Shown: piece by piece, positions 1-64,000 of the stretch | Layout: each line of letters begins with the position of its first letter | Numbering within the stretch: the first letter of the stretch is position 1 | Assembly (NCBI RefSeq): GCF_014649535.1 | Contig: NZ_BMTF01000015.1 | Coordinates: forward strand, 56,230-120,229 | Source of the DNA: Streptomyces gelaticus | GTDB lineage: Bacteria; Actinomycetota; Actinomycetes; Streptomycetales; Streptomycetaceae | Direction of reading: 5' to 3' | Length of the DNA: 64,000 bases | Made by a program: the position numbers and the translations under genes | Notes under the pieces: model-generated | Told to the model about the DNA's origin: nothing | Databases searched by the model: none | The model's input: only the letters and a program-made list of their open reading frames with translations

Positions 1-54
1 GACGGCGTCCTGGTACGGGACGGTTCGGCGGGGGCCGAAGCGTTCCGGATCTAG
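1..54 (+). CDS. possible 3' tail of an upstream gene (partial)
   Basis: Frame 1 is open from the window edge and ends at a TAG at 52-54. Fourteen of the 17 sense codons end in G or C, as expected for coding DNA here. The 17 residues show no recognisable motif, so no product can be given. Confidence 0.35.
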   Translation, partial: DGVLVRDGSAGAEAFRI

Positions 55-63
55 CGTCGGGCC

Positions 64-687
64 ATGACGAACACCGAGCATGCTCCCGCCACCGCCACCG
101 CCACCGCCACCGCCACCGCGCCGAACGCCCTTGCCGCACCCGGCACGTCCGCCCGCACGCCCGGCACTTCCGCTCGCACGCCCGGCACGTCCGCCCGTAC
201 TCCCGACACCGCCGACGAGGTCCCGGCGACCGACGACCGTGACCCCGCTCGGCTCCTGACGGCCATGGTCGACCACGTCCTGGCCCTCGCCGCGACCTGG
301 ACCGCCTGGGACGGCCACCCGGTCCCCGCCGGTGACCGGCTCTACACCCCGCACAAGGCGATCCGCCGCGTCGCCGACCACATGGTCGACCATCTCGCGG
401 AGATGGAGGCGCGGCTCGTGGGCGAGGACACGCAGCCCGACCACTGGCACGCCTCGGCGACCACCACCGCGGCCGACCTCGCCCCGTTCACCGAGGCCGA
501 CCTGGACGAGGCGCGCAGCAGGCTCACCCGCCTGGGCAGGATCTGGGCGAACCGCCTGGACGCCCTCACGCCCGACGAGCTCGACCGCTCGGCCGGCACG
601 GGCTGGACCTTCCGCCAACTCGCCTTCCACCTGGCCGAGTCGGCCTACTACGCGGATTCCGTGGGCGACCTGACGGCGAAGCCGTGA
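64..687 (+). CDS. DinB-superfamily-like protein with low-complexity N-terminus
   Basis: The protein has 207 residues. Residues ~65-207 look like a DinB-type four-helix bundle, with His residues in the helix VADHMVDH and in the C-terminal segment QLAFHLAES, the pattern of the metal-binding triad of that superfamily. The exact reaction is unknown; relatives include thiol-dependent transferases and isomerases. Residues ~7-60 are low complexity: a Thr-Ala dipeptide run encoded by a hexanucleotide repeat, then three copies of GTSARTP. No ribosome binding site precedes the ATG at 64, so translation may start further in, for example at the Met of MVDHVLAL. The DinB assignment is by fold pattern only. 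Confidence 0.7.
   Translation: MTNTEHAPATATATATATAPNALAAPGTSARTPGTSARTPGTSARTPDTADEVPATDDRDPARLLTAMVDHVLALAATWTAWDGHPVPAGDRLYTPHKAIRRVADHMVDHLAEMEARLVGEDTQPDHWHASATTTAADLAPFTEADLDEARSRLTRLGRIWANRLDALTPDELDRSAGTGWTFRQLAFHLAESAYYADSVGDLTAKP
94..198 (+). repeat. coding tandem repeats: hexanucleotide ACCGCC run, then three 21-nt units
   Basis: An ACCGCC-type hexamer repeats about five times near 94-119 (Thr-Ala run). Three adjacent 21-nt units follow near 136-198, each encoding GTSARTP with only synonymous-looking changes. Length change would stay in frame. Confidence 0.75.
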
Positions 688-729
688 CGGTCGAAGCGAC
701 GGGCACGGCAGAAAGCGCCGCTGAAGCCG

Positions 730-1560
730 TCACGGCCGACGATTCAGGAACCGGTCCAGTGGCGGTGCCTCCGCCAGCACGGCACCGATCGTCACCGCGA
801 AGGTGACCGCGGCGCACACGACGATCAGCCAGGAGAGCAGTGTGAGCACCAGGCCGAGGGAACCGTACTCGTGCAGGGCGCGATCGAGCGCGGTCGGCAT
901 GTAGAGCGAGGCGGTCAGCGCGAGGGCGCTGGTGGCGGCCGCGGCCAGGACCGCTCCGGGCAGCAACGGCGGCCAGGAGACACGGCCGGCCAGCAGCAGG
1001 TGCTGTGTCCACAGCCACACACCCGTGCTCACGAGGAAGAGCAACGGGACGCCCAGCCACAGGCCGGCGCCGAAGCCATTGCGGATGGGGCCCTGCAACA
1101 GGACGACCAGCACCAGTACGGGCAGCCATACGATCCAGCGCCAGGCCGCGATCCTCGTGCCCGCCCTCGGGAGCCGCCACGCCCGCTCGCAGACGCGGGC
1201 CATGGCGCGGCTGAAGCTGGTGGCGGAGAGCAGCGTCACCACCAGACCGATGGTGCCGCTGGTCTCGTTCAGGCTGTTGTCGGGGGAGCTCTCCAGGACC
1301 TGGCTCAGTTCCTTGTTCGCCTGACCGGTCAGGCCGAACATGGCGCGCAGGGACTCCAGCAACTGGTTGCGGACGGCGAGTGGCGCGAAGGCGGCGAACG
1401 CGAACAACAGGGGTACGGATGCCAGGAATGCCTGGGCGGCGAGCCGGGTCGCCGCATCCAGGAGGTTCGCGGACAGCAACCGGGCCGTCAGCTCGCTCAC
1501 AACGGGGAAGTGCTGCTCGACACGGCCGCGCAGCCGCTCCAGCCACGCCGGGAACACCAT
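730..1560 (-). CDS. YihY/virulence factor BrkB family membrane protein
   Basis: This is a 276-residue inner-membrane protein with about six hydrophobic segments and the family order: an amphipathic N-terminus (PAWLERLRGRVEQHF), a first long TM (AFLASVPLLFAFAAFAP), then SATSFSRAMARV, and four further TMs ending VTFAVTIGAVLA. The molecular function of the family is not established. The chosen ATG at 1560 gives the usual family length. The same frame stays open upstream through a poly-Gly tract, but that tract is a repeated GGAGGC motif that supplies several GGAGG-like ribosome binding sites, so it is read here as leader rather than protein. Confidence 0.85.
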   Translation of the reverse strand: MVFPAWLERLRGRVEQHFPVVSELTARLLSANLLDAATRLAAQAFLASVPLLFAFAAFAPLAVRNQLLESLRAMFGLTGQANKELSQVLESSPDNSLNETSGTIGLVVTLLSATSFSRAMARVCERAWRLPRAGTRIAAWRWIVWLPVLVLVVLLQGPIRNGFGAGLWLGVPLLFLVSTGVWLWTQHLLLAGRVSWPPLLPGAVLAAAATSALALTASLYMPTALDRALHEYGSLGLVLTLLSWLIVVCAAVTFAVTIGAVLAEAPPLDRFLNRRP

Positions 1561-1593
1561 GCCGCCTCCGCCTCCGCCTCCGCCTCCGCCTCC
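1561..1593. repeat. GGAGGC/GCCTCC hexamer microsatellite
   Basis: About five copies of GCCTCC lie directly upstream of the BrkB start. On the minus strand this reads as repeated GGAGGC, which would be poly-Gly if translated and Shine-Dalgarno-like if not. Confidence 0.8.
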
Positions 1594-1812
1594 GTCTTCT
1601 CCGCGTCCTTCTGCCGGTGGTTCGCCTGGTCCACCGAGCATGCGGTCCACCGAGCATGCTGTCCTCCGGGCCCCGTCGCCCCGGGGCGCGGCGGCCCGCG
1701 CACAGGTCGGGCCGCCGTTCCCTCGTACGGCGTACACCAGTCGGCATCCGGATGGCCGTCCAATCGACCCCGGCACCGTGGCCCCGGCGGGACGGGCGGC
1801 CCGGGGCCGGTG

Positions 1813-3312
1813 TCAGGCGCCGGGGATCTGCTCGATCCGTTCGCGGTTGAGCAGGTACCGGGGAAGGTGCGGCCGGTCCGGAGCGACGGGGAACCCGTAG
1901 TCGAAGGCGAGACTCGCCATCGCCAGTGCCCCCAGGGCCACTTGGGCGCGCGGTGCCGCCGACTCGCCCCAGTAGGCGCCGTGCTCCGTGAGGGCTTCGG
2001 CGAGCGCCTCGGCGAAGCTGTCGTGGTCCCGGGCGATGAGCCGGTGGAAGAGCGCGACCGGCTGGTAGTCGATCGCGTTCACGAACTCCATCGGCGCGCA
2101 GGTCACCTCGTCGGGCCCGGACGCCTTCATCGTGGCGACCAGCTTCTCCACGACCCCGTCCATGGAGTCGCGCCCGGAGAAGAAGGTCCGCAGGGTGTCG
2201 ATCCAGCACAGCACATACGTGTCGGCGGAATCGTCCTGCCGCAGCGTCTCCAGCGGTACCTGGCACAGTCGCCGGATCCGGTCGTCCTCGCGGCACACGA
2301 TCGCCAGGTAGAGGGCGTCGAGCCAGGCGCGGGCGTCTGCGGGCGGTGCGGCGGGAGTGGTCGGCAACTGCCGGACGAGGTCTTCGCCCAGCCGGCATTC
2401 CTGCGGCCGCGCACCGGTGAACAGGGCGGAGCCGAGCTGTACGGCGGTGGCCCAGGCATCCCACGTGTCGATCCCCGCCGCCCTGGGATCGGCGGCGCAG
2501 TGGGCGAGGGCGTGGGCGACGGCGGAGGCGAAGGCGTCGCCCACGCCGGCGGCCGGGTCCCGGGAAAGACCCGCTATCGACTCGGCCGTGGCGCGGGTGA
2601 GTTCGGCGAGGCCGGGAGCGGGCGCCGTGGCGGCGGCACGGGTGGCGAGCCGGCCGGCGCGGTCGAGACGGACCAGGCCCTTCATCAGGCCGAGCAGCTC
2701 CGGCGGCGGCTGGACGGAGAAGGACCGGGTGCCCTCGTCGATGAACGTGATCGACGTCAGGCTGCCGCGGTGCCACCAGTAGACCCGCGGGGACAGCGCG
2801 CCCGGCCCGTCCTCGTAGGCCCCCAGCGCGTAGGCCGCGAGGGCGTTGACGGCGTCGACCACCGTGCCGTCGGCGATCGGGTGGTACACCAGGTTGTGAC
2901 GGCTCGGCATGACGACGAGGGCACCGGCGTGCGGCAGCGACTCACCGGTGACCTGCCGGACCGCGGCGGACAGGAACAGGGCCTGGCTGCCGACGAAGTG
3001 CGAGTCACCGTAGAGGGAATGCAGGATCGCCCCCTCGACGGGGACCTCCTCGTGCGTGACGGGTACGCGCATCAGATTCTCGTACGCCGCCCGCCCCAAC
3101 TCCTCCAGGCCGACGCGCTCCACGTCAGGGTCGGTGAGGAGCCGCACATCGGTGGGACGGTCCAGGGCATAGGCGAACACGAGGCCGTCGGCTACGAGCC
3201 GCGCGTAGCGGAGGGAGCCGGCGATCTCGGCGGTGATCGCGTCGGCGGGCAGCAGCCGGGCGTACGTACCGCGCAGCAGTTCGTCGGTGTCGGGAGTGTG
3301 GTCCGGGTTCAT
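1813..3312 (-). CDS. DUF1444-like domain fused to an Imm49-family immunity domain
   Basis: The protein has 499 residues from the ATG at 3312. The C-terminal half (~255-499) matches the Imm49 pattern: WLDALYLAIVCREDDRIRRLC, a Trp/Asp-rich middle helix, PVALFHRLIARD, YWGESA and the terminal FDYGFPV...LPRYLL. Imm49 proteins are predicted immunities in polymorphic-toxin loci. The N-terminal half (~1-240) has a DUF1444/YtpQ-like layout, with VPVEGAILHSLYGD, a FVGSQALFLSAAV segment and a YWWHRGSL strand. No signal peptide or TM is seen, so it is probably cytoplasmic. No toxin gene is adjacent, making it an orphan immunity or a regulatory protein. The Imm49 call is from motif memory; the DUF1444 call is weaker. 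Confidence 0.65.
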   Translation of the reverse strand: MNPDHTPDTDELLRGTYARLLPADAITAEIAGSLRYARLVADGLVFAYALDRPTDVRLLTDPDVERVGLEELGRAAYENLMRVPVTHEEVPVEGAILHSLYGDSHFVGSQALFLSAAVRQVTGESLPHAGALVVMPSRHNLVYHPIADGTVVDAVNALAAYALGAYEDGPGALSPRVYWWHRGSLTSITFIDEGTRSFSVQPPPELLGLMKGLVRLDRAGRLATRAAATAPAPGLAELTRATAESIAGLSRDPAAGVGDAFASAVAHALAHCAADPRAAGIDTWDAWATAVQLGSALFTGARPQECRLGEDLVRQLPTTPAAPPADARAWLDALYLAIVCREDDRIRRLCQVPLETLRQDDSADTYVLCWIDTLRTFFSGRDSMDGVVEKLVATMKASGPDEVTCAPMEFVNAIDYQPVALFHRLIARDHDSFAEALAEALTEHGAYWGESAAPRAQVALGALAMASLAFDYGFPVAPDRPHLPRYLLNRERIEQIPGA

Positions 3313-3714
3313 CTCCCCGACTCTACGAAGGTCACGAAGGTGGTGTGCGGGCGGGCGGGCGGCCCGGCCTCCGAGCCGGTTCCTGCCGGTTCCGGGCCGG
3401 GTTCCGCTGGAGGACCCAAGGGGGGCCGCCACAGCCGGTCTTGGGCCCTTTGGCAGCCGCTCAGGTGGCCGCCGACGCGGCATCGCCCATGACGACGACC
3501 GGATGGCGCGCCGGGTCGAGGGACGGCCTGCCTCCTGTCTGCGCCCCGGCTGGCCGCGCCGCGCGCGGGCCTTGATGAAGCAGGGAAAGTCCTACCCCGC
3601 TGGAATGAGTTGCTTGTCGTCGTGGCTTCGTGCGTGGGGTCGTTGCTGTCCAGGGCATCCATGAGCCTGATCGTGTAGACCTCGGACATGCGCTCGCTGA
3701 CTTCGTCGGGCGGA
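3313..3714. other. intergenic stretch without a supported gene
   Basis: This lies between the Imm49-fusion start and the integrase remnant. It is G-rich near 3345-3420. The short minus frame beginning near 3689 (start MSEVYTIRLMDALD) is not recognisable and quickly becomes low complexity. No promoter or terminator can be assigned with confidence. Confidence 0.4.
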
Positions 3715-3990
3715 GCCGCCGCCGGGCCGCCCCGCTGCCCGCCCTGTGCTCGCGCCTCTTCGCCGACAGCGGATGCGGCAGGCGGTTGCTCGGGCCAAGT
3801 CGGCGGATCAGTGGCAGGAGTCCGGCTACGTCTTCACCACCCGCACCGGCCGCCAGGTCGAGCCGCGGAACGTCTACCGCTCCTTCACCCGCGTCGCCGA
3901 GTCCGTCGCACGCACGTCGTGCAGGACACCCAGCGTGAGGCGATCAGCCACATGGACCGGCTGCTCAGGCGCCGTCTGCCAGGCTCCTGA
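3715..3990 (+). pseudogene. decayed tyrosine recombinase (integrase) fragment
   Basis: C-terminal pieces of a phage/ICE-type integrase lie in three different frames. PLPALC is near 3734. A second piece near 3760-3905 reads ARAKSADQWQESGYVF, TTRTGRQVEPRNVYRSF and TRVAES. A third near 3915-3990 reads HVVQDTQREAISHMDR. The central block normally holding the catalytic R-H-x-x-H/Y region is missing between the second and third pieces, so it cannot be functional. It sits just beyond the 3' end of a tRNA-Arg gene, the classic arrangement for a site-specific integrating element. It is best read as the scar of an excised or deleted element. Confidence 0.8.
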
Positions 3991-4015
3991 GACGCGACTG
4001 CCGTCAAATGGTGCC

Positions 4016-4053
4016 GTCAAAAGGCCCCGGACCATGATCGGTCCAGGGCCTTT
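4016..4053 (-). terminator. hairpin terminator of the tRNA-Arg gene
   Basis: An inverted repeat (AAAAGGCCC / GGGCCTTTT with inner GGACC / GGTCC) lies directly downstream of the tRNA 3' end on the minus strand. On that strand the stem ends in a run of T. Confidence 0.7.
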
Positions 4054-4057
4054 TGGC

Positions 4058-4133
4058 TGGTGCCCCCGGCAGGATTCGAACCTGCGACACCCGCTTTAGG
4101 AGAGCGGTGCTCTATCCCCTGAGCTACGAAGGC
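4058..4133 (-). tRNA. tRNA-Arg (anticodon CCT)
   Basis: The minus strand folds as a 76-nt cloverleaf including an encoded CCA. The acceptor GCCTTCG pairs with CGGGGGC (two G-U pairs), the anticodon stem CCGCT/AGCGG encloses loop CTCCTAA with anticodon CCT, and the T-loop is TTCGAAT. It decodes AGG. Its 3' end faces the integrase remnant, so this gene probably served as an attB site. Confidence 0.93.
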
Positions 4134-4332
4134 GAAGGCGGGGCTTGACTGCCCTGAGCGTCTCGGGGTCGGTCGCTGGTTTGTGGTGGCGGGTGAGTCG
4201 GTGCAGCACATCGCAGTGCCCGCCCGGGGCGCTCGACCCACAGGGTACCGGATCGGGGCTCGGGCGGGGGCTGGGGGCGGGCGGTTGTGTGTGCCGGCCC
4301 CCAGCCGGATGCCTGGTGGCGCGGGGCCCCGG

Positions 4333-4848
4333 CTACAGCTCCGCCTCCGCCTCCGCCTTCACCCCGGCCAGTGTCGTCTCGATGCCCGTGCGGAGCAGGG
4401 CGAGGCGGCCGTCGACGATCTGTTCCTCCCGCTCCGGGTGCTGGTCGATGAAGTCGTGCAGTGGGCCGCGGGCGGAGCCGAGGTGCATGCCGTGTCGCAG
4501 GCGGGTGCCGGAGCCGTCCGCGAGTGGTTCCAGGGTGTACGTCCAGACGGCCAGGGGCTCGCCGTGGTGCCGGTCGTTGTCGTAGACGACCTCCCACTGG
4601 AAGGCACGCCGGTCCGACATCTGCGCGACACGGCTGACCGTGCGCCATTCTCCCAGGCCGTCGTTGCGGTTGCGGCCGGAGAAGCAGGCGCCGACCGCGG
4701 GCCCTTCGGCCCCGTCGAGCCACTCCACCTCCTGCAGTTCCGGGCTGTACCGGGCCGAGGTGGAGATGTCCGAGACCAGCTCCCACACCCGTTGCGGCGG
4801 GGCGGCGATCTCGGTCACGCACTCCACACGGGCATCGGCGATACGCAT
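4333..4848 (-). CDS. SRPBCC (START-like) family protein
   Basis: This 171-residue protein has the polyketide-cyclase/SRPBCC layout: an initial strand ECVTEIAAPPQRVWELVSDI, ARYSPELQEVEWLDG, a W-x-V-x strand FQWEVVYDND and a terminal amphipathic helix EEQIVDGRLALLRTGIETTL. It is presumably a soluble protein with a hydrophobic ligand cavity; the ligand is unknown. The ATG at 4848 is fixed by a strong GGAGGAAG site a few bases upstream. The C-terminus ends in a short Glu-Ala repeat (AEAEAEL). No operon partner is evident. Confidence 0.85.
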   Translation of the reverse strand: MRIADARVECVTEIAAPPQRVWELVSDISTSARYSPELQEVEWLDGAEGPAVGACFSGRNRNDGLGEWRTVSRVAQMSDRRAFQWEVVYDNDRHHGEPLAVWTYTLEPLADGSGTRLRHGMHLGSARGPLHDFIDQHPEREEQIVDGRLALLRTGIETTLAGVKAEAEAEL

Positions 4849-5525
4849 GGTTCTTCCTCCTGGGCATGAAAGTGGCTGTGGAATGGGCTGTTGTGGGAAT
4901 CGGGGGTGGTTCGCGGGGGTCGGGCCGCGAGGTGCGGACCGGGCGGCGTGGCGCGGGAGGGGCGCCGCCCAGACTTCCAGGAGGTGGCCGAGTCCGCCAC
5001 GACCGCAGTCGCGATCACGCCATCGGCGACGCGCCACCGGCCCGGGACCGCGGCGAAGGCCCCCGCCGCGGCCGTGACGCCCCCGAAGGAGCCGCCGCTG
5101 TCCGCTTGGAACGTTACCTCCGCCTCCAGGAAGCCGAGTTCGGTGCGGGTCGGCGGGTACCGCGCATTGAAGACCCACTTCGCGCGCGGGCAATGGCCGG
5201 GGCGGGAAGCGGCCCCGGGGTGCCCGGTACGCCGGGCTGCCCAGCGGCAGTGGCGGCGCGTGCTGTGACAAGGGGGCTGTTCGCCGGGGGAGTTGGGGGT
5301 GGGCGTACCGTTCTGACTGACCAGCAAGAACCGTTGTTCAGCATGCGCGGGGGTGTTTCCGTATGCCCGCATGCCGTGTCCGCACCGCACCGCGGATTCC
5401 GGGGCCTCCCGGAGTGCCGGGGGCCGCCGCACGGGTGGCCGGGGGAAGCGGCGGGGCGTGGGTTCGGGAGCCCCCGGCCCGGACGTCGGGCGGCGCCTGA
5501 CCGACGCCGCCCCGAAGGACCCCCC
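4849..5525. other. 677-bp stretch without an intact gene; coding-like remnant on the minus strand
   Basis: No frame has a credible start, length and stop. On the minus strand a segment at about 4975-5190 reads WVFNARYPPTRTELGF and later GRWRVADGVIATAVVADS, with nearly all third positions G or C, which is typical of real coding sequence here. It loses this character on both sides. It is most simply a fragment of a lost gene. Nothing is recognised in 5200-5500. Confidence 0.4.
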
Positions 5526-6113
5526 ATGAAACGCCCTCTTGTTCCCTTTCTGGCTGCCCTTGCCTGCGCCGTCGCTCTCATCGTCGGGATCTCGATCGGA
5601 GGCAGTCCGGGCACGCCCACGGGCTTCCACCGGGGCAAGGACGGCACGCTGACGATAGACAGTGCGCACCGTCCCGCCGCGCCGGACCTCACCGGGACGG
5701 ATGTCGACGGGCGCCCGGTGCGGCTCGCCGACTACGCGGGGAAGACCGTCGTGGTCAACGCGTGGGCCTCCTGGTGCGAATCCTGCCGCGAGGAGACCCC
5801 GGTTCTGGTGCGTTACCACCAGAAGATGAAGGACCAGGGCGTCGTCGTCCTGGGGCTGAACCGGGACGGTACCGCCAATGCGGCGCGTGCCTTCGCCCGT
5901 GAGTTCCACATGCCCTACCCCAGCGTGCTCGACCCCGGGGGGAAGCACCTTCTTTCGCTGCCCAAGGGCGTGCTGAGCACCCAGAAGCTGCCGGTCACCC
6001 TTGTCGTGGACGAGCGGGGGCGGGTCGCCGCGTCGATGTCCGGGGCCGTCAAGGAAGGGCGTCTGGAGGGTCTTGTCGCCGCCGCGCGGGCCGGTTCTCC
6101 TGCCAAGCGCTGA
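5526..6113 (+). CDS. TlpA/ResA-type thioredoxin-fold protein, membrane-anchored or secreted
   Basis: The protein has 195 residues. An uncleaved or cleavable N-terminal hydrophobic segment (residues ~4-24, LVPFLAALACAVALIVGISI) is followed by an AhpC/TSA-Redoxin domain. The redox motif WASWCESCREE places Cys84 and Cys87 in a CxxC. The cis-Pro region KLPVTLVVDERGRV is present. Such proteins reduce or exchange disulfides outside the membrane, for example in cytochrome c maturation; no cytochrome gene is nearby, so the partner is unknown. The ATG at 5526 has a GAAGGA site about 7 nt upstream. The frame stays open further upstream but without this signal and without a membrane segment. Confidence 0.85.
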   Translation: MKRPLVPFLAALACAVALIVGISIGGSPGTPTGFHRGKDGTLTIDSAHRPAAPDLTGTDVDGRPVRLADYAGKTVVVNAWASWCESCREETPVLVRYHQKMKDQGVVVLGLNRDGTANAARAFAREFHMPYPSVLDPGGKHLLSLPKGVLSTQKLPVTLVVDERGRVAASMSGAVKEGRLEGLVAAARAGSPAKR

Positions 6114-6128
6114 GCGGGCCGGGATGTC

Positions 6129-6157
6129 TTGACGGGGGGCGGGTGCGGGCATAGCGT
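6129..6157 (+). promoter_or_regulatory. housekeeping-type promoter of the acyl-CoA ligase gene
   Basis: TTGACG at 6129-6134 and TAGCGT at 6152-6157 are separated by exactly 17 nt, close to the principal-sigma consensus. The start codon lies about 50 nt downstream. Confidence 0.65.
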
Positions 6158-6174
6158 CGCGAATGTACCGATGG

Positions 6175-6190
6175 CTGAGCAAGCGCTCAG
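6175..6190. promoter_or_regulatory. palindromic operator candidate in the acyl-CoA ligase leader
   Basis: CTGAGC-AAGC-GCTCAG is a perfect inverted repeat just downstream of the promoter. It resembles the GAGCAAGCGCTTG-type sites used by TetR-family regulators of fatty-acid genes in actinobacteria. The regulator is not encoded next to it. Confidence 0.55.
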
Positions 6191-6208
6191 ATGCTGGAGA
6201 GGTCGTTC

Positions 6209-7948
6209 GTGCCGCACACCGACCCCGCCCCCGCCGCCCCCGGCCCTGCCCCCGGCTCCGACCCGAGGGGCGCCGGCCGTGTCGAAGCCGCGTTGACCGG
6301 GCCGGGCGCCCCGTTCGCCGTGCTGCGAGTGGAGGACGGGGCACACGCCGGCTCGCTCGTGTACGCGGACGGGCCGCGGACGCTCCGGGAGTTCATGGAG
6401 ACCACCTGGGCCTTCGGGGACCGGCCGTTCCTGGTTTCCCGGGAGCGCAGCTACTCGTACGCCGAGTTCTTCGCCGCCGCGTCGGCGCTGGCGTGCCGGA
6501 TGACCGGGACGTACGGGCTGCGCCGGGGCGACCGGGCCGTCGTCGCGATGCGCAACCACCCCGAGTGGCAGATCGCCTTCTGGGCGGCGCAGCTGGCCGG
6601 CCTGGTCGCCGTGCCGCTCAACGCCTGGTGGACCGAGGACGAGTTCACGTACGCGCTGGACGACTGCGGGCCACGGGTGCTCCTGGTGGACGGCGAGCGG
6701 CTGCCCCGGGTCGCCGGGTGGGCGGCGAAGAACGGGGCGCGCGTGCTCGTCTTCCACGGGGACGAGACGCTCCCGGACGGTGCCGAGCGGTACGAGGACC
6801 TGCCCGCCCCCGATCCGCTCGTCGGGCCCCCCGAGGTCGAGATCCGGCCCGAGGACGACGCGACGATCATCTACACCTCCGGCACCACCGGCCGTCCCAG
6901 GGGCGTGGTCGCCACCCATCTCGCCCAGGCGGGGGCGGTGATCAACCCGCGCTTCCACGCGGCGGCCTCCGCGCTCGGCCGCGGGGTCGTCCCGGGGCAG
7001 GGGCCCGCCCCGGTGTCGCTGCTGACGTTCCCGTTCTTCCATGTCGCCGCGTTCACCGGCTTCTACGCGGCGATGGCGGCGGGCGGCACCCTCGTCCTGA
7101 TGCGGAAGTGGGACGCAGAGGAGGCGCTGCGGCTGATCCGCGAGCACGGTGTCACCCACTACGCCGGTGTTCCGGCGACCGCGCTCCAGCTGCTCGCCGC
7201 GGCCGAGCAGGCGGGCGACGGCCTGGAGAGCCTGCAGATGCTGAACACCGGCGGGGCCGCCGCCCCGCCCGATCTGGTCACCCGGCTGACCGCCCGGTAC
7301 GGCGACCGTATCGAACCCCGCAACGGATACGGGCTGACCGAGACCTGCGGGGGCGTCCTGGCGAACTTCGGCGCCGAGTACCGGCTCCACCCGGACAGCG
7401 TCGGCCGCCCGACCCCCGCCACCGAGGTGCGGATCGCCGGGCCCGCGGGCGAGCCGCTGCCCGAGGGTGAGGTCGGTGAGCTGTGGCTGCGCGGCCAGTC
7501 CCTGTTCCGCGGCTACTGGCGCGACGAGGCGGCGACCGGCCGGGCGTTCGCCGACGGCTGGTTCCGGACCGGTGATCTCGCCGTGGTGCGGGAGGGGCGG
7601 GTCTGCGTCGTCGACCGGATCAAGGACATGGTGATCCGCGGCGGGGAGAACGTGTACTGCATGGAGGTCGAGGCGGTGCTGCACGACCACCCGGACGTCG
7701 AGGACGCGGCGGTGCTGGGGGTGGCACACCCGGTTCTGGGCGAGGAGGTCGCCGCCGTCGTGCGGCTGCGGGCCGGTGCCGGTGTCACGGCCGAGGAGCT
7801 GAGGGCGCATGTCGGGCGCAGGCTGGCCGCGTTCAAGGTTCCGGCCCATGTGCTCGTACGGGAGGAGCCGCTGCCCCGGAATCCGGCCGGGAAGGTCCTC
7901 AAGCGCGAGCTGCGCGGGACCGTCGAGGCGGAGGTCCGCGGCGGGTGA
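6209..7948 (+). CDS. AMP-dependent acyl-CoA synthetase (fatty-acid-CoA ligase family)
   Basis: This 579-residue adenylate-forming enzyme activates a carboxylic acid with ATP and loads it on CoA. The P-loop-like A3 motif IIYTSGTTGRPRG lies at ~222-234. The motif NGYGLTETCGG is in the middle, and GDLAVVREGRVCVVDR with KDMVIRGGENVY marks the hinge and A8 region. NPAGKVLKREL near the C-terminus carries the catalytic Lys. The GTG at 6209 is chosen because GGAGAGG lies 7 nt upstream; the ATG at 6191 would put that site inside the gene. The acid substrate cannot be read; the FadR/TetR-like operator suggests fatty acids. Confidence 0.9.
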   Translation: MPHTDPAPAAPGPAPGSDPRGAGRVEAALTGPGAPFAVLRVEDGAHAGSLVYADGPRTLREFMETTWAFGDRPFLVSRERSYSYAEFFAAASALACRMTGTYGLRRGDRAVVAMRNHPEWQIAFWAAQLAGLVAVPLNAWWTEDEFTYALDDCGPRVLLVDGERLPRVAGWAAKNGARVLVFHGDETLPDGAERYEDLPAPDPLVGPPEVEIRPEDDATIIYTSGTTGRPRGVVATHLAQAGAVINPRFHAAASALGRGVVPGQGPAPVSLLTFPFFHVAAFTGFYAAMAAGGTLVLMRKWDAEEALRLIREHGVTHYAGVPATALQLLAAAEQAGDGLESLQMLNTGGAAAPPDLVTRLTARYGDRIEPRNGYGLTETCGGVLANFGAEYRLHPDSVGRPTPATEVRIAGPAGEPLPEGEVGELWLRGQSLFRGYWRDEAATGRAFADGWFRTGDLAVVREGRVCVVDRIKDMVIRGGENVYCMEVEAVLHDHPDVEDAAVLGVAHPVLGEEVAAVVRLRAGAGVTAEELRAHVGRRLAAFKVPAHVLVREEPLPRNPAGKVLKRELRGTVEAEVRGG

Positions 7949-7982
7949 GCGGTGCGGTCGGGCGGTCGCGGCGGGGCTGTGG

Positions 7983-9260
7983 TCAGGGGCGGGTTATGCG
8001 GATCCGGTAGTTGCCCTTCTTGTCCTTGTCGACCACGGATATGTGTATCCCGCTGGTCCGGTCGGTGAAGGTCTCGCCGGGCCGGAAGGTGGCGTCGGAG
8101 AGCGCGGCGTGCACATTGGGCAGCCGGGTGCAGCCGGTGCCGCGCTTGGTGCTGTCCGCGACCGACACCGGGCCCTGTCCGGTGTCGATGTTCGAGCTCA
8201 CCTTGTAGATCAGTACGCCGGGCCTGCAGACCGCGTGGTCGTTGCCGGCCTTGGTGCGTACCTCCACCGCGTAACCGGACTCGCTGCTCAGCGGTACGAA
8301 AGCCAGCTTGGTGCCGCCGCGGGTGGCCAGCGGCCCGAGCACGTGGTCGCTGGTGCCGGACCGGGCGGCGCAGCTGATCTGGCTGTTGTCGAGCCAGCCG
8401 AGCTTCCATTTGTGCCAGCCCAGCAGGTCGTTGTCGGCCCCCCAGTCCTCGGACATGATGTCCCAGTGCCCGACCGAGCCGCCGCCCTCCATCGTGTAGA
8501 GGTCGGGGAGGCCGAAGACATGGCCGTTCTCGTGCGGCAGGACACGGTATCCGGTCTTTTTGTACGATCCCGAGCCGTCGTCCTGGCGGCTGTAGATGAA
8601 GGACGCGTTGGCGAGCGGGACGCCGTCCGCCCGCGGGGATTCGTCGTTGCCGGAGAAGGTCACGGACAGGACGGTGTCCAGGGCGGAGGGCCCGGCGTTC
8701 GGTGTGACCAGGATGTTGACCAGGTCGTACGAGGCGAAGTCCACCTTCGGGTCGGCGGCGGAGACGATGTCCTCGACGAGGCGGCGATAGCCCGGTTCGT
8801 ACGGTGAGCCCCGGTCCACCCCGTACTCCGAGAACGGCAGTGGCATCCGCAGCCAGGACTTGAGCGGGGTCTCGGGGACGTACGTGAGCCGTCCGTACGA
8901 CGCGGTCCGGAACCAGGCGGTGGTCTGCGGGAAGAATTCGGCGTACCGGTCCATCGCGGAACCGGCGCCGGGTGCGTCCGGGAAGTCGATCATCAGGTTC
9001 AGTGCGCGGACCTTGCCCGTGGAGCGGGCGTAGCTCTCCTGCGTCGGCATGCCCTCCGACATCTGTACGCCCGTGGTCGCGGTCAGCCGGCACGCGGCCA
9101 CGCCTGCCGAACGGGCGGTGGCCACCGGGCCCGCCGAGGCGTTGCCGGCTGTCGGAAGCGTGTTGCTGGCCGTGGCCATTACGGCTATGACCAGGGCTGT
9201 TGCGGAGGCGAGCGCGATCGGGTGGCGGTGGTTGCGTATCCGGCGGCGGGGCTTTTGCAT
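7983..9260 (-). CDS. secreted M6-family metalloprotease-domain protein
   Basis: This 425-residue predicted secreted zinc protease has a basic N-terminus (KPRRRIRNHRH) followed by a hydrophobic signal segment (IALASATALVIAVMATA). The zinc motif HENGHVFGLPD, at about residue 240, has the HExxH shape and is followed by a Met-containing DIMSED turn, as in immune-inhibitor-A-like peptidases. The start at 9260 puts the signal peptide at the N-terminus. The frame extends to 9383 but the extra residues would precede a signal peptide. A Crp-like site lies about 120 nt upstream, which suggests nutrient control. Confidence 0.85.
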   Translation of the reverse strand: MQKPRRRIRNHRHPIALASATALVIAVMATASNTLPTAGNASAGPVATARSAGVAACRLTATTGVQMSEGMPTQESYARSTGKVRALNLMIDFPDAPGAGSAMDRYAEFFPQTTAWFRTASYGRLTYVPETPLKSWLRMPLPFSEYGVDRGSPYEPGYRRLVEDIVSAADPKVDFASYDLVNILVTPNAGPSALDTVLSVTFSGNDESPRADGVPLANASFIYSRQDDGSGSYKKTGYRVLPHENGHVFGLPDLYTMEGGGSVGHWDIMSEDWGADNDLLGWHKWKLGWLDNSQISCAARSGTSDHVLGPLATRGGTKLAFVPLSSESGYAVEVRTKAGNDHAVCRPGVLIYKVSSNIDTGQGPVSVADSTKRGTGCTRLPNVHAALSDATFRPGETFTDRTSGIHISVVDKDKKGNYRIRITRP

Positions 9261-9382
9261 ACAGGCGCCTCGGGGTCCGCGGCAGCCGGCCGGCCCTGAC
9301 TGCGCTCTGCGGATCAGCCTGTTGCGGGTGGTGCGGCGCCGCTCGTTGGGTGCGCCGTTCGGTTGATCTTCCGCCCCGATCA

Positions 9383-9398
9383 TGTGACTCAGGTCACA
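9383..9398. promoter_or_regulatory. Crp-like binding site
   Basis: TGTGACTCAGGTCACA is a perfect palindrome that matches the enterobacterial TGTGA-N6-TCACA consensus and the GTG-N6-GNCAC form described for Streptomyces Crp. It lies between the M6 protease gene (minus) and the TetR gene (plus). Confidence 0.65.
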
Positions 9399-9426
9399 TA
9401 ATGGTGGGAAATAACCGGGGACAGTT

Positions 9427-9461
9427 TCCCCGTTTGAACTCGTGTCCCCGTGAAACGGGGA
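9427..9461. promoter_or_regulatory. inverted repeat upstream of the TetR gene
   Basis: TCCCCGTTT (9427-9435) and AAACGGGGA (9453-9461) form a perfect 9-bp inverted repeat about 95 nt before the TetR start. It could be an autoregulatory operator. Confidence 0.4.
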
Positions 9462-9554
9462 GGCGGTCCCCGGTTACGGGAAGAGGTCGCCCAGGGGTTG
9501 CCGTGCGGTCGCCGTGGAGAGCGGGGATCGCCGCAGGAGAAGAGGACAGCCGTC

Positions 9555-10217
9555 GTGGACACCGCCAGCCGCACCGCCACCGGAGCGACGCAGCCCCGGA
9601 CGTCGCGTCCGCGGGCCGATGCGCTGCGCAACCGGGAGCGGATCGTGACGGCCGCGCGGGAGATGTTCGTCGAGTTCGGGCCCGATGTGCCGCTCGACGA
9701 GGTCGCCAGGCGCGCCGGTGTCGGCAACGCCACTCTCTATCGGAACTTCCCCGACCGCGCCGCGCTGGTGCACGAGGTCGTGCTCGCGGTCACCTCCCGG
9801 ACCACCGGCCGCGCGGAAGAGGCGGCGGACGCGGAGGCCGACCCCTTCGCCGCGCTCAGCCGCTTCGTGCACGCGGCGGCCGACGAGCGGATCGGGGCGC
9901 TGTGCCCGATGCTCTCCGGCGGCTTCGACAAGGACCATCCCGAACTGCTCGCCGAGCGCCGGCGCCTCGAAGAGGCCGTCGAGGGGCTCGTGTCGCGCGC
10001 CATGTCAGCGGGGCGGCTGCGCACCGACATCGCCGTCGGTGACGTACTCGTCGCCCTCTCCCAGCTCACCCGGCCACTGCCCGGCACCGGCTGCCTGGAC
10101 ATCGACCGGTTCACCCACCGCCATCTACAGCTGTTCCTGGACGGACTTCAGGCCCCGGCCCGGTCCGAACTGCCGGGAACGGCAGCGACCTTGGAGGATC
10201 TGCGGCGCCGGCCATGA
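9555..10217 (+). CDS. TetR/AcrR-family transcriptional regulator
   Basis: This 220-residue protein has an N-terminal HTH at ~25-70 (RERIVTAAREMFVEFG, then VPLDEVARRAGVGNATLYRNFPDRAALV), the standard TetR DNA-binding layout. A C-terminal helical ligand domain follows. GTG at 9555 is preferred because GGAGAAGAGGA lies just upstream; the frame is open to 9450. It is co-oriented with the DHA2 exporter that starts 167 nt downstream and is the likely regulator of that transporter. Confidence 0.88.
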   Translation: MDTASRTATGATQPRTSRPRADALRNRERIVTAAREMFVEFGPDVPLDEVARRAGVGNATLYRNFPDRAALVHEVVLAVTSRTTGRAEEAADAEADPFAALSRFVHAAADERIGALCPMLSGGFDKDHPELLAERRRLEEAVEGLVSRAMSAGRLRTDIAVGDVLVALSQLTRPLPGTGCLDIDRFTHRHLQLFLDGLQAPARSELPGTAATLEDLRRRP

Positions 10218-10384
10218 CCCCCGCGCCGGGCTCCTGAACCAGGCGCCTGGTGACGCGTCGGCCGCGCCTTGACCATTCCTTCCCTTTTCGCCATCCCTTT
10301 CACCACCCGCCCATTCACCGGCATCCCGGTTCACGACTCTTCGCGTGCGTGCGCGTGCATGCGCGTTCTTAGGTGGATACCTCC

Positions 10385-11917
10385 ATGTCAAAAACAGCCG
10401 ATACCCGACTCCCGGACCCCAGTCGCTGGAAAGCGCTGGCGTTCATCGCCCTCGCGCAGCTGATGGTCGTGCTCGACGCCACGATCGTGAACATCGCGCT
10501 GCCGCACGCCCAGACGGCCCTGGGCATATCCGACGCCAACAAGCAGTGGGTCATCACGGCGTACGCCCTCGCCTTCGGCGGGCTGCTGCTCTTCGGCGGC
10601 CGGGTCGCCGACCTCTGGGGCCGCAAGCGGACCTTCGTCGTCGGCCTGATCGGCTTCGCGCTGGCCTCCGCGCTCGGTGGCGCGGCGCAGAACCAGGGCA
10701 TGCTCTTCGGTTCCCGCGCGCTCCAGGGCGTCTTCGGGGCGCTGCTCGCCCCGGCGGCCCTGTCGCTGCTCGCCGTGATGTTCACCGATGCCAAGGAGCG
10801 CGCCAAGGCGTTCGGCATCTACGGCGCGATCGCCGGTGGCGGCGGCGCCGTCGGCCTGATCCTCGGTGGCTTCCTGACCCAGGCGCTGAACTGGCGCTGG
10901 ACGTTCTTCGTCAACATCCCGTTCGCCGTCGTCGCGGCCGCGGGCGCGTACTTCGTGATCCGTGAGCCGTCCGGCAGCCGCAACCGCTCGCCGCTCGACA
11001 TCCCGGGCGTCGTCCTGTCCGCGCTGGGTCTGGTCTCGCTGGTGTACGGATTCACCCGGGCCGAGTCCGCCGGCTGGTCGGACGGGCTGACCATCGGCAT
11101 GTTCGTCGCGTCCGGTGTGCTGCTGCTGTCCTTCGTCCTGACCGAGTCCAGGGTCAAGTCGCCGCTGCTGCCGCTGCGCGTGGTGCTGGACCGCAACCGC
11201 GGTGGCGTCTACCTCTCGCTGGGGCTGGCCGTCATCGCGATGTTCGGGCTGTTCCTCTTCCTGACGTACTACCTCCAGGTGGTGAAGGGCTACTCGCCGA
11301 TCAGGACCGGTTTCGCCTTCCTGCCGATGATCGCGGGCATGATCACGGGCTCGACGCAGATCGGTGCCCGGCTGATGACCCGGGTCCCGGCGCGCAAGCT
11401 GATGGGCCCCGGCTTCCTGGCCGCGGCCGTCGGCATGCTGCTGCTGACCCAGCTGGAGATCGGCTCCTCCTACGTCGGACTCATCCTGCCCGCGCAGCTG
11501 CTGCTGGGCCTCGGCATGGGTACGGCGTTCATGCCGGCGATGTCGCTGGCCACACACGGTGTCGAGCCCCGGGACTCGGGTGTCGCGTCCGCGATGGTCA
11601 ACACCTCGCAGCAGGTGGGCGGCGCGATCGGTACGGCGCTGCTGAACACCATCGCCGCATCGGCGGCGACGGCGTACGCCTCCTCGCACGCCGCGCTCGG
11701 CGCCAGGAACCCGGAGCTGCTGAAGCTCCAGTCGATGGTGCACGGCTTCACCGGTGCCATCTGGTGGGCCGTCGGCATCCTGGCAGTGGCCTCCGCGATC
11801 GCGGTGACCCTCATCAACGCCGGGCGTCCCGCGGCGGGCCCGGTGACCGGATCCTCCGGTTCGGGTGACGCGGACGGCGTCGAGGACGAGTTCAAGGTCC
11901 CGGTCGTCGCCCACTGA
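10385..11917 (+). CDS. MFS transporter, DHA2 (EmrB/QacA) drug-efflux family
   Basis: The protein has 510 residues and 14 predicted TM segments. DHA2 signatures are visible: LDATIVNIALPHAQ in TM1, the loop motif A-like GGRVADLWGRKRTF, and GPGFLAAAVGMLLL. It probably exports a hydrophobic compound by proton antiport. The ATG at 10385 follows AGGTGG by 8 nt; a GTG 12 nt earlier overlaps that site and is less likely. The gene ends before a strong bidirectional terminator. The TetR gene upstream is its likely regulator. Confidence 0.9.
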   Translation: MSKTADTRLPDPSRWKALAFIALAQLMVVLDATIVNIALPHAQTALGISDANKQWVITAYALAFGGLLLFGGRVADLWGRKRTFVVGLIGFALASALGGAAQNQGMLFGSRALQGVFGALLAPAALSLLAVMFTDAKERAKAFGIYGAIAGGGGAVGLILGGFLTQALNWRWTFFVNIPFAVVAAAGAYFVIREPSGSRNRSPLDIPGVVLSALGLVSLVYGFTRAESAGWSDGLTIGMFVASGVLLLSFVLTESRVKSPLLPLRVVLDRNRGGVYLSLGLAVIAMFGLFLFLTYYLQVVKGYSPIRTGFAFLPMIAGMITGSTQIGARLMTRVPARKLMGPGFLAAAVGMLLLTQLEIGSSYVGLILPAQLLLGLGMGTAFMPAMSLATHGVEPRDSGVASAMVNTSQQVGGAIGTALLNTIAASAATAYASSHAALGARNPELLKLQSMVHGFTGAIWWAVGILAVASAIAVTLINAGRPAAGPVTGSSGSGDADGVEDEFKVPVVAH

Positions 11918-11950
11918 ACGCCGGTGCGTGACGCGAAGGCGAAGTGAACG

Positions 11951-12002
11951 CGGCTGTGCCCCGGTTCCGGTCGGGCCTTCGACCGGAACCGGGGCACAGC
12001 CG
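11951..12002. terminator. long bidirectional hairpin terminator
   Basis: Perfect 23-bp arms (11951-11973 and 11980-12002) with a 6-nt loop lie between the convergent DHA2 and MarR genes. Confidence 0.85.
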
Positions 12003-12020
12003 TGTCGGTACGCGCGCGCC

Positions 12021-12533
12021 TCAGCGCAGCCAGGGGAGATCCGCGTCCGTGCCCTCCGGCTGCAGTCCGGCGGCGACCACCTGCATGATCTCGCCCAGCG
12101 AGCGCACCTGCTCGGGCGTGAGCCGGTCGAACATGGCCTGGCGTACGGCGTCGACATGGCCCGGCGCGGACCGGCGCAGCATCTCGTAGCCGTCGTCGGT
12201 GAGGACCGCGTTCTGGCCCCGCTTGTCGGACGGGCAGTCCTCGCGGCGCACCCAGCCGCTCTTCTCCAGGCGTGCGACGGCGTGCGAGAGCCGCGAGCGG
12301 GTGATCTTGGCGTCCTTGGCCAGTTCCGTCATCCGCTTCCGGCGGCGGGGGGCCTGGGAGAGCTGGACGAGCAGACCGTAGTAGATGTGCGGCATGCCGG
12401 CATCGCGCTGCAACTGGCGGTCGAGGTGGTCCTCCATGAGCGTGGTGGCATGGAGATACGCGCGCCAGACGCTCTGCTCTTCGTCGGAGAGCCAGCGGGG
12501 CTCACCGGTGGGTGCCGTGGTCATGTACTCCAC
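12021..12533 (-). CDS. MarR-family transcriptional regulator
   Basis: This 170-residue protein has a winged-HTH core: LLVQLSQAPRRRKRMTELAKDAKITRSRLSHAVARLEKSGWVRR, with a wing at CPSDKRGQNAVLTDDG. The recognition helix (RSRLSHAVARLE) and the DKRG wing are typical of MarR. It is divergently arranged with the ring-cleavage-type dioxygenase gene and shares a 140-bp control region containing a palindrome within the promoter spacer. This matches MhqR/YodB-like pairs in which a MarR protein represses a dioxygenase in response to quinones or aromatics; that role is inferred. Confidence 0.9.
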   Translation of the reverse strand: MEYMTTAPTGEPRWLSDEEQSVWRAYLHATTLMEDHLDRQLQRDAGMPHIYYGLLVQLSQAPRRRKRMTELAKDAKITRSRLSHAVARLEKSGWVRREDCPSDKRGQNAVLTDDGYEMLRRSAPGHVDAVRQAMFDRLTPEQVRSLGEIMQVVAAGLQPEGTDADLPWLR

Positions 12534-12547
12534 TGTACGACCTTTTC

Positions 12548-12576
12548 TTGAAAGTTGAACTAGATAGAGCTAAGGT
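12548..12576 (+). promoter_or_regulatory. promoter with embedded palindrome for the dioxygenase gene
   Basis: TTGAAA (12548-12553) and TAAGGT (12571-12576) are spaced by 17 nt. The spacer overlaps the palindrome AGTTGAACT (12553-12561), a plausible MarR operator that would block this promoter. Confidence 0.6.
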
Positions 12577-12671
12577 CTCCGGAGAGGGAAGCTTGAAGAT
12601 TAAAGAACCCTTCCTTCTCAAAAAGACGCCAGTAGAAGACTTACCCGGATCAGCAGTGGATGGGGAGTGCC

Positions 12672-13451
12672 ATGACAGTCACCGCGGAGCGCATGCCCGC
12701 CCTCTACCTCTCCCATGGCGCCCCGCCGCTGGCCGACGACCCGGTCTGGCCCGGCGAACTGGCCGCCTGGTCCGACGCGCTGCCCCGCCCCCGCGCGATC
12801 CTGATGGTCTCCGCGCACTGGGAGGAGGCCCCGCTGGCCCTCGGGGCCACGGAGACGGTCCCGCTCGTCTATGACTTCTGGGGCTTCCCCGAGCACTACT
12901 ACCAGGTGCAGTACGCCGCCCCGGGCGCCCCGGAGCTGGCGGAGAACGTACGCAAGCTGCTGCGCGGTGCCGGTACGCCGGTCCAGGACATCCCGGACCG
13001 CGGGCTCGACCACGGGGCGTACGTCCCGCTCGTGGAGATGTTCCCGGGCGCCGACATCCCCGTGCTCCAGATCTCCATGCCGACGCTGGACCCGCAGAAG
13101 CTCATGGACATCGGGCGCAAGCTCGCGCCGCTGCGCGACGAGGGCGTCCTGATCGTCGGCAGCGGCTTCTTCACCCACAACCTGGCCGCCCTGCGGCACG
13201 CGGGCGGCATCCCCGGCTGGTCGGCGGAGTTCGACGACTGGGGGAGCCGGGCGCTCCAGGCGCAGGACATCGACGCGCTCCTCGACTTCGAGCGCAAGTC
13301 CCCGGCCGGCCGGCTGGCCCACCCGCGCACCGAGCACTTCGCGCCGCTCTTCGTGACGCTCGGTGCCTCGGAGGGCGAGCTGGACAGGGGACGCAGCATC
13401 ATCGACGGGTTCTGGATGGGGCTCGCGAAGCGGTCGGTGCAGTTCGGCTGA
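12672..13451 (+). CDS. class III extradiol (LigB/DODA-type) ring-cleavage dioxygenase
   Basis: This 259-residue enzyme is expected to use a single metal ion. Four His positions typical of the family are present: His15 (LYLSHGAPPL), His49 (VSAHWE), His114 (LDHGAYVPL) and His169 (GSGFFTHN). Relatives open catechol-like rings. The start at 12672 follows GGGGAG by a few bases; an in-frame ATG at 12660 overlaps that site. Divergence from the MarR gene suggests induction by an aromatic or quinone compound; the substrate is unknown. Confidence 0.88.
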   Translation: MTVTAERMPALYLSHGAPPLADDPVWPGELAAWSDALPRPRAILMVSAHWEEAPLALGATETVPLVYDFWGFPEHYYQVQYAAPGAPELAENVRKLLRGAGTPVQDIPDRGLDHGAYVPLVEMFPGADIPVLQISMPTLDPQKLMDIGRKLAPLRDEGVLIVGSGFFTHNLAALRHAGGIPGWSAEFDDWGSRALQAQDIDALLDFERKSPAGRLAHPRTEHFAPLFVTLGASEGELDRGRSIIDGFWMGLAKRSVQFG

Positions 13452-13481
13452 GCCCTGCCCCTGTCGATCCGCCGGTCCCGG

Positions 13482-14516
13482 TCACAGGACCGGCGGGTTC
13501 AGCTCGATCGAGCGGAGCGCGGCGGCGAGGGCCGTCTCGTCGCCGATGTCCAGCGCGGTGTCGGTGAACTTGATGGTGTGGTCGTCGCCGTGCGCCGCCG
13601 CCCGCGCGAACAGCTCGTCGGCGGACGCGTCCGCCGGTGCGTACGGGGCGGCCTCGGCCGGGCTGTACGCGGCGGTTACCGCGGCGCTCGCCGCCCACGC
13701 CGCCTCCAGGCTCGGCGCCCACAGGGTGCGGGGGAGCGCGGGCAGGGCTCGCAGCACGGCATTGGGCGCGGTGGCGGCGTGCACCAGCATGACCGGTTCG
13801 CCGTGCCCGTGCGTGGCGAACCGGTGGGTCGCGGCCCGCACCAGCTCGGTCAGCCGGACCCGTGCCTCGTCCGGGTCGCCGGTGAGCCGTTGCGGCCACA
13901 CCGGGAACGCGGTGAGCTGCGCCAGCCGGTCCCGGATGCCGCCGTCCTGCGCGGGCACCGGCGGTACGGCGTCGAGCGCGGCCATCGCGGTGGGTGCGGG
14001 CGCGAGCGGGGTCAGCGCGGGCAGCGGCTGATGGCGGGCGGCCCAGTAGCCGAGGCCGTGGGCCAGCTCGGTGATCCGGGGTGCGGTCGCCTCGCCGACG
14101 AGCAGGGTGCGTACCGAGTGGCCGACCCGGATCACGGGGTGGGTGGCGCCCGCAGCGATGCCGGGGAGCAGCCGGGGCCACCACTCGGCGAGGACGTCCA
14201 GCCAGGGGCGCTCGGCGGTCTGCCGCTCGAAGTACACCGTCCAGTCGGCGATCCGGCGCGGGTCGCCGAGGGCCTCGCGCCAGTTCTCCGCCGTCACCCG
14301 CATCGAGGTGTCCGGCATCTCCTCCAGCTTGTGGCTGTAGTGGTCGAGCCAGCGGTGGACGGCCGGTGCCTGGCCGTGCCGGACCAGCGCCTCGACGGCC
14401 ATCGGGCCGTGATTGCTCAGCCAGCCGTTGCGTTCGGGGCCCGAGGCGTGGAGGCGTTCCAGCGCCTCGTCGAGCGTGCCGGTGGTGTCGTCCGCGGTGT
14501 TCCTCGTGTCGTCCAT
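13482..14516 (-). CDS. questin oxidase-like (DUF4243) family protein
   Basis: This 344-residue protein starts with the characteristic segment ERNGWLSNHGPMAVEAL, followed by WLDHYSHKLEEMP, WPRLLPGIAAGATHPVIRVGH and a C-terminal DDHTIKFTDTALD. These are hallmarks of the questin-oxidase-like family, named for a fungal Baeyer-Villiger-type ring-opening oxygenase. Conserved His residues in NHGPM, THPVIRVGH and HTIKF could bind a metal or substrate. No flavin motif is visible. The bacterial function is unknown. It converges with the dioxygenase gene with only ~30 bp between stops. Confidence 0.85.
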   Translation of the reverse strand: MDDTRNTADDTTGTLDEALERLHASGPERNGWLSNHGPMAVEALVRHGQAPAVHRWLDHYSHKLEEMPDTSMRVTAENWREALGDPRRIADWTVYFERQTAERPWLDVLAEWWPRLLPGIAAGATHPVIRVGHSVRTLLVGEATAPRITELAHGLGYWAARHQPLPALTPLAPAPTAMAALDAVPPVPAQDGGIRDRLAQLTAFPVWPQRLTGDPDEARVRLTELVRAATHRFATHGHGEPVMLVHAATAPNAVLRALPALPRTLWAPSLEAAWAASAAVTAAYSPAEAAPYAPADASADELFARAAAHGDDHTIKFTDTALDIGDETALAAALRSIELNPPVL

Positions 14517-14588
14517 ACGGGAGCACGCTAGGTGCGCGGTACGCGCGGCGTAACGGACCGGGGACCCGGATCGCCACCGGCCCGGGGA

Positions 14589-14992
14589 CTAGGGCTGTGG
14601 CCCCAGTCGCCTCTCGTACCGGGCCACGTCCCGGTACCTGCCGGACTTCCGGCGCACCTCGTCGTACGTACCGGCATGACGGAAACCGAAGCACTCGTGC
14701 AGCCGTCCGGAGGTGTCGTCGGGCTGGGTGACGCCCGCGTACGGGCCCGCCCCAGGAGCGAGGCGGGGCCGACAACCCGGACATCCTGAGCAACCCGAAG
14801 ACGGTGCGGGCCGTCTTCAGGGTGGGAACGCAGCCACGGCAGCCGCCGTTCAGGGGTGAGAGGGTCCGTGTCGAATGTGAGCGCGGTCTCACGTACGTAA
14901 TGGTGGTAGATGTCCGTGAGCGCCACCAAATCACCCTCGACGCCCGGCCTGACCTGCGCTTCTGTGGGACGCTCCGGCGTGCGTACTCCCAT
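14589..14992 (-). pseudogene. GNAT acetyltransferase (phosphinothricin-acetyltransferase-like), internally deleted and frameshifted
   Basis: The N-terminal part from the ATG at 14992 reads VRPGVEGDLVALTDIYHHYV, ALTFDTDPLTPERR and WLRSHPEDGPHRL. In another frame the C-terminus reads GVTQPDDTSGRLHE, CFGFRHAGTYDEV and RYRDVARYERRLGP, ending with TAG at 14589-14591. These two halves belong to one Pat-like GNAT, but the middle with the acetyl-CoA pyrophosphate loop (Q/R-x-x-G-x-G/A) is absent and the two parts are out of frame. It is non-functional. The joint lies near 14720-14790. Confidence 0.8.
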
Positions 14993-15128
14993 CGCGGCGG
15001 CACAGGGTACTGCATGATCGCGAAAATGAATGCCAGGCGTGGGAATTCTGTCCTGATTCCAGTCGTTGTTTCCATCGGATGCAGGGCACCCGGAAGGGTG
15101 TCGCGACCTACTCAGCAAGGGAGCACGC

Positions 15129-16127
15129 ATGGCAACCCGTGCCGTCGCCCGTCGTTCGTCCACCACCGGTGGGACCAGCCGGGCAAGCAGTGTTCGCGCC
15201 TCGGGCGGAGAGATCGCCGATCGCGACCTGGTCGGCATGTACCTGGACGAGATCGCGCGTACGCCGCTGCTCGACGCCGCCAAGGAGGTCGAGCTGTCGC
15301 AGACCGTCGAGGCGGGCGTCTATGCCCGGCAGATACTCGACGGCGAGGTGGACAGCGAAGCCGGCGGAGCCACGCGCGAGGAGCTGGAGGCGCTGGTCGC
15401 CGAGGGCGAGCGCGCCAAGGACATGTTCATCCGTTCCAACCTCCGGCTCGTCGTTGCCGTCGCCCGCCGCTACCCGCGGGCCGGGCTGCCCCTGCTCGAC
15501 CTGATCCAGGAGGGCAACGCAGGCCTGGTGCGCGCGGTCGAGAAGTTCGACTACGCCAAGGGCTTCAAGTTCTCCACGTACGCGACGTGGTGGATCCGTC
15601 AGGCCATCACCCGCTCCATAGCCGACCAGTCCCGTACGATCCGGCTCCCCGTCCACCTCGTGGAGGAGCTCGGCCGGATCCGCCGGGTGCAGCGCGAGTT
15701 CAACCGCGAGCACGGCCGCGAGCCGGAGCACATGGAGATCGCGGCCGAGCTGGACTCCACGCCGGAGCGCGTGGGCGACGTCCTGGACTGGGCCCGCGAC
15801 CCGGTCAGCCTCAACATGTCCGTGGACGACGAGGGCGAGACCCAGTTCGGCGATCTGCTGGAGGACACCTCCGCGGTGTCGCCCGAGCAGTCGGTGATGA
15901 CACTGCTGCGCAGCGAGGAGCTGGAGGACCTGATCGGCAAGCTCGACAACCGCACCGCCTCCATCATCCGTATGAGGTACGGCATCGAGGACGGCCGCGA
16001 GCGGACCCTCACCGAGGTCGGCAAGCAGCACGGGCTGACCCGGGAGCGGATCCGCCAGATCGAGAAGCACGCGCTGCTCGAACTGAAGCGAATGGCCCAC
16101 GACACGGGTTTTGACGCTGCGGCGTGA
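15129..16127 (+). CDS. hrdD: RNA polymerase sigma factor, principal-like group 2 (HrdD type)
   Basis: The protein has 332 residues. Region 1.2 is DLVGMYLDEIARTPLLD (~33-49). Region 2 spans ~96-180 with SNLRLVVAVARRYP, the core-binding LLDLIQEGNAGLVRAVEKFDY and the -10-recognition helix STYATWWIRQAITRSIADQ. Region 3 is VHLVEELGRIRRVQREF, and region 4 ends GLTRERIRQIEKHALLELKR. The N-terminus is short and lacks the long extension of the essential HrdB, and the overall sequence and 332-aa length fit HrdD. Group 2 sigmas recognise -10/-35 elements like those of HrdB and are usually dispensable. AAGGGAG precedes the ATG. A strong terminator follows. Confidence 0.92.
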   Translation: MATRAVARRSSTTGGTSRASSVRASGGEIADRDLVGMYLDEIARTPLLDAAKEVELSQTVEAGVYARQILDGEVDSEAGGATREELEALVAEGERAKDMFIRSNLRLVVAVARRYPRAGLPLLDLIQEGNAGLVRAVEKFDYAKGFKFSTYATWWIRQAITRSIADQSRTIRLPVHLVEELGRIRRVQREFNREHGREPEHMEIAAELDSTPERVGDVLDWARDPVSLNMSVDDEGETQFGDLLEDTSAVSPEQSVMTLLRSEELEDLIGKLDNRTASIIRMRYGIEDGRERTLTEVGKQHGLTRERIRQIEKHALLELKRMAHDTGFDAAA

Positions 16128-16179
16128 GTCTTCGTCCAGTAACCTCCGAAATGGGTCGCTTCGCGTGACCCCCTGAGCT

Positions 16180-16224
16180 GAGTCCCGGCGCCCACCCCCC
16201 CCTGGCGCCGGGGCTCATTCTTTT
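16180..16224 (+). terminator. intrinsic terminator of the sigma factor gene
   Basis: GAGTCCCGGCGCC (from 16180) pairs with GGCGCCGGGGCTC (16204-16216), followed by the T-rich ATTCTTTT. Confidence 0.85.
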
Positions 16225-16272
16225 CATGACCGGTGCGCTTCCTTCATGACCCCGCCCGCCCCCGAGACGGGG

Positions 16273-17235
16273 TCAGCGGGCTGCCGCGCGGGCCAGGCGT
16301 GCGCCCAGATCGCCCAGGTAGTCCACCAGCTGCGGTGGCTCATGTGCGGTGAACTCGCAGTCCACCAGCGCCAGTCGGAGCGCCACCCACTCCAGCGAGT
16401 CCGCGAGCACCGCCCGCAGCCGGCAGCTGTGCTCGCCGGTCGGCTCCAACGGGCCGATCGACGCGGGCAGCCGCGCGGACACGAAGTCCGCCGGGGCCGC
16501 GAAGCTCACGTCGACCGCCAGCTGCGGCTGCCGCCGGGCGATGGAACCGGCGAGGAACTCCGAGGCGTCACCCGTGGGCAGCTCGCGCGCCGCGAACCGG
16601 GCCCCGGTCGCGAACGGCTCGCTCACCCGGTCGACCCGGAACGTGCGCCAGGCCCCGCGCCCCAGGTCGTACGCGACGAGATACCAGCGCCACCCGGTGC
16701 TAACCAGCCGGTACGGCTCGGCCTCCCGCTTCGTCTCGGCGCCGTCGCCCGCGCGGTACGCGAACCGCAGCCGCTCCTGCCCGGTGACCGCCGAAGCGAT
16801 CACGGTCAGCGTCCTCGGGTCGATGGTCGAGCCGTCGCCTCGGGTCAGCGGCATCGTCGCGTTCTGCAGGGTCGAGACCCGGTGCCGCAGCCGCGAGGGC
16901 AGCACCTGCTCCAGCTTCGCCAACGCCCGTACGGAAGCCTCGTCCACCCCCTCGATGGCATGCCCGGCCCCCGCCCGCAGGCCCACCGCGATGGCCACCG
17001 CCTCCTCGTCGTCGAGGAGCAGCGGCGGCATCGCGGTGCCCGCGACGAGCCGGTAGCCGCCGACGGATCCGCGCGAGGCCTCGACCGGATAGCCCAGCTC
17101 GCGGAGCCGGTCGATGTCGCGGCGGATGGTGCGCGGGCTGACATCGAGCCGCTCGGCGAGCTCGCTGCCCGGCCACTCCCGGGGAGTCTGGAGGAGCGAC
17201 AGCAGATTCAGCAGTCGTGCCGGGGTGTCGGTCAT
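16273..17235 (-). CDS. WYL-domain transcriptional regulator (DeoR-type HTH)
   Basis: This 320-residue protein has an N-terminal winged HTH (LLNLLSLLQTPREWPGSELA, then ERLDVSPRTIRRDIDRL, residues ~8-55). A WYL domain follows (LRFAYRAGDG, GWRWYLVAYDLGRGAWRTFRVDR, ~190-235) and then a WCX-like C-terminal extension. WYL domains bind small ligands or nucleic acids and are common in regulators near defence or efflux genes. The ATG at 17235 starts just before the HTH; the frame also opens at 17286. It is divergent from a DHA2 exporter with a shared inverted repeat and is probably that exporter's regulator. Confidence 0.88.
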   Translation of the reverse strand: MTDTPARLLNLLSLLQTPREWPGSELAERLDVSPRTIRRDIDRLRELGYPVEASRGSVGGYRLVAGTAMPPLLLDDEEAVAIAVGLRAGAGHAIEGVDEASVRALAKLEQVLPSRLRHRVSTLQNATMPLTRGDGSTIDPRTLTVIASAVTGQERLRFAYRAGDGAETKREAEPYRLVSTGWRWYLVAYDLGRGAWRTFRVDRVSEPFATGARFAARELPTGDASEFLAGSIARRQPQLAVDVSFAAPADFVSARLPASIGPLEPTGEHSCRLRAVLADSLEWVALRLALVDCEFTAHEPPQLVDYLGDLGARLARAAAR

Positions 17236-17283
17236 GGCCTCGCCTTCTGCCGGGGTGTCGGTCGTCTCACCAGGGTGCGCATC

Positions 17284-17308
17284 CATTAGGTCATGGAACG
17301 GCCTAATG
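17284..17308. promoter_or_regulatory. inverted-repeat operator between the WYL regulator and exporter
   Basis: CATTAGG (17284-17290) and CCTAATG (17302-17308) are perfect complements 11 bp apart. They sit directly upstream of the exporter -10-like TAACTT (17315-17320). Confidence 0.6.
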
Positions 17309-17326
17309 GCTGTCTAACTTCTCCCC

Positions 17327-18901
17327 ATGACTTCTTCCTCATCTCTGCCGTCCACGGCATCCGCGCCCGCGGAGTCCTCGGACCCGTCGGACCGGCGACG
17401 CTGGATCGCGCTCGCCATCGTGATGACCGCGGCCTTCATGGACCTGGTCGACGTCACGATCGTCAATATCGCCATCCCCAGCATCCGCGAGGACACCGGC
17501 GCCTCGTTCAGCTCGATCCAGTGGATCACCGCCGGCTACTCGCTGGCCTTCGCAGCCGGACTGATCACCGGCGGCAGGCTGGGTGACATCTACGGCCGCA
17601 AGCGGCTGTTCCTCATCGGTATGGGCGGCTTCACCCTGGCCTCCGCGCTCTGCGGCTTCGCCGCCGGCCCGGAGATGCTGGTCGCCTCCCGGATCCTCCA
17701 GGGCGGCACCGCCGCGCTGATGGTTCCGCAGGTGCTGTCGATCGTGCACGCCACCTTCCCGGCGCACGAGCGGGGCAAGGTCTTCGGGCTCTTCGGAGCG
17801 ATCGTCGGCCTCGGCGCCGTGCTGGGGCCGCTGCTGGGCGCGCTGCTCACCGAGTGGAACATCGCCGGTCTCGAATGGCGGCCGATCTTCCTGATCAACC
17901 TGCCCGTCGGCATCGCCGGCCTGGTCCTCGGCCGGAAGTTCATCGCCGAGTCCAAGGCCCCGAAGGCGCTCCGGCTCGACCTGGTCGGCGTCGCCCTGGT
18001 GACCCTGGGGATGCTGATGCTGATCTACCCGCTGACCCGTGGCCACGAGCTGGGCTGGCCGCTGTGGGGCCACCTGTCGATGGCGGGCAGCCTGCTGGTG
18101 TTCCTGGTCCTGGTGATGTTCGAGCGGGCGAAGGCGCGCAGGGACGGGTCACCCCTGGTCGAGCTGTCGCTGTTCCGGGTCAAGAGCTTCGCCGCGGGCA
18201 TCGCGGTGCAGCTGACCTTCGGCATCGGGCTCGGCATCTTCTTCCTGGTCTGGACGCTCTACATGCAGATGGGCCTCGGCTGGAGCGCGCTGCGGGCCGG
18301 CACGACCGGTATCCCGTTCTCGATCGCCGTGTCGTGCGCCGCCGGGATCTCCGTACAGAAGCTGGTACCCCGCTTCGGCCGCAAGGTCCTCCAGACCGGC
18401 GCGCTGCTGATGATCGCCGGCCTGCTCCTCTACATCTGGGAGTCCGACCGGTACGGCATGGGCATCACGTCCTGGCAGATGGCGCTGCCACTGGTGGTCA
18501 TGGGCCTCGGGATGGGCCTGATCGTGGCGCCGCTGACGGACATGGTCCTCTCCGAGGTGCCCAAGGAGCACTCCGGTTCGGCCTCCGGGCTGATCAACAC
18601 CGTGCAGCAGATGGGCAATGCGCTCGGGCTCGGACTGGTCTCGGTCGTCTTCCTCGGCGCGATCGGTGACCGGCTGGCGCCGCAGGAGGTGGGACCGGCG
18701 TTCGCGGAGGCGTTCCGGCACTCGCTGTGGTGGGTGGCCGGGGTGCTCGCGGTGATCTTCCTGGTGATGTTCGCGCTGCCCGCGCGGCCGCGGCAGCACA
18801 TGGAGGGCGGCGACGGGGCCGTGGACGCGGCGGGTGTCGCGGATGCGGTGGACACGGCGGGCGGTTCCGGGAGCGTCAAGGAGCCCGCTCTGACGCCGTG
18901 A
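17327..18901 (+). CDS. MFS transporter, DHA2 (EmrB/QacA) family
   Basis: This 524-residue protein has 14 predicted TM segments, with MDLVDVTIVNIAIPSIRED in TM1, the motif A loop GGRLGDIYGRKRLF and GAIVGLGAVLGPLLGALL in TM5 (antiporter motif C region). It is a proton-driven exporter of unknown substrate. No ribosome binding site precedes the ATG, and a -10-like TAACTT ends only 6 nt before it, so the transcript may be leaderless. It is divergent from the WYL regulator. It is clearly a paralogue of the DHA2 gene at 10385. Confidence 0.9.
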   Translation: MTSSSSLPSTASAPAESSDPSDRRRWIALAIVMTAAFMDLVDVTIVNIAIPSIREDTGASFSSIQWITAGYSLAFAAGLITGGRLGDIYGRKRLFLIGMGGFTLASALCGFAAGPEMLVASRILQGGTAALMVPQVLSIVHATFPAHERGKVFGLFGAIVGLGAVLGPLLGALLTEWNIAGLEWRPIFLINLPVGIAGLVLGRKFIAESKAPKALRLDLVGVALVTLGMLMLIYPLTRGHELGWPLWGHLSMAGSLLVFLVLVMFERAKARRDGSPLVELSLFRVKSFAAGIAVQLTFGIGLGIFFLVWTLYMQMGLGWSALRAGTTGIPFSIAVSCAAGISVQKLVPRFGRKVLQTGALLMIAGLLLYIWESDRYGMGITSWQMALPLVVMGLGMGLIVAPLTDMVLSEVPKEHSGSASGLINTVQQMGNALGLGLVSVVFLGAIGDRLAPQEVGPAFAEAFRHSLWWVAGVLAVIFLVMFALPARPRQHMEGGDGAVDAAGVADAVDTAGGSGSVKEPALTP

Positions 18902-18940
18902 CCGGCCTCCGCCGGGACGAGGGACGAGGATGAGACGACG

Positions 18941-18969
18941 GTGCCCGCACCCCCGGGGGGTGCGGGCAC
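18941..18969 (+). terminator. hairpin terminator after the second DHA2 gene
   Basis: GTGCCCGCACCCCC and GGGGGTGCGGGCAC form a perfect stem with almost no loop, between the convergent exporter and DUF6227 genes. Confidence 0.8.
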
Positions 18970-19018
18970 CTGCGTGTCCGTGTCCGTGTGCGGGCCGGTT
19001 TCGGGGCCCGGAGCCCGG

Positions 19019-19789
19019 TCAGCAGATGCGCGTACGGCTCTCCATGGCTCCGCGCGCGGTGTCCTCGTCGCCGTACACCTCGCACATGTGACGGCCGTCC
19101 GGTGTGGCCGTGTGCTCGACCTCCCACAGGCTCGTCTCGCTGCCGTCGAGGAGCAGGAAGGCGTGCTCGTAGAGGGTGAATCCGGCGTCCCGCCCGTCCA
19201 CCCGGCACTGCCGGCCGAAGACCTGGGTGATGTGGTGGGCGAAGGCGGCGCGCAGCAGCCGGGCGGTCTCCTCGCCGGGACTGTCGCTGTTCTCCGCGCG
19301 GCGCAGGACGCGGCGGGCGTGGTCGGCGGAGTTGTCCGGGGCGTACATCCGGGGGAGCGGGGCCGGGGGAGCCGTCATCAGGACCGTCAGTATCTCCAGG
19401 TCGGCCTGGGACCCGTCGTCCCCGAACACCGGGACCTCGCCGAAGCTTCCGGTCAGCCTGGCGGCCGCGACACGGGCATCGGCCTCGTCGTCGTACAGCT
19501 CGTGGTGCATGAGGTCGGGCTCCGTCCGCAGCCGCGGGTCCGCCGCGCTCCGCGGACCTCCGTGCACCAGCTCCCACAGGGTGAGAGGGGTGCCGTCGGA
19601 CAGCAGATACGTGTGCCGGTAGGTCTCGCGGTGGAGTACGGAACTGTGGTGCGAGGAGTGCAGGGAACTGCTGTGGGCGAGCGCGGTACCGAGTCTCTCG
19701 ACCGTGTCGTCGGGCAGGTCGAAAGAGTTGAGTGCCCGTCGCAGGAGTCGCTCGAGGTGCTGCTCGGTTGTCTCGTACGGATCGCTCAA
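19019..19789 (-). CDS. DUF6227-family protein
   Basis: This 256-residue soluble protein has the Streptomyces DUF6227 pattern: PYETTEQHLERLLRRALNSFDLPD at the N-terminus, SLHSSHHSSVLHRETYRHTYLL, two WE-(L/V)-E/V-H motifs (LTLWELVHGG and TSLWEVEHTATPDGRHMCEVY) and the internal NSADHARRVLRRAENSD. The protein looks like an internal duplication, with two copies of the 'RALNSF/RAENSD ... LYEH/HRETYRHTYLL ... LWE' block. Function is unknown. The TTG at 19789 is chosen because GGAG lies 8 nt upstream and the family usually begins at SDPYE; the next in-frame ATG is at 19834. Confidence 0.82.
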   Translation of the reverse strand: MSDPYETTEQHLERLLRRALNSFDLPDDTVERLGTALAHSSSLHSSHHSSVLHRETYRHTYLLSDGTPLTLWELVHGGPRSAADPRLRTEPDLMHHELYDDEADARVAAARLTGSFGEVPVFGDDGSQADLEILTVLMTAPPAPLPRMYAPDNSADHARRVLRRAENSDSPGEETARLLRAAFAHHITQVFGRQCRVDGRDAGFTLYEHAFLLLDGSETSLWEVEHTATPDGRHMCEVYGDEDTARGAMESRTRIC

Positions 19790-19923
19790 GGTGCTGTCTC
19801 CAGGCCGTTGCCGCGTGTTACTTGATGCGTGCATAACGTAGTCCCTGGGTCTGACATCGTGACCGGGGTTCAGAAAAACGTATGGCGCACGCAGATGGTT
19901 CCTGTTGATTCGTCCGAACTTCC

Positions 19924-21075
19924 TTACCCGACAGCCGAGTCGGCGCCCGCACGGCTGTCGCCCGCCGGCCCCGGGGGGTCGTAGAGGTCGCTGTACGAGG
20001 GGTAACAGCCGCCGCCGGGGCGGCCGTCCACGCTCTGAGCTGCGCGGACGGCCTTCACGATGGCGCGCGCGAGCACGTCCGCGCCGGCCGCCAGCAGCTC
20101 GTTGAGCGCGATCGGATTCTGCGGATCCAGCGGCCGGGCGCCGGTGGCCAGCGCGAAAACGGTGTCCCCGTCGGTGAGCAGATGTACGGGGCGGACGGCG
20201 CGCGCCAGTCCGTCGTGCGCCGTCCCCGCGAGCTTGTGCGCCTGGGCCCGGGTGAGGTCGGCGTCGGTGGCGACGACGGCGAGCGTGGTGTTCAGCGGGG
20301 GCCGTGCGTCCGCCTCCCGCGCCTCGGCGAGGCGCCGCTCCGCCGCGCGGAGGACCTCGGGCGCCGGGTGCACCGGGGGTTCGGCGGCGCCGTACTCCCC
20401 GTACAACACCCCGGTACGCGGATCGACCACCGAGCCCGCCGCGTTGACCACGACGAGCGCGCCCACTGTGATCCCGGAGCCCAGCCGGACGCTCGCGGTG
20501 CCCACGCCGCCCTTGAGGCGGCCGGCGACCGCGCCCGTGCCGGCGCCCACGCCGCCCTCGGCCACCGGCGCCCCCGGACCCGCGGACGCCGCGTCCTCCA
20601 CCGCCGCGCGGCCCGTCGAGGCGTCGGGGCGGGCCCGCCAGTCGCCGCCCCGCCCCAGGTCGAAGACGCAAGCGGCGGGAACCACCGGCACCACCTGCGC
20701 CGGATCGGGGCCGACCCGCACCCCGCGCCCCCGCTCCTCCAGCCAGGCCATCACCCCGGACGCCGCGTCCAGGCCGTAGGCGCTGCCGCCCGTGAGCACG
20801 ACGGCGTCGATGCGCTGCACCAGATTGCGGGGATCGAGCGCGTCGGTCTCCCGGGTGCCGGGGCCGCCACCGCGTACGTCGACGGCCGCGACCGCACCGC
20901 CCTCGGGGGCGAGGACCACGGTGGTGCCGCTCAGTGCGCCCTCGCCCGGCACCTGCGCGTGGCCGACCCGCAGCCCCGCGACATCGGTCAGGGCGTCGAG
21001 CGGACCGGGGGCGTCCGGGCCGGCCGCGTCCGGCGGGGCGGAGGGGCCCGCCGGCCCTCGGGGTTCTTCCGTCAT
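19924..21075 (-). CDS. P1-family (DmpA-like) N-terminal-nucleophile peptidase
   Basis: This 383-residue protein belongs to the L-aminopeptidase/D-esterase DmpA fold. Diagnostic segments are LTDVAGLRVGHAQ, the strand VDVRGGGPGTRETD, VLTGGSAYGLDAASGVMAWLEERG, and the autoprocessing region PPLNTTLAVVATDADLT, where cleavage before the Thr after Asn would release an N-terminal nucleophile. RAVRPVHLLTDGDTVFALATG follows. It probably hydrolyses small peptides or amides in the cytoplasm. It lies 46 bp downstream of ltrA on the same strand and may be co-transcribed. Confidence 0.87.
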   Translation of the reverse strand: MTEEPRGPAGPSAPPDAAGPDAPGPLDALTDVAGLRVGHAQVPGEGALSGTTVVLAPEGGAVAAVDVRGGGPGTRETDALDPRNLVQRIDAVVLTGGSAYGLDAASGVMAWLEERGRGVRVGPDPAQVVPVVPAACVFDLGRGGDWRARPDASTGRAAVEDAASAGPGAPVAEGGVGAGTGAVAGRLKGGVGTASVRLGSGITVGALVVVNAAGSVVDPRTGVLYGEYGAAEPPVHPAPEVLRAAERRLAEAREADARPPLNTTLAVVATDADLTRAQAHKLAGTAHDGLARAVRPVHLLTDGDTVFALATGARPLDPQNPIALNELLAAGADVLARAIVKAVRAAQSVDGRPGGGCYPSYSDLYDPPGPAGDSRAGADSAVG

Positions 21076-21121
21076 TGCGTGCTCCTCACTGCGCGAGCCG
21101 TCGCCGGCCGTCCACGTGCGC

Positions 21122-22291
21122 TCATTCGGCCTCGGCGGGCCGCCGGGACAGCAGCTCCCCCACGGCCACGGCCGCCGCGGCCACCAGACCGGCCGTGAAC
21201 ACCGCCCACCCGCCGGCGAACGTACAGGCCAGGATCGCCAGCGCGGCCACGGGGAGGGACAGCTGCTCCGCGAGGTCGCGCTTGAAGTGGCGGGCGTGCA
21301 GCGCCCACACCGTCAGCAGGAACAGCGCGGAGGGAATGGTCACCGCGGCGGCGGCCACGGTGTCCGAGACGTGGGCCTTGCCCACGGCCTCCTCCACCGC
21401 GACCTCGATGCCCGCGCCGATGGCGGCCGCGGAACCGAAGATCAGGAAGTGTCCGTATCCCCAGAGGAACGCTTCCCTGCTCCCGCGCAGGTAGTCATGG
21501 ATCGGCACGGCGAAATAGATCCACCAGGCGGAGAAGACGATCAGCAGCCCGCCCGCGGCGATCGGCAGCAGGTCGCCGAGTGCGTCGTGCTCGTACACCG
21601 ACTGCTGGACCGCGACCGTGGCCGCCGCGATGGTCTCGCCCAGCACGATGATCGTGAACAGCCCGTAGCGCTCACTGATGTGTTGCGGATGCCAGCTCGT
21701 CGAGCGGTCACGCTCGGCGATCGCCGGAACGGACAGCTCCGCGAGCACGAGCACGACGAAGACGGCGGTAAGGGCTCCGCGCGAGTCGGCGGGCAGCAGC
21801 AGCATGGCGATCCAGCCCAGCTGCACCACCGTGATCCCGATGGCGTACCGCAGCGCGACGCGCCGCTCCCCGCCCCGGGTGCAGTGCGCGGCGCGCAGCC
21901 ACTGGCTGGTCAGCGCGAGCCGCATCACCACGTAGCCGATGACGACGACCGTCCAGTCGCCCGCGTCGAAGGCGCGCGGCACTCCGGCGGCGAGGACGAG
22001 CACCCCGGTGATCTGGACGAGCGTGACGACGCGGTACAGCGGGTCGTCGGTGTCGTAGGCCGAGGCGAACCAGCTGAAGTTGACCCAGGCCCACCAGATC
22101 GCGAAGAAGACGGCCGCGTAGCTGCCGATTCCGGTGAGGGCGTGGCCCTCGGCGACGGCATGGACCAGCCGCGCGCCCGCTTGGGCCACGGCGACCACGA
22201 AGCAGAGGTCGAAGAAGAGCTCCAGCGGAGTGGAGGCGCGATGTTTCTCGGTGCGGCTGCGAGCCGTCATTACGGGCATGGGAACCAGCAC
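21122..22291 (-). CDS. ltrA: low-temperature-requirement A (LtrA) family membrane protein
   Basis: This protein of up to 389 residues has about 11-12 TM segments. Family signatures are STPLELFFDLCFVVAVAQAG at the N-terminus, WWAWVNFSWFASAYDTDD, HISERYGLFTIIVLGETI in the middle and WWIYFAVPIHDYL. LtrA was named from Listeria growth at low temperature; the biochemical role is unknown. The start is uncertain: GTG 22291, ATG 22279 and ATG 22270 are in frame and none has a strong ribosome binding site. The shortest (MTARSRTEKHRAS) fits the family best. Confidence 0.87.
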   Translation of the reverse strand: MLVPMPVMTARSRTEKHRASTPLELFFDLCFVVAVAQAGARLVHAVAEGHALTGIGSYAAVFFAIWWAWVNFSWFASAYDTDDPLYRVVTLVQITGVLVLAAGVPRAFDAGDWTVVVIGYVVMRLALTSQWLRAAHCTRGGERRVALRYAIGITVVQLGWIAMLLLPADSRGALTAVFVVLVLAELSVPAIAERDRSTSWHPQHISERYGLFTIIVLGETIAAATVAVQQSVYEHDALGDLLPIAAGGLLIVFSAWWIYFAVPIHDYLRGSREAFLWGYGHFLIFGSAAAIGAGIEVAVEEAVGKAHVSDTVAAAAVTIPSALFLLTVWALHARHFKRDLAEQLSLPVAALAILACTFAGGWAVFTAGLVAAAAVAVGELLSRRPAEAE

Positions 22292-22403
22292 ACCAGACGG
22301 GCTCGGCCATGCCGAACGGGGGACGCCCCGTATGGTCGACGCAGGTCACCCGGCCGAGCCGCAAAACAGGACCAACCATCATGTACGACCCTACGTTGGC
22401 AGG

Positions 22404-22656
22404 GTGACAGAGCCGCCAGAGCCCTCCGCCGCAGCCGCGCAGCCCGCCCCCCCCGGATGCGGCTGTGCCCCAAGGGAATCAACGCGTACCAGCAGGTCAA
22501 CCACCCCGAACGGCTCACCGCCCCGCTGATGCGCCGCTCCCGTGACGAGGACTTCCGCGAGGTCTCCTGGGACGAGGCGCTCGACTTCACCGTCGCCGAG
22601 ATCGAACGCATCCAGCAGAGCTACGGCGGGGTGGTGCAGCAGGCGGACACCACCCG
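22404..22656 (+). pseudogene. 5' fragment of a molybdopterin oxidoreductase catalytic subunit
   Basis: A GTG at 22404 begins TEPPEPSAAAAQPAPP. The reading then shifts frame at a run of eight C (22447-22454). In the new frame the text is CPKGINAYQQVNHPERL, TAPLMRR, FREVSWDEALDFTVAEIER and IQQSYGG. The second part is unmistakable N-terminal sequence of a DMSO-reductase/nitrate- or formate-dehydrogenase-type large subunit. The rest of the gene (several hundred residues) is gone: it ends abruptly at a 22-bp fold-back and joins a truncated ferredoxin. The N-terminal Fe-S cysteines before CPKG are also missing. Confidence 0.78.
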
Positions 22657-22684
22657 ATGCAGCGGGTGGTGTCCGCCTGCTGCA
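22635..22684. repeat. perfect 22-bp inverted repeat (fold-back) at a deletion junction
   Basis: Arms 22635-22656 and 22663-22684 are exact reverse complements with a 6-nt loop ATGCAG. The right arm is natural ferredoxin coding sequence; the left arm is an inverted copy. A second, overlapping 13-bp inverted match (CACCCGATGCAGC versus GCTGCATCGGGTG) covers the loop. The pattern suggests template switching during the deletion. Confidence 0.85.
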
Positions 22685-23022
22685 TCGGGTGCGCCAACTG
22701 CGTCAACGCCTGCCCCTTCGGCGTCCCGAAGATCGACCTCCGGGCGAAGCTGCAGATGAAATGCAACCTCTGCTACGACCGCACCGCCTACGGTCTCGCC
22801 CCCATGTGCGCGACCGTCTGCCCGACCGGAGCGCTGTTCTACGGGACCGTCGAGGAGCTCCAGGCCGAGCGCCCCGGCGTCCAGGTCGCCGACACCTTCA
22901 CCTTCGGGCGGAGCGAGGTACGCACCGGCGTGGCCATGGTCGTGCCGGCAGAGCGGATGCGGTGGCCGGTGCCCGGCGGCCTTCCTGTCGTCGAGATCAA
23001 CGGGAAGGACGTCCGCCGATGA
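22657..23022 (+). CDS. 4Fe-4S dicluster ferredoxin, N-terminally truncated
   Basis: This 121-residue reading frame starts inside the fold-back loop. It retains CCIGCANCVNACPFGVPK and MKCNLCYDRTAYGLAPMCATVCPTGAL, two cysteine clusters of the electron-transfer subunit that normally accompanies molybdopterin oxidoreductases. About half of such a protein, with the other cluster motifs, is missing upstream. No ribosome binding site is seen. The stop overlaps the ATG of the Rieske gene (ATGA), so its translation may still matter for coupling. It is probably non-functional as an enzyme subunit because its catalytic partner is destroyed. Confidence 0.75.
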   Translation: MQRVVSACCIGCANCVNACPFGVPKIDLRAKLQMKCNLCYDRTAYGLAPMCATVCPTGALFYGTVEELQAERPGVQVADTFTFGRSEVRTGVAMVVPAERMRWPVPGGLPVVEINGKDVRR

Positions 23023-23702
23023 GCGTCACCGACCAGCCGTCCTCCGGCGATCCGCGCGAGGCCCTGAGCGACCGGATCGCCGCCGACTCCCTCACCACCC
23101 GGCGCGACTACCTCCGGATCGTGGCGACCGTCTCCGGCGGACTCGCCGTCGGCGGCCTCGGTGTGGCAGGTGGAATCCTGCCGCGCCACGGCGACCCCGA
23201 CGACGCCAAGGCACCCTCGCCGAAGCGGATCGCCACTCAGCTCCTGCCCGGTGAGTCCCTCGCCTTCCGCTACCCCGACGAGGAGGACCGGGCGGTCGCC
23301 GTCCGGCTGGACGACGGCACCCTCGTCGGCTACTCGGCGATCTGCACCCATCTCGCCTGTGCCGTGCTCTGGCGCAAGGACCGCGGTACCGAGGGCGAGC
23401 TGTACTGCCCCTGCCATGAGGGCATCTTCGACGCCCGCACCGGTGAGGTCACCGCCGGGCCACCGCCCCGTGCGCTGCCCAAGGTGGTGCTGACCGAACA
23501 GGCCGACGGCAGCATCTGGGCGGTCGGCACGACCCGCTCGGGTGAGAGCGTCGAACACGGCCTGTGCCGTCAACTCGGGGAGAACCACCCGGACCTCGCC
23601 TCCCGTATCGGCTGTCCCGCCGTCAAGGGCGGCGGCGCGGAGGGCCCGTCGTTCGGGGCCGGGGCCGGGACCGGGGCCGACACCTCCGGCAGGCGGTCAT
23701 GA
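23019..23702 (+). CDS. Rieske [2Fe-2S] protein
   Basis: The protein has 227 residues. The N-terminus TTRRDYLRIVATVSGGLAVGG has the twin-Arg plus hydrophobic pattern of a Tat signal or anchor, so the cluster domain lies outside the membrane. The Rieske motifs are CTHLACAVLW and CPCHEGIFDARTG (C-x-H and C-x-x-H). The final 40 residues are Gly-rich and probably disordered. It overlaps the ferredoxin stop and the next gene's start by 4 nt on each side (ATGA both times), so it belongs to the molybdopterin-oxidoreductase operon. Without the catalytic subunit it is probably orphaned. Confidence 0.87.
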   Translation: MSVTDQPSSGDPREALSDRIAADSLTTRRDYLRIVATVSGGLAVGGLGVAGGILPRHGDPDDAKAPSPKRIATQLLPGESLAFRYPDEEDRAVAVRLDDGTLVGYSAICTHLACAVLWRKDRGTEGELYCPCHEGIFDARTGEVTAGPPPRALPKVVLTEQADGSIWAVGTTRSGESVEHGLCRQLGENHPDLASRIGCPAVKGGGAEGPSFGAGAGTGADTSGRRS

Positions 23703-24091
23703 CCGACGCCCGGCAGTCCCGGAACCAGGAGCCGGAGTATCCGGCGTACCCGGAGTACCACCCGGGAAGTGTTCGCCCCGAACTCAACCGGCCCGTCCAC
23801 GAGCGCTATCCGCAGATCCGTGCCACCAGCGGCTACGGCGACCCCAGGGTCCGCCGCACCGGCCCCGGTCCGGGGGCGGGCACCGACCAGGAGCCCGAGC
23901 GGTCCTCGAAGCTGACGGCCCGGCTTGCCCTCGCCATGACGGTGGTCGTCGGACAGCTCTGGGGCCTGACCGTCGTCATCGACGCATGGATGGAGGGACA
24001 CACCGGCACGGCCTGGTGGGGTGCCGGCTTCCTCTGCCTCTCGTTCCTCGTCGTTCTCGGGCTGTGGCTGATCGACCCGAAGGATCGCTGA
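23699..24091 (+). CDS. small membrane protein of the Rieske operon
   Basis: The protein has 130 residues. A disordered Pro/Tyr/Arg-rich N-terminus (~1-72) is followed by two TM segments (LALAMTVVVGQLWGLTVVIDAW and WWGAGFLCLSFLVVLGLWLI). It probably anchors or quinol-couples the Rieske/ferredoxin complex; this role is inferred only from the 4-nt overlap with the Rieske gene. No family name is recognised. Confidence 0.75.
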   Translation: MTDARQSRNQEPEYPAYPEYHPGSVRPELNRPVHERYPQIRATSGYGDPRVRRTGPGPGAGTDQEPERSSKLTARLALAMTVVVGQLWGLTVVIDAWMEGHTGTAWWGAGFLCLSFLVVLGLWLIDPKDR

Positions 24092-24112
24092 CCACCGCCG
24101 TACCCTTGACGT

Positions 24113-24322
24113 ATGAGCACCGCCCCCGCCCCCGGCCCGCGCGATTCGAAGCCCTCCCCGTCGGATCGGCCGAAGCCGAAGCCGACTCTGATCTTCGACG
24201 ATCCGCTGGACCAGCAGTCCTCGGACGATACGGACCGGGGGTGGGGCGAGCGGGCCCCGGCCGGTGGCAGCGCCGCCGATCTGGCGCGCTTCCTCGACGA
24301 GAAGCCGCCCCACCACATCTGA
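24113..24322 (+). CDS. small hypothetical protein
   Basis: This 69-residue protein has a Pro/Lys-rich start, then LIFDDPLDQQSSDDTDRGWG and a short C-terminal helix AADLARFLDEKPPHH. It has no signal peptide or TM. Codon third positions are strongly G/C. It follows the membrane gene by 21 nt and may be the last operon member. No clear ribosome binding site is seen. Function is unknown. Confidence 0.65.
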   Translation: MSTAPAPGPRDSKPSPSDRPKPKPTLIFDDPLDQQSSDDTDRGWGERAPAGGSAADLARFLDEKPPHHI

Positions 24323-24381
24323 TCCCCCTGCTCCGTGGTGGTTTGGCGGTGGTGCCGCCGGTTCTTCTGCCGTGCGTCGTA

Positions 24382-24891
24382 CTACTGGTCGTGACCTCGG
24401 CCGGGGTCCTGGCCCGGGGTATCGCCCGCCGGGCCGCCGCGCTGCGAGACGAGAGCGTCGCGGATCTCCTTCAGTACCTCCAGCTCGCTCACCTCCAGCG
24501 TCTCCTGCACCTCCTCCTTCGCGGCCTGCATCGCAGCCCGCTTGGCGAGGTACTTGGCCATGGGCAGGACCATCAGGAAGTAGACGACGGCGGCCGTGAT
24601 CAGGAAGCTGAGGGTGGCGCTGAGCACCGAACCCCACAGGATCCGGATGCCCTCGATCGCCTCGCCCGTCTTCGGGTCCGTGACGCAGGGGCCCTTGAGG
24701 CAGGAGCTGTAACCCTCCGGGTCCTTGGTGCCGAACGCACCGACCAGCGGGTTGATGACTCCCTTGACGATCGAGTTCACGATCTGGGTGAACGCCGCGC
24801 CGATGACGACGGCGACCGCCAGATCGATGACATTGCCGCGCATCAGGAAGGCTTTGAACCCTTCCAGCAGACTGACCTTCTTCTCGCTCAC
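24382..24891 (-). CDS. mscL: large-conductance mechanosensitive channel MscL
   Basis: The protein has 169 residues. The N-terminal amphipathic helix and TM1 read LLEGFKAFLMRGNVIDLAVAVVIGAAF, closely matching the MscL consensus ([23 protein letters not shown]). TM2 is LSFLITAAVVYFLMVLPMAKY, followed by a charged cytoplasmic helix (KRAAMQAAKEEVQETLEVSE). The periplasmic loop contains two Cys (SSCLKGPC), as in other streptomycetes. It releases osmolytes on hypo-osmotic shock. GTG at 24891 is preferred (GGAAGG upstream, and the family begins SEKK); an ATG at 24918 is also in frame. Confidence 0.93.
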   Translation of the reverse strand: MSEKKVSLLEGFKAFLMRGNVIDLAVAVVIGAAFTQIVNSIVKGVINPLVGAFGTKDPEGYSSCLKGPCVTDPKTGEAIEGIRILWGSVLSATLSFLITAAVVYFLMVLPMAKYLAKRAAMQAAKEEVQETLEVSELEVLKEIRDALVSQRGGPAGDTPGQDPGRGHDQ

Positions 24892-25014
24892 GGACGAGCC
24901 TTCCTCCGCGTGTGCCATAGGCGGAGCAAACTCCTCGGCAACTTACGGCAGTACGCATGAAAACCACCCAATCCGAGGGTGTGGAAAGGTGACTTGACCG
25001 ATCTTTCGTACGAA

Positions 25015-25659
25015 TCAGCACAGGGTCACCGCCAACGGGGACGAGATGCCCGCACCGGCCAGGGCCGTGGCCGTGTCCCGGGGGACGGACAGCACGATCA
25101 GCGCACCGTCCTGGCCGGAACCCTCTGCCGGGGTCTGCGGCACCTCCGCCACCCGCGCACCCCTCGCCAGCACCCGGGCCCGAGCTCCGGCGCCGCCTCC
25201 GCCCTCCCCGGCGGCGATCACGTCGACATGATCGCCCGGCCGCAATAAGCGCACCGCCCCCGCATCCGCGATCCGGACCGGAGCGGACACCGGACGGGCC
25301 GTGCGCCGGTCCCGCGACGGTGCCGGGCCTGCCTCACCCCCTGCCCCCGCCCCGTACGCGGCGTCACCGCCCGCGCCCGCGCCGCCACTGCCCAGCCCCG
25401 TGGCAGCGAGCGCGGCAGCCGTCAGGGCCAGCCCGGCGGCCAGGGCACGACGCTGCCGCCACAACGCCCTCCGTAGCCGGCGCCCACCGCCCCCACGCAC
25501 CCGCAAGGGTTCGAACGCGGGCACCCCACAGGGCGAAGGCGCCGGTGAGGCGGACGGCAACAGCGATGACGCGGGGGAGTGCGAGGGCGACGGCGAGGAC
25601 GCGGACGACGAAATCGCAGACGACGCGGACGACGCGGACGACACGGACGACGGGAACAT
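25015..25659 (-). CDS. SAF-domain (CpaB/RcpC-like) protein
   Basis: The protein has 214 residues. The first ~45 are a Ser-rich low-complexity tract encoded by degenerate GACGACGCG-like repeats. A basic segment and a TM (RRALAAGLALTAAALAATGLG) follow, then a SAF-like domain with ARPVSAPVRIADAGAVRLLRPGDHVDVIAAGE and a final strand LIVLSVPRDTATALAGAGISSPLAVTLC. CpaB/RcpC proteins take part in Flp pilus assembly, but no other pilus gene is nearby, so that role is uncertain. The ATG at 25659 follows AGGTGG. Confidence 0.7.
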   Translation of the reverse strand: MFPSSVSSASSASSAISSSASSPSPSHSPASSLLPSASPAPSPCGVPAFEPLRVRGGGGRRLRRALWRQRRALAAGLALTAAALAATGLGSGGAGAGGDAAYGAGAGGEAGPAPSRDRRTARPVSAPVRIADAGAVRLLRPGDHVDVIAAGEGGGGAGARARVLARGARVAEVPQTPAEGSGQDGALIVLSVPRDTATALAGAGISSPLAVTLC

Positions 25660-25774
25660 GGTCGACACCACCTGACATGAGGAGTTCCGGGCGAACACCC
25701 CTCACGATCCACCGTCCGCGAGATTCCCGCCGAAGCCTGTGGACGGCCCCAATGTTGTGGACAACTCCGTCACT

Positions 25775-25879
25775 CACACACGCCGCAGCCGTCACCCACC
25801 CGCATCGTCGGGCAGCCGTGACCCACACACGCCGCAGCCGTTCCCCTCCGCGTCGCTACGCAGCCGTTCCCCTCCGCGT
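25775..25879. repeat. cluster of short direct repeats containing GCAGCCGT
   Basis: An 18-nt unit occurs at 25775-25792 and 25824-25841. A 21-nt unit occurs at 25833-25853 and 25859-25879 with a 26-nt period. GCAGCCGT also occurs near 25812. It lies in the gap between the SAF and MTA phosphorylase genes. Confidence 0.75.
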
Positions 25880-25900
25880 GGCTAAGCTGCCGCTCCCTCG

Positions 25901-26734
25901 CTAAGGCAGCTCGATCCCTGTTTCGAGACCGTCCAGCGCGTGCGAGCACGGGCAGTCCCGGTCCTCCTCCGCCGGCAGTGCGGCCACCACGTCGAAGAGC
26001 ACCGAGCGCAGCCGGTCCACATTGGCCGCGAACACCTTCAGCACCTCCCCGTGCGAGACGCCCTCGCCGGCCTCCGCGCCCGCGTCCAGGTCCGTCACCA
26101 GGGTCGTCGTCGTGTAGCAGAGGCCCAGTTCACGGGCGAGGACGGCCTCCGGGTGACCGGTCATCCCGACCACCGACCACCCCATCGCCGCATGCCAGCG
26201 CGACTCCGCCCGGGTCGAGAAGCGCGGCCCCTCGACGACCACCAGTGTCCCGCCGTCCACCGGGTCCCAGTTCTTCGCCCGCGCCGCCGCCAGCGCGGCC
26301 CTGCGCCCCGTGGGGCAGTACGGATCGGCGAAGCCCAGGTGCAGGACGTTCGGCTCCGCCCCGTCGGCCCGCACCTCCCCGTCGTAGTACGTCTGCGTCC
26401 GGGTCTTGGTGCGGTCCACCAGCTGGTCGGGCACGAGCAGGGTGCCCGGCCCGTACTCCGGGCGCAGGCCGCCCACCGCGCACGGGCCGAGCACCTGACG
26501 TACGCCGACGGAACGCAGCGCCCACATGTTGGCCCGGTAGTTGATGAGGTGCGGCGGCAGGTGGTGGCCGCGTCCGTGGCGGGGGAGGAAGGCGACCCGG
26601 CGACCGCCGACCTCGCCGAGGAAGAGGGAGTCGCTCGGCCGTCCGTACGGGGTGTCCACACGCACCTCCGTGACGTCCTCCAGGAAGGAGTACAAGCCCG
26701 AGCCGCCGATGACACCGATCTCTGCGTTCGCCAT
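25901..26734 (-). CDS. mtnP: S-methyl-5'-thioadenosine phosphorylase
   Basis: The 277-residue enzyme cleaves methylthioadenosine with phosphate in methionine salvage and polyamine metabolism. The phosphate loop GVIGGSGLY (8-16) is at the N-terminus. FLPRHGRGHHLPPHLINYRANMWAL is the family signature, and VVVEGPRFSTRAESRWH and GMTGHPEAVLARELGLCY contact the purine and ribose. Length and motifs are complete. The ATG at 26734 lacks a strong ribosome binding site. It lies downstream of the FmdB gene across a terminator, so it is probably transcribed alone. Confidence 0.92.
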   Translation of the reverse strand: MANAEIGVIGGSGLYSFLEDVTEVRVDTPYGRPSDSLFLGEVGGRRVAFLPRHGRGHHLPPHLINYRANMWALRSVGVRQVLGPCAVGGLRPEYGPGTLLVPDQLVDRTKTRTQTYYDGEVRADGAEPNVLHLGFADPYCPTGRRAALAAARAKNWDPVDGGTLVVVEGPRFSTRAESRWHAAMGWSVVGMTGHPEAVLARELGLCYTTTTLVTDLDAGAEAGEGVSHGEVLKVFAANVDRLRSVLFDVVAALPAEEDRDCPCSHALDGLETGIELP

Positions 26735-26762
26735 GCGATCACAGTAGCGGCGCGCGAAAACG

Positions 26763-26799
26763 CCGGGAGCCCCGTCGAACGGATCGACGGGGCTCCCGG
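26763..26799 (-). terminator. hairpin terminator after the FmdB gene
   Basis: Perfect 16-bp arms (26763-26778 and 26784-26799) with a 5-nt loop lie just downstream of the FmdB stop. Confidence 0.82.
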
Positions 26800-26823
26800 T
26801 GGAAGTGCTGTGCCGTGTGCGGC

Positions 26824-27174
26824 TCAGGCGGCCGAAGTGCTGCTCTTCGAGGCCGAGGAGGGGGCCGAGGACGACTTCGAGTCGGATCCCGTCGAAGCCG
26901 AAGCCGAAGCCGAAGCCGAGGACGACGAGGAGTCGGACGACGAAGCGGAACCGGACGCCTTCGCCGAGGATGAAGCCGGCGTGCTGCTCGACGAGGAGCC
27001 GCGGCTGTCGTTCCGGTAGAAACCGGAACCCTTGAAGACGATGCCGACCGCCGAGAACACCTTCTTCAGGCGTCCGTCGCAGCTCGGGCACACGGTGAGG
27101 GCGTCATCGGTGAACTTCTGCACCGCCTCGAGGCCCTCGCCACATTCGGTGCACTGGTACTGATAGGTCGGCAC
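26824..27174 (-). CDS. FmdB-family zinc-ribbon protein
   Basis: The protein has 116 residues. The N-terminal zinc ribbon uses Cys8, Cys11, Cys29 and Cys32 (YQCTECGEG and VCPSCDGRLKK), followed by FSAVGIVFKGSGFYRND, the usual FmdB sequence. The C-terminal ~60 residues are a Ser/Ala/Asp low-complexity tail, including a Ser-Ala dipeptide run encoded by a GAAGCC-type hexamer repeat. The family is a putative regulator; function is not established. GGAGGAGCAAG precedes the ATG. Confidence 0.9.
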   Translation of the reverse strand: MPTYQYQCTECGEGLEAVQKFTDDALTVCPSCDGRLKKVFSAVGIVFKGSGFYRNDSRGSSSSSTPASSSAKASGSASSSDSSSSSASASASASTGSDSKSSSAPSSASKSSTSAA

Positions 27175-27240
27175 TTGCTCCTCCTGGCACTCTGACTCGA
27201 TGAGTGCTAACGACGCTCCATACTGACGTATTCCGCTGCA

Positions 27241-28524
27241 TCAGTCCACCGTGACCGGCTTCCGGTGACCGACACCACGCGCAACGGTCCGTCCCGACGC
27301 GGTGGGTGCGAGCCTCGAACGGAGCCCCACCAGGGTGATCAGGGCCAGTACGGTCCCCACCAGCGGCACCAGGAATCCGGTGCCGGCTCCGTGGGCGTCC
27401 GCGAGCCGTCCGGCGACCGTCACCGCCGCCGCCTGGCCGAGCGCGACCGAGCCCGTCAGCCAGGTGAACGCCTCGGTCCGCGCGGACCCCGGCACCAGGG
27501 CCTCGACCAGTGTGTAGCCGCTGATCAGGGCCGGAGCGATGGAGAGGCCGACCAGGAGTCCGAGCCCGGCCAGCTGGGGCACCGAGTGCACCGCCCACAG
27601 CCCGGACGCGGTCAGGGTCAGTGCCGCGTACCCGACGATCAGCCGCCGTCGCGGCCCGCTCTTCCAGGCGATGGCACCGCAGGCGATCCCGGCGAGCATG
27701 TTGCCGGCCGCGAAGACGCCGTACAGCAGGCCATTGGCTCCCGGGTGGCCGATCTCCTCGGCGAAGGCGGTCAGCGAGACCTGCATGCCGCCGAAGACCG
27801 CCCCGATCCCGAGGAAGGCCACCGCGAGCACCCGTACGCCCGGTACGGACAGGGCGGAGGCGTGCCGCCGGGAGGTGCCGGAGGCGGCGTTGCGCACCAC
27901 GGGCTGGGTGCGGTGCTGCGCGGCGAAGAGGAGCCCGCCGGCCAGGGTCAGTGCGGCCTCCGTGATCAGACCGGCCGCCGGGTGGACCCCCGTGCACAGT
28001 GCGGTGGCGAGCACCGGGCCGATGACGAAGGTGAACTCGTCCGTCACCGATTCGAAGGCGGCCGCGGTGGCCAGCAGCGGCGAGGCCTCGCGGTCCGGTG
28101 CCGCGCCGAGCGCGGCCGCCCAGCGGGCCCGCACCATCGGCCCGATCTGCGGGACGGACGCACCCGTCGGCACGGCCGCCACGAACAGCGCCCACAGAGG
28201 CGCGTCCGCCAGCGCGAGCGCCGTCAGCACCGATACGGAGGCGGCGTGCACCAGGACCCCGGGCAGCAGCACGGCACGCTGGCCGAAGCGGTCGGCGAGC
28301 TTGCCGGTCTGCGGTGCGAACAGGGCCATGGAGACACCGGTCACGGCGGCGACGGCGCCCGCGCTGCCGTACGAACCGGTGGTGTGCTGGACCAGGAGCA
28401 CGATGCCGATGGTCAGCATCGCGAAGGGTTGCCGTGCGGCGAAGCCCGGCAGGAGAAATGTCCACGCACCCGGGGTGCGCAGCAACTGCCCGTAACCCGG
28501 GCGGTCGGTGACCGTGGACGCCAC
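27241..28524 (-). CDS. MFS transporter
   Basis: This 427-residue protein has about 12 TM segments. The motif A-like loop GKLADRFGQRAVLLPG follows TM2, and a second-half counterpart is CGAIAWKSGPRRRLIVGY. SYGSAGAVAAVTGVSMALFAPQTG is in TM2. The substrate is unknown. It is not DHA2-type (12 rather than 14 TMs). No adjacent regulator is seen. Confidence 0.87.
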   Translation of the reverse strand: MASTVTDRPGYGQLLRTPGAWTFLLPGFAARQPFAMLTIGIVLLVQHTTGSYGSAGAVAAVTGVSMALFAPQTGKLADRFGQRAVLLPGVLVHAASVSVLTALALADAPLWALFVAAVPTGASVPQIGPMVRARWAAALGAAPDREASPLLATAAAFESVTDEFTFVIGPVLATALCTGVHPAAGLITEAALTLAGGLLFAAQHRTQPVVRNAASGTSRRHASALSVPGVRVLAVAFLGIGAVFGGMQVSLTAFAEEIGHPGANGLLYGVFAAGNMLAGIACGAIAWKSGPRRRLIVGYAALTLTASGLWAVHSVPQLAGLGLLVGLSIAPALISGYTLVEALVPGSARTEAFTWLTGSVALGQAAAVTVAGRLADAHGAGTGFLVPLVGTVLALITLVGLRSRLAPTASGRTVARGVGHRKPVTVD

Positions 28525-28859
28525 GGTCCTTGCCTTTCTGCCGCCTGGTGGCCGGGCTCCCGCGGGCGGCCCGCACCGGTGGTGCGGGCCCGTTCGTGCG
28601 GGGCTGCCGAGAGCTGTCCTCTTCGCGCGGGACTGCGGTAGATGCCGGGCGCTCAGCAGAGGCGGAGGACGCCACGACCGCCATACGGTCGCGCCAGCTC
28701 TGCGTCAGGCAGAGTTGGTCGTTCTGATTGGTCGATCGGGTCGACCGACCCCGTGATCGGGGGCGATCGATGCCTTCATGCTACAGGCAGGGATCCTCGC
28801 GCACCTGTGATTGTGTGCGAGGACTCCCCGTGGGACCTGCGGCCACAAGGGCTGCGCCC
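28525..28859. other. 335-bp intergenic region
   Basis: This lies between the MFS start and the antiporter stop. It probably holds the MFS promoter, although no clear -35/-10 pair is evident on the minus strand. A hairpin (CCTCGCGCAC / GTGTGCGAGG, 28795-28822) is the likely antiporter terminator. Confidence 0.45.
28795..28822 (-). terminator. hairpin terminator candidate of the antiporter gene
   Basis: Ten-bp arms with one G-U pair and an 8-nt loop lie about 40 nt downstream of the antiporter stop. Confidence 0.55.
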
Positions 28860-30473
28860 TCAGTGGCGCGTCTTCGGTCCGCCGGTCTTCCCCAGCCGCT
28901 TCACGGCCTTCAGCGCATGTGTCACGTCGTGCACCACATCGTGCCCCGTACGGGGCCCCGCGGGGCCCTCGCCGCCGCTTCTGCCACCGGACGCCAGCCA
29001 GCCCGCGAGCTTGCCGTTCTCGCCGACCGCGCGCAGCCGTTCCTCCGCCGCGTCGCGCACCGGATCGGTGGCGACCACCAGCAGCTCGTCGCCGCGCCGG
29101 AGCACGGTCGAGGGGGCCGGTACGAAGCTCTTGCCGTCCCGTACGACGAGGGTGACGGCGGCTCCGGCGGGCAGCCGCAGCTCCCCGACCTCCACGCCGT
29201 GCATCTTCGAGCGGCCCGGGATCGCCACCGACAGCAGATGGCCGCGCAGCCGCTCCAGCGGTGCCGACTCGATGCCCAGGTCGGCGGCCTCGGCCGGATC
29301 TTCGGCGATCTTCAGGGCCTTCGCCACCCAGGGCAGTGTCGGCCCCTGGATGAGGGTGTAGACGATCACCAGGACGAAGACGATGTTGAAGACGCGGGTG
29401 GAGCCCTCGACCCCGGCGACCATCGGGATGGTCGCCAGGATGATGGGCACGGCGCCGCGCAGACCCGCCCAGGACATCAGGGCCTTCTCCTGCCACGGCA
29501 GCCGGAACGGCGCCAGCGAGATGAAGACCTCCAGCGGACGCGCCACCACGGTCAGCACCAGGCCCACCACGACCGCGGGCCAGAAGTCGTCGAGCAGGTC
29601 GTGCGGGGTGACCAGGAGCCCGAGCAGCACGAACATGCCGATCTGGGCCAGCCAGCCGAGCCCGTCGGCGAAGCCGCGGGTGGCGGGCCAGTGCGGCAGC
29701 TTGGCGTTGCCGAGGATCATCGCGGCCAGGTACACGGCGAGGAATCCGCTGCCGTGGACCAGGGCGCCCGCCGCGTACGCGGACACCGCGATGGCCATCA
29801 CGGCGATCGGGTAGAGGCCGGAGGCGGGCAGCGCCACACGGCGCAGTCCGTACGAGCCGAGCCAGCCGACGGCGATGCCCATGGCCGCACCGATGGCGAG
29901 CTCCAGGGCTATCTCACCGATCAGTACGTACCAGCTCTCCACCGATCCCGTGGTCGAGAAGGCGACCACGAGGATCACCACGGGGGCGTCGTTGAAGCCG
30001 GACTCGGCCTCCAGCACGCCGGTGATCCGGGCGGGCAGCGGCACCTTGCGCAGTACGGAGAAGACCGCGGCGGCGTCCGTCGACGAGACGACCGCACCGA
30101 TGATCAGAGCCTGCCGCCAGTCCAGGCCGACCAGGTAGTGCGCCCCGGCCGCCGTGACGCCCACGCTCACCGCGACACCGACCAGCGAGAGCATCACCGC
30201 GGCGGGCAGCGCCGGTCTGATCTCTTTCCACTTCGTGCCCAGGCCGCCCTCGGCGAGGATCACGACCAGTGCGGCATAGCCGATGACCTGGGTCAGTTCG
30301 GCGTTGTTGAACTTGATGTCGAAGATGCCGTCCTGCCCCATGGCGATCCCGATGCCGAGATACAGGAGCAGGCTGGGGAGCCCGCTGCGGGACGAGACGC
30401 GTACCGCCACCACCGCGACGAGCAGTACGAGCGAGCAGACGAGCAGGAGTTCGTTGAGCGTGTGGACAGACAG
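28860..30473 (-). CDS. potassium/proton antiporter, CPA1/CvrA (NhaP2)-type, with C-terminal TrkA_C domain; apparent CTG start
   Basis: The protein has 537 residues if started at CTG 30473. About 12 TM segments make a Na+/H+-exchanger-type transport domain: SGLPSLLLYLGIGIAMG, AEGGLGTKW, the core STDAAAVFSVLR and ESGFNDAPVVILV with paired Asn-Asp, and WAGLRGAVPIILA. A cytoplasmic TrkA_C domain follows (LLSVAIPGRSKMHGVEVGELRLP and TVLRRGDELLVVATDP). The nearest conventional start (GTG 30413) would delete half of TM1 (LNELLLVCSLVLLVAVVAV). GGAAGGA lies 8 nt before CTG-TCT-GTC-CAC. No in-frame ATG/GTG/TTG lies upstream within the leader. Confidence 0.88.
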   Translation of the reverse strand: MSVHTLNELLLVCSLVLLVAVVAVRVSSRSGLPSLLLYLGIGIAMGQDGIFDIKFNNAELTQVIGYAALVVILAEGGLGTKWKEIRPALPAAVMLSLVGVAVSVGVTAAGAHYLVGLDWRQALIIGAVVSSTDAAAVFSVLRKVPLPARITGVLEAESGFNDAPVVILVVAFSTTGSVESWYVLIGEIALELAIGAAMGIAVGWLGSYGLRRVALPASGLYPIAVMAIAVSAYAAGALVHGSGFLAVYLAAMILGNAKLPHWPATRGFADGLGWLAQIGMFVLLGLLVTPHDLLDDFWPAVVVGLVLTVVARPLEVFISLAPFRLPWQEKALMSWAGLRGAVPIILATIPMVAGVEGSTRVFNIVFVLVIVYTLIQGPTLPWVAKALKIAEDPAEAADLGIESAPLERLRGHLLSVAIPGRSKMHGVEVGELRLPAGAAVTLVVRDGKSFVPAPSTVLRRGDELLVVATDPVRDAAEERLRAVGENGKLAGWLASGGRSGGEGPAGPRTGHDVVHDVTHALKAVKRLGKTGGPKTRH

Positions 30474-30705
30474 TGGCCGTTCCTTCCCCGCGTACGCCTG
30501 CCGTGTCGATCGATCTACGGCATCGGCCGATGGCGGCCGGTACTTCGTTACCTTACCTAATCTTTAACGCTTTCTTGACGCGCTCGAGCATTCGTACGAT
30601 CGCTACGCAATCCGAATCATCCCGATGCCGCGTCAGAGCCGCCCCGGCGCTGCGCCTATGGTTGCTCCTGCACTCCCAGGACCACCTGCCCCTCGAAGGA
30701 CAGCG

Positions 30706-33456
30706 ATGCCCGCCAACACAACCGCCTCTTCCGCCTCCTCCGGTGCCGCCGGTGCGAAGACCGGCAGGAAGAAGGGGCGACGTGCCCGCCTGATCGTGAT
30801 CGTTCTGGTGCTGGCGCTTGTCGCGGGTATCGGTTACGGGACGTTCTGGTCCGTATCCACCGTGCGGGCCTCGTACCCGCAGACGACCGGGTCGACGAAG
30901 CTCGACGGCCTCGACGGCAGCGTCGACGTCAAACGCGACAGTTACGGAATCCCGCAGCTGTACGCGGACTCCGACACCGATCTCTTCCGCGCCCAGGGCT
31001 TCGTCCAGGCGCAGGACCGCTTCTGGGAGATGGACGTCCGCCGCCACATGACGGCCGGCCGCCTCTCCGAGATGTTCGGCTCCGGACAGGTCGAGACGGA
31101 CTCCTTCCTGCGCACGCTGGGCTGGCACAAGGTCGCGCAGGAGGAGTACGACAACGTCCTGTCCGAGGACACCAAGAAGAACCTCCAGGCGTACGCGGAC
31201 GGCGTCAACGCCTACCTCAAGGGGCGCGACGGCAAGGACATCTCCGTCGAGTACGCGGCCCTCGGCTTCACCAACGACTACAAGCCCGCCGAGTGGACCC
31301 CGGTCGACTCGGTCGCCTGGCTCAAGGCCATGGCCTGGGACCTGCGCGGCAACATGCAGGACGAGATCGACCGCTCGCTGATGACCAGCAGGCTCGACGC
31401 GAAGCAGATCGAGGACCTCTACCCGGAGTACCCGTACGACAAGCACCGGCCGATCGTCGACCAGGGCGCGGTCTCCTCGGTCACCGGGAAGTTCGACCCG
31501 GACGCGACCCCGTCCGACACACTCGGCTCGAACACCGCGCAGGGCGCCACCGAGGGCCTGAACACCCAGCTCGCCTCGCTCGCCGACACCCTCGACCAGA
31601 TCCCGGCGCTGCTCGGCCCGAACGGCAACGGCATCGGGTCCAACTCCTGGGTGGTCTCCGGCGACTACACGACGACCGGCAAGCCGCTGCTGGCCAACGA
31701 CCCGCACCTGGCGCCGCAGCTGCCCTCGCTCTGGTACCAGATGGGTCTGCACTGCCGCGAGATCACGGCGAAGTGCCAGTACGACACCGCGGGCTACACC
31801 TTCTCCGGCATGCCCGGCGTGATAATCGGTCACAACCAGGACATCGCCTGGGGCTTCACCAACCTCGGCGCGGACGTCACCGACCTCTTCCTGGAGAAGG
31901 TCTCTGAGACCGGCTACCTGTACGACGGCAAGGTCAAGCCCTTCATCAGCCGCGAGGAGACCATCAAGGTCGCGGGCGGCAAGGACCGGACGATCACCGT
32001 CCGCGAGACCAACAACGGCCCGCTGGTCTCCGACCGCAGCAGCGAGCTGGAGAAGGTCGGCCAGAAGGCCCCCGTCACCAACGCGGCGCCGGACCGGGCC
32101 GACGGTTACGCGGTCGCCCTGAAGTGGACCGCGCTGGAGCCCGGCAAGTCCATGGACGCCGTCTTCGAGCTCAACCGGGCCAAGGACTTCACCACCTTCC
32201 GGGCGGCGGCCGCGCACTTCGAGGTTCCCTCGCAGAACCTCATCTACGCCGACACCAAGGGCCATATCGGCTACCAGGCGCCCGGGAAGATCCCGGTGCG
32301 CCTCAAGGGCGACGGCATGATGCCCAGCCCCGGCTGGTCCTCGGCGTACGGCTGGGAGAAGGAGCCGGTCCCGTTCGACGAGCTGCCCTACGAGTACGAC
32401 CCGAAGCGCGGCTACATCGTCACCGCCAACCAGGCCGTGATCGACGAGAAGAAGTACCCGCACCTGCTGACCAAGGACTGGGGCTACGGCACCCGGAGCC
32501 AGCGGATCGACGACCTCATCCAGTCGAAGATCAAGGGCGGCGGGAAGATCTCGACCGAAGACATGCAGAAGATGCAGATGGACAACACCAGCGAGATCGC
32601 CGCGCTGCTGGTGCCCGAGCTGATGAAGATCAATGTCTCGGACAAGAGCGTCCGCGAGGCGCAGAAGCTCCTGGAGGGCTGGGACTACACCCAGGAGCCC
32701 GACTCGGCCGCGGCCGCGTACTTCAACGCGGTCTGGCGCAACATCCTCAAGCTCGCCTTCGGCAACAAGCTGCCCAAGGAGCTGCGGGTCAAGGGCGAGT
32801 GCCTCAACGTGCCCCGGGCCGACAGCTCGGGCCCGGTCGACGAGCAGGACCGGCTGGTGCGCGAGTGCGGCCGGCGCGACGCGGACTCCGCCCAGCCCGA
32901 CGGCGGTGACCGCTGGTACCAGGTGGTCGCCGAGCTGATGGACGACCAGGACAGCGACTGGTGGAAGGCGCCCAGGAGCGGCCGGGACGAGCCGACCGAG
33001 AACCGCGACCAGCTCTTCGCCCGCGCCATGGAGGATGCCCGCTGGGAGCTGACCGCCAAGCTCGGCAAGGACATCACCACCTGGAGCTGGGGCCGGCTGC
33101 ACCAGCTGACCCTGAAGAACCAGACCCTCGGCACCGAGGGCCCCGGTCTGCTCCAGCGCGCCCTCAACCGCGGCCCGTGGAACCTCGGCGGCGGCGAGGC
33201 CGCGGTGAACGCCTCCGGCTGGAACGCGGCGGGCGGCTACGAGGTCGTCTGGGTCCCGTCGATGCGGATGGTGGTCAATGTGGGGGACTGGGACAAGTCC
33301 CGCTGGATCAACCTCACCGGCGCCTCCGGGCACGCATTCAGCGCGCACTACACCGATCAGACCGACAAGTGGGTCAACGGTGAACTGCTCGACTGGTCCT
33401 TCGGCACGAACGCCGTCGCCAAGTCGACCACCGACACCCTGACCCTCAAGCCCTAG
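30706..33456 (+). CDS. secreted penicillin acylase-family (Ntn) hydrolase
   Basis: The protein has 916 residues. The N-terminal membrane or signal segment (RARLIVIVLVLALVAGIGYGTF) follows a basic, Ala/Ser-rich start. The alpha subunit region contains VDVKRDSYGIPQLYADSD, DLFRAQGFVQAQDRFWEMD and RHMTAGRLSEMFG, standard family motifs. The processing site GNGIGSNSWVVSG places the beta-chain N-terminal nucleophile at about Ser312. LLANDPHLAPQLPSLWYQMGLH and GHNQDIAWGFTNLGADVTD follow. Such enzymes cleave acyl groups from amides, including beta-lactams or acyl-homoserine lactones; the substrate here is unknown. The ATG at 30706 follows AAGGA. Its stop overlaps the convergent cyclo-ligase gene by 11 nt. 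Confidence 0.92.
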   Translation: MPANTTASSASSGAAGAKTGRKKGRRARLIVIVLVLALVAGIGYGTFWSVSTVRASYPQTTGSTKLDGLDGSVDVKRDSYGIPQLYADSDTDLFRAQGFVQAQDRFWEMDVRRHMTAGRLSEMFGSGQVETDSFLRTLGWHKVAQEEYDNVLSEDTKKNLQAYADGVNAYLKGRDGKDISVEYAALGFTNDYKPAEWTPVDSVAWLKAMAWDLRGNMQDEIDRSLMTSRLDAKQIEDLYPEYPYDKHRPIVDQGAVSSVTGKFDPDATPSDTLGSNTAQGATEGLNTQLASLADTLDQIPALLGPNGNGIGSNSWVVSGDYTTTGKPLLANDPHLAPQLPSLWYQMGLHCREITAKCQYDTAGYTFSGMPGVIIGHNQDIAWGFTNLGADVTDLFLEKVSETGYLYDGKVKPFISREETIKVAGGKDRTITVRETNNGPLVSDRSSELEKVGQKAPVTNAAPDRADGYAVALKWTALEPGKSMDAVFELNRAKDFTTFRAAAAHFEVPSQNLIYADTKGHIGYQAPGKIPVRLKGDGMMPSPGWSSAYGWEKEPVPFDELPYEYDPKRGYIVTANQAVIDEKKYPHLLTKDWGYGTRSQRIDDLIQSKIKGGGKISTEDMQKMQMDNTSEIAALLVPELMKINVSDKSVREAQKLLEGWDYTQEPDSAAAAYFNAVWRNILKLAFGNKLPKELRVKGECLNVPRADSSGPVDEQDRLVRECGRRDADSAQPDGGDRWYQVVAELMDDQDSDWWKAPRSGRDEPTENRDQLFARAMEDARWELTAKLGKDITTWSWGRLHQLTLKNQTLGTEGPGLLQRALNRGPWNLGGGEAAVNASGWNAAGGYEVVWVPSMRMVVNVGDWDKSRWINLTGASGHAFSAHYTDQTDKWVNGELLDWSFGTNAVAKSTTDTLTLKP

Positions 33457-34033
33457 GGCCTGTCCGGCGGACCGCCGCCGGTGTCACCACCACGTCCACG
33501 GGGTGGTCGTGCGGTTCCTCCGGGACCTGTGCGACCACCTCGTCGTCGTAGAGCAGGACGATCAGCGCGGGATGCGCCCCGGCCGCGGCGAGCCTGGCCA
33601 GCACCCGGTCGTAGCTGCCGCCGCCGCGGCCGAGGCGCATCCCGCGCCCGTCCACCGCGAGGCCCGGCAGCAGCACCGTGTCGGCCTCCAGGACCGCGTC
33701 GGGGCCGAGCCGCGCGCCGTCCGGCTCCAGCAGTCCGCGGCCGGCCCGGACGAGACGGCCGGCACCCTCGTACGGCGCCCAGTCCAGATCGTTGTCCGCG
33801 AGGAGCACCGGCAGCAGCACCCGCACACCCCGGGCGCGCAACGCCTCCAGCAGCACCCGGGTGCCCGGCTCGCTGCCCACCGAGACATAGGCGGCGACGG
33901 TACGGGCCCCGGACAGTTCCGGGAGATCCAGTGCGCCCCGGGACAGAACCACCGCGGCGTTCTCCACGTCTTCCCTGGACAGAAGACGCCGTGCGGCCAG
34001 CAGTTCACGTCGGAGAAGTGCCTTTCGGGACAT
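33446..34033 (-). CDS. 5-formyltetrahydrofolate cyclo-ligase
   Basis: This 195-residue enzyme converts 5-formyl-THF to methenyl-THF with ATP. N-terminal KALLRRELLAARRLL, middle GVRVLLPVLLADNDLDWAPYEG and the ATP/substrate motif MRLGRGGGSYDRVLARL are present. The ATG at 34033 gives normal length; the frame is open to 34141 but the added residues are not family-like. It is divergent from galU and converges on the penicillin acylase gene, overlapping it by 11 nt at the stops. Confidence 0.9.
   Translation of the reverse strand: MSRKALLRRELLAARRLLSREDVENAAVVLSRGALDLPELSGARTVAAYVSVGSEPGTRVLLEALRARGVRVLLPVLLADNDLDWAPYEGAGRLVRAGRGLLEPDGARLGPDAVLEADTVLLPGLAVDGRGMRLGRGGGSYDRVLARLAAAGAHPALIVLLYDDEVVAQVPEEPHDHPVDVVVTPAAVRRTGPRA
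33455..33471. repeat. dispersed GGGCCTGTCCGGCGGA element, copy 1
   Basis: The 17-nt core AGGGCCTGTCCGGCGGA overlaps the convergent stop region of the penicillin acylase and cyclo-ligase genes. The same core occurs at 36444 and 43072. This copy lacks the long complementary arm. Confidence 0.75.
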
Positions 34034-34139
34034 CTCTGCGTTCAACGGGCACCCCTGGCTCTCTCGCATGTGCATATAGGCGTACAAAGTTAACCGGAGC
34101 CTCATCTTCCTCACATACGCACCCGATATGGTTCTGCGC

Positions 34140-35042
34140 ATGACTCAGTCGCACCCCAGGATCAGCAAGGCTGTCATCCCGGCCGCGGGGCTCGGTACCC
34201 GCTTCCTGCCGGCCACCAAAGCCACTCCCAAGGAGATGCTGCCTGTGGTCGACAAGCCCGCGATCCAGTACGTCGTCGAAGAAGCGGTGACCGCGGGCCT
34301 CTCCGACGTACTGATGATCACCGGCCGCAACAAGCGCCCGCTGGAGGACCACTTCGACCGCAATTACGAGCTGGAGTCCGCGCTCACCCGGAAGGGAGAC
34401 GCCGAACGGCTCAAAAAGGTCCAGGAGTCGAGCGACCTGGCCACCATGCACTACGTCCGGCAGGGGGACCCGCGCGGCCTCGGTCACGCCGTGCTGTGCG
34501 CCGCGCCGCACATCGGCGACCAGCCGTTCGCGGTCCTCCTCGGCGACGACCTGATCGACCCGCGCGATCCGCTGCTGGCCCGCATGGTCGAGATCCAGGA
34601 GCGCGAGGGCGGCAGCGTCATCGCGCTGATGGAGGTCGCGCCGGAGCAGATCCACCAGTACGGCTGCGCGGCCGTCAAGCCCACCGTCGAGGACGACGTG
34701 GTGCGCATCAGCGGCCTCGTCGAGAAGCCCGAGGCCGCCGAGGCGCCCAGCAACCTCGCCATCATCGGCCGCTACGTCCTGGACCCGGCCGTCTTCGAGA
34801 TCCTGCGCAGGACCGAGCCGGGCCGCGGCGGTGAGATCCAGCTCACCGACGCGCTCCAGCGCCTCGCCGAGGACGAGAAGATCGGCGGTCCCGTGCACGG
34901 TGTCGTCTTCAAGGGCCGCCGCTATGACACCGGTGACCGGAGCGACTACCTCCGTGCCATTGTCAGACTCGCGTGCGAACGTGAAGATCTGGGCCCGGAC
35001 TTCAAGACCTGGCTCCGCAGTTACGTCACCGAGGAGATGTAG
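34140..35042 (+). CDS. galU: UTP-glucose-1-phosphate uridylyltransferase
   Basis: The 300-residue enzyme makes UDP-glucose for cell-envelope glycans and trehalose. The nucleotide-binding start KAVIPAAGLGTRFLPATK is followed by PKEMLPVVDKPAIQYVVEEA, the GalU signature. GDPRGLGHAVLCAAPHIGD, FAVLLGDDLID and the sugar-phosphate region EKPEAAEAPSNLAIIGRY are present. The ATG at 34140 gives the standard N-terminus; an in-frame ATG at 34128 has no better signal. It is the first gene of a tight co-directional set with glp, moaC, mog and a GNAT. Confidence 0.93.
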   Translation: MTQSHPRISKAVIPAAGLGTRFLPATKATPKEMLPVVDKPAIQYVVEEAVTAGLSDVLMITGRNKRPLEDHFDRNYELESALTRKGDAERLKKVQESSDLATMHYVRQGDPRGLGHAVLCAAPHIGDQPFAVLLGDDLIDPRDPLLARMVEIQEREGGSVIALMEVAPEQIHQYGCAAVKPTVEDDVVRISGLVEKPEAAEAPSNLAIIGRYVLDPAVFEILRRTEPGRGGEIQLTDALQRLAEDEKIGGPVHGVVFKGRRYDTGDRSDYLRAIVRLACEREDLGPDFKTWLRSYVTEEM

Positions 35043-35046
35043 CACT

Positions 35047-36357
35047 TTGAGCAGCACGATGTGGTCGGTGGACGAGCACCTGGCAGACATTCTCGAAGCG
35101 GTGCACCCGCTCGAACCCATCGAGCTGCAACTGCACGACGCCCAGGGCTGCGTCCTCGTCGAGGACGTCATGGTGCAGGTCGCCCTGCCGCCCTTCGACA
35201 ACAGCTCGATGGACGGGTACGCGGTCCGGGTCGCCGATGTCGAGGGCGCCGACGAGGAGTTCCCCGCGGTGCTCACGGTCGTCGGAGACATCGCGGCGGG
35301 CAGTGACGGCCTGCCCGGCGGCCGGGCCATCGGCCCCGGCGAGGCCGCCCGGATCATGACCGGCGCCCCGCTGCCGGCCGGTGCCGAGGCGGTGGTCCCG
35401 GTCGAGTGGACCGACGGGGGTACGGGCGGCGGCCCCGCCGACACCATGCGCTCCCTCAGCGACGCCCCGGAGGCGGCGGGCGGCGAGGTCCGGGTGCACC
35501 GCCCCGTCGAGGCCCGCGCCCACATCAGGGCCCGCGGGAGCGACGTCAAGCCGGGCGAGCTGGCGCTGAGCGCCGGATCGGTGGTCGGCCCGCCGCAGAT
35601 CGGCCTGCTCGCCGCGATCGGCCGCTCGACGGTGAAGGTGCGGCCCCGGCCGCGCGTCGTCGTCGTCTCCACCGGGAGCGAACTGGTCCAGCCCGGCGAG
35701 GAACTGACGGGCGGCCGGATCTACGACTCGAACAGCTTCGCGCTCACGGCCGCGGCCAGGGACGCCGGAGCGATCGCCTACCGCGTCGGCGCCGTCACCG
35801 ACGACGCGGACACGCTCCGCGCCACGATCGAGGACCAGCTGATCCGCGCCGACATCGTCGTCACCACCGGAGGCGTCAGCGTCGGCGCGTACGACGTCGT
35901 CAAGGAAGCCCTGTCCTCGGTGGGCGACGAGGACGAGCCGGGCAGCGGCATCGACTTCCGCAGGCTCGCCATGCAGCCCGGCAAGCCGCAGGGCTTCGGC
36001 TCGATCGGCCCCGACCACACACCGCTGCTGGCACTGCCGGGCAACCCCGTCTCGTCGTACGTCTCCTTCGAGCTGTTCGTACGGCCCGTGATCCGCGCTC
36101 TGATGGGGCTGCCGGACGTGCACCGCCCCACCGTCCGGGCCGTGCTGGCGACCGACGAGGCGCTCGCCTCGCCGTCCGGCAGACGCCAGTTCCTGCGCGG
36201 TACGTATGACGCGGAGGCCGGCACGGTCACCCCCGTCGGCGGTGCCGGATCGCATCTGATCGGCGCACTCGCGCGGGCGGACGCGCTGATCGTGCTGCCC
36301 GAGGACGTCACCTCCGCCGAGCCCGGCACGGACACCGAGGTGATCCTGCTCCGCTGA
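35047..36357 (+). CDS. glp: gephyrin-like molybdotransferase Glp (MoeA family)
   Basis: This 436-residue MoeA-fold protein has the family motifs LPPFDNSSMDGYAVR, GEAARIMTGAPLPAGAEAVVPVEW, STGSELV with RIYDSNSFAL, VTTGGVSVGAYDVVKEAL and LLALPGNPVSSYVSFELFVRP. Classical MoeA inserts molybdate into adenylated molybdopterin. In Corynebacterium the corresponding protein Glp binds FtsZ and the membrane receptor GlpR. A GlpR/SepX homologue lies 2 kb downstream here, so a divisome role is likely in addition to, or instead of, cofactor synthesis. TTG at 35047 follows GAGGAG and gives MSSTMWSVDEHLAD; it lies 4 nt after the galU stop. Confidence 0.88.
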   Translation: MSSTMWSVDEHLADILEAVHPLEPIELQLHDAQGCVLVEDVMVQVALPPFDNSSMDGYAVRVADVEGADEEFPAVLTVVGDIAAGSDGLPGGRAIGPGEAARIMTGAPLPAGAEAVVPVEWTDGGTGGGPADTMRSLSDAPEAAGGEVRVHRPVEARAHIRARGSDVKPGELALSAGSVVGPPQIGLLAAIGRSTVKVRPRPRVVVVSTGSELVQPGEELTGGRIYDSNSFALTAAARDAGAIAYRVGAVTDDADTLRATIEDQLIRADIVVTTGGVSVGAYDVVKEALSSVGDEDEPGSGIDFRRLAMQPGKPQGFGSIGPDHTPLLALPGNPVSSYVSFELFVRPVIRALMGLPDVHRPTVRAVLATDEALASPSGRRQFLRGTYDAEAGTVTPVGGAGSHLIGALARADALIVLPEDVTSAEPGTDTEVILLR

Positions 36358-36420
36358 TTCCCGGGCGGTGGCGGTACGGTGTCTGGCGCTGTGCCTTCCC
36401 GGGGACACCCCCGGGCCCCC

Positions 36421-36470
36421 GGCCCGCACCCCGGTGCGGGCCCAGGGCCTGTCCGGCGGACAGGCCCTGG
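36421..36470. repeat. two adjacent hairpins including dispersed GGGCCTGTCCGGCGGA element, copy 2
   Basis: GGCCCGCACCC/GGGTGCGGGCC (36421-36442) is followed by CCAGGGCCTGTCC-GGC-GGACAGGCCCTGG (36442-36470), a perfect 13-bp stem. It lies between glp and moaC, so it could attenuate the operon. The core matches copies at 33455 and 43072. Confidence 0.8.
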
Positions 36471-36505
36471 CGGGCAACCGGCGCCCTACCGCGAGGCGGA
36501 GTTAG

Positions 36506-37006
36506 TTGAGTACGCAGAACAGGCTGACGCACATCGACGAGGCGGGCGCGGCCCGCATGGTCGACGTCTCGGAGAAGGACGTCACCGCGCGGGTGGCCCG
36601 CGCCAGCGGCCGGGTCCTCGTCTCGCCGCGCGTCGTCGAGCTGCTCCGCGGCGAAGGGGTCCCCAAGGGCGACGCCCTCGCGACCGCCCGGATCGCCGGA
36701 ATCATGGGCGCCAAGCGCACCCCCGACCTGATCCCGCTCTGCCACCCGCTGGCCGTCTCCGGCGTCCAGGTCGACCTGAGCGTCGCCGACGACGCGGTGG
36801 AGATCGCGGCCACCGTGAAGACGACGGACCGTACCGGCGTCGAGATGGAGGCCCTGACAGCCGTCTCCGTCGCCGCGCTCACCGTGATCGACATGGTGAA
36901 GGCGGTCGACAAGGCGGCGGTCATCACGGACGTACGGGTCGAGTCGAAGTCGGGCGGCAAGTCCGGCGACTACCGGCGCACGGCACCGGACGGGGCGGAC
37001 GCGTGA
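36506..37006 (+). CDS. moaC: cyclic pyranopterin monophosphate synthase MoaC
   Basis: This 166-residue enzyme of molybdenum cofactor biosynthesis converts the MoaA product to cyclic pyranopterin monophosphate. THIDEAGAARMVDVSEKDVT begins the fold, and PLCHPLAVSGVQVD, DRTGVEMEALTAVSVAALTVIDMVKAVDK carry the conserved His, Glu and Lys residues of the active site. TTG at 36506 is preferred because GGCGGAG lies just upstream and no other start fits. Its stop overlaps the mog GTG by 3 nt. Confidence 0.92.
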   Translation: MSTQNRLTHIDEAGAARMVDVSEKDVTARVARASGRVLVSPRVVELLRGEGVPKGDALATARIAGIMGAKRTPDLIPLCHPLAVSGVQVDLSVADDAVEIAATVKTTDRTGVEMEALTAVSVAALTVIDMVKAVDKAAVITDVRVESKSGGKSGDYRRTAPDGADA

Positions 37007-37527
37007 CGGCGCCCGGCGCGTCACCGGACCCGTCCCCCTACCGCGCCCTCGTCGTCACCGCCTCCAACCGCGCCTCGGCCGGCGTCTACGCCGACAAGGG
37101 CGGCCCCCTGATCTCCGAGGCGCTCGACCGGCTCGGCTTCGCCGTCGACGGGCCGCAGGTCGTGCCCGACGGCGACCCGGTCGAACAGGCCCTGCGCGCG
37201 GGCGTCACCGCCGGGTACGACGTCATCGTCACGACCGGCGGTACGGGCATCTCGCCCACCGACCGCACCCCCGAGGCCACCCGCCGCGTCCTGGACCACG
37301 AGATCCCCGGCATCCCGGAGGCGATCCGCGCCGAGGGCCGCGGCCAGATCCCCACCGCCGCGCTCTCCCGGGGCCTCGCGGGTGTCGCGGGCCGCACGCT
37401 CATCGTGAACCTGCCGGGCTCCACCGGCGGGGTGCGCGACGGACTCGCCGTCCTCGCCCGTCTCCTGGTGCACGCCGTCGACCAGCTGCGCGGCGGCGAT
37501 CACCCCCGACCGGGGAGCCCGAGCTGA
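37003..37527 (+). CDS. mog: molybdopterin adenylyltransferase MogA/MoaB family
   Basis: This 174-residue MPT-binding-fold protein has ALVVTASNRASAGVYADKGGP, VIVTTGGTGISPTDRTPEATR (the conserved Gly-rich motif and the downstream Asp), PGIPEAIRAEG and VNLPGSTGGVRDGL. It adenylates molybdopterin before molybdate insertion. The GTG at 37003 overlaps the moaC stop (GTGA). Its own stop overlaps the next gene's likely CTG start (CTGA), so translation of the three genes is probably coupled. Confidence 0.9.
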   Translation: MTAPGASPDPSPYRALVVTASNRASAGVYADKGGPLISEALDRLGFAVDGPQVVPDGDPVEQALRAGVTAGYDVIVTTGGTGISPTDRTPEATRRVLDHEIPGIPEAIRAEGRGQIPTAALSRGLAGVAGRTLIVNLPGSTGGVRDGLAVLARLLVHAVDQLRGGDHPRPGSPS

Positions 37528-38156
37528 ACGTCTCGACCTGGCCGGTGGTCCTCAGCGACGGCGGGATCGTGCTCCGGCCGATCAAACTGCGCGACCAGCG
37601 CATGTGGCGCGAGGTCAACCGGCGCAACCGCGACTGGCTGCGCCCCTGGGAGGCGACCGTGCCGCCGCCCGCCCCGGGCGGGCCGGTGGCCCGGCGTCCC
37701 ACGTACCGTCAGATGATCCGGCATCTGCGCGCCGAGGCCAACGCGGGCCGGATGCTGCCCTTCGCCATCGAGTACGAGGGCCGGCTGGTCGGTCAGCTGA
37801 CGGTCGCCGGGATCACCTGGGGCTCGATGTGCTCGGGCCATGTCGGCTACTGGGTCGACCAGGACGTGGCCGGCCGGGGCGTGATGCCGACCGCGGTCGC
37901 CCTCGCCGTCGACCACTGCTTCCGCACGGTCGGACTGCACCGCATCGAGGTGTGCATTCGGCCGGAGAACGGGCCCAGCAGAAGGGTCGTGGAGAAACTG
38001 GGATTCCGCGAGGAAGGTCTGCGCCCGCGCTATCTCCACATCGACGGTGCCTGGCGGGACCATCTCATCTATGCGCTCACCGCGGAGGAAGTACCCGACG
38101 GACTGCTCCGGCGCTGGCACCGGGCACGACCCGGAACGCCACGGGAAATAAAATAA
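37524..38156 (+). CDS. GNAT N-acetyltransferase (RimJ/RimL-like); apparent CTG start
   Basis: The protein has 210 residues from CTG 37524. The RimJ/L pattern is visible in VLRPIKLRDQRMWREVNRRNRDWLRPWEA, the acetyl-CoA region VGYWVDQDVAGRGVMPTAVALAVDHCF and NGPSRRVVEKLGFREEGLRPRYLHIDG. It acetylates a protein N-terminus or small amine; the target is unknown. CTG-AAC-GTC-TCG-ACC-TGG-CCG gives the NVSTWPV start typical of homologues. GGGGAG lies 7 nt before it and the CTG overlaps the mog TGA. The first conventional start, GTG 37545, would lose STWPV and has no site. Confidence 0.88.
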   Translation: MNVSTWPVVLSDGGIVLRPIKLRDQRMWREVNRRNRDWLRPWEATVPPPAPGGPVARRPTYRQMIRHLRAEANAGRMLPFAIEYEGRLVGQLTVAGITWGSMCSGHVGYWVDQDVAGRGVMPTAVALAVDHCFRTVGLHRIEVCIRPENGPSRRVVEKLGFREEGLRPRYLHIDGAWRDHLIYALTAEEVPDGLLRRWHRARPGTPREIK

Positions 38157-38211
38157 GTGTTCGATATTGATCGGTAGTTGGCTGATACCGAACGTACAAA
38201 TGCCCATGATT

Positions 38212-38254
38212 GATCCGAACAATCACAAAAAAAGTCCGTGATATCAGCCGGATC
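38212..38254. promoter_or_regulatory. nested dyads in the sepX/glpR leader
   Basis: GATCCG (38212-38217) pairs with CGGATC (38249-38254), and inside it ATCAC (38222-38226) pairs with GTGAT (38238-38242). They lie in an unusually A+T-rich 150-bp region. This is a candidate developmental-regulator site; no regulator can be assigned. Confidence 0.4.
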
Positions 38255-38258
38255 GTGC

Positions 38259-38263
38259 GACAC
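38259..38263. promoter_or_regulatory. WhiA-type GACAC motif upstream of sepX/glpR
   Basis: A single GACAC lies ~50 nt before the start codon. GACAC is the core motif bound by the sporulation regulator WhiA; a 5-nt match alone is weak evidence. Confidence 0.25.
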
Positions 38264-38314
38264 ACCGGGCCAATTGGCGGATGCCTCCCCGCAAACCCCT
38301 CTACGGTGTGAGAT

Positions 38315-39469
38315 GTGAGCAGCAGCGGCCTCATCTACGCAGTCATCGTCGGGGCCTGGGCCGCCTACTTGGTGCCGATGTGGCTCCGCAGGCAGGACGA
38401 GCTCAACGAAGCCCGTCCGACAGAACGCTTCAGCACCGCCATCCGGCTGCTGTCCGGACGGGCGGCGATGGAGCGCCGGTACGCCAAGGACCTGCGGGAG
38501 CGCATCGGCGAAGAGGCGGAGCCCGGCGCGGACCCGGATGCCGACACGGACCGAATGGATTCCGTGGACGTCCGGGCCTTCGCCGCGCCCGACGCGCACA
38601 CCGAAGCCAGGGTGTACGACCCGGCCCAGGCGCTGGAGCGCGCGTCCGAGGAGCGCCCCGAACCGGCACAGGCGGAGTCGAAGGCAAAGGCAAAGGCGTC
38701 GGCTTCCGCGCGACGCGCACGCCAGCGCCCCGGCGGAACGGACGCCGAGCGTGTCCGGCGTGCCCAGCGCCTCCAGGTTCTCGCGCGCCGTCGGCGCACC
38801 ACCGTCGTCCTCTTCCTTGCCTTCACCCTCGGCGCGGTCGTCGCGGCAGTCGGCGGCCTGCACTTCCTCTGGGCACCCGCGGTTCCGGCCGTGCTGCTGA
38901 GCACGTACATCGTGCATCTGCGGGCCCAGGAGCGGCGCCGGTTCGCCTTCACCATGGACCGGCGCCGGGCCGAGGTGGCGGCGCAGCACCTGCGCGAGAG
39001 CCGCACCCGCAGGCACCAGCCGGCCGCGGCGGCCCCGGCCGAGCCCGACGAGGAACCCGAAGCGCGCCGCCCCGAGCCGGAGCCCGCGCCCGTGGTCTCC
39101 CCGCAGGAGGCCGGCCGCCGCGCCCTGGTCGAGCAGACGGACCACGCGGAATGGGTCGACCAGCAGCGCGAGCGCGGCCGGGTCCAGGGCGACACCTGGG
39201 AGCCGGTCCCGGTCCCGCTGCCCACCTACGTCACCGCCCCGGTCGCCCCGCGCGCCACGGGCGGCGTCGAGGTCGGCAACCCGGAGACCTGGAGCGCGGC
39301 CCGCTCCAGCGCCGCCGAGCCCACGGGCACCTCGCACCCCGTGGTGCCCCCGGTCGACCCGGCGCCGCGCCAGCGCACCAACCAGTCCCGCCGCACCCGC
39401 GACCGGGGCCGGACCCCCCTCTTCGACCAGTACGAGGACGGGGAGCGCCCGAGAGCCGCCAATGAGTGA
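38315..39469 (+). CDS. sepX: divisome membrane protein SepX / Glp receptor GlpR
   Basis: The protein has 384 residues. An N-terminal TM (GLIYAVIVGAWAAYLVPMWL, ~5-24) carries the hallmark WAAYLVPMWLRRQDEL. A charged linker RPTERFSTAIRLLSGRAAMERRY and a Lys-Ala/Ser-Ala low-complexity stretch follow. A second hydrophobic block sits at ~162-203 (VVLFLAFTLGAVVAAVGGLHFLW and AVPAVLLSTYIVHL), then a long disordered Pro/Arg/Glu-rich C-terminus. This family is SepX in Streptomyces (Z-ring and septum function) and GlpR in Corynebacterium (receptor for Glp, linking FtsZ and polar growth). The GTG at 38315 lies 158 bp after the GNAT gene, so it probably has its own promoter. Confidence 0.85.
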   Translation: MSSSGLIYAVIVGAWAAYLVPMWLRRQDELNEARPTERFSTAIRLLSGRAAMERRYAKDLRERIGEEAEPGADPDADTDRMDSVDVRAFAAPDAHTEARVYDPAQALERASEERPEPAQAESKAKAKASASARRARQRPGGTDAERVRRAQRLQVLARRRRTTVVLFLAFTLGAVVAAVGGLHFLWAPAVPAVLLSTYIVHLRAQERRRFAFTMDRRRAEVAAQHLRESRTRRHQPAAAAPAEPDEEPEARRPEPEPAPVVSPQEAGRRALVEQTDHAEWVDQQRERGRVQGDTWEPVPVPLPTYVTAPVAPRATGGVEVGNPETWSAARSSAAEPTGTSHPVVPPVDPAPRQRTNQSRRTRDRGRTPLFDQYEDGERPRAANE

Positions 39470-39565
39470 GCCCGCTCCGGGCCGCTGCGCCGCCGCCTCG
39501 GCTGACCAGCACGGACCGGATTTCCGAGCACCCCGTTCGAGGTGCTAGAGTTTCACTCGTTGCAA

Positions 39566-39639
39566 GGGCCTGTGGCGCAGTCTGGTAGCGCACCTCGTTC
39601 GCATCGAGGGGGTCTGGGGTTCAAATCCCCACAGGTCCA
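39566..39639 (+). tRNA. tRNA-Ala (anticodon CGC)
   Basis: The 74-nt cloverleaf has acceptor GGGCCTG/CAGGTCC with the G3-U70 pair that defines alanine identity. The anticodon stem CCTCG/CGAGG encloses loop TTCGCAT (anticodon CGC), and the T-arm is TGGGGTTCAAATCCCCA. CCA is not encoded. Confidence 0.93.
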
Positions 39640-39648
39640 CCGCACACA

Positions 39649-39686
39649 CGAGATCCCGCCCGATCGAAAGATCGGGCGGGATCTCG
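39649..39686 (+). terminator. hairpin terminator after tRNA-Ala
   Basis: Perfect 17-bp arms with a GAAA tetraloop lie just downstream of the tRNA. They also face the aldo/keto reductase gene end, so the terminator may work in both directions. Confidence 0.85.
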
Positions 39687-39783
39687 TCATTCAAGTCTCT
39701 ACTCGGATGAAAGTTGTCCAAGCCGGCCTGCCGACCGCCGGGAAATCGGGGTCGGTACCGGAACCGGCGGGCCGGGACGCGGA

Positions 39784-40770
39784 TCAGTGCACGGCGTCCA
39801 GGCGGGCCCGCTGATCGTCCGTCAGTTCCAGGTCCACCGCCGCCAGGTTCTCCTTCAGCTGTGCCATCGACGACGCCCCGGCCAGCGGGATCACGGGCAG
39901 TCGGCTGCCGATCTGCCAGGCCAGGACAACCTGGTTGATGCCGGCACCGGTCTCGGCGGCGACCTCGCGCAGCACGGCGAGACGGGCGGGTGTGCCGGGG
40001 TGGTCGTAGTCCTGGGGGAGCGGCTTGTCCGGGCGGGTGTAGGCGCCCGCGAGCAGGGGTGAGTACGCGACCAGGGTCAGGCCGGGCTCGGCGCGCAGGT
40101 AGCTGAGCATCTCGGGTCCGGCGTGGCCGAGGCTGCCGTCCTCGAAGAGCGGGCTGGGGATGTCGAACCGGGGGCGCAGGTGGCTGTGCTGGTACTGCAG
40201 CACCTCGTAGCCGGGCAGTCCGGCCGCAGCCGCGAGCGCTCGGGCGCGCTCCACCCGCCAGACGGCGTGGTTGCTGGCCCCCAGCAGCCCGACCGTCCCC
40301 TCCGCCGTCAGCTCCCCGAACGCCTCGACGGTCTCGCCGAGCGGTACGGTCCGGTCCTCGATGTGCGCGTAGAGCAGGTCGAGCCTGTCCACGCCGAGCC
40401 GTTCCCGGCTGCGCTCGGCGGCCTCGCGGACGGCCTTCGCCGACAGGCCCTCCGCGTTGTCGACGTACCCGGTGCCGGGCGCGAGGGGTTCGGCGCCCAC
40501 CTTGGTGGCGATGACGATCTCGTCTCCGACACCGCGACTGCGCCGCCACTTCCCGAGCAGCCGCTCGCTCTGGCCGCCGAGGCCGCCATCGACCCAGTAG
40601 GCGTAGTTGTCGGAGGTGTCGATGAAGGTGCCGCCCGCCTCGACGAAGTGGTCCAGGACGGCGAACGAGGTCTTCTCGTCGGTCACCGACCCGAAAAGCA
40701 TCGCGCCGAGCGCGAGGATGCTCACCTCGCGGCGGGTGGCCGGATCCGTTCCGATGGTGCGGTACTTCAT
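39784..40770 (-). CDS. aldo/keto reductase
   Basis: This 328-residue NADPH-dependent carbonyl reductase has the catalytic tetrad Asp51 and Tyr56 (FIDTSDNYAYW), Lys90 (IVIATKVG) and His136 (DLLYAHIEDR). The coenzyme-binding end contains VVLAWQIGSRLPVIPLAGASSMAQLKENL. The ATG at 40770 follows GGAGGGG. A perfect 16-bp palindrome 60-75 nt upstream is a likely operator. The substrate is unknown; the gene stands alone. Confidence 0.92.
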   Translation of the reverse strand: MKYRTIGTDPATRREVSILALGAMLFGSVTDEKTSFAVLDHFVEAGGTFIDTSDNYAYWVDGGLGGQSERLLGKWRRSRGVGDEIVIATKVGAEPLAPGTGYVDNAEGLSAKAVREAAERSRERLGVDRLDLLYAHIEDRTVPLGETVEAFGELTAEGTVGLLGASNHAVWRVERARALAAAAGLPGYEVLQYQHSHLRPRFDIPSPLFEDGSLGHAGPEMLSYLRAEPGLTLVAYSPLLAGAYTRPDKPLPQDYDHPGTPARLAVLREVAAETGAGINQVVLAWQIGSRLPVIPLAGASSMAQLKENLAAVDLELTDDQRARLDAVH

Positions 40771-40829
40771 GACTGTCCCCTCCGGTTCCGGCCGCCGTGG
40801 TCCGGTGGCCGTGGAAGGGAGTGTGCTTG

Positions 40830-40845
40830 TTGAAGTGCACTTCAA
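40830..40845. promoter_or_regulatory. perfect 16-bp palindrome upstream of the aldo/keto reductase
   Basis: TTGAAGTGCACTTCAA is fully self-complementary and sits in the promoter position of the reductase gene. It is probably the binding site of a dimeric repressor or activator encoded elsewhere. Confidence 0.6.
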
Positions 40846-41015
40846 GGCAAGGCGGTTCGGACCGCTGTCGAGCGGGTCCCTGCCGGCGGCGCACCTGTTC
40901 GCGGGGAGGCCGGGTGCCGGGCGGGCGGCGCCTGCCCCGAGGCGGGCGTCGCCTACGCTGACCGTGTTCACCCGCATGAGTCCTTCCGGATTCTCTGCAC
41001 GGAGAGGAGCGCCCG

Positions 41016-41804
41016 GTGACGGTCGACGAGATGCCCGAACCGCGGATCGACACCAGCAGGCCCCACCCCGCACGTGTCTACGACTGGCTGCTGGGCGGCA
41101 AGGACAACTACCCGGTCGACCAGCAGGTGGCGGAGAAGCTGCCCGAGGAGGCGCGCGGCAACGCGGCGCGGAACCGGGCCTTCATGCACCGGGCCTCCGC
41201 CTGGCTGGCCCGCCGCGGGGTCGATCAGTTCCTCGACATCGGCACCGGCATCCCCACCGAGCCCAATCTGCACCAGGTCGTCCAGGCGATCACCCCGTCC
41301 GCCCGGGTCGTCTACGCGGACAACGACCCGATCGTGCTGCGGCACGCGCAGGCGCTGCTGGTCAGCAGGCCCGAAGGGATCACCGACTACCTCCACGCCG
41401 ATGTACGCCGGCCCGGGGCGATCCTCGAACACGCCCGTGGACTGCTCGACTTCGACCGGCCCATCGCACTCTCCCTCATCGCGCTCATGCACTTCCTGCC
41501 GGACGACGAGGACCCTTACGGCCTCACCCGCACCCTGGTCGACGCGCTGCCCGCGGGCAGCTTCCTGGTGCTCTCGCACGGCACGGCCGACCAGCACCCG
41601 GAGCTCAAGGACGAGACCGAGGCCACCTACAAGAAGGGGGCGATTCCGCTGCGGATGCGAACCCGGAGCGAGGTGGAGCCGTTCTTCGAGGGGCTGGAGC
41701 TCGTCGAGCCCGGACTGGTCTTCGCCACGCAGTGGTACCGCGAGGAACCCGCACCGGTTCAGGAGCGCAGCGGCTTCTACGTGGGCGTCGGCCGGGTGCG
41801 CTGA
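41016..41804 (+). CDS. SAM-dependent methyltransferase, DUF574 family
   Basis: The protein has 262 residues. The streptomycete-abundant DUF574 pattern is clear: ARVYDWLLGGKDNYPVDQQVAE, NRAFMHRASAWLARRGVDQFLDIGTGIPTEPNLHQVVQ (the SAM-binding GxGxP loop), VVYADNDPIVLRHAQALL, LHADVRRPGAIL and IALSLIALMHFLPDDEDP. The target molecule is unknown. GTG at 41016 has GGAGAGGAG upstream. No obvious operon partner. Confidence 0.9.
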   Translation: MTVDEMPEPRIDTSRPHPARVYDWLLGGKDNYPVDQQVAEKLPEEARGNAARNRAFMHRASAWLARRGVDQFLDIGTGIPTEPNLHQVVQAITPSARVVYADNDPIVLRHAQALLVSRPEGITDYLHADVRRPGAILEHARGLLDFDRPIALSLIALMHFLPDDEDPYGLTRTLVDALPAGSFLVLSHGTADQHPELKDETEATYKKGAIPLRMRTRSEVEPFFEGLELVEPGLVFATQWYREEPAPVQERSGFYVGVGRVR

Positions 41805-41890
41805 GCCGTCGGGGGGCGCGTCCGGGGCCGATGCGTCCGGGGACGGTGCGGCAGTCCACCTTCCGCGCGCACGAGCGAGAAGGTGGACCG

Positions 41891-43051
41891 ATGAGCAATC
41901 TGCACGATCTCCTGGAGAAGCGCGTCGGTGGCGGACCGGCGCCCGGGGCCGTGGGCCTGGTGGCCCGGGGGGACCGGGTCGAGGTGGTGGCCGTCGGGTC
42001 GGCCGATGCGGACGGTCGGGTCCCGATGGGCAGGGACTCGATCTTCCGCATCGCCTCGATGACCAAGCCGGTCACCGCCGCGGCGACCATGATGCTGATC
42101 GAGGACGGCCGGCTCGCGCTGGGCGAACCGGTGCGGCAGTGGCTGCCGGAGCTGGCGGCACCGAAGGTGGTCCGCACGCCGGCCTCCCCGGTCGACGATG
42201 TGGTGCCCGCCGAGAAGGTCATCACCGTGGACGACCTGCTCACCTCCCGGGCCGGGTACGGCTTCCCGCCGAATTTCTCGCTGCCCGCGGTCGAGCTGCT
42301 GTTCGGCGAGTTGAAGCAGGGGGACCTGCAGCCCCGGGACATCCAGGCGCCGGACGCGTGGATGGCCACGCTGTCCCGTATCCCGCTGCTCCACCAGCCG
42401 GGCGAGGAGTGGCTGTACAACACCTGCTCGGACATCCTCGGGGTGCTGATCGCCCGGGTCGCGGCCCGGCCGCTGCCCGAGTTCCTGGCGGAGCGGCTGT
42501 TCGAGCCGCTGGGCATGGCCGACACCGCCTTCGCCGTGCCGGCCCGGAAGGCCGACCGGTTCACCAGCTACTACCGGGCCGCCCCGGCGGGCGGCCTCCA
42601 GCTGCTCGACGCCCCGGACGGGCAGTGGAGCAGCATGCCCGCCTTCCCGTCCGGCGCCGGCGGGCTGGTATCGACCGTCGACGACTGGTTCGCCTTCGCC
42701 CGGATGCTGCTCGCGGAGGGTCATCCGGAAGGGACTCCCGGCGGGCGTCGGCTGCTGTCCGCCGAGTCGGTGCGGCTGATGACCACCGATCATCTGACAC
42801 CGGCGCAGCGCCAACGTGGCAGGCTGTTCCTGGAGGGACAGGGCTGGGGCTACGGCGGTTCGGTCGACGTCGAGGCCATCGAGCCTTGGAACGTACCGGG
42901 ACGCTACGGCTGGCTGGGCGGTACGGGAACGGCGGGACATCTCACTCCCGCCACCGGCGCCGTCTCCATTCTGCTGACCCAGCTGGCCATGGACGGACCG
43001 ACGCCGCCCCCGCTGATGCGGGAGTTCTGGCGGTACGCGGCCGGCGCCTGA
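41891..43051 (+). CDS. serine hydrolase, class C beta-lactamase/esterase family
   Basis: This 386-residue protein has the active-site SxxK motif Ser56-Met-Thr-Lys59 in FRIASMTKPVTAAATM. The second motif Tyr-x-Asn is in EEWLYNTCSDILGVL, and GYGGSVDVEAI with GWLGGTGTAGHL fills the HxG/GTG position. No signal peptide is seen, so a cytoplasmic esterase or transesterase (EstB- or LovD-like) is more likely than a secreted beta-lactamase. The ATG at 41891 follows GAAGGTGG. It starts 86 bp after the methyltransferase gene. Confidence 0.9.
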   Translation: MSNLHDLLEKRVGGGPAPGAVGLVARGDRVEVVAVGSADADGRVPMGRDSIFRIASMTKPVTAAATMMLIEDGRLALGEPVRQWLPELAAPKVVRTPASPVDDVVPAEKVITVDDLLTSRAGYGFPPNFSLPAVELLFGELKQGDLQPRDIQAPDAWMATLSRIPLLHQPGEEWLYNTCSDILGVLIARVAARPLPEFLAERLFEPLGMADTAFAVPARKADRFTSYYRAAPAGGLQLLDAPDGQWSSMPAFPSGAGGLVSTVDDWFAFARMLLAEGHPEGTPGGRRLLSAESVRLMTTDHLTPAQRQRGRLFLEGQGWGYGGSVDVEAIEPWNVPGRYGWLGGTGTAGHLTPATGAVSILLTQLAMDGPTPPPLMREFWRYAAGA

Positions 43052-43069
43052 CGGCCCGGTGGCAGGCCG

Positions 43070-43109
43070 GTAGGGCCTGTCCGGCGGATCAGGGCCGGAC
43101 AGGCTCTAC
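43070..43109. repeat. dispersed GGGCCTGTCCGGCGGA element, copy 3, as a long hairpin
   Basis: Sixteen-bp arms (43070-43085 and 43094-43109) with one G-U pair lie between the convergent serine hydrolase and GNAT genes and overlap the GNAT stop codon. It probably acts as a bidirectional terminator. Confidence 0.8.
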
Positions 43110-43594
43110 CGCAGCGGCTTCGCGAAGCAGCGGCTGCTCTCGTACGTGCGGTAGTGGCCGAACTTCTCGCACGGGGTGTAGCCGCTGGAGGTGTACAGCG
43201 CGATCGCCTCGGGCTGCTGGTCCCCGGTCTCCAGCACCATGCGGATGCGGCCCGCCGCCCGCGCGTCGGCCTCCAGGGCGGCCAGGATGCGGCGGGCCAG
43301 TCCGTTGCCGCGACTCCCGGGTATCACGAACATCCGCTTCAGTTCGGCGTCGCCGTCCGAGTAGCCCTCGTCGTTGCGGTCCTGGGTGCGCCAGCCGCCG
43401 GTGGCGACGGGGCGGTCCTGCGCGTCGTAGGCGAGCAGGTACAGACCGTGCGGGGGTTCGAACATCGAGGGGTCGAGCGGTGTGACATCGCCCTCGTCCC
43501 CGTACCGCTCGGCGTATTCGAGCTGCACCTGGTCGTTGAGTTCGACGGCGTGGGGGTGGTCGAAGGGCCGAGGGTGGATATACATGCATGGCAT
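43106..43594 (-). CDS. GNAT N-acetyltransferase
   Basis: This 162-residue protein has the acetyl-CoA loop RMFVIPGSRGNGLARRILAALEADAR, the beta4 region GLYLLAYDAQDRPVATGGWR and the C-terminal IALYTSSGYTPCEKFGHYRTYE. The substrate is unknown. The N-terminus is uncertain: ATGs at 43594 and 43585 are in frame. A TACTAT -10-like sequence on the minus strand at 43593-43598 suggests a leaderless start at 43585. It is divergent from the exonuclease gene, sharing a short palindromic control region. Confidence 0.87.
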   Translation of the reverse strand: MPCMYIHPRPFDHPHAVELNDQVQLEYAERYGDEGDVTPLDPSMFEPPHGLYLLAYDAQDRPVATGGWRTQDRNDEGYSDGDAELKRMFVIPGSRGNGLARRILAALEADARAAGRIRMVLETGDQQPEAIALYTSSGYTPCEKFGHYRTYESSRCFAKPLR

Positions 43595-43606
43595 AGTACA
43601 TGTATA
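43579..43606. promoter_or_regulatory. inverted repeat between GNAT and exonuclease genes
   Basis: TATACATG (43579-43586) and CATGTATA (43599-43606) are perfect complements in the 41-bp divergent region and overlap the GNAT start. Confidence 0.45.
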
Positions 43607-43635
43607 CGGACGCCGGATGTCGGTATCGTGCCGGA

Positions 43636-44451
43636 ATGCTCACTGTCACCACCGTCAACGTAAACGGGCTCCGGGCCGCCGCCAAGAAGGGTTTCGTCGA
43701 GTGGCTGGCCCGGACCGAAGCCGATGTGATCTGCCTCCAGGAGGTGCGGGCCGAGCCGCAGCAGCTGCCCGAGGAGGTGCGCGATCCGGAGGGCTGGCAC
43801 ACGGTGCACGCACCGGCCGCCGCCAAGGGGCGGGCCGGGGTCTCCCTCTACTCGCGGCGTGCGCCCGAGCGCGTGCAGATCGGGTTCGGCGGCTTCGGGG
43901 ACGCCGGGAGCGAGGAGTTCGACGCGAGCGGGCGCTACGTCGAGATCGACCTGCCGGGTGTCACGGTCGCGAGCCTGTACCTGCCCTCCGGCGAGGTCGG
44001 GACCGAGAAGCAGGACGAGAAGGAGCGGTTCATGGCCGCGTTCCTCCCGTATCTGAAGGGCCTGAAGAAGCGGGCGGCGGCTGACGGGCGCGAGGTGGTG
44101 GTCTGCGGTGACTGGAACATCGCCCACCAGGAGGCCGACCTGAAGAACTGGAAGGCCAACAGGAAGAACTCCGGCTTTCTCCCCGAGGAGCGGGAGTGGC
44201 TGACCCGGGTCTTCGACGAGGCCGAGTACGTCGATGTCGTACGGGCGCTGCACCTCGACGAGGAGGGGCCGTACTCGTGGTGGTCCTACCGCGGGCGGGC
44301 CTTCGACAACGACACCGGCTGGCGGATCGACTACCAGGTGGCGACGCCGGGCCTGGCCGGGCGTGCGGTGAAGGGCTGGGTCGAGCGGGCGGCGGCGCAC
44401 GCCGAGCGGTGGAGCGACCACGCGCCGGTGACGGTGGTCTTCGAACAGTAG
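43636..44451 (+). CDS. xthA: exodeoxyribonuclease III
   Basis: The 271-residue AP endonuclease/3'-exonuclease acts in base-excision repair. The family motifs are VTTVNVNGLRAAAKKGFVEWL, VICLQEVRAEPQQLP (metal-binding Glu), VVCGDWNIAHQEADLKNWK, GWRIDYQVATP and the terminal RWSDHAPVTVVFE with the catalytic Asp-His. The ATG at 43636 gives the standard N-terminus (MLTVTTVNVNGL); an upstream ATG at 43600 adds residues unlike the family. Confidence 0.93.
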   Translation: MLTVTTVNVNGLRAAAKKGFVEWLARTEADVICLQEVRAEPQQLPEEVRDPEGWHTVHAPAAAKGRAGVSLYSRRAPERVQIGFGGFGDAGSEEFDASGRYVEIDLPGVTVASLYLPSGEVGTEKQDEKERFMAAFLPYLKGLKKRAAADGREVVVCGDWNIAHQEADLKNWKANRKNSGFLPEEREWLTRVFDEAEYVDVVRALHLDEEGPYSWWSYRGRAFDNDTGWRIDYQVATPGLAGRAVKGWVERAAAHAERWSDHAPVTVVFEQ

Positions 44452-44548
44452 AGCGTGCGAACGGGGGGAGTGCGGGGCGGCCGGAGCCGGGCAGGATCCC
44501 GGCGTGCGATCAAGGGTTCCGGCCGGGCGGCCGCCGTGTGACCGCCCG

Positions 44549-45232
44549 TCAGGGGGCCGGGTTCTGCGGCGGCCCGTCGGTGTTCTCGCGGCGCAGGCGG
44601 CGGTCCAGGGCCATGGAGAGTTCGGCGGCGACCACCGCGCGGGCCAGTGGCCGGAGTCGGGACGGTTCGGTCTCCTCGCTGTGCTCCTCCATGACACCTG
44701 CGAAGAGTTCGGCGAGCGCGTCGGCGTGCTCGCGGACGCGGCGGCCGGTCTCCAGCACGGTGGCGAGCGGCACGCCTTCCCGTACCAGCTGGGACGAGAC
44801 CTCCAGCAGGCGGCGGCTGATGTGGACGATCTCGTCGCCGTCGGTGGCGAGATAGCCCAGGTCGAGGGCGGCCGCCAGATTCTCCGTGCCGGTCTCGCCC
44901 TCGAAGTAGTCCGCGAGCTGCTCGGGGGTGAGGCGGACCGGGGTCTCCTCGGTCGGTTCGCCCAGTCCCAGCACCTCGGCGACGTCGCGGCCGCTCTCGA
45001 TGGTGCGGGCGAGGTCGGCGATGCCGGTGAGGGTGTGCCCGCGCTCCAACAGGCCGGTGATGGTGCGCAGCCGGGCCAGATGGTGATCGTCGTACCAGGC
45101 GATGCGTCCCTCGCGGCGGGGCGGCGGGATCAGTCCGCGCTCCCGGTAGAAACGCACGGTCCGCACGGGGATGCCGGCTTGCTCGGCCAGCTCCTCCATG
45201 CGGTATTCGCGGTGCTCGCGTCCTTCGGCCAC
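44549..45232 (-). CDS. MerR-family transcriptional regulator
   Basis: The protein has 227 residues. The N-terminal MerR HTH is YRMEELAEQAGIPVRTVRFYRERGLIPPPRREGRIAWYDDHHLARLRTI (~10-57), followed by LLERGHTLTGIADL and a dimerisation helix. The C-terminal ~150 residues form an effector domain (VRLTPEQLADYFEG and EIVHISRRLLEVSSQLV) of unknown ligand; no Cys metal site is present. It is divergent from the BVMO operon and probably controls it. The start is GTG 45232. Confidence 0.9.
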   Translation of the reverse strand: MAEGREHREYRMEELAEQAGIPVRTVRFYRERGLIPPPRREGRIAWYDDHHLARLRTITGLLERGHTLTGIADLARTIESGRDVAEVLGLGEPTEETPVRLTPEQLADYFEGETGTENLAAALDLGYLATDGDEIVHISRRLLEVSSQLVREGVPLATVLETGRRVREHADALAELFAGVMEEHSEETEPSRLRPLARAVVAAELSMALDRRLRRENTDGPPQNPAP

Positions 45233-45276
45233 CCCCGCACCCTACCGGCCTCCCCCGTGGGGCAGGCCGACTGTTG

Positions 45277-45287
45277 TACCGCCGGTA
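45277..45287. promoter_or_regulatory. palindrome in the MerR/monooxygenase divergent region
   Basis: TACCG-C-CGGTA lies between the two divergent genes. It is a candidate MerR operator, although no promoter with a 19-bp spacer is clearly resolved around it. Confidence 0.35.
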
Positions 45288-45394
45288 ACTTTCCCTCTTC
45301 GTACCCCTACCCATCAGTACGGAGCTGTTCTAGTCTCCCAACAATGCCAGTGATTGCTGGCGGAGTCGTGTGACGTATCGCGGGAGGCGGCAGC

Positions 45395-46918
45395 ATGGCC
45401 CAGCACGAGCACGTACGAGTGGCGGTGATCGGATCCGGATTCGGGGGCCTCGGCGCCGCCGTCCGGCTGCGCCGCGAAGGCATCACGGACTTCGTCGTCC
45501 TGGAGCGGGCCGATTCCGTCGGAGGCACCTGGCGCGACAACAGCTACCCCGGCTGCGCCTGCGACGTACCGTCCCACCTCTACTCGTTCTCCTTCGCGCC
45601 CAACCCCGAGTGGCCGCGCACCTTCTCCGGGCAGGAGCACATCCGCGCCTACCTGGAGCACGTCGCGGACACCTTCGGACTGCGCCCGCACCTCAGGCCG
45701 GGCCACGAGGTGACGCTCATGCGCTGGGACCGCGAGGAGCTGCGCTGGGACATCGAGACGGCCAACGGTGCCTGCTTCACCGCCGACTTCGTCGTCTCCG
45801 CGACCGGTCCGCTCTCCGACCCGAAGACCCCGGACATCCCCGGTCTCGCCGGCTTCCCCGGCAAGGTCTTCCACTCGGCCCGCTGGGACCACGACGCCGA
45901 CCTGACCGGCAAGCGCGTCGCCGTGATCGGCACCGGCGCCTCCGCCATCCAGATCGTGCCCGCGATCCAGCCGAAGGTCGCCGGCCTGGCGCTCTTCCAG
46001 CGCACCCCGCCCTGGGTCATGCCGCGCATGGACCGCAGGATCAGCCGTGCCGAGCGCTGGCTGCACCGCGCCCTGCCCGTCACCGGCACCGCGCGCCGCG
46101 GACTGCTCTGGGGCATACGGGAGTTGCAGGTCAGCGCCTTCACCAAGCATCCGAACGAGCTGGGCGTGGTCGAGAAGATAGCCAGGGCCAACATGGCGAA
46201 GGCCATCAAGGACCCCGTGCTGCGGGCCAAGCTGACCCCCTCGTACCGCATCGGCTGCAAGCGCATCCTGCTCTCCAGCACCTACTATCCGGCGCTCGCG
46301 CAGCGCAATGTGGACGTGATCACCTCCGGTCTGGCCGAGGTGCGCGGCTCCACGCTCGTCGCCTCCGACGGTACGGAGACCGAGGCCGACGCGATCATCT
46401 TCGGCACCGGCTTCCATGTCACCGACATGCCGATCGCCGAGCGCGTGGTGGGCGCGGAGGGCATCACGCTCGCCGAGTCCTGGAAGGACGGCATGCAGGC
46501 GCTGCGCGGCGCCAGCGCCGCCGGCTTCCCCAACTTCATGACGGTCATCGGCCCCAACACCGGGCTCGGGAACTCCTCGATGGTCCTGGTGATCGAGGCC
46601 CAGCTGAACTACATGGCCGACTACCTGCGCCAGCTGAACGTGCTGGGCGGACGGGTCGCGCTCGACGCGCGGGCCTCGGCGGTCGGCGCCTGGGACCGCC
46701 GCATCCAGGAGCGGATGAAGCGCACCGTGTGGAACACCGGCGGCTGCAACAGCTGGTACCTGGACGCCCATGGGCGCAACACCACCGTCTGGCCGGGCAC
46801 CACCACCGAGCTCCGCAGGGTCACGCGGTCGGTCGACCTCTCGGAGTACGAAGTCGTACGGATCCCGGAGCGGGCCGCCGCCCCGGCGAAGGCCGTCGCC
46901 GAGGAGGTCGTGGGATGA
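45395..46918 (+). CDS. FAD-dependent Baeyer-Villiger-type monooxygenase
   Basis: This 507-residue flavoprotein has the FAD Rossmann motif VAVIGSGFGGLGAAVRLRREG and the NADPH motif RVAVIGTGASAIQIVPAI. The BVMO fingerprint F-x-G-x-x-x-H-x-x-x-W is present as FPGKVFHSARW. YPGCACDVPSHLYSFSF and IIFGTGFHV are also typical. It oxygenates ketones to esters or acts on long-chain substrates like MymA. GGGAGG precedes the ATG. It is the first gene of a three-gene operon in which each following ATG overlaps the previous stop. Confidence 0.93.
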   Translation: MAQHEHVRVAVIGSGFGGLGAAVRLRREGITDFVVLERADSVGGTWRDNSYPGCACDVPSHLYSFSFAPNPEWPRTFSGQEHIRAYLEHVADTFGLRPHLRPGHEVTLMRWDREELRWDIETANGACFTADFVVSATGPLSDPKTPDIPGLAGFPGKVFHSARWDHDADLTGKRVAVIGTGASAIQIVPAIQPKVAGLALFQRTPPWVMPRMDRRISRAERWLHRALPVTGTARRGLLWGIRELQVSAFTKHPNELGVVEKIARANMAKAIKDPVLRAKLTPSYRIGCKRILLSSTYYPALAQRNVDVITSGLAEVRGSTLVASDGTETEADAIIFGTGFHVTDMPIAERVVGAEGITLAESWKDGMQALRGASAAGFPNFMTVIGPNTGLGNSSMVLVIEAQLNYMADYLRQLNVLGGRVALDARASAVGAWDRRIQERMKRTVWNTGGCNSWYLDAHGRNTTVWPGTTTELRRVTRSVDLSEYEVVRIPERAAAPAKAVAEEVVG

Positions 46919-47865
46919 GCCGGCTGCTGCGGCGCGACGACGGCCTGCCGGTCCCCGACCGCGAGCTGGTCGCGCGCTCCGCCGACGGTGCCCGGATCCA
47001 TGTCGAGGTGCACGGGCGGGACGGCGCCCCGGTGGTGGTCCTCTCGCACGGCTGGACGTGCAGCACCCGGTTCTGGGCCGCGCAGGTCCGGGACCTCGCG
47101 GCGGACCACCGGGTCGTCGTCTACGACCAGCGGGGCCACGGCCGTTCGCCCGCCGTCGGCCGCGAGGGGTACAGCACCGAGGCCCTCGCCGACGACCTGG
47201 AAGCGGTGCTGGCCGCCACCCTCGGACCGGGGGAGAGGGCCGTGCTCGCCGGGCACTCCATGGGCGGCATGACGATCATGGCGGCCGCGCGGCGGTCCGG
47301 ACTGCGCGAGCGCGCGGCGGCCGTACTGCTGTGCAGCACCGGCAGTTCGCGGCTGGCCGCCGAGTCCCGGGTGGTGCCGGTGCGGGCCGGTGCCCTGCGG
47401 ACCGCGGTGACCCGCGCGATCCTCCGTGCGAAGGCCCCGCTCGGACCGGTCACACCGGTTTCCCGGCGGATACTCAAGTACGCGACGATGGGAGCGGGCT
47501 CCGCCCCCGACCGGGTGGACGCCTGCGCCCGGATCGTGCACGCCTGCCCGCGCGGCGCCAGGGCACCCTGGGGGCATGTCCTCGCGGAGCTCGATCTCGA
47601 CGCCCGCGTACGGGAGTTGCATGTGCCCACGGCGGTGATCGCGGGTACGGCGGACCGGATGACGCCGCCCGTGCACGCCCGTGCCCTCGCGGCGGCGCTG
47701 CCCGACTGCCTGGGGCTCACCGAGCTGACGGGCGTGGGCCACATGACGCCGGTGGAGGCACCGGAGGCGGTCACGGCGAAGATCCGGGAGCTCGTCACCG
47801 GCCACCTCGTGGCGGGCAGGGACGCAGGTACGGACGGCACGGCCGAGAAGGAGGAGGTCGCATGA
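46915..47865 (+). CDS. alpha/beta hydrolase
   Basis: This 316-residue alpha/beta-hydrolase has oxyanion motif LSHGWTCSTRFW, YDQRGHGRSPAV and the nucleophile elbow AGHSMGGM with Ser115. The acid lies near AGTADRMTPP and the His in GVGHMTPVEAPEAV. It probably cleaves the ester formed by the upstream monooxygenase. The ATGA overlap with both neighbours indicates translational coupling. It occupies the same position as LipR in the mycobacterial mymA operon. Confidence 0.9.
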   Translation: MSRLLRRDDGLPVPDRELVARSADGARIHVEVHGRDGAPVVVLSHGWTCSTRFWAAQVRDLAADHRVVVYDQRGHGRSPAVGREGYSTEALADDLEAVLAATLGPGERAVLAGHSMGGMTIMAAARRSGLRERAAAVLLCSTGSSRLAAESRVVPVRAGALRTAVTRAILRAKAPLGPVTPVSRRILKYATMGAGSAPDRVDACARIVHACPRGARAPWGHVLAELDLDARVRELHVPTAVIAGTADRMTPPVHARALAAALPDCLGLTELTGVGHMTPVEAPEAVTAKIRELVTGHLVAGRDAGTDGTAEKEEVA

Positions 47866-48752
47866 GCGACAGGAGTCTCGAAGGACAGGTCGTCGTCGTC
47901 ACGGGCGCGGCACGTGGCGTGGGCGAACTGCTGGCCCGCAAGCTCTCGGCGCGCGGCGCGACGCTCGCGCTGGTCGGGCTGGAGCCGGACGAACTGAAGA
48001 AGGTCTCCGAGCGGCTGCACTCGGAGAGCGACCACTGGTTCGCGGACGTCACCGACCACGAGGCGATGGCACGGGTCGCCCAGGAGGTCAAGGCGCGGTT
48101 CGGGAAGATCGACGTCGTCGTGGCCAACGCCGGGGTCGCCTCCGGCGGGCCGTTCGTCGACTCGGATCCCGAGGCGTGGCGGCGGGTCATCGAGGTCAAT
48201 CTGATCGGCGGCGCGGTCACCGGGCGGGCCTTCCTGCCGGTGCTCATGGAGAGCCGCGGCTACTTCCTCCAGATCGCCTCGCTCGCGGCGATGACACCGG
48301 CGCCGATGATGACCGCGTACTGCGCGTCCAAGTCGGGCGTGGAGGCGTTCGCGCACAGCCTGCGGGCCGAGGTCGCCCACCGGGGCGTGAAGGTCGGGGT
48401 CGGCTATCTGTCCTGGACCGACACGGACATGGTGCGGGGCGCCGATCAGGACGACGTGATGCGGGAGTTGCGCCGACGGCTGCCCTGGCCGGCGAACCGC
48501 ACCTACCCGCTGGGTCCCGCCGTCGACCGGATCGTGGCCGGTATCGAACGCCGGTCCCCGCACGTGTACGCGCAGTGGTGGCTGCGCGGCATGCAGCCCG
48601 TGCGCGGCTGCCTGCCCTCGCTGATCGGGGTCGTCGGACAGCGGGAGGTCCGCCGGTTCGGCTCGCGGCTGGACGGCGTGAGCAGGGGTCTCGTCGGCGC
48701 CGGGGGCGCCGCCGACCAGGCGGTGAGGGCGGCGACTACGCAGCGTAAGTGA
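47862..48752 (+). CDS. short-chain dehydrogenase/reductase
   Basis: The 296-residue SDR has cofactor motif VVTGAARGVGELLARKL, the NAG motif VVVANAGVASGG, catalytic Ser in LQIASLAAM and the Tyr153-x-x-x-Lys157 pair in MTAYCASKSGVEAF. The C-terminal extension (VYAQWWLRGMQPVRGCLPSLIG) resembles membrane-associated SDRs of the SadH type. It probably interconverts an alcohol and ketone/aldehyde that feeds the monooxygenase. It is the third gene of the operon. Confidence 0.9.
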   Translation: MSDRSLEGQVVVVTGAARGVGELLARKLSARGATLALVGLEPDELKKVSERLHSESDHWFADVTDHEAMARVAQEVKARFGKIDVVVANAGVASGGPFVDSDPEAWRRVIEVNLIGGAVTGRAFLPVLMESRGYFLQIASLAAMTPAPMMTAYCASKSGVEAFAHSLRAEVAHRGVKVGVGYLSWTDTDMVRGADQDDVMRELRRRLPWPANRTYPLGPAVDRIVAGIERRSPHVYAQWWLRGMQPVRGCLPSLIGVVGQREVRRFGSRLDGVSRGLVGAGGAADQAVRAATTQRK

Positions 48753-48837
48753 TCGACATGCGGTGGGTGCCAGGTCCTGCGACGCTGATCGAGGTCCTCA
48801 CGGACCGTCCCTCAAGCACCCACTAGGAGTGAACGGA

Positions 48838-49080
48838 ATGGGTATCGCAGACCAGTTCAAGGACAAGGCGCAGCAGCTCGCAGACCAGGGCAAGAAGAAG
48901 GCCGGCGAAGGCCGCACCGAGGGCCGGGAGCGCACGCGCCCCGAAGGCCAGGAGCGGATGCGCACCGAGGGCCGCGAGCGGATGCAGAACGTGTCCGAGC
49001 GGGCCTCGAAGACGTCGCAACAGGGCCGCGACAAGGCCCGGGGCGCCGCGGACGAGCTCCGCGAGCGTCGCGAGCGCTGA
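48838..49080 (+). CDS. small, highly charged CsbD/antitoxin-like protein
   Basis: The protein has 80 residues. GIADQFKDKAQQLADQGKKKAGE is an amphipathic start, followed by tandem GRERTRPEGQERMRTEGRERM repeats and a C-terminal RGAADELRERRER. It is entirely hydrophilic, helical and probably intrinsically disordered, similar to the MT0933-like antitoxin and CsbD stress-protein patterns. AGGAG lies 8 nt before the ATG. It has no partner nearby and is followed by a strong terminator. Function is unknown. Confidence 0.82.
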   Translation: MGIADQFKDKAQQLADQGKKKAGEGRTEGRERTRPEGQERMRTEGRERMQNVSERASKTSQQGRDKARGAADELRERRER

Positions 49081-49111
49081 CCGGCCGACGCGACACCGCG
49101 CGTTGTCTGTG

Positions 49112-49143
49112 AGGGGCGCGCCCGGATCTCCGGGCGCGCCCCT
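49112..49143. terminator. bidirectional hairpin terminator
   Basis: Fourteen-bp perfect arms (49112-49125 and 49130-49143) with loop ATCT lie between the convergent small-protein and dehydratase genes. Confidence 0.85.
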
Positions 49144-49188
49144 TCCGCGCGGTGCGGGCCGGGGCGTTCGACGGTCCCGGCCCCACTC

Positions 49189-50223
49189 TCAGTCCTCGGC
49201 AGCCGGGTGCGCCAGGTCGCCGGGGTCGGTGTTCGCCCCGCACAGCACCACGGCGACCCGCTCGCCCTCGCGCGGCCGGTAGCCGCCCGGCGCCGTCGGC
49301 CCGTCCGGAAGGTCCGGTGCGGTGAGCGCGGCCAGTGCGGTGGACGCGGCGTGCTCGACGGCTACGTGGTGGTGGTCCCACAACGCCCGGCGGGCGCGGG
49401 CGATTTCGCCGTCCGGCACCAGGACGGAGCGGACGTCGTTCTCGCGGGCGGCGCGCAGGGCCAGGGCGGTGGCCCGCCGGGCGCCGAGGGCGTCGACGGC
49501 GACCGAGTCGACGGGGACGTCGACCGGCCGGCCGGCCTCCAGGGCGGCGTTCAGCGCCCGGCAGTTCTCCGGCTCGACGGCGACCGTGCGGATCCTGTGG
49601 TGCCGGGCGGCTGTGGCGACCCCGGCGAACAGACCGCCGCCGCCGACCGAGACCACCACGGTGTCCAGGCCGGGGATCCGCGCGTGGATCTCCTCCAGCA
49701 GGGTGCCGGCCCCGGCGGCGATCAGCGGATGGTCGTAGGCGTGCGCGGCGAGCGCGCCGGACGAGAGGGCGAACTCCTCGCACGCTTCGAGGGCTTCGGC
49801 GTACTCCGCGCCGGCCAGCCGCACGTCCGCCCCGTAGCCGCGCAGCTTGGCGATCTTCACCGCCGGGGCGACGCTCGGCAGGAACACCGTGGCCCGTACG
49901 CCCTGTTGCCGGGCGGCCCAGGCGCAGGCCAGCCCGGCGTTGCCGCCGGAGGCGATGGTGACCCCCGCGTCCGGCAGGGTGCCTGCCTCGCGGTGGGCCT
50001 GGATGAAGTTCTGCGCGCCGCGCGCCTTGAAGGAGCCGGTGTACTGCATGAACTCCAGGGCGTACCAGAGCTCGTACGGCTCCTCGGACGCCGTGCGGGT
50101 CGTCTCCGGCGCCACGGGTGCGACGGTGACCGGGCGGATGTGCCCGGTGGTCCGGTCGGTGGCGGCCTTGATGTCGTCGTACGTGAGGTCGTTGCCGAAC
50201 AGATCCGTGTCCCGGTCGCCCAT
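49189..50223 (-). CDS. PLP-dependent threonine/serine dehydratase-like enzyme
   Basis: This 344-residue fold-type II PLP enzyme has the Schiff-base Lys66 in QYTGSFKARGAQNF. The substrate loop is SGGNAGLACAWAARQ (a Ser-Gly-Gly-Asn in place of the usual SSGNH/SAGNH), and the phosphate loop is VVVSVGGGGLFAGVA. It lacks the C-terminal ACT regulatory domain, so it would not be feedback-inhibited by isoleucine. Likely substrates are L-Thr/L-Ser, but a related lyase is possible. Confidence 0.87.
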   Translation of the reverse strand: MGDRDTDLFGNDLTYDDIKAATDRTTGHIRPVTVAPVAPETTRTASEEPYELWYALEFMQYTGSFKARGAQNFIQAHREAGTLPDAGVTIASGGNAGLACAWAARQQGVRATVFLPSVAPAVKIAKLRGYGADVRLAGAEYAEALEACEEFALSSGALAAHAYDHPLIAAGAGTLLEEIHARIPGLDTVVVSVGGGGLFAGVATAARHHRIRTVAVEPENCRALNAALEAGRPVDVPVDSVAVDALGARRATALALRAARENDVRSVLVPDGEIARARRALWDHHHVAVEHAASTALAALTAPDLPDGPTAPGGYRPREGERVAVVLCGANTDPGDLAHPAAED

Positions 50224-50479
50224 GTCTTCTCACTCCCGTGGTCGCTGGACCGACCAGCTTATGCAGCCGGGTCCGGCGCTGCCCGACGCCGCTCGCGTCC
50301 CACCGTCCCACCGTCCCTCCGCGCCGTCACCGCGAACGGCATCTCCGCAGGTGGGCGCGTGGGACGTCCCATCAACGCGTCACTTCCCCGACGGCCCTGG
50401 CAGCCGCTCCCGGCCGCCCCGCAATCTGGTCGCAGAGCCGGCCGACGTGGCCGGGTCCACCCAAGGGGAGGAAAACACC

Positions 50480-50923
50480 ATGCGAACCATGACGAGGGCA
50501 TTCATCGGCGCCACCACTGCCATCGCGATCGCCGGCGGAGGCGTGGCGGCGGCGGGCACCGCCTTCGCGGCGACCGGGCAGACCACGCAGGCGGTGGCGG
50601 GTTCCACGGCCGTCACCCCGCAGGCGGTCGTCAACCTCGGCCTCAACGCCACGCAGGCCAAGAAGCTCCAGCGCGACCTGAAGAACAACTGGGGCTACAA
50701 GGGCGCCATCGACGGGCAGCTCGGCACCGACAGCTGGAAGGCGATGCAGCGCTTCCTCAAGGCCACCTGGGGCTACACCGGCGCGATCGACGGCATCGTC
50801 GGCAGCGGCACGGTGAAGGCGATCCAGCGCTGGCTGAAGGCCAACTGGGGCTACACGGGCGCGATCGACGGCGTCGCCGGGCCGGGGACCCAGGCCGCGC
50901 TGAAGCGGTACTGCAACTCCTGA
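50480..50923 (+). CDS. secreted peptidoglycan-binding repeat protein
   Basis: The protein has 147 residues. A signal peptide (RAFIGATTAIAIAGGGVAAAGTAFA) is probably cleaved after Ala30. The mature part consists of almost three repeats of a ~32-residue unit built on WGY(K/T)GAIDG and a following G-T-x-x-A-x-Q-R-x-L helix, the peptidoglycan_binding_1 pattern. No catalytic domain is attached. GGGGAGG precedes the ATG. A strong terminator follows. Neighbours include a PG-binding XRE-TM protein on the opposite strand. Confidence 0.88.
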   Translation: MRTMTRAFIGATTAIAIAGGGVAAAGTAFAATGQTTQAVAGSTAVTPQAVVNLGLNATQAKKLQRDLKNNWGYKGAIDGQLGTDSWKAMQRFLKATWGYTGAIDGIVGSGTVKAIQRWLKANWGYTGAIDGVAGPGTQAALKRYCNS

Positions 50924-50950
50924 GTCCGTCGGGAGCGGCTGACGCACCGA

Positions 50951-50986
50951 GCCGGAGCGCCGGGCCCCGCGGCCCGTCGCTCCGGC
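50951..50986 (+). terminator. hairpin terminator of the PG-binding gene
   Basis: GCCGGAGCG and CGCTCCGGC bracket CGGGCC and GGCCCG (16 bp with one mismatch). A T-rich run and three GTTTTCC repeats follow at 50991-51012. Confidence 0.75.
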
Positions 50987-51043
50987 GATTCGTTTTCCGT
51001 TTTCCGTTTTCCGGTTCCGTCTTCCATCTTCCGGTTTCCGGGT

Positions 51044-51838
51044 TCAGTCCGTGAAGCACTCGGAGCGTCTGCCCGGAGCCTTGAGACAGATCCTTGCGCC
51101 CGCACCGCTGGTGCCCGCGGTCATCGGGGTCGCCAGGTACTGCCCGGCGTCCCGGCTTCCCTCGGCCGTGACCTGCTGGGTGCGTCCGGTCGGCAGTGAC
51201 AGTACGACCCGGTCGCCCGGCAGCAGCCCGGTGGTCCGTACCCACACGGTGCGGCAGAGCCTGGCGTGGCGCAGCTCCAGGCGCTGTCCGCCGGAAGCGG
51301 TGTGGGTGGCGAGGGTGGTGATCATCCCCGCCCCGCCGCACCCCATGGCCACGGGGCTCTTGCCCTCGCAGGTGTCGCCGCTGCATCCCGGGTTGCGTAC
51401 CAGCGGCTCCGCGGCGGCGAGGGCCTGCCCGTCCGGCCTTTGGCCGATGAGCGCGGGTACGGCGAGCCCGGCCGCCACCACCCCGGCGACGACCGCGGCG
51501 ACCACCCACCGCCGTACCCTCACGCGGGCAGCGGTGGCGGACGGGCCGGGGGCAGGGCGGTCCGGTTCCTCCGGTGCGGGTACGGGCCGGGCCCGGCCGC
51601 TCCATTCGGCGTCGGCCAGCTCCCAGAGGGCCAATAGCCGCCCGGCCGGTGTCCCGGTCAGTGCGCACAGCTCCTCGACCGCCCGGCGCGGTGCGGGCTT
51701 CTTCCCGTTGAGGTACCGCTCCCAGGACGATTTGCTGTACGGGGTACGGGCCGCCAGCGCGGCCAGGCTCAGCCCGGAGCGTTCCCTGATCCCCCGGAGT
51801 TCCTCCGCCAGCTGCCCGCCCACGGTGGAGGCCGTCAT
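51044..51838 (-). CDS. XRE-HTH protein with TM and DUF2690-like extracytoplasmic domain
   Basis: The protein has 264 residues. The N-terminal XRE HTH spans ~12-60 (GIRERSGLSLAALAARTPYSKSSWERYLNGKK), with a disordered linker, one TM (RRWVVAAVVAGVVAAGLAVPAL, ~107-128) and then an outside domain with Cys residues (NPGCSGDTCEGKSPVAMGCGG) and terminal CLKAPGRRSECF. The four-Cys DUF2690-like domain is probably disulfide-bonded. A cytoplasmic DNA-binding head joined to an external domain suggests a one-component transmembrane sensor. The ATG at 51838 overlaps the upstream gene's stop. Confidence 0.82.
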   Translation of the reverse strand: MTASTVGGQLAEELRGIRERSGLSLAALAARTPYSKSSWERYLNGKKPAPRRAVEELCALTGTPAGRLLALWELADAEWSGRARPVPAPEEPDRPAPGPSATAARVRVRRWVVAAVVAGVVAAGLAVPALIGQRPDGQALAAAEPLVRNPGCSGDTCEGKSPVAMGCGGAGMITTLATHTASGGQRLELRHARLCRTVWVRTTGLLPGDRVVLSLPTGRTQQVTAEGSRDAGQYLATPMTAGTSGAGARICLKAPGRRSECFTD

Positions 51839-52641
51839 GCGCGCAGCTCCCTCCAGGTGTCCGGGCCGATGATGCCGTCGACGACCAGATGGTGCGCCTG
51901 CTGGAACTTCTTGGCGGCGGTCTTGGTCCGCTCGTCGTACAGCCCGTCGAAGGCCTTCGGGCTGAAGCCCTTCTCGCGCAGCAGGCACTGGGCCTCCACC
52001 ACGTCGAAACCGGTGCTGTTGATGTCGAGCAGCATCTCGCGGGTGTCGCTGTGACCGGCCCGCAGTTCGCCGTCCTTGCGCCGCACCGTGCACTCGTACG
52101 TCCGGCCGCGCAGATATCCGGCTTCGGCCGCCGCGGCGCCGGTCCTCTCCGTCGGGGCGTCGTCGTCCCACGCCCCCGCGGTCAGCAGCCCGGCCCCGAA
52201 GGACACGGCGACGGCCAGCGCCACCGCGCCGAGCGTCCATTTCAGCGGCACCGTGCGCGCTGCCGCCGGGCGCGGCGCACGGTCCTGGCCGCCGCCCTGT
52301 TCCTGATCCTGTTCCTGTTTCTGGTCCCGGCCCTGTTCCCGGTCCTGCGACGGCTGGTCGGGCCGTCCGGATTCCTTGGTGCGGGCCCGTTCGGCGACCT
52401 CGTACAGCACGATGAGCCGCGTCGGCTCCGTACCGCAGACCTCGGCCAGTTCCTCGACCGCCTGGCGCGGTACGGGCTTCTTGCCGTTCAGATACCGTTC
52501 CCACGAGGAGCGGCTGTAGCCGGTCCGGCTCGCGAGCGCGGCCAGGCTCAGGCCGCTGTGGTCCTTCAGTCTTCGTAACTGGACGAGCAGTTGGCGTTCG
52601 CTGCTCGGCAGCTCCGTGGGCAGCTCTTTCCATCGCGGCAT
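51835..52641 (-). CDS. XRE-HTH protein with TM and peptidoglycan-binding domain
   Basis: The protein has 268 residues. The XRE HTH (DHSGLSLAALASRTGYSRSSWERYLNGKK, ~25-56) is nearly identical to that of the downstream gene. A Gln/Glu/Asp-rich linker (~105-135), a TM (LKWTLGAVALAVAVSFGAGLL) and an outside C-terminus with a peptidoglycan_binding_1 domain follow (LLDINSTGFDVVEAQCLLRE, YDERTKTAAKKFQQAHHL and GIIGPDTWREL). It resembles a RodZ-like or wall-sensing one-component regulator. It overlaps the next XRE gene by 4 nt, so the two are co-translated. Confidence 0.84.
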   Translation of the reverse strand: MPRWKELPTELPSSERQLLVQLRRLKDHSGLSLAALASRTGYSRSSWERYLNGKKPVPRQAVEELAEVCGTEPTRLIVLYEVAERARTKESGRPDQPSQDREQGRDQKQEQDQEQGGGQDRAPRPAAARTVPLKWTLGAVALAVAVSFGAGLLTAGAWDDDAPTERTGAAAAEAGYLRGRTYECTVRRKDGELRAGHSDTREMLLDINSTGFDVVEAQCLLREKGFSPKAFDGLYDERTKTAAKKFQQAHHLVVDGIIGPDTWRELRA

Positions 52642-52827
52642 GCGAATTCCCCCGGTTCTTCCGGCCGTTGTCATAAATAGTGGGGTATCGAGGCCCCGCA
52701 CGCGAGGAGTTGGCCTCCCCGGGACTGTCGCCGCGTCGCTGCCAAGTGGTCAGGTTTCCGGGGGAGTTGGTGCCGGTCCACGCAAGGGCACTTGCCCCCG
52801 CCGCCGTGCGGCCGGTAGGAACCAGGC

Positions 52828-53163
52828 GTGACCGATCAAGGGAAGTTCGCGCGCGCTGTCATAACGCTCTCGTCCGTCGTCGTCGCCGGGTGTGCTCTCA
52901 CCGTGACGATCAAGGTGATGAACACCGATACCGAAGCGATGTACCCGCCGCGACTGCTGGACCAGGAAGCGGTGGAACGGCAGGCTGCCGAGACCGTGCG
53001 GGGAGCGGGGAAGATGTCCAGGGACGGGGTGAGCTGTCCGGCGGCCATGGAGGCCAAGAAGGGCAACAAGTTCGACTGCGACGTGCAGGAAGGTTTCAAC
53101 ACCAAGACCGTCACGGTCGAGGTCCTCGACGACCAGGGCAGGCTCAGCATGAACGAGTCCTGA
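52828..53163 (+). CDS. DUF4333-domain lipoprotein
   Basis: This 111-residue protein has an N-terminal hydrophobic stretch with a lipobox-like VVVAGC at Cys22, suggesting lipid anchoring outside the membrane. The DUF4333 domain has the expected SCPAAMEAKKGNKFDCDV (two Cys likely disulfide-bonded) and TVTVEVLDDQGRL. Function is unknown. GTG at 52828 has no strong ribosome binding site. Confidence 0.82.
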   Translation: MTDQGKFARAVITLSSVVVAGCALTVTIKVMNTDTEAMYPPRLLDQEAVERQAAETVRGAGKMSRDGVSCPAAMEAKKGNKFDCDVQEGFNTKTVTVEVLDDQGRLSMNES

Positions 53164-53186
53164 GCCTGTCGGATGTGCCCGTCTTT

Positions 53187-54473
53187 TCACGACCCTGTGT
53201 GTGACAGGTGCGCGGCCGGCGCAGTCGCCCCGCGGTGCTTGATGTTGACGACCGACGACTTGGCCACTGCGAGAGGGTTCAGGAAGCGCAGCGGGCCGAT
53301 CAGGCGGGCTGCGAAGAGGTACATGTGCCGCGCCAGCGAGGCGTCACGCGCCGCCGCCGAGAACATCAGCCGTTCCATGGGGTTGAAGGGGCGGGACTTG
53401 GCGTAGTCGGCGGCCAGTTGTTGGTGGCCGCTCAGCCGGCGTCGGTGTGTGCGTGCGTACGCCGCGAGCGCCCTGTCGAGGTCGCCCTGCCGCCCGGTCG
53501 CGGCCGGAGCGACCGCCTCTGCCAGCCACTGCGCGGTCTGCAGGGCCCATCCGCATCCCACTCCCCACAGGGGGTCGCTGGTCAGGGCTGCGTCGCCGAT
53601 GAGCGCGACGCCCGGCGCGGTCGGCCTGCGGCTGTGGAGCGGGTAGTCGACCGTGCCGGTGATCTTCGATATGCGTTCGGCGGAGTCGATGGGCGGGGCC
53701 TCGGGCAGGGCGCGGACGAAGTCGAGGAAGCTGCCCTCCAGGTCTTCCCGGAAGGCCGGCAGCCGTTTCTTGTCCGGGAGCACCGCGAGGACCGTCACTC
53801 CGTCGTCGTTCGGGAACGCGTACGCCATGTCGGGTTCCAGGAACCAGGTCTGGCCGATCCCGCCGGGGAGCGGAAGGTTGCGGAAGTGCGCGAGATAGCC
53901 GAACCGTGCGTTCTCGTGCACCCGGGCCGGCACCCCGGCGAGCTTCGCGACGGCCGAGTCCTTGCCGTCGGCGCCGACCACCAGGCGGGCCCGGATCTCG
54001 CGCTCGCCCTGCGGTGTCGACGCGCGCACCCCCACGGTTCGCCCGGCTTCCCGGACCAGCCCGGTCACCCGGTGACCGAGGAGCACCTCGACGCCGGGCG
54101 TCTCCACCGCACGGGACCTGAGCAACGGGTCGAGGACGCTGCGCCGGATGTTGTACCCGTGCGGCAGCTCGGGGCCCCCTGGCGCGGCCTTCGGCTCGAT
54201 CCATCCCCAACGGGTGTACCAGCGGGCCGCGTTGCTCATGGCCCCGGCCTTTTCGAGGGCGGGAACGAGGCCGAGTTCGTCCAGCACCGGGTAGGCGTTG
54301 GCCGTGATGGAGTGGGTGCAGAGCACCTTGTACGCCTCGGGGTCCGAGCGGCGTTCCAGCAGCGCGACGCGCACGCCGCGCCGGGCGAGCAGGATCGCCG
54401 CGGCACTGCCGGCGAGGCCGGATCCGCTGATGACGACGTCGTAGTCGTATCCGGCGCTCTCGGGATTGGTCAT
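53187..54473 (-). CDS. FAD-dependent oxidoreductase (geranylgeranyl-reductase/PHBH-like)
   Basis: This 428-residue flavoprotein has the dinucleotide motif DVVISGSGLAGSAAAILLARRG, the DG motif VVGADGKDSAVAKLAGV and the GD motif VALIGDAALTSDPLWGVGCGWALQTAQWL. GYNIRRSVLDPLLR is the characteristic PHBH/geranylgeranyl-reductase helix. It could be a hydroxylase, halogenase-like enzyme or polyprenyl reductase; the sequence does not decide. The ATG at 54473 follows AAGGGGA. Confidence 0.88.
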   Translation of the reverse strand: MTNPESAGYDYDVVISGSGLAGSAAAILLARRGVRVALLERRSDPEAYKVLCTHSITANAYPVLDELGLVPALEKAGAMSNAARWYTRWGWIEPKAAPGGPELPHGYNIRRSVLDPLLRSRAVETPGVEVLLGHRVTGLVREAGRTVGVRASTPQGEREIRARLVVGADGKDSAVAKLAGVPARVHENARFGYLAHFRNLPLPGGIGQTWFLEPDMAYAFPNDDGVTVLAVLPDKKRLPAFREDLEGSFLDFVRALPEAPPIDSAERISKITGTVDYPLHSRRPTAPGVALIGDAALTSDPLWGVGCGWALQTAQWLAEAVAPAATGRQGDLDRALAAYARTHRRRLSGHQQLAADYAKSRPFNPMERLMFSAAARDASLARHMYLFAARLIGPLRFLNPLAVAKSSVVNIKHRGATAPAAHLSHTGS

Positions 54474-54587
54474 GTGCTGATCGTCCCCTTCGGAGTGTGC
54501 CGTTCATGGGAGCGGTGCAGTGCCCCTGCTGTCAGGCACATGGCGAAGTGTAGGGAGCCGACGAGCCGGAGATCCGGTGATCGGGCG

Positions 54588-55790
54588 TTACGGAGGACCG
54601 GAACCGAGCAACGTAAAGGCTCCGTACACCCCCGACGCGAGCGCCGCCACCCCCACGGCCACCGCCGGAAGCGTCCGTCGCCGGGCCCCCGCCAAGGCCA
54701 CCGCGGCCGGCAGCAGCAACGGGAACGCGGGCATCATCAGCCGGGGCCTGGAGCCGAAGTAGCCGGACCCGATCAACGAGATCACGACCACCACGACGCA
54801 GTAGGTGATCACGGGCAGCGGCTGGCGCGGCCGTTGCCGTACGCACAGCCACAGCACCCAGAAGAGGAAGGCGAAGGCCGCGCACAGTCCGAGCCCCGCG
54901 AAGACGTTGCGGCCGAACTGTTCCACCACGAACGCGGCCAGCGCCGCCCCTCCGTCGATCCGGTTGTTCCAGTCCGCCTGGACGTCGAAGTACGCGAACG
55001 GGTGCCCCTCGCGCACGGCCACGAAGGCGATGTACGACAGCCAGCCCAGCGGGGCCAGGCAGGCACCCACCACCATCTGCAGCTGTGTCCGGAGCGGTTC
55101 ACCTGCGCGCCATGCGGTGAACAGCCGCCATAGCGCCGTGACGCCGATCGCCGCGATCAGCGCGGCCGCGACCGGCCGGGTGAGCCCGGCGCCGACGCAC
55201 AGCACCCCCGCCGTGATCCACCTGTCGGTCAGAACGGCGTACAACGCCCAGGCCGCCAGCGCCGTGAACAGCGTCTCGGTGTACGCCATGGACTGCACGA
55301 ACGCCGTCGGGTACGCCCCCCAGAGCACGGCCAGCAGCACTCCTGCCCGGCGCCCGTACAGCCGCGCGCCCACGGCGAAGATGCCCCCGGCGGCGGCGAG
55401 CGAGGCGAGCCACGAGACCAACAGGCCCGCGCCGGCCACGCCGAGGGGCGGGATCAGGGCGGACAGCCCCCGCTCCAGCGCGGGCAGGAGCGGGAAGAAG
55501 GCCAGATCGGAGTGGAAGGTGCCATCCGGGAGGCGGACCTCGTAGCCGTATCCGTGCTCGGCGATCCGCTGGTACCAGACCGAGTCCCAGCGGCCCGCCA
55601 GCCGGTGCATTCCGTCCTTGCCGGTGGCGGAGGCGGCGATCAGGAGGATCGCGACGCCGGTGATCCGTACGGCGACGTAGCCCAGCAGTGCGGGCGCGGC
55701 GTAGCGGAGCGAGGCGGCCGACGGACGGGACGCGGAACCCGGCCGCGGGGCGGCAGCCCGGGAGAGGGGGACGGACTTGATCTCGGGCAT
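54588..55790 (-). CDS. integral-membrane glycosyltransferase, PIG-V/GT39-like
   Basis: This 400-residue protein has ~10 TM segments. The first loop after TM1 contains the catalytic-type motif AGRWDSVWYQRIAEHGYG (R-W-D-x-x-W), followed by FHSDLAFFPLLPALER and the TM GRRAGVLLAVLWGAYPTAFVQSMAYTETLF. This layout is that of GPI-mannosyltransferase PIG-V relatives and polyprenol-sugar-dependent mannosyltransferases in actinobacteria. It would use a lipid-linked sugar donor on the outer face of the membrane; the acceptor is unknown. Confidence 0.85.
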   Translation of the reverse strand: MPEIKSVPLSRAAAPRPGSASRPSAASLRYAAPALLGYVAVRITGVAILLIAASATGKDGMHRLAGRWDSVWYQRIAEHGYGYEVRLPDGTFHSDLAFFPLLPALERGLSALIPPLGVAGAGLLVSWLASLAAAGGIFAVGARLYGRRAGVLLAVLWGAYPTAFVQSMAYTETLFTALAAWALYAVLTDRWITAGVLCVGAGLTRPVAAALIAAIGVTALWRLFTAWRAGEPLRTQLQMVVGACLAPLGWLSYIAFVAVREGHPFAYFDVQADWNNRIDGGAALAAFVVEQFGRNVFAGLGLCAAFAFLFWVLWLCVRQRPRQPLPVITYCVVVVVISLIGSGYFGSRPRLMMPAFPLLLPAAVALAGARRRTLPAVAVGVAALASGVYGAFTLLGSGPP

Positions 55791-56143
55791 GTCGGAAGTA
55801 TCGCGCGTCGACGCCCGTCGGGCCGCACCGGCCTCGACGCGGGCGGCCAGGCTCCGGCCATCACGCCTTCACGCTACGAGGGGAGGGACACCGGCCGCCC
55901 GCCGCCTTCGAGATCGACGAGTGGGCGGGTGACATTGCGCCACAGGGCGACGACATCAAACAGATCGTTTTCTTCTCCCTGCCCGACGCCCCACAACGCT
56001 GGTGTGGATGTGTTGTGTTGGCGCGATCTCGTCTCTTTCGCTTTTCTGGTGACAGTTTGTGTGTACCTTGTGACCGCTCGCATGGGAAGTGTGGGTGTCG
56101 TGAGTCATTCGTGGCTCATGAGGGGGCCCTGGGGAGGGACGGC
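55791..56143. other. 353-bp intergenic region upstream of the RHS gene
   Basis: This lies between the divergent glycosyltransferase and RHS genes. It is poorer in G+C than its surroundings near 55950-56080, where the RHS promoter is expected. No -35/-10 pair stands out. GGGGAGGGA at 56131-56139 is the RHS ribosome binding site. Confidence 0.5.
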
Positions 56144-59100
56144 GTGCGCATGCGCGGCGAACGGTTCGGAACAGGTGTGTCCGCACGCCGACGGGCATTC
56201 ACGGTGGGGTTGCTGGGACTGGCCTTATCGGTCGGGTTAGTGCCAGCAGAGGCAGCTCCATCCGCCCCCTCGTCGGGAGCGTCCACGCGGATTCAGAGCA
56301 GTGCCCTCGACGACGCGACGCCAGTTGGCAGCCCTGCGGGTCCGACTGCGCCCACGGCCGCCGAGCCGACCACGAACAACGCGGTGTATGCCTACGATGC
56401 GGCATCCCGCCTCGTCGGTGTCACGGACCCGGACGGCCAGACCGCGCGCTACCGCTACGATGCGGCGGGCAACCGCCTCGGTGTGGACCGTTTCGCATCG
56501 AGTGCCCTGTCGGTTCTTTCCTTGGTTCCTGTTCGTGCTGCGTCGGGTGAGAGCGTCACTCTTTCCGGCACAGGGTTCTCGACAACAGCGGCCTCCAATA
56601 CGGTCTCGTTCGGGACGAAGACGGCTACGGTCACGTCGGCGTCGGCCACCCGGCTGGTGGTGACTGTTCCCGAAGGCGCGGCCAAGGGGCCGGTGTCAGT
56701 AACAGTCGGCGGTGCCAGCGCAGCGTCGATAGAGACCTTCACTCCGTCCCCGGGCAAGCCCAGCGTCACCTCGTATGCGCCGCCCTCCGGGCCGCCGGGC
56801 ACAGAAGTGGTGCTCTCCGGGTCTGCTTTCGCGTCTGCGGCGACGGACAATGTCGTCCGTTTCAACGGTGGCAAGATCGCAGAAGTCGTCGAACGTACTG
56901 ACACGGCCCTGACGGTGAAGGTCCCCGCAGGCGCTACGACAGGTCGGATCACGATTGAGACCCCTGACGGCCGGGGATCGGCTCCCGGCGACTTCAGTGT
57001 TCCCCTGGAGGGAAACGAATTCGAGACAACTGTTCGTACGTCGCCGACCGATGAAGACCCACCTTCAGTTTCGATCTCGGCCTCCGACAAGAGAGCCCGA
57101 GTGCTGATCGATGCCGACGCAGACGACTCTCTGAGCTTCCACCTCTCCGGCTCGACGTTCAAAGGCGACCTGCAGCTGAGGATGGTCTCTCCCCAGGACA
57201 TCGAACTCGACCAGGTCCGGGTGAGCCCCGGCGAGCTCTTCGACTGGGATCTCACCAACCTGCCGGTCTCCGGAACGTATTCCCTGGTCATCGAGCCGTA
57301 CAGCTCCCGTACCGGGGCGGGAGCCGTCACGGTCACCGCGTCTCAGGCCTTGGCGGTCGGCCGGCTCTCGCCGACCGATGCGGCGCCTGCCAGCATCAGC
57401 CTGAACAGGCCAGGGCGACTCGCGAAAGCCACCTTCGAGGCACAGAAAGGCGACGACCTCTCGATCGGCGCGCTCGACAGCACCTTCAGCGGTGGGGCCC
57501 ACATCACGGTGCAGACACCGTCCGGTGAGCTTGTCGGCTGGGGAGGGACCTACGTCTCCGCCGGAGCCTCCGCAACAGTCGGGCTGGGAGACTTGCCGGA
57601 GACGGGAACCTACATCGTCACCGTAAACCCCGACCCAGGGGTCACAGGAACGCTGGGACTTCTCCTGTCGGCGGACGTCAAGGTATCTCTTTCGCCGGAC
57701 GCGGCATCAGTACCCGTGGTGGTGACGCGGCGTGGGCAGCTGGCGCGAGCGGAGTTCACCGCCCCGCCCGGCGGAATTGTAGGGCTCGGCGTCACTGACG
57801 TGACGATCCCGATTAATTCGACCCTCCAGGCATGGGACGCCGACGGAAATATCGTCGAGCGCGCCGGAAACGTCTTCGCGAACAGCGACGGTACTCTGCA
57901 CCTGAACGACCTGACCCCTGGAGACGACTACACAGCGGTCCTCCAGACGTATGCGGCCTCCACCGGGTCGGTGAAGTTCTGGCTTTCGACTCCGGTGACA
58001 ACCACGCCCCTCAGAGTCGACAGCCCCAGCGCACAAGCGGAACTGACACGACCGGGCCAGCAGCTCATCGTTCCCGTCCTCGCCGCGGACAACAGCGGGA
58101 TCTCGACCTTCGTGTCCGGACCGGTCGCACTGAAAGGCATGGCCACGGTCGCAAGGGCCACTCCCGACGGCCAAGTCGTGACAGGCATCGGCACGATAGG
58201 TACATCGGGAGAGACTAGGGTTGTTCTTCCCGCGCCCCTGCCCGAGGGAACACACCTGGTTCTGGTCCAACCCTGGCGCACAGCCATGGGCACCGTAACC
58301 GCATCACGGATAGCCGGGGTGAACGCCGGAACACTGACGCTGGGCGGGGCCAAACAGGCGGCAGTGATCTCCCAGCCGTACCAGCACGCCTACTTCACCT
58401 TCACAGTCGAGTCGGAGGAAGGGGCCCAACCCGATATCGAGGTCGAGGCACCGTCACCGTTCGCCTGGACCGCGACACTGGTTGATTCGTCAGGTGAGAA
58501 CTGGAGCTCGGCATCCCTGTCCCAGTCGACTCTCTCAGCATCCTTGGACTTCGTCGAGCCAGGCACGTACACGTTGGTGGTCGCGCCGCAAGGCACGTCG
58601 ACCGGTCAGATCACTCTCGGCCTCAAGGACGGATCCGCCGCCGCGGCGAGCAGCGGTGACGGCACGAGCGATGCAGCGGGGATCGCTCCCGAGGGGGCGG
58701 ACGCCTGGCAGCCGGGCAAGCAGCAGAAAGCCGGCCGGGACTGGGTGACAGGCCGCGGGCAAGGGCCGAAAGCCCCTCAGAGCCTTCGATCTCCCCCGAA
58801 CAAAACGGCGTTGACCGGTCACATGCTGAAGCTGGACGGGAAGCCCCTGGCCAAGGTCACTGTCTCCGTCGGCGACAAGACAGCCAGAACCGACTCCCGC
58901 GGCAGATTCCTGCTGGCCGGCATCAGTCCCGATGCGAAGACCCTGGTGGTCGACGGTTCGACGGCCAACACGAGGAAGCGACAGTACGGCCGCTTCGACA
59001 TACACATCGGCCCGAAGCGCGGCCAGAGTGTCGATCTCGGGTTCCCGGTCTGGATGACGCCCCTCGACACCAGGAATACGGTGAGCTTCGCCGCCCCGGC

Positions 59101-62100
59101 GAAGTCCGACGTCGTGCTGAAGACCCCGAAGATTCCTGGGCTCGAAGTCCGCATCCCCAAGGGTTCGGTGGTCCGGGACGAGAAGGGCAAGCCGGTCACG
59201 GAGCTGGGAATCACGGCCATACCCATCGACCGGCCGCCGTTCCCGCTGCCCGAGAACAGCGTCGTGCCCGTGTACTTCACCGTGCAGCCGGGCGGCACAT
59301 ACGTCTTCCCCAAGGGCGCGCAGGTCATCTATCCGAACTACACACGCGAAGCCCCCGGCACCCGCGTGGAGTTCATGGACTACGACCCGAAGAAGAAGGG
59401 CTGGTACGTCTACGGGCACGGGAAGGTGTCCGAGGACGGCCGTCAGGTCGTGCCCGATGCCAAGACGCGGATCTGGGCCTTTCACGGCGCGATGTTCAAC
59501 ATCCCCGACTGGCTGCCCTGGGACCTGTCGTGGGTGAAGGACACTGTCGACTGGCTGTCCGGCGACCCCGTCGACCTGTCCACCGGAATGCTCACCGACT
59601 CACGTACCGACCTGGCCGTGTCCGACTCCCGCGGCTCGGCCGAAATCACCCGTACCTACTGGCAGGGCGACACACGAAGCCGCGCCTTTGGCATCGGACG
59701 CGACCTCTCCTACAACATCTTCCTGCACTCGAAGAAACAGTACGAACAGGTCGACCTGTACCTGCCGGGCGGCCAGTCGGTCCCCTTTGTGCGCACCTCG
59801 GACGGCACGGGCTACGCCGACGCAGTCTTCGAACCCTCCGGAACCCCATCCGGATTCCACGGCTCGAAGATTGTGTGGGACGACGGAGCGTGGCACATGA
59901 AGTTCCGTGACGGCACTACCTGGATCTTTCCTCAGTACGCACCTCTGAAGGAGATCCGGGACCGGCACGGCAACGCCGTTCAGCTGACCCGAGCCGGCAA
60001 CAAGGGCGAGATCACACACATCGCCACCCCCGGCGGCCGCTGGATCTCCCTCGCCTACGACACCAAGAAGCGCGTTTCATCAATCCGGGACAACGCAGGC
60101 CGCACGACCGAATACACCTACGACACCACCGGACGCCTGTCCACCGTCAAGGACCCGGCAAACAAGATCAGCCGCTACACATACGACGGCACGTCCAACC
60201 GCATCAAAACAGCAGTGGACGCCCGCGGCATCACCTACATGACCAACGTCTACGAGGGCGGGCGGGTCAAGGAACAGACGCTCACCGAAGGCGCCAAGTA
60301 TACCTTCGAGTACACGCTGACCGGCGCGGGCAAGGTGACCTCCACAACGGTCACGCAGCCCGGTGGGCCCCTGAGGCGGGTCGAATTCGACGCCGACGGC
60401 TTCGGAGTCAAGGACACCCAGGCCCACGGCAGCACCCTGGCCCGCACCACCCAGTACCACCGGGGGCCTCACCACCGCGTGGACGCGGTCACCGACCCGT
60501 ATAACCGCCGCACCGAACTCACCTACGATGCCAACGGGTACATCACCCGCACCACCGAGCTCGCAGGCACGCCACAGGCACGCCAGTCCGGCACCGCGGT
60601 CTACGACGGTCTGTACGACCAGCCCACCGCCCTCACCGATCCGTTGAACAACACCACCATCCTCGGCTACGACGCCGTGGGCGACCTGCGGAAGATCACC
60701 GACCCCGAAAAGAGGGAAACCGCTCTCACCTACACCCCTGACGGGCAGGTGAAGACGGTGACCGACGCCTCCAACGCGGTGACCGAATACACCTACCTGA
60801 ACGGTGAGGTGACATCGGTCAAGGACGCGGAGGGCCGCACCAGCAGCCAGTTCCTCGACGCGGCAGGACGGCCGTCCGCTCTGACCGACGCAGCAGGATC
60901 CCTCACGACTCTCACGTACGACTCTCTCAACCAGACCCGCAAGATCACCGATCCGCTCGGCCAGACCACTGCCCTGGATTACGACGAGAACGGCAACCTG
61001 ACCACCCTCACCGACGCCCGCCAGAACACCACCATCTGGGAGTACGACAACGCCGACCGGGCCAAGTCGGCGAAGGATCCGCTGGGAGCACAGGCGCTGT
61101 TTGCCTATGACGCCGCAGGCAATCTGGCGAAGGTGACCAGCCGCTCGAACCAGGTCGCCACAGCCGAGTACGACCTGCTGGGACGGGCGAAGAACACCAA
61201 ATACGGCGTGAACGTCGCCGGCACGGCCGAATCCACCGTCACCTACGCCTACGACGCGGTCGACCTACCGAAGACGATCACAGACACCCAGGCGGGGACC
61301 CAGACCTTCGAATACGACGCGTACGACCGGCCGAAGACAGTCACCGGACCCACCGGCACGGTCGCCTACGTCTACGACGCTGCGGATCGACGCAAGGAGA
61401 TGACCGCAGCCGGGAAAACCACGCTCTACGGCTACGACACCTCAAGCATCCTCAAATCCGTTACCTCCGGCGATCAAACGGTCACCTTCGGCCTGGACGC
61501 GGTGGGCCGCGAGAAGACGGCCGCACTGCCGGGCGGGATCACCCGTACCACCACCCTGGACAAGACAGGCACCATCAAGAACATCAGCTACGCCAAGGAT
61601 GCGGCTGACATCGGTGACCTCTCCTACACAAGGGACGTACGCGGCCTCCAGACCGGCCTGTCCGGCACTCTCGCCTCGGTGGCACTGCCGGCGGCAGAGA
61701 CAGGCGCGGTGTTCGGGAAGGACAACCGGCTCACCACCTTCAACGGCCGCTCCTTCACCTACGACGCGGACGGCCGGCTCAAGACCGACGGGAAACGCAC
61801 CTACACCTGGAACGCGCGCGGCCAACTGTCCGGGCTCACTGCCACCGGCGGAGCTTCGAGCCTGTTCACGTACGACGCACTGGGCACACGCGCCACCAAA
61901 ACCCTCGGTGCCACCACCAAAAAGTTCCTGACCGACGGCTCCAACCCGCTCGTGGAACAAGACGCCACAGGAGCCGCAACAGCCACGGTCGCGACATCCG
62001 GCCTGGACGAGTACCTGACCCGGACCGAAAACAATGCGACGCAGATTTACCTCACCGACGCGCTGGGCACAGTCGTCGGTCTGGCCGACACCGATGGCAC

Positions 62101-63316
62101 GGTCGTCACCCGCTACACCTACGACCCCAACGGCCAGTCCACCACCTCAGGGGCCGCATCCTCCAACCCCTACACCTTCACCGGACGCGAGTCCGATGGA
62201 ACGGGGCTCCTGCACTACCGCAACCGCTACTACGACCCCGAGACCGGCCGTTTCATCTCCCAGGACCCGATCGGTCACGCGGGCGGGACCAACCTCTACC
62301 AGTACGCGCTCAGTTCACCCACCACCTACACCGACCCCTCGGGCAACAGCCCACTGCTCGCGGGTTGTGTCTTCGGCGGCCTCTCCGAAGCTGGCCTCGA
62401 CTGGCTCGGCCAACGCCTGTCGGGCCGTAAAGTCGACTGGGGCCAGGTCGGCACCTCCGCCGCCATCGGCTGCGCAACCGGCATGCTCGGCGCCGGGGGC
62501 GCGACCAAGTGGGCATCCCTCGGCAAGTGCCGCAAGGTCGGCAACAGCTTCACCTCGGACACCACCGTTCTCCTCGCAGACGGCACCCGTAAACCGATCA
62601 AGGACGTTCAGATCGGCGACGAAGTCCTGGCCACCGACCCCGAAACCGGCGAAAGCGGCCCCCGTCCGGTCACGGCCCTGATCAAGGGCACAGGTGACAA
62701 ACAACTGGTCGACATCACCCTCGACACGGGCGCATCCCACTCCCTGACGGCCACAGACGGCCACCCCTTCTGGGTCCCCGCTCTGAACCGCTGGATCGAA
62801 GCTGACGAGCTCACCGCCGGTCAGTGGCTCCAGACGAGTAGTGGCACCTGGGTACAGATCACTGCAGTCACCCGCCGCACCACATCCACCACGGTCTACA
62901 ACCTCACCGTCGCAGATTTCCACACGTACTATGCGCTGGCGGGCGAGACTCCGGTGCTCGTCCACAACGCAGGCTGTGGGGTTGGCGGTGCCCTGAAGGG
63001 GTGGCGGAGCCAGAGCTTTACTTTCGGGGATAATTCCTTCCTTTTGAGAAAGCGGGACCTCACTCACATCCTTGAAGGCCATCACCCTGCCTACCTTCGG
63101 GGAAATTCGGGCGATAACACCCTCTTCGGCAAGGGGGTGAGCATTGATGACGTCCAGAGTGCGGTATCCGCAGTGATGAGGCAGAATCAACGCAAGCTGA
63201 GTAGTCCCGAATATGCTCAAGGGAAGTGGGGCAAGATATATGGCGAGTACCAAGGGCGCTCCTATGTTCTTGGTTTCGGGGATGGCGTGGTTGGCCAGTT
63301 CTTTCCACTTCCGTGA
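56144..63316 (+). CDS. secreted RHS/YD-repeat polymorphic toxin with TIG, RHS core, HINT and C-terminal toxin domains
   Basis: The protein has 2390 residues. Order: Sec signal peptide (~1-37, ending AEA); one YD repeat (~82-113); two IPT/TIG domains (~123-196 and ~205-286); a long region of repeated beta domains like pre-peptidase domains (~306-833); a carboxypeptidase-regulatory-like domain (~888-946); a DUF6531-type RHS entry (~1139-1193); a long YD-repeat shell (~1270-2019); the RHS core (LHYRNRYYDPETGRFISQDPIG, ~1970-2067); a HINT domain (SFTSDTTVLLADG to VLVHNAG, ~2134-2279); and a ~110-residue toxin tip (~2281-2390). TTA codons occur at 56225 and 56237 in the signal peptide, implying bldA-dependent translation. 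GTG 56144 follows GGGGAGGGA. Confidence 0.92.
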   Translation: MRMRGERFGTGVSARRRAFTVGLLGLALSVGLVPAEAAPSAPSSGASTRIQSSALDDATPVGSPAGPTAPTAAEPTTNNAVYAYDAASRLVGVTDPDGQTARYRYDAAGNRLGVDRFASSALSVLSLVPVRAASGESVTLSGTGFSTTAASNTVSFGTKTATVTSASATRLVVTVPEGAAKGPVSVTVGGASAASIETFTPSPGKPSVTSYAPPSGPPGTEVVLSGSAFASAATDNVVRFNGGKIAEVVERTDTALTVKVPAGATTGRITIETPDGRGSAPGDFSVPLEGNEFETTVRTSPTDEDPPSVSISASDKRARVLIDADADDSLSFHLSGSTFKGDLQLRMVSPQDIELDQVRVSPGELFDWDLTNLPVSGTYSLVIEPYSSRTGAGAVTVTASQALAVGRLSPTDAAPASISLNRPGRLAKATFEAQKGDDLSIGALDSTFSGGAHITVQTPSGELVGWGGTYVSAGASATVGLGDLPETGTYIVTVNPDPGVTGTLGLLLSADVKVSLSPDAASVPVVVTRRGQLARAEFTAPPGGIVGLGVTDVTIPINSTLQAWDADGNIVERAGNVFANSDGTLHLNDLTPGDDYTAVLQTYAASTGSVKFWLSTPVTTTPLRVDSPSAQAELTRPGQQLIVPVLAADNSGISTFVSGPVALKGMATVARATPDGQVVTGIGTIGTSGETRVVLPAPLPEGTHLVLVQPWRTAMGTVTASRIAGVNAGTLTLGGAKQAAVISQPYQHAYFTFTVESEEGAQPDIEVEAPSPFAWTATLVDSSGENWSSASLSQSTLSASLDFVEPGTYTLVVAPQGTSTGQITLGLKDGSAAAASSGDGTSDAAGIAPEGADAWQPGKQQKAGRDWVTGRGQGPKAPQSLRSPPNKTALTGHMLKLDGKPLAKVTVSVGDKTARTDSRGRFLLAGISPDAKTLVVDGSTANTRKRQYGRFDIHIGPKRGQSVDLGFPVWMTPLDTRNTVSFAAPAKSDVVLKTPKIPGLEVRIPKGSVVRDEKGKPVTELGITAIPIDRPPFPLPENSVVPVYFTVQPGGTYVFPKGAQVIYPNYTREAPGTRVEFMDYDPKKKGWYVYGHGKVSEDGRQVVPDAKTRIWAFHGAMFNIPDWLPWDLSWVKDTVDWLSGDPVDLSTGMLTDSRTDLAVSDSRGSAEITRTYWQGDTRSRAFGIGRDLSYNIFLHSKKQYEQVDLYLPGGQSVPFVRTSDGTGYADAVFEPSGTPSGFHGSKIVWDDGAWHMKFRDGTTWIFPQYAPLKEIRDRHGNAVQLTRAGNKGEITHIATPGGRWISLAYDTKKRVSSIRDNAGRTTEYTYDTTGRLSTVKDPANKISRYTYDGTSNRIKTAVDARGITYMTNVYEGGRVKEQTLTEGAKYTFEYTLTGAGKVTSTTVTQPGGPLRRVEFDADGFGVKDTQAHGSTLARTTQYHRGPHHRVDAVTDPYNRRTELTYDANGYITRTTELAGTPQARQSGTAVYDGLYDQPTALTDPLNNTTILGYDAVGDLRKITDPEKRETALTYTPDGQVKTVTDASNAVTEYTYLNGEVTSVKDAEGRTSSQFLDAAGRPSALTDAAGSLTTLTYDSLNQTRKITDPLGQTTALDYDENGNLTTLTDARQNTTIWEYDNADRAKSAKDPLGAQALFAYDAAGNLAKVTSRSNQVATAEYDLLGRAKNTKYGVNVAGTAESTVTYAYDAVDLPKTITDTQAGTQTFEYDAYDRPKTVTGPTGTVAYVYDAADRRKEMTAAGKTTLYGYDTSSILKSVTSGDQTVTFGLDAVGREKTAALPGGITRTTTLDKTGTIKNISYAKDAADIGDLSYTRDVRGLQTGLSGTLASVALPAAETGAVFGKDNRLTTFNGRSFTYDADGRLKTDGKRTYTWNARGQLSGLTATGGASSLFTYDALGTRATKTLGATTKKFLTDGSNPLVEQDATGAATATVATSGLDEYLTRTENNATQIYLTDALGTVVGLADTDGTVVTRYTYDPNGQSTTSGAASSNPYTFTGRESDGTGLLHYRNRYYDPETGRFISQDPIGHAGGTNLYQYALSSPTTYTDPSGNSPLLAGCVFGGLSEAGLDWLGQRLSGRKVDWGQVGTSAAIGCATGMLGAGGATKWASLGKCRKVGNSFTSDTTVLLADGTRKPIKDVQIGDEVLATDPETGESGPRPVTALIKGTGDKQLVDITLDTGASHSLTATDGHPFWVPALNRWIEADELTAGQWLQTSSGTWVQITAVTRRTTSTTVYNLTVADFHTYYALAGETPVLVHNAGCGVGGALKGWRSQSFTFGDNSFLLRKRDLTHILEGHHPAYLRGNSGDNTLFGKGVSIDDVQSAVSAVMRQNQRKLSSPEYAQGKWGKIYGEYQGRSYVLGFGDGVVGQFFPLP
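56225..56239 (+). promoter_or_regulatory. two in-frame TTA (bldA) codons in the RHS signal peptide
   Basis: TTA at 56225-56227 (Leu28) and 56237-56239 (Leu32) are both in the RHS frame. TTA codons are rare in Streptomyces and depend on the developmentally regulated leucyl-tRNA from bldA. Confidence 0.85.
62984..63316 (+). other. C-terminal toxin tip of the RHS protein (unassigned fold)
   Basis: After the HINT end VLVHN the tip contains SQSFTFGDNSFLLRKRDLTH and ILEGHHPAYLRGNSGDN, then LFGKGVSIDDVQSAVSAVMR, GKWGKIYGEYQGR and SYVLGFGDGVVGQFFPLP. A His-rich helix followed by beta strands is reminiscent of the BECR RNase-like toxins (EndoU, colicin D), but no family is firmly matched. From about 63000 the G+C is only roughly half, clearly lower than the rest of the gene, which marks an exchanged cassette. 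Confidence 0.55.
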
Positions 63317-63343
63317 TATTACCCCGAAGGCGGGATTGGTGAG

Positions 63344-63838
63344 ATGTGCGGAAGCCTGATGGCAGCGGAAGTGAGAACCTTCGTTGTCTCTGACTCCGGG
63401 GAATTCATTCCGATTGAGAGTTGTGGAATCAGTTTCTCTCGAGATCGGCGCATTCAAGGGGCTATTGAGTTCTGTGTCGATGGTGTCCAGATCTTTGGGC
63501 GCAACGATATCGACACCATCGATGCTCTTTGGTCTCTGATCCTTACCTACCTCGAACATTTCATAGCAGGTGAGGGCGGGGTGCTAAATTTTCCGGAGCG
63601 TAGCTTTATGCTCGACCTGAAAAGAGTGTCTGGTGGAAATGTTGTAGTGAAGTTTGTGGGCCGAGATGAGAAGCGCACTGCTTTGAGTCGCGAGAAGGCC
63701 GTTCTAGGGGCCTTGGCGTCAGGTGCCGTAGAGTTCTTTAGTGCAGTTCTTAACTCCTCTCCAAAAGAGGAGTGGAGCTATAGGCGAGATCTCGGTGCGG
63801 CGGTTCGGTTGCATGAGGAGTACCCGTATATAGAGTGA
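63344..63838 (+). CDS. probable cognate immunity protein of the RHS toxin
   Basis: The 164-residue soluble protein begins 27 nt after the toxin stop on the same strand. It has no signal peptide and shares the low G+C of the toxin tip. Its sequence (FVVSDSGEFIPIESCGISF, VDGVQIFGRNDIDTIDALW and FPERSFMLDLKRVSGGNVV) matches no immunity family I recognise. Position, size and composition are the evidence for immunity. ATG 63344 gives the longest form; ATG 63359 preceded by GGAAG is an alternative. Confidence 0.7.
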   Translation: MCGSLMAAEVRTFVVSDSGEFIPIESCGISFSRDRRIQGAIEFCVDGVQIFGRNDIDTIDALWSLILTYLEHFIAGEGGVLNFPERSFMLDLKRVSGGNVVVKFVGRDEKRTALSREKAVLGALASGAVEFFSAVLNSSPKEEWSYRRDLGAAVRLHEEYPYIE

Positions 63839-64000
63839 TCAGCCGGTCACCTCCTCGGCGAGTCTGGTTGGAGCACTTTCCAAGCTGGTCTGGAAACAAC
63901 AGATCATGGGAGATGGCTGGTTCGATTATCCCCTGGTCGGGCCAGTCTCGGTTCGAGTCTCGGATGTGTCCACTGACGTCCAGTAGATCGACCGAGGAAA

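Follow-up and report, generated by a model that had tools for sequence, protein, structure and literature searches.

The window, a 64,000-nt stretch of the Streptomyces gelaticus draft genome, carries the remains of an operon for a membrane protein, a molybdopterin oxidoreductase, a 4Fe-4S ferredoxin and a Rieske protein, interrupted within the former ferredoxin gene by a long perfect hairpin. The features of the locus, in window coordinates, are as follows.

22404..22451, + strand: what is left of the 5' end of the first operon gene (16 codons from a GTG start), colinear with the relative L039 to its position 2012
22447..22456, no strand: deletion junction 1, ~1.46 kb lost (L039 2013-3468), placed by BLAST blocks (22451 = L039 2012, 22453 = L039 3469)
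22453..22627, + strand: internal remnant of the molybdopterin oxidoreductase, ~58 codons, by protein match to aa 83-142 of 774
22627..22628, no strand: deletion junction 2, ~2.14 kb lost relative to L039, at the in-frame fusion TAC GGC / GGG GTG GTG
22628..22656, + strand: native forward ferredoxin codons (GVVQQADTTR), including the left arm of the hairpin, by L039 alignment
22635..22684, no strand: hairpin with 22-bp perfect arms and a 6-nt loop
22651..22691, no strand: overlapping 13-bp inverted repeat, perfect owing to the G at 22689
22657..22679, no strand: 23-nt inverted insert ATGCAGCGGGTGGTGTCCGCCTG, forming the loop and most of the right arm and shifting the frame, by reverse-complement match
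22657..23022, + strand: ferredoxin-stub ORF from the ORF list, its first 7 codons (MQRVVSA) inside the inverted insert
22680..23022, + strand: 3' portion of the ferredoxin gene (113 codons out of 200), colinear by alignment to relatives
23019..23702, + strand: open gene for the operon's Rieske [2Fe-2S] protein (PF00355, 4.7e-10)
23699..24091, + strand: small downstream ORF (ORF list), colinear with relatives by alignment, no Pfam match

In a sample of 392 genomes of the genus, one of them the window's own, 85 were found to have the ferredoxin at E <= 1e-20, with one match at that threshold in the window's genome. The open frame of this gene is at least 201 aa in the 84 other genomes and 158 aa in the window's genome. 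Approximately 8 kb around the operon was compared from 12 relatives, of which L039 is the closest (~90% identical here); ORFs were listed for L039, and the other 11 operons were judged by aligned blocks and ferredoxin frames. No sister strain was found, and ancestral states were taken from these relatives. The L039 operon comprises a membrane protein ORF (1965-3224), the molybdopterin oxidoreductase (~3221-5545), the ferredoxin (5553-6155) and the Rieske protein (6152-6865). The first of these genes encodes a collagen-like stretch (PF01391) followed by a membrane domain weakly similar to QmoC/TmcC. The oxidoreductase contains domains PF00384, PF01568 and PF04879, and its nearest families are assimilatory nitrate reductase NasC (NF047855; 754.2 bits against a cut-off of 1100) and formate dehydrogenase alpha (TIGR01591; 547.2 bits against a cut-off of 666.25); since the full enzyme of L039 falls below both curated cut-offs, we assign it no substrate. 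A second copy of the enzyme in the window's genome was considered and rejected, the sole strong match being the remnant itself and the three weak ones (27-32% identity) lying on two other contigs.

Alignment blocks relate window positions 21118-22451 to L039 679-2012, 22453-22626 to 3469-3642 (94% identical), 22624-22656 to 5780-5812 in forward orientation (91%), and the sequence from 22673 onward to L039 from 5806 onward. As read from these blocks, the operon is shorter than that of L039 by two deletions of ~1.46 and ~2.14 kb, in agreement with an earlier note on this DNA, which had proposed from the letters alone that several kilobases of the oxidoreductase/ferredoxin operon were lost. At the first junction, a C8 tract and CCGG can belong to either side, the right side reading AACCGGATGCGG in L039. 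The run of eight Cs at 22447-22454 (five in L039) is a possible site of slippage or sequencing error. The second junction, where the shared sequence is ~1 nt by reading, is by its codons an in-frame fusion of the molybdo-enzyme to the ferredoxin: TAC GGC occurs on the enzyme side in L035, while the ferredoxin side reads GAC GGN GTN GTN in relatives, with GGG GTG GTG in several.

A repeat finder reproduced the hairpin in the assembly at the coordinates first described, with perfect arms at 22635-22656 and 22663-22684, the loop ATGCAG at 22657-22662, and the overlapping 13-bp inverted match at 22651-22663 and 22679-22691. The ATG of the ferredoxin stub, at 22657, lies inside the loop, again as previously proposed. 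Among 60 simulated 64-kb windows, generated with a second-order Markov (trinucleotide) model of the 64-kb window, the maximum perfect arm with a loop of <=20 was 14, reached once, and chance is therefore a poor explanation for a 22-bp hairpin. Folded as single-stranded DNA, positions 22625-22700 give a calculated -38 kcal/mol (z -8.4). Seven inverted repeats in the window are perfect over arms of at least 14 bp; those at 11951, 18940, 26763, 36442, 39648 and 49112 are intergenic by reading of the ORF list, in terminator-like positions, and the hairpin at 22635-22684 alone sits in former coding DNA. The repeat at 11951-12002 is the only longer perfect hairpin in the window (23-bp arms, 6-nt loop); it separates two convergent ORFs, which by eye resemble a transporter gene (10373-11917) and a MarR gene (12021-12533), and looks like a two-way terminator.

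The earlier note had described the hairpin as an inverted copy of ferredoxin coding DNA. The copy is real, although the roles of the arms are the opposite of those described: the left arm is native, forward, in-frame ferredoxin sequence and it is the right arm that holds the insert. Given the GCG codon of this lineage, 23 of 23 nt of the insert match the reverse complement of the native sequence around it; against unchanged L039 the reverse complement is inexact. The alanine codon concerned is GCC in 75 of the 84 relatives, GCG in eight and GCA in one, and because both arms share the minority GCG, the insert must have been copied from the lineage's own gene. After the insert the native gene picks up again with CTGCATC. 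The insert supplies the ATG and first seven codons of the stub and shifts the frame. A further difference concerns the glycine codon at 22687-22689, for which 81 of 84 relatives have GGC and a single one GGG; the change from GGC to GGG, placing G at 22689, renders the 13-bp repeat perfect. This G may have been present before the event as part of a 6-base switch point, may be a later palindrome correction, or may be an ordinary substitution.

All 84 relatives with the ferredoxin lack the insert, which polarises it as derived, and the 12 operons fetched all read through without it. One degenerate pattern each for the hairpin and the deletion join, run against a contig collection that may lack the window's genome or one very close to it, returned no match, and a search of 61 genomes with the junction DNA matched across the junction in the window's own genome alone. 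Among the relatives searched, no genome carrying the deletion only or the insert only was found.

A fold of this stability could suggest a selected element, either a terminator or attenuator ahead of the downstream Rieske gene or the end of a mobile element. We regard such a role as very improbable: the hairpin arose within a gene by copying of that gene's own sequence, no T run follows the stem by eye, and the structure is present once in the 7.75-Mb draft genome and in none of the 84 relatives. A mobile-element or terminator origin of the insert itself is rejected, the insert being the gene's own sequence inverted.

We consider it probable that the locus represents a decayed operon altered by two deletions and by a template switch during replication, the switch having more likely arisen separately from the deletions. 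Adjacent DNA copied in inverted orientation is a known footprint of replication template switching, the process that had been proposed at the outset. Under this reading, a polymerase on the ferredoxin gene would have quit its template at CACCCG and annealed to the opposite strand a few bases further on, using three shared bases, or six if G22689 was already present. Backward copying would then have covered 22-34 bases, a range that arises because the switch points cannot be placed to the base, and ended with a return at GCTGCA, six bases that are found nearby in both orientations. The native inverted repeat TGCAGC...GCTGCA, kept in 62 of 84 relatives, represents a pre-event repeat at this return point. 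Along such a path the native loop CTGCAT would have been flipped to ATGCAG, and the palindrome, imperfect until then, would have become a perfect hairpin.

To compare routes, two-switch models were scored over a 60-nt stretch, with set limits on position and length. The inter-strand model leaves one mismatch if both GCG and G22689 are taken as ancestral, two with GCG only and four with L039 unchanged, while the best intra-strand model, which folds on a zero-nt loop, has two, three and five mismatches in the same three cases. The single mismatch of the inter-strand model is an unrelated codon difference from L039, and in this model the first switch point is ambiguous over six or three bases and the return point over the six of GCTGCA. 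An intra-strand fold-back, in which the nascent strand primes on itself at TGCA or at CACCCG/CGGGTG and one or two loop bases change afterwards, is thus just one mismatch worse, and in its favour the repeat finder recovers 25-nt arms, 96% matched, centred on TGCA. The TGCA version, however, requires a zero-nt loop, and the CACCCG/CGGGTG version predicts the loop CTGCAT, whereas the observed ATGCAG is its exact reverse complement. The bases that stand against the intra-strand route are A22657 for the TGCA-centred fold, and A22657 together with G22662 for the fold with loop CTGCAT. Because TGCA within the loop is its own complement, the preference comes down to these one or two bases; by that margin the inverted loop favours inter-strand switching over self-primed fold-back, to which we give a low probability. 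Inversion of a loop or spacer is read as a sign of intermolecular switching in yeast genes (PMC8604942), and a complete loop inversion in rRNA is attributed to an inter-strand mechanism (PMC8794818). PMC8604942 reports spacer inversions only for repeats with arms over 9 bp, and the native arms here, at 6 bp, are shorter.

The fold-back had been placed at the deletion junction itself, yet junction 22627/22628 lies 29 nt upstream of the insert. This distance bears on a variant of the template-switch reading, in which one complex replication event (MMBIR/FoSTeS-like) of breakage and switching would account at once for the 2.1-kb deletion, the 29 nt of ferredoxin sequence and the inverted copy of 23 nt: after a jump out of the molybdo-enzyme gene into the ferredoxin gene, the fork would have copied ~29 nt, crossed to the opposite strand and come back. 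The short interval between the deletion join and the first switch, as well as the ~1 nt shared at the join, speaks for such an event. However, the insert begins in colinear ferredoxin sequence at a conserved short inverted repeat, and so could have arisen without the deletion. By rough arithmetic, a position in the ~640-bp remnant falls within 30 bp of either junction with a chance of about 1 in 5, and the second, distinct deletion implies more than one lesion. With 29 nt of colinear ferredoxin sequence in between and a conserved repeat at the insert, the earlier note's claim that deletion and hairpin share an event is left unproven, and we consider it possible but doubtful. Multi-jump junctions have been described in human genomes, and a single event here, if true, would be a bacterial counterpart of them, in an actinobacterium.

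The relaxed selection expected of an old pseudogene is not seen in the ferredoxin stub, which differs from L039 at 19 positions, G22689 among them, and has a dN/dS of 0.10 (5 nonsynonymous and 14 synonymous differences, which are small counts). This value is within the range of 0.09-0.25 obtained for six relatives' ferredoxins against L039. Corresponding values are 0.34 for the enzyme fragment (56 codons, too short to weigh), 0.28 for the Rieske gene and 0.26 for the upstream neighbour. For this reason the lesion looks recent; an assembly or library artefact would fit the same dN/dS. If the draft of 113 contigs contained a falsely joined stretch or a fold-back chimera, this would also be consistent with the absence of both the hairpin and the deletion join from every other genome searched. 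We judge such an artefact improbable, given that two deletion junctions and the insert occur in one operon within one contig, that the insert carries the lineage's own codon, and that the genome is 99.98% complete and 0.01% contaminated.

Taken as a decayed operon with a template-switch mutation, the locus offers a natural case, resolved to the base and from a high-GC bacterium, whose inverted loop points to an inter-strand switch. It also illustrates how a single step can give a gene remnant both a new start codon and a perfect hairpin. Among the papers listed by our literature search, none is by its title concerned with such an event in Streptomyces or in the pseudogene of any bacterium, although one may well be in print. 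Knowledge of the template-switch mechanism is unchanged by this case, and we place the hairpin in a mutation class already known, as a well-resolved example.

In the quasipalindrome template-switch mutations of Escherichia coli, at the thyA hotspot and in lacZ reporters, an imperfect inverted repeat likewise comes closer to perfect, one arm being copied from the other (PMC7202029); the reporters described there detect intramolecular switching through the removal of a 4-bp frameshift, whereas here a 23-nt insertion is accompanied by an inverted loop. At REG2 of Saccharomyces cerevisiae, PMC8604942 describes an arm extended from 5 bp to 16 bp with an inverted spacer, explained by intermolecular switching, and the inversion is common to both cases. 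The S. cerevisiae examples covered there are multinucleotide substitutions in protein-coding genes, in contrast to the gain of 23 nt in a broken gene. The loop inversions and stem insertions ascribed to template switching in rRNA, including an actinobacterial loop inversion, follow the same switch-point pattern (PMC8794818), though they affect RNA genes under structural selection, while the hairpin described here lies in the remnant of a protein gene.
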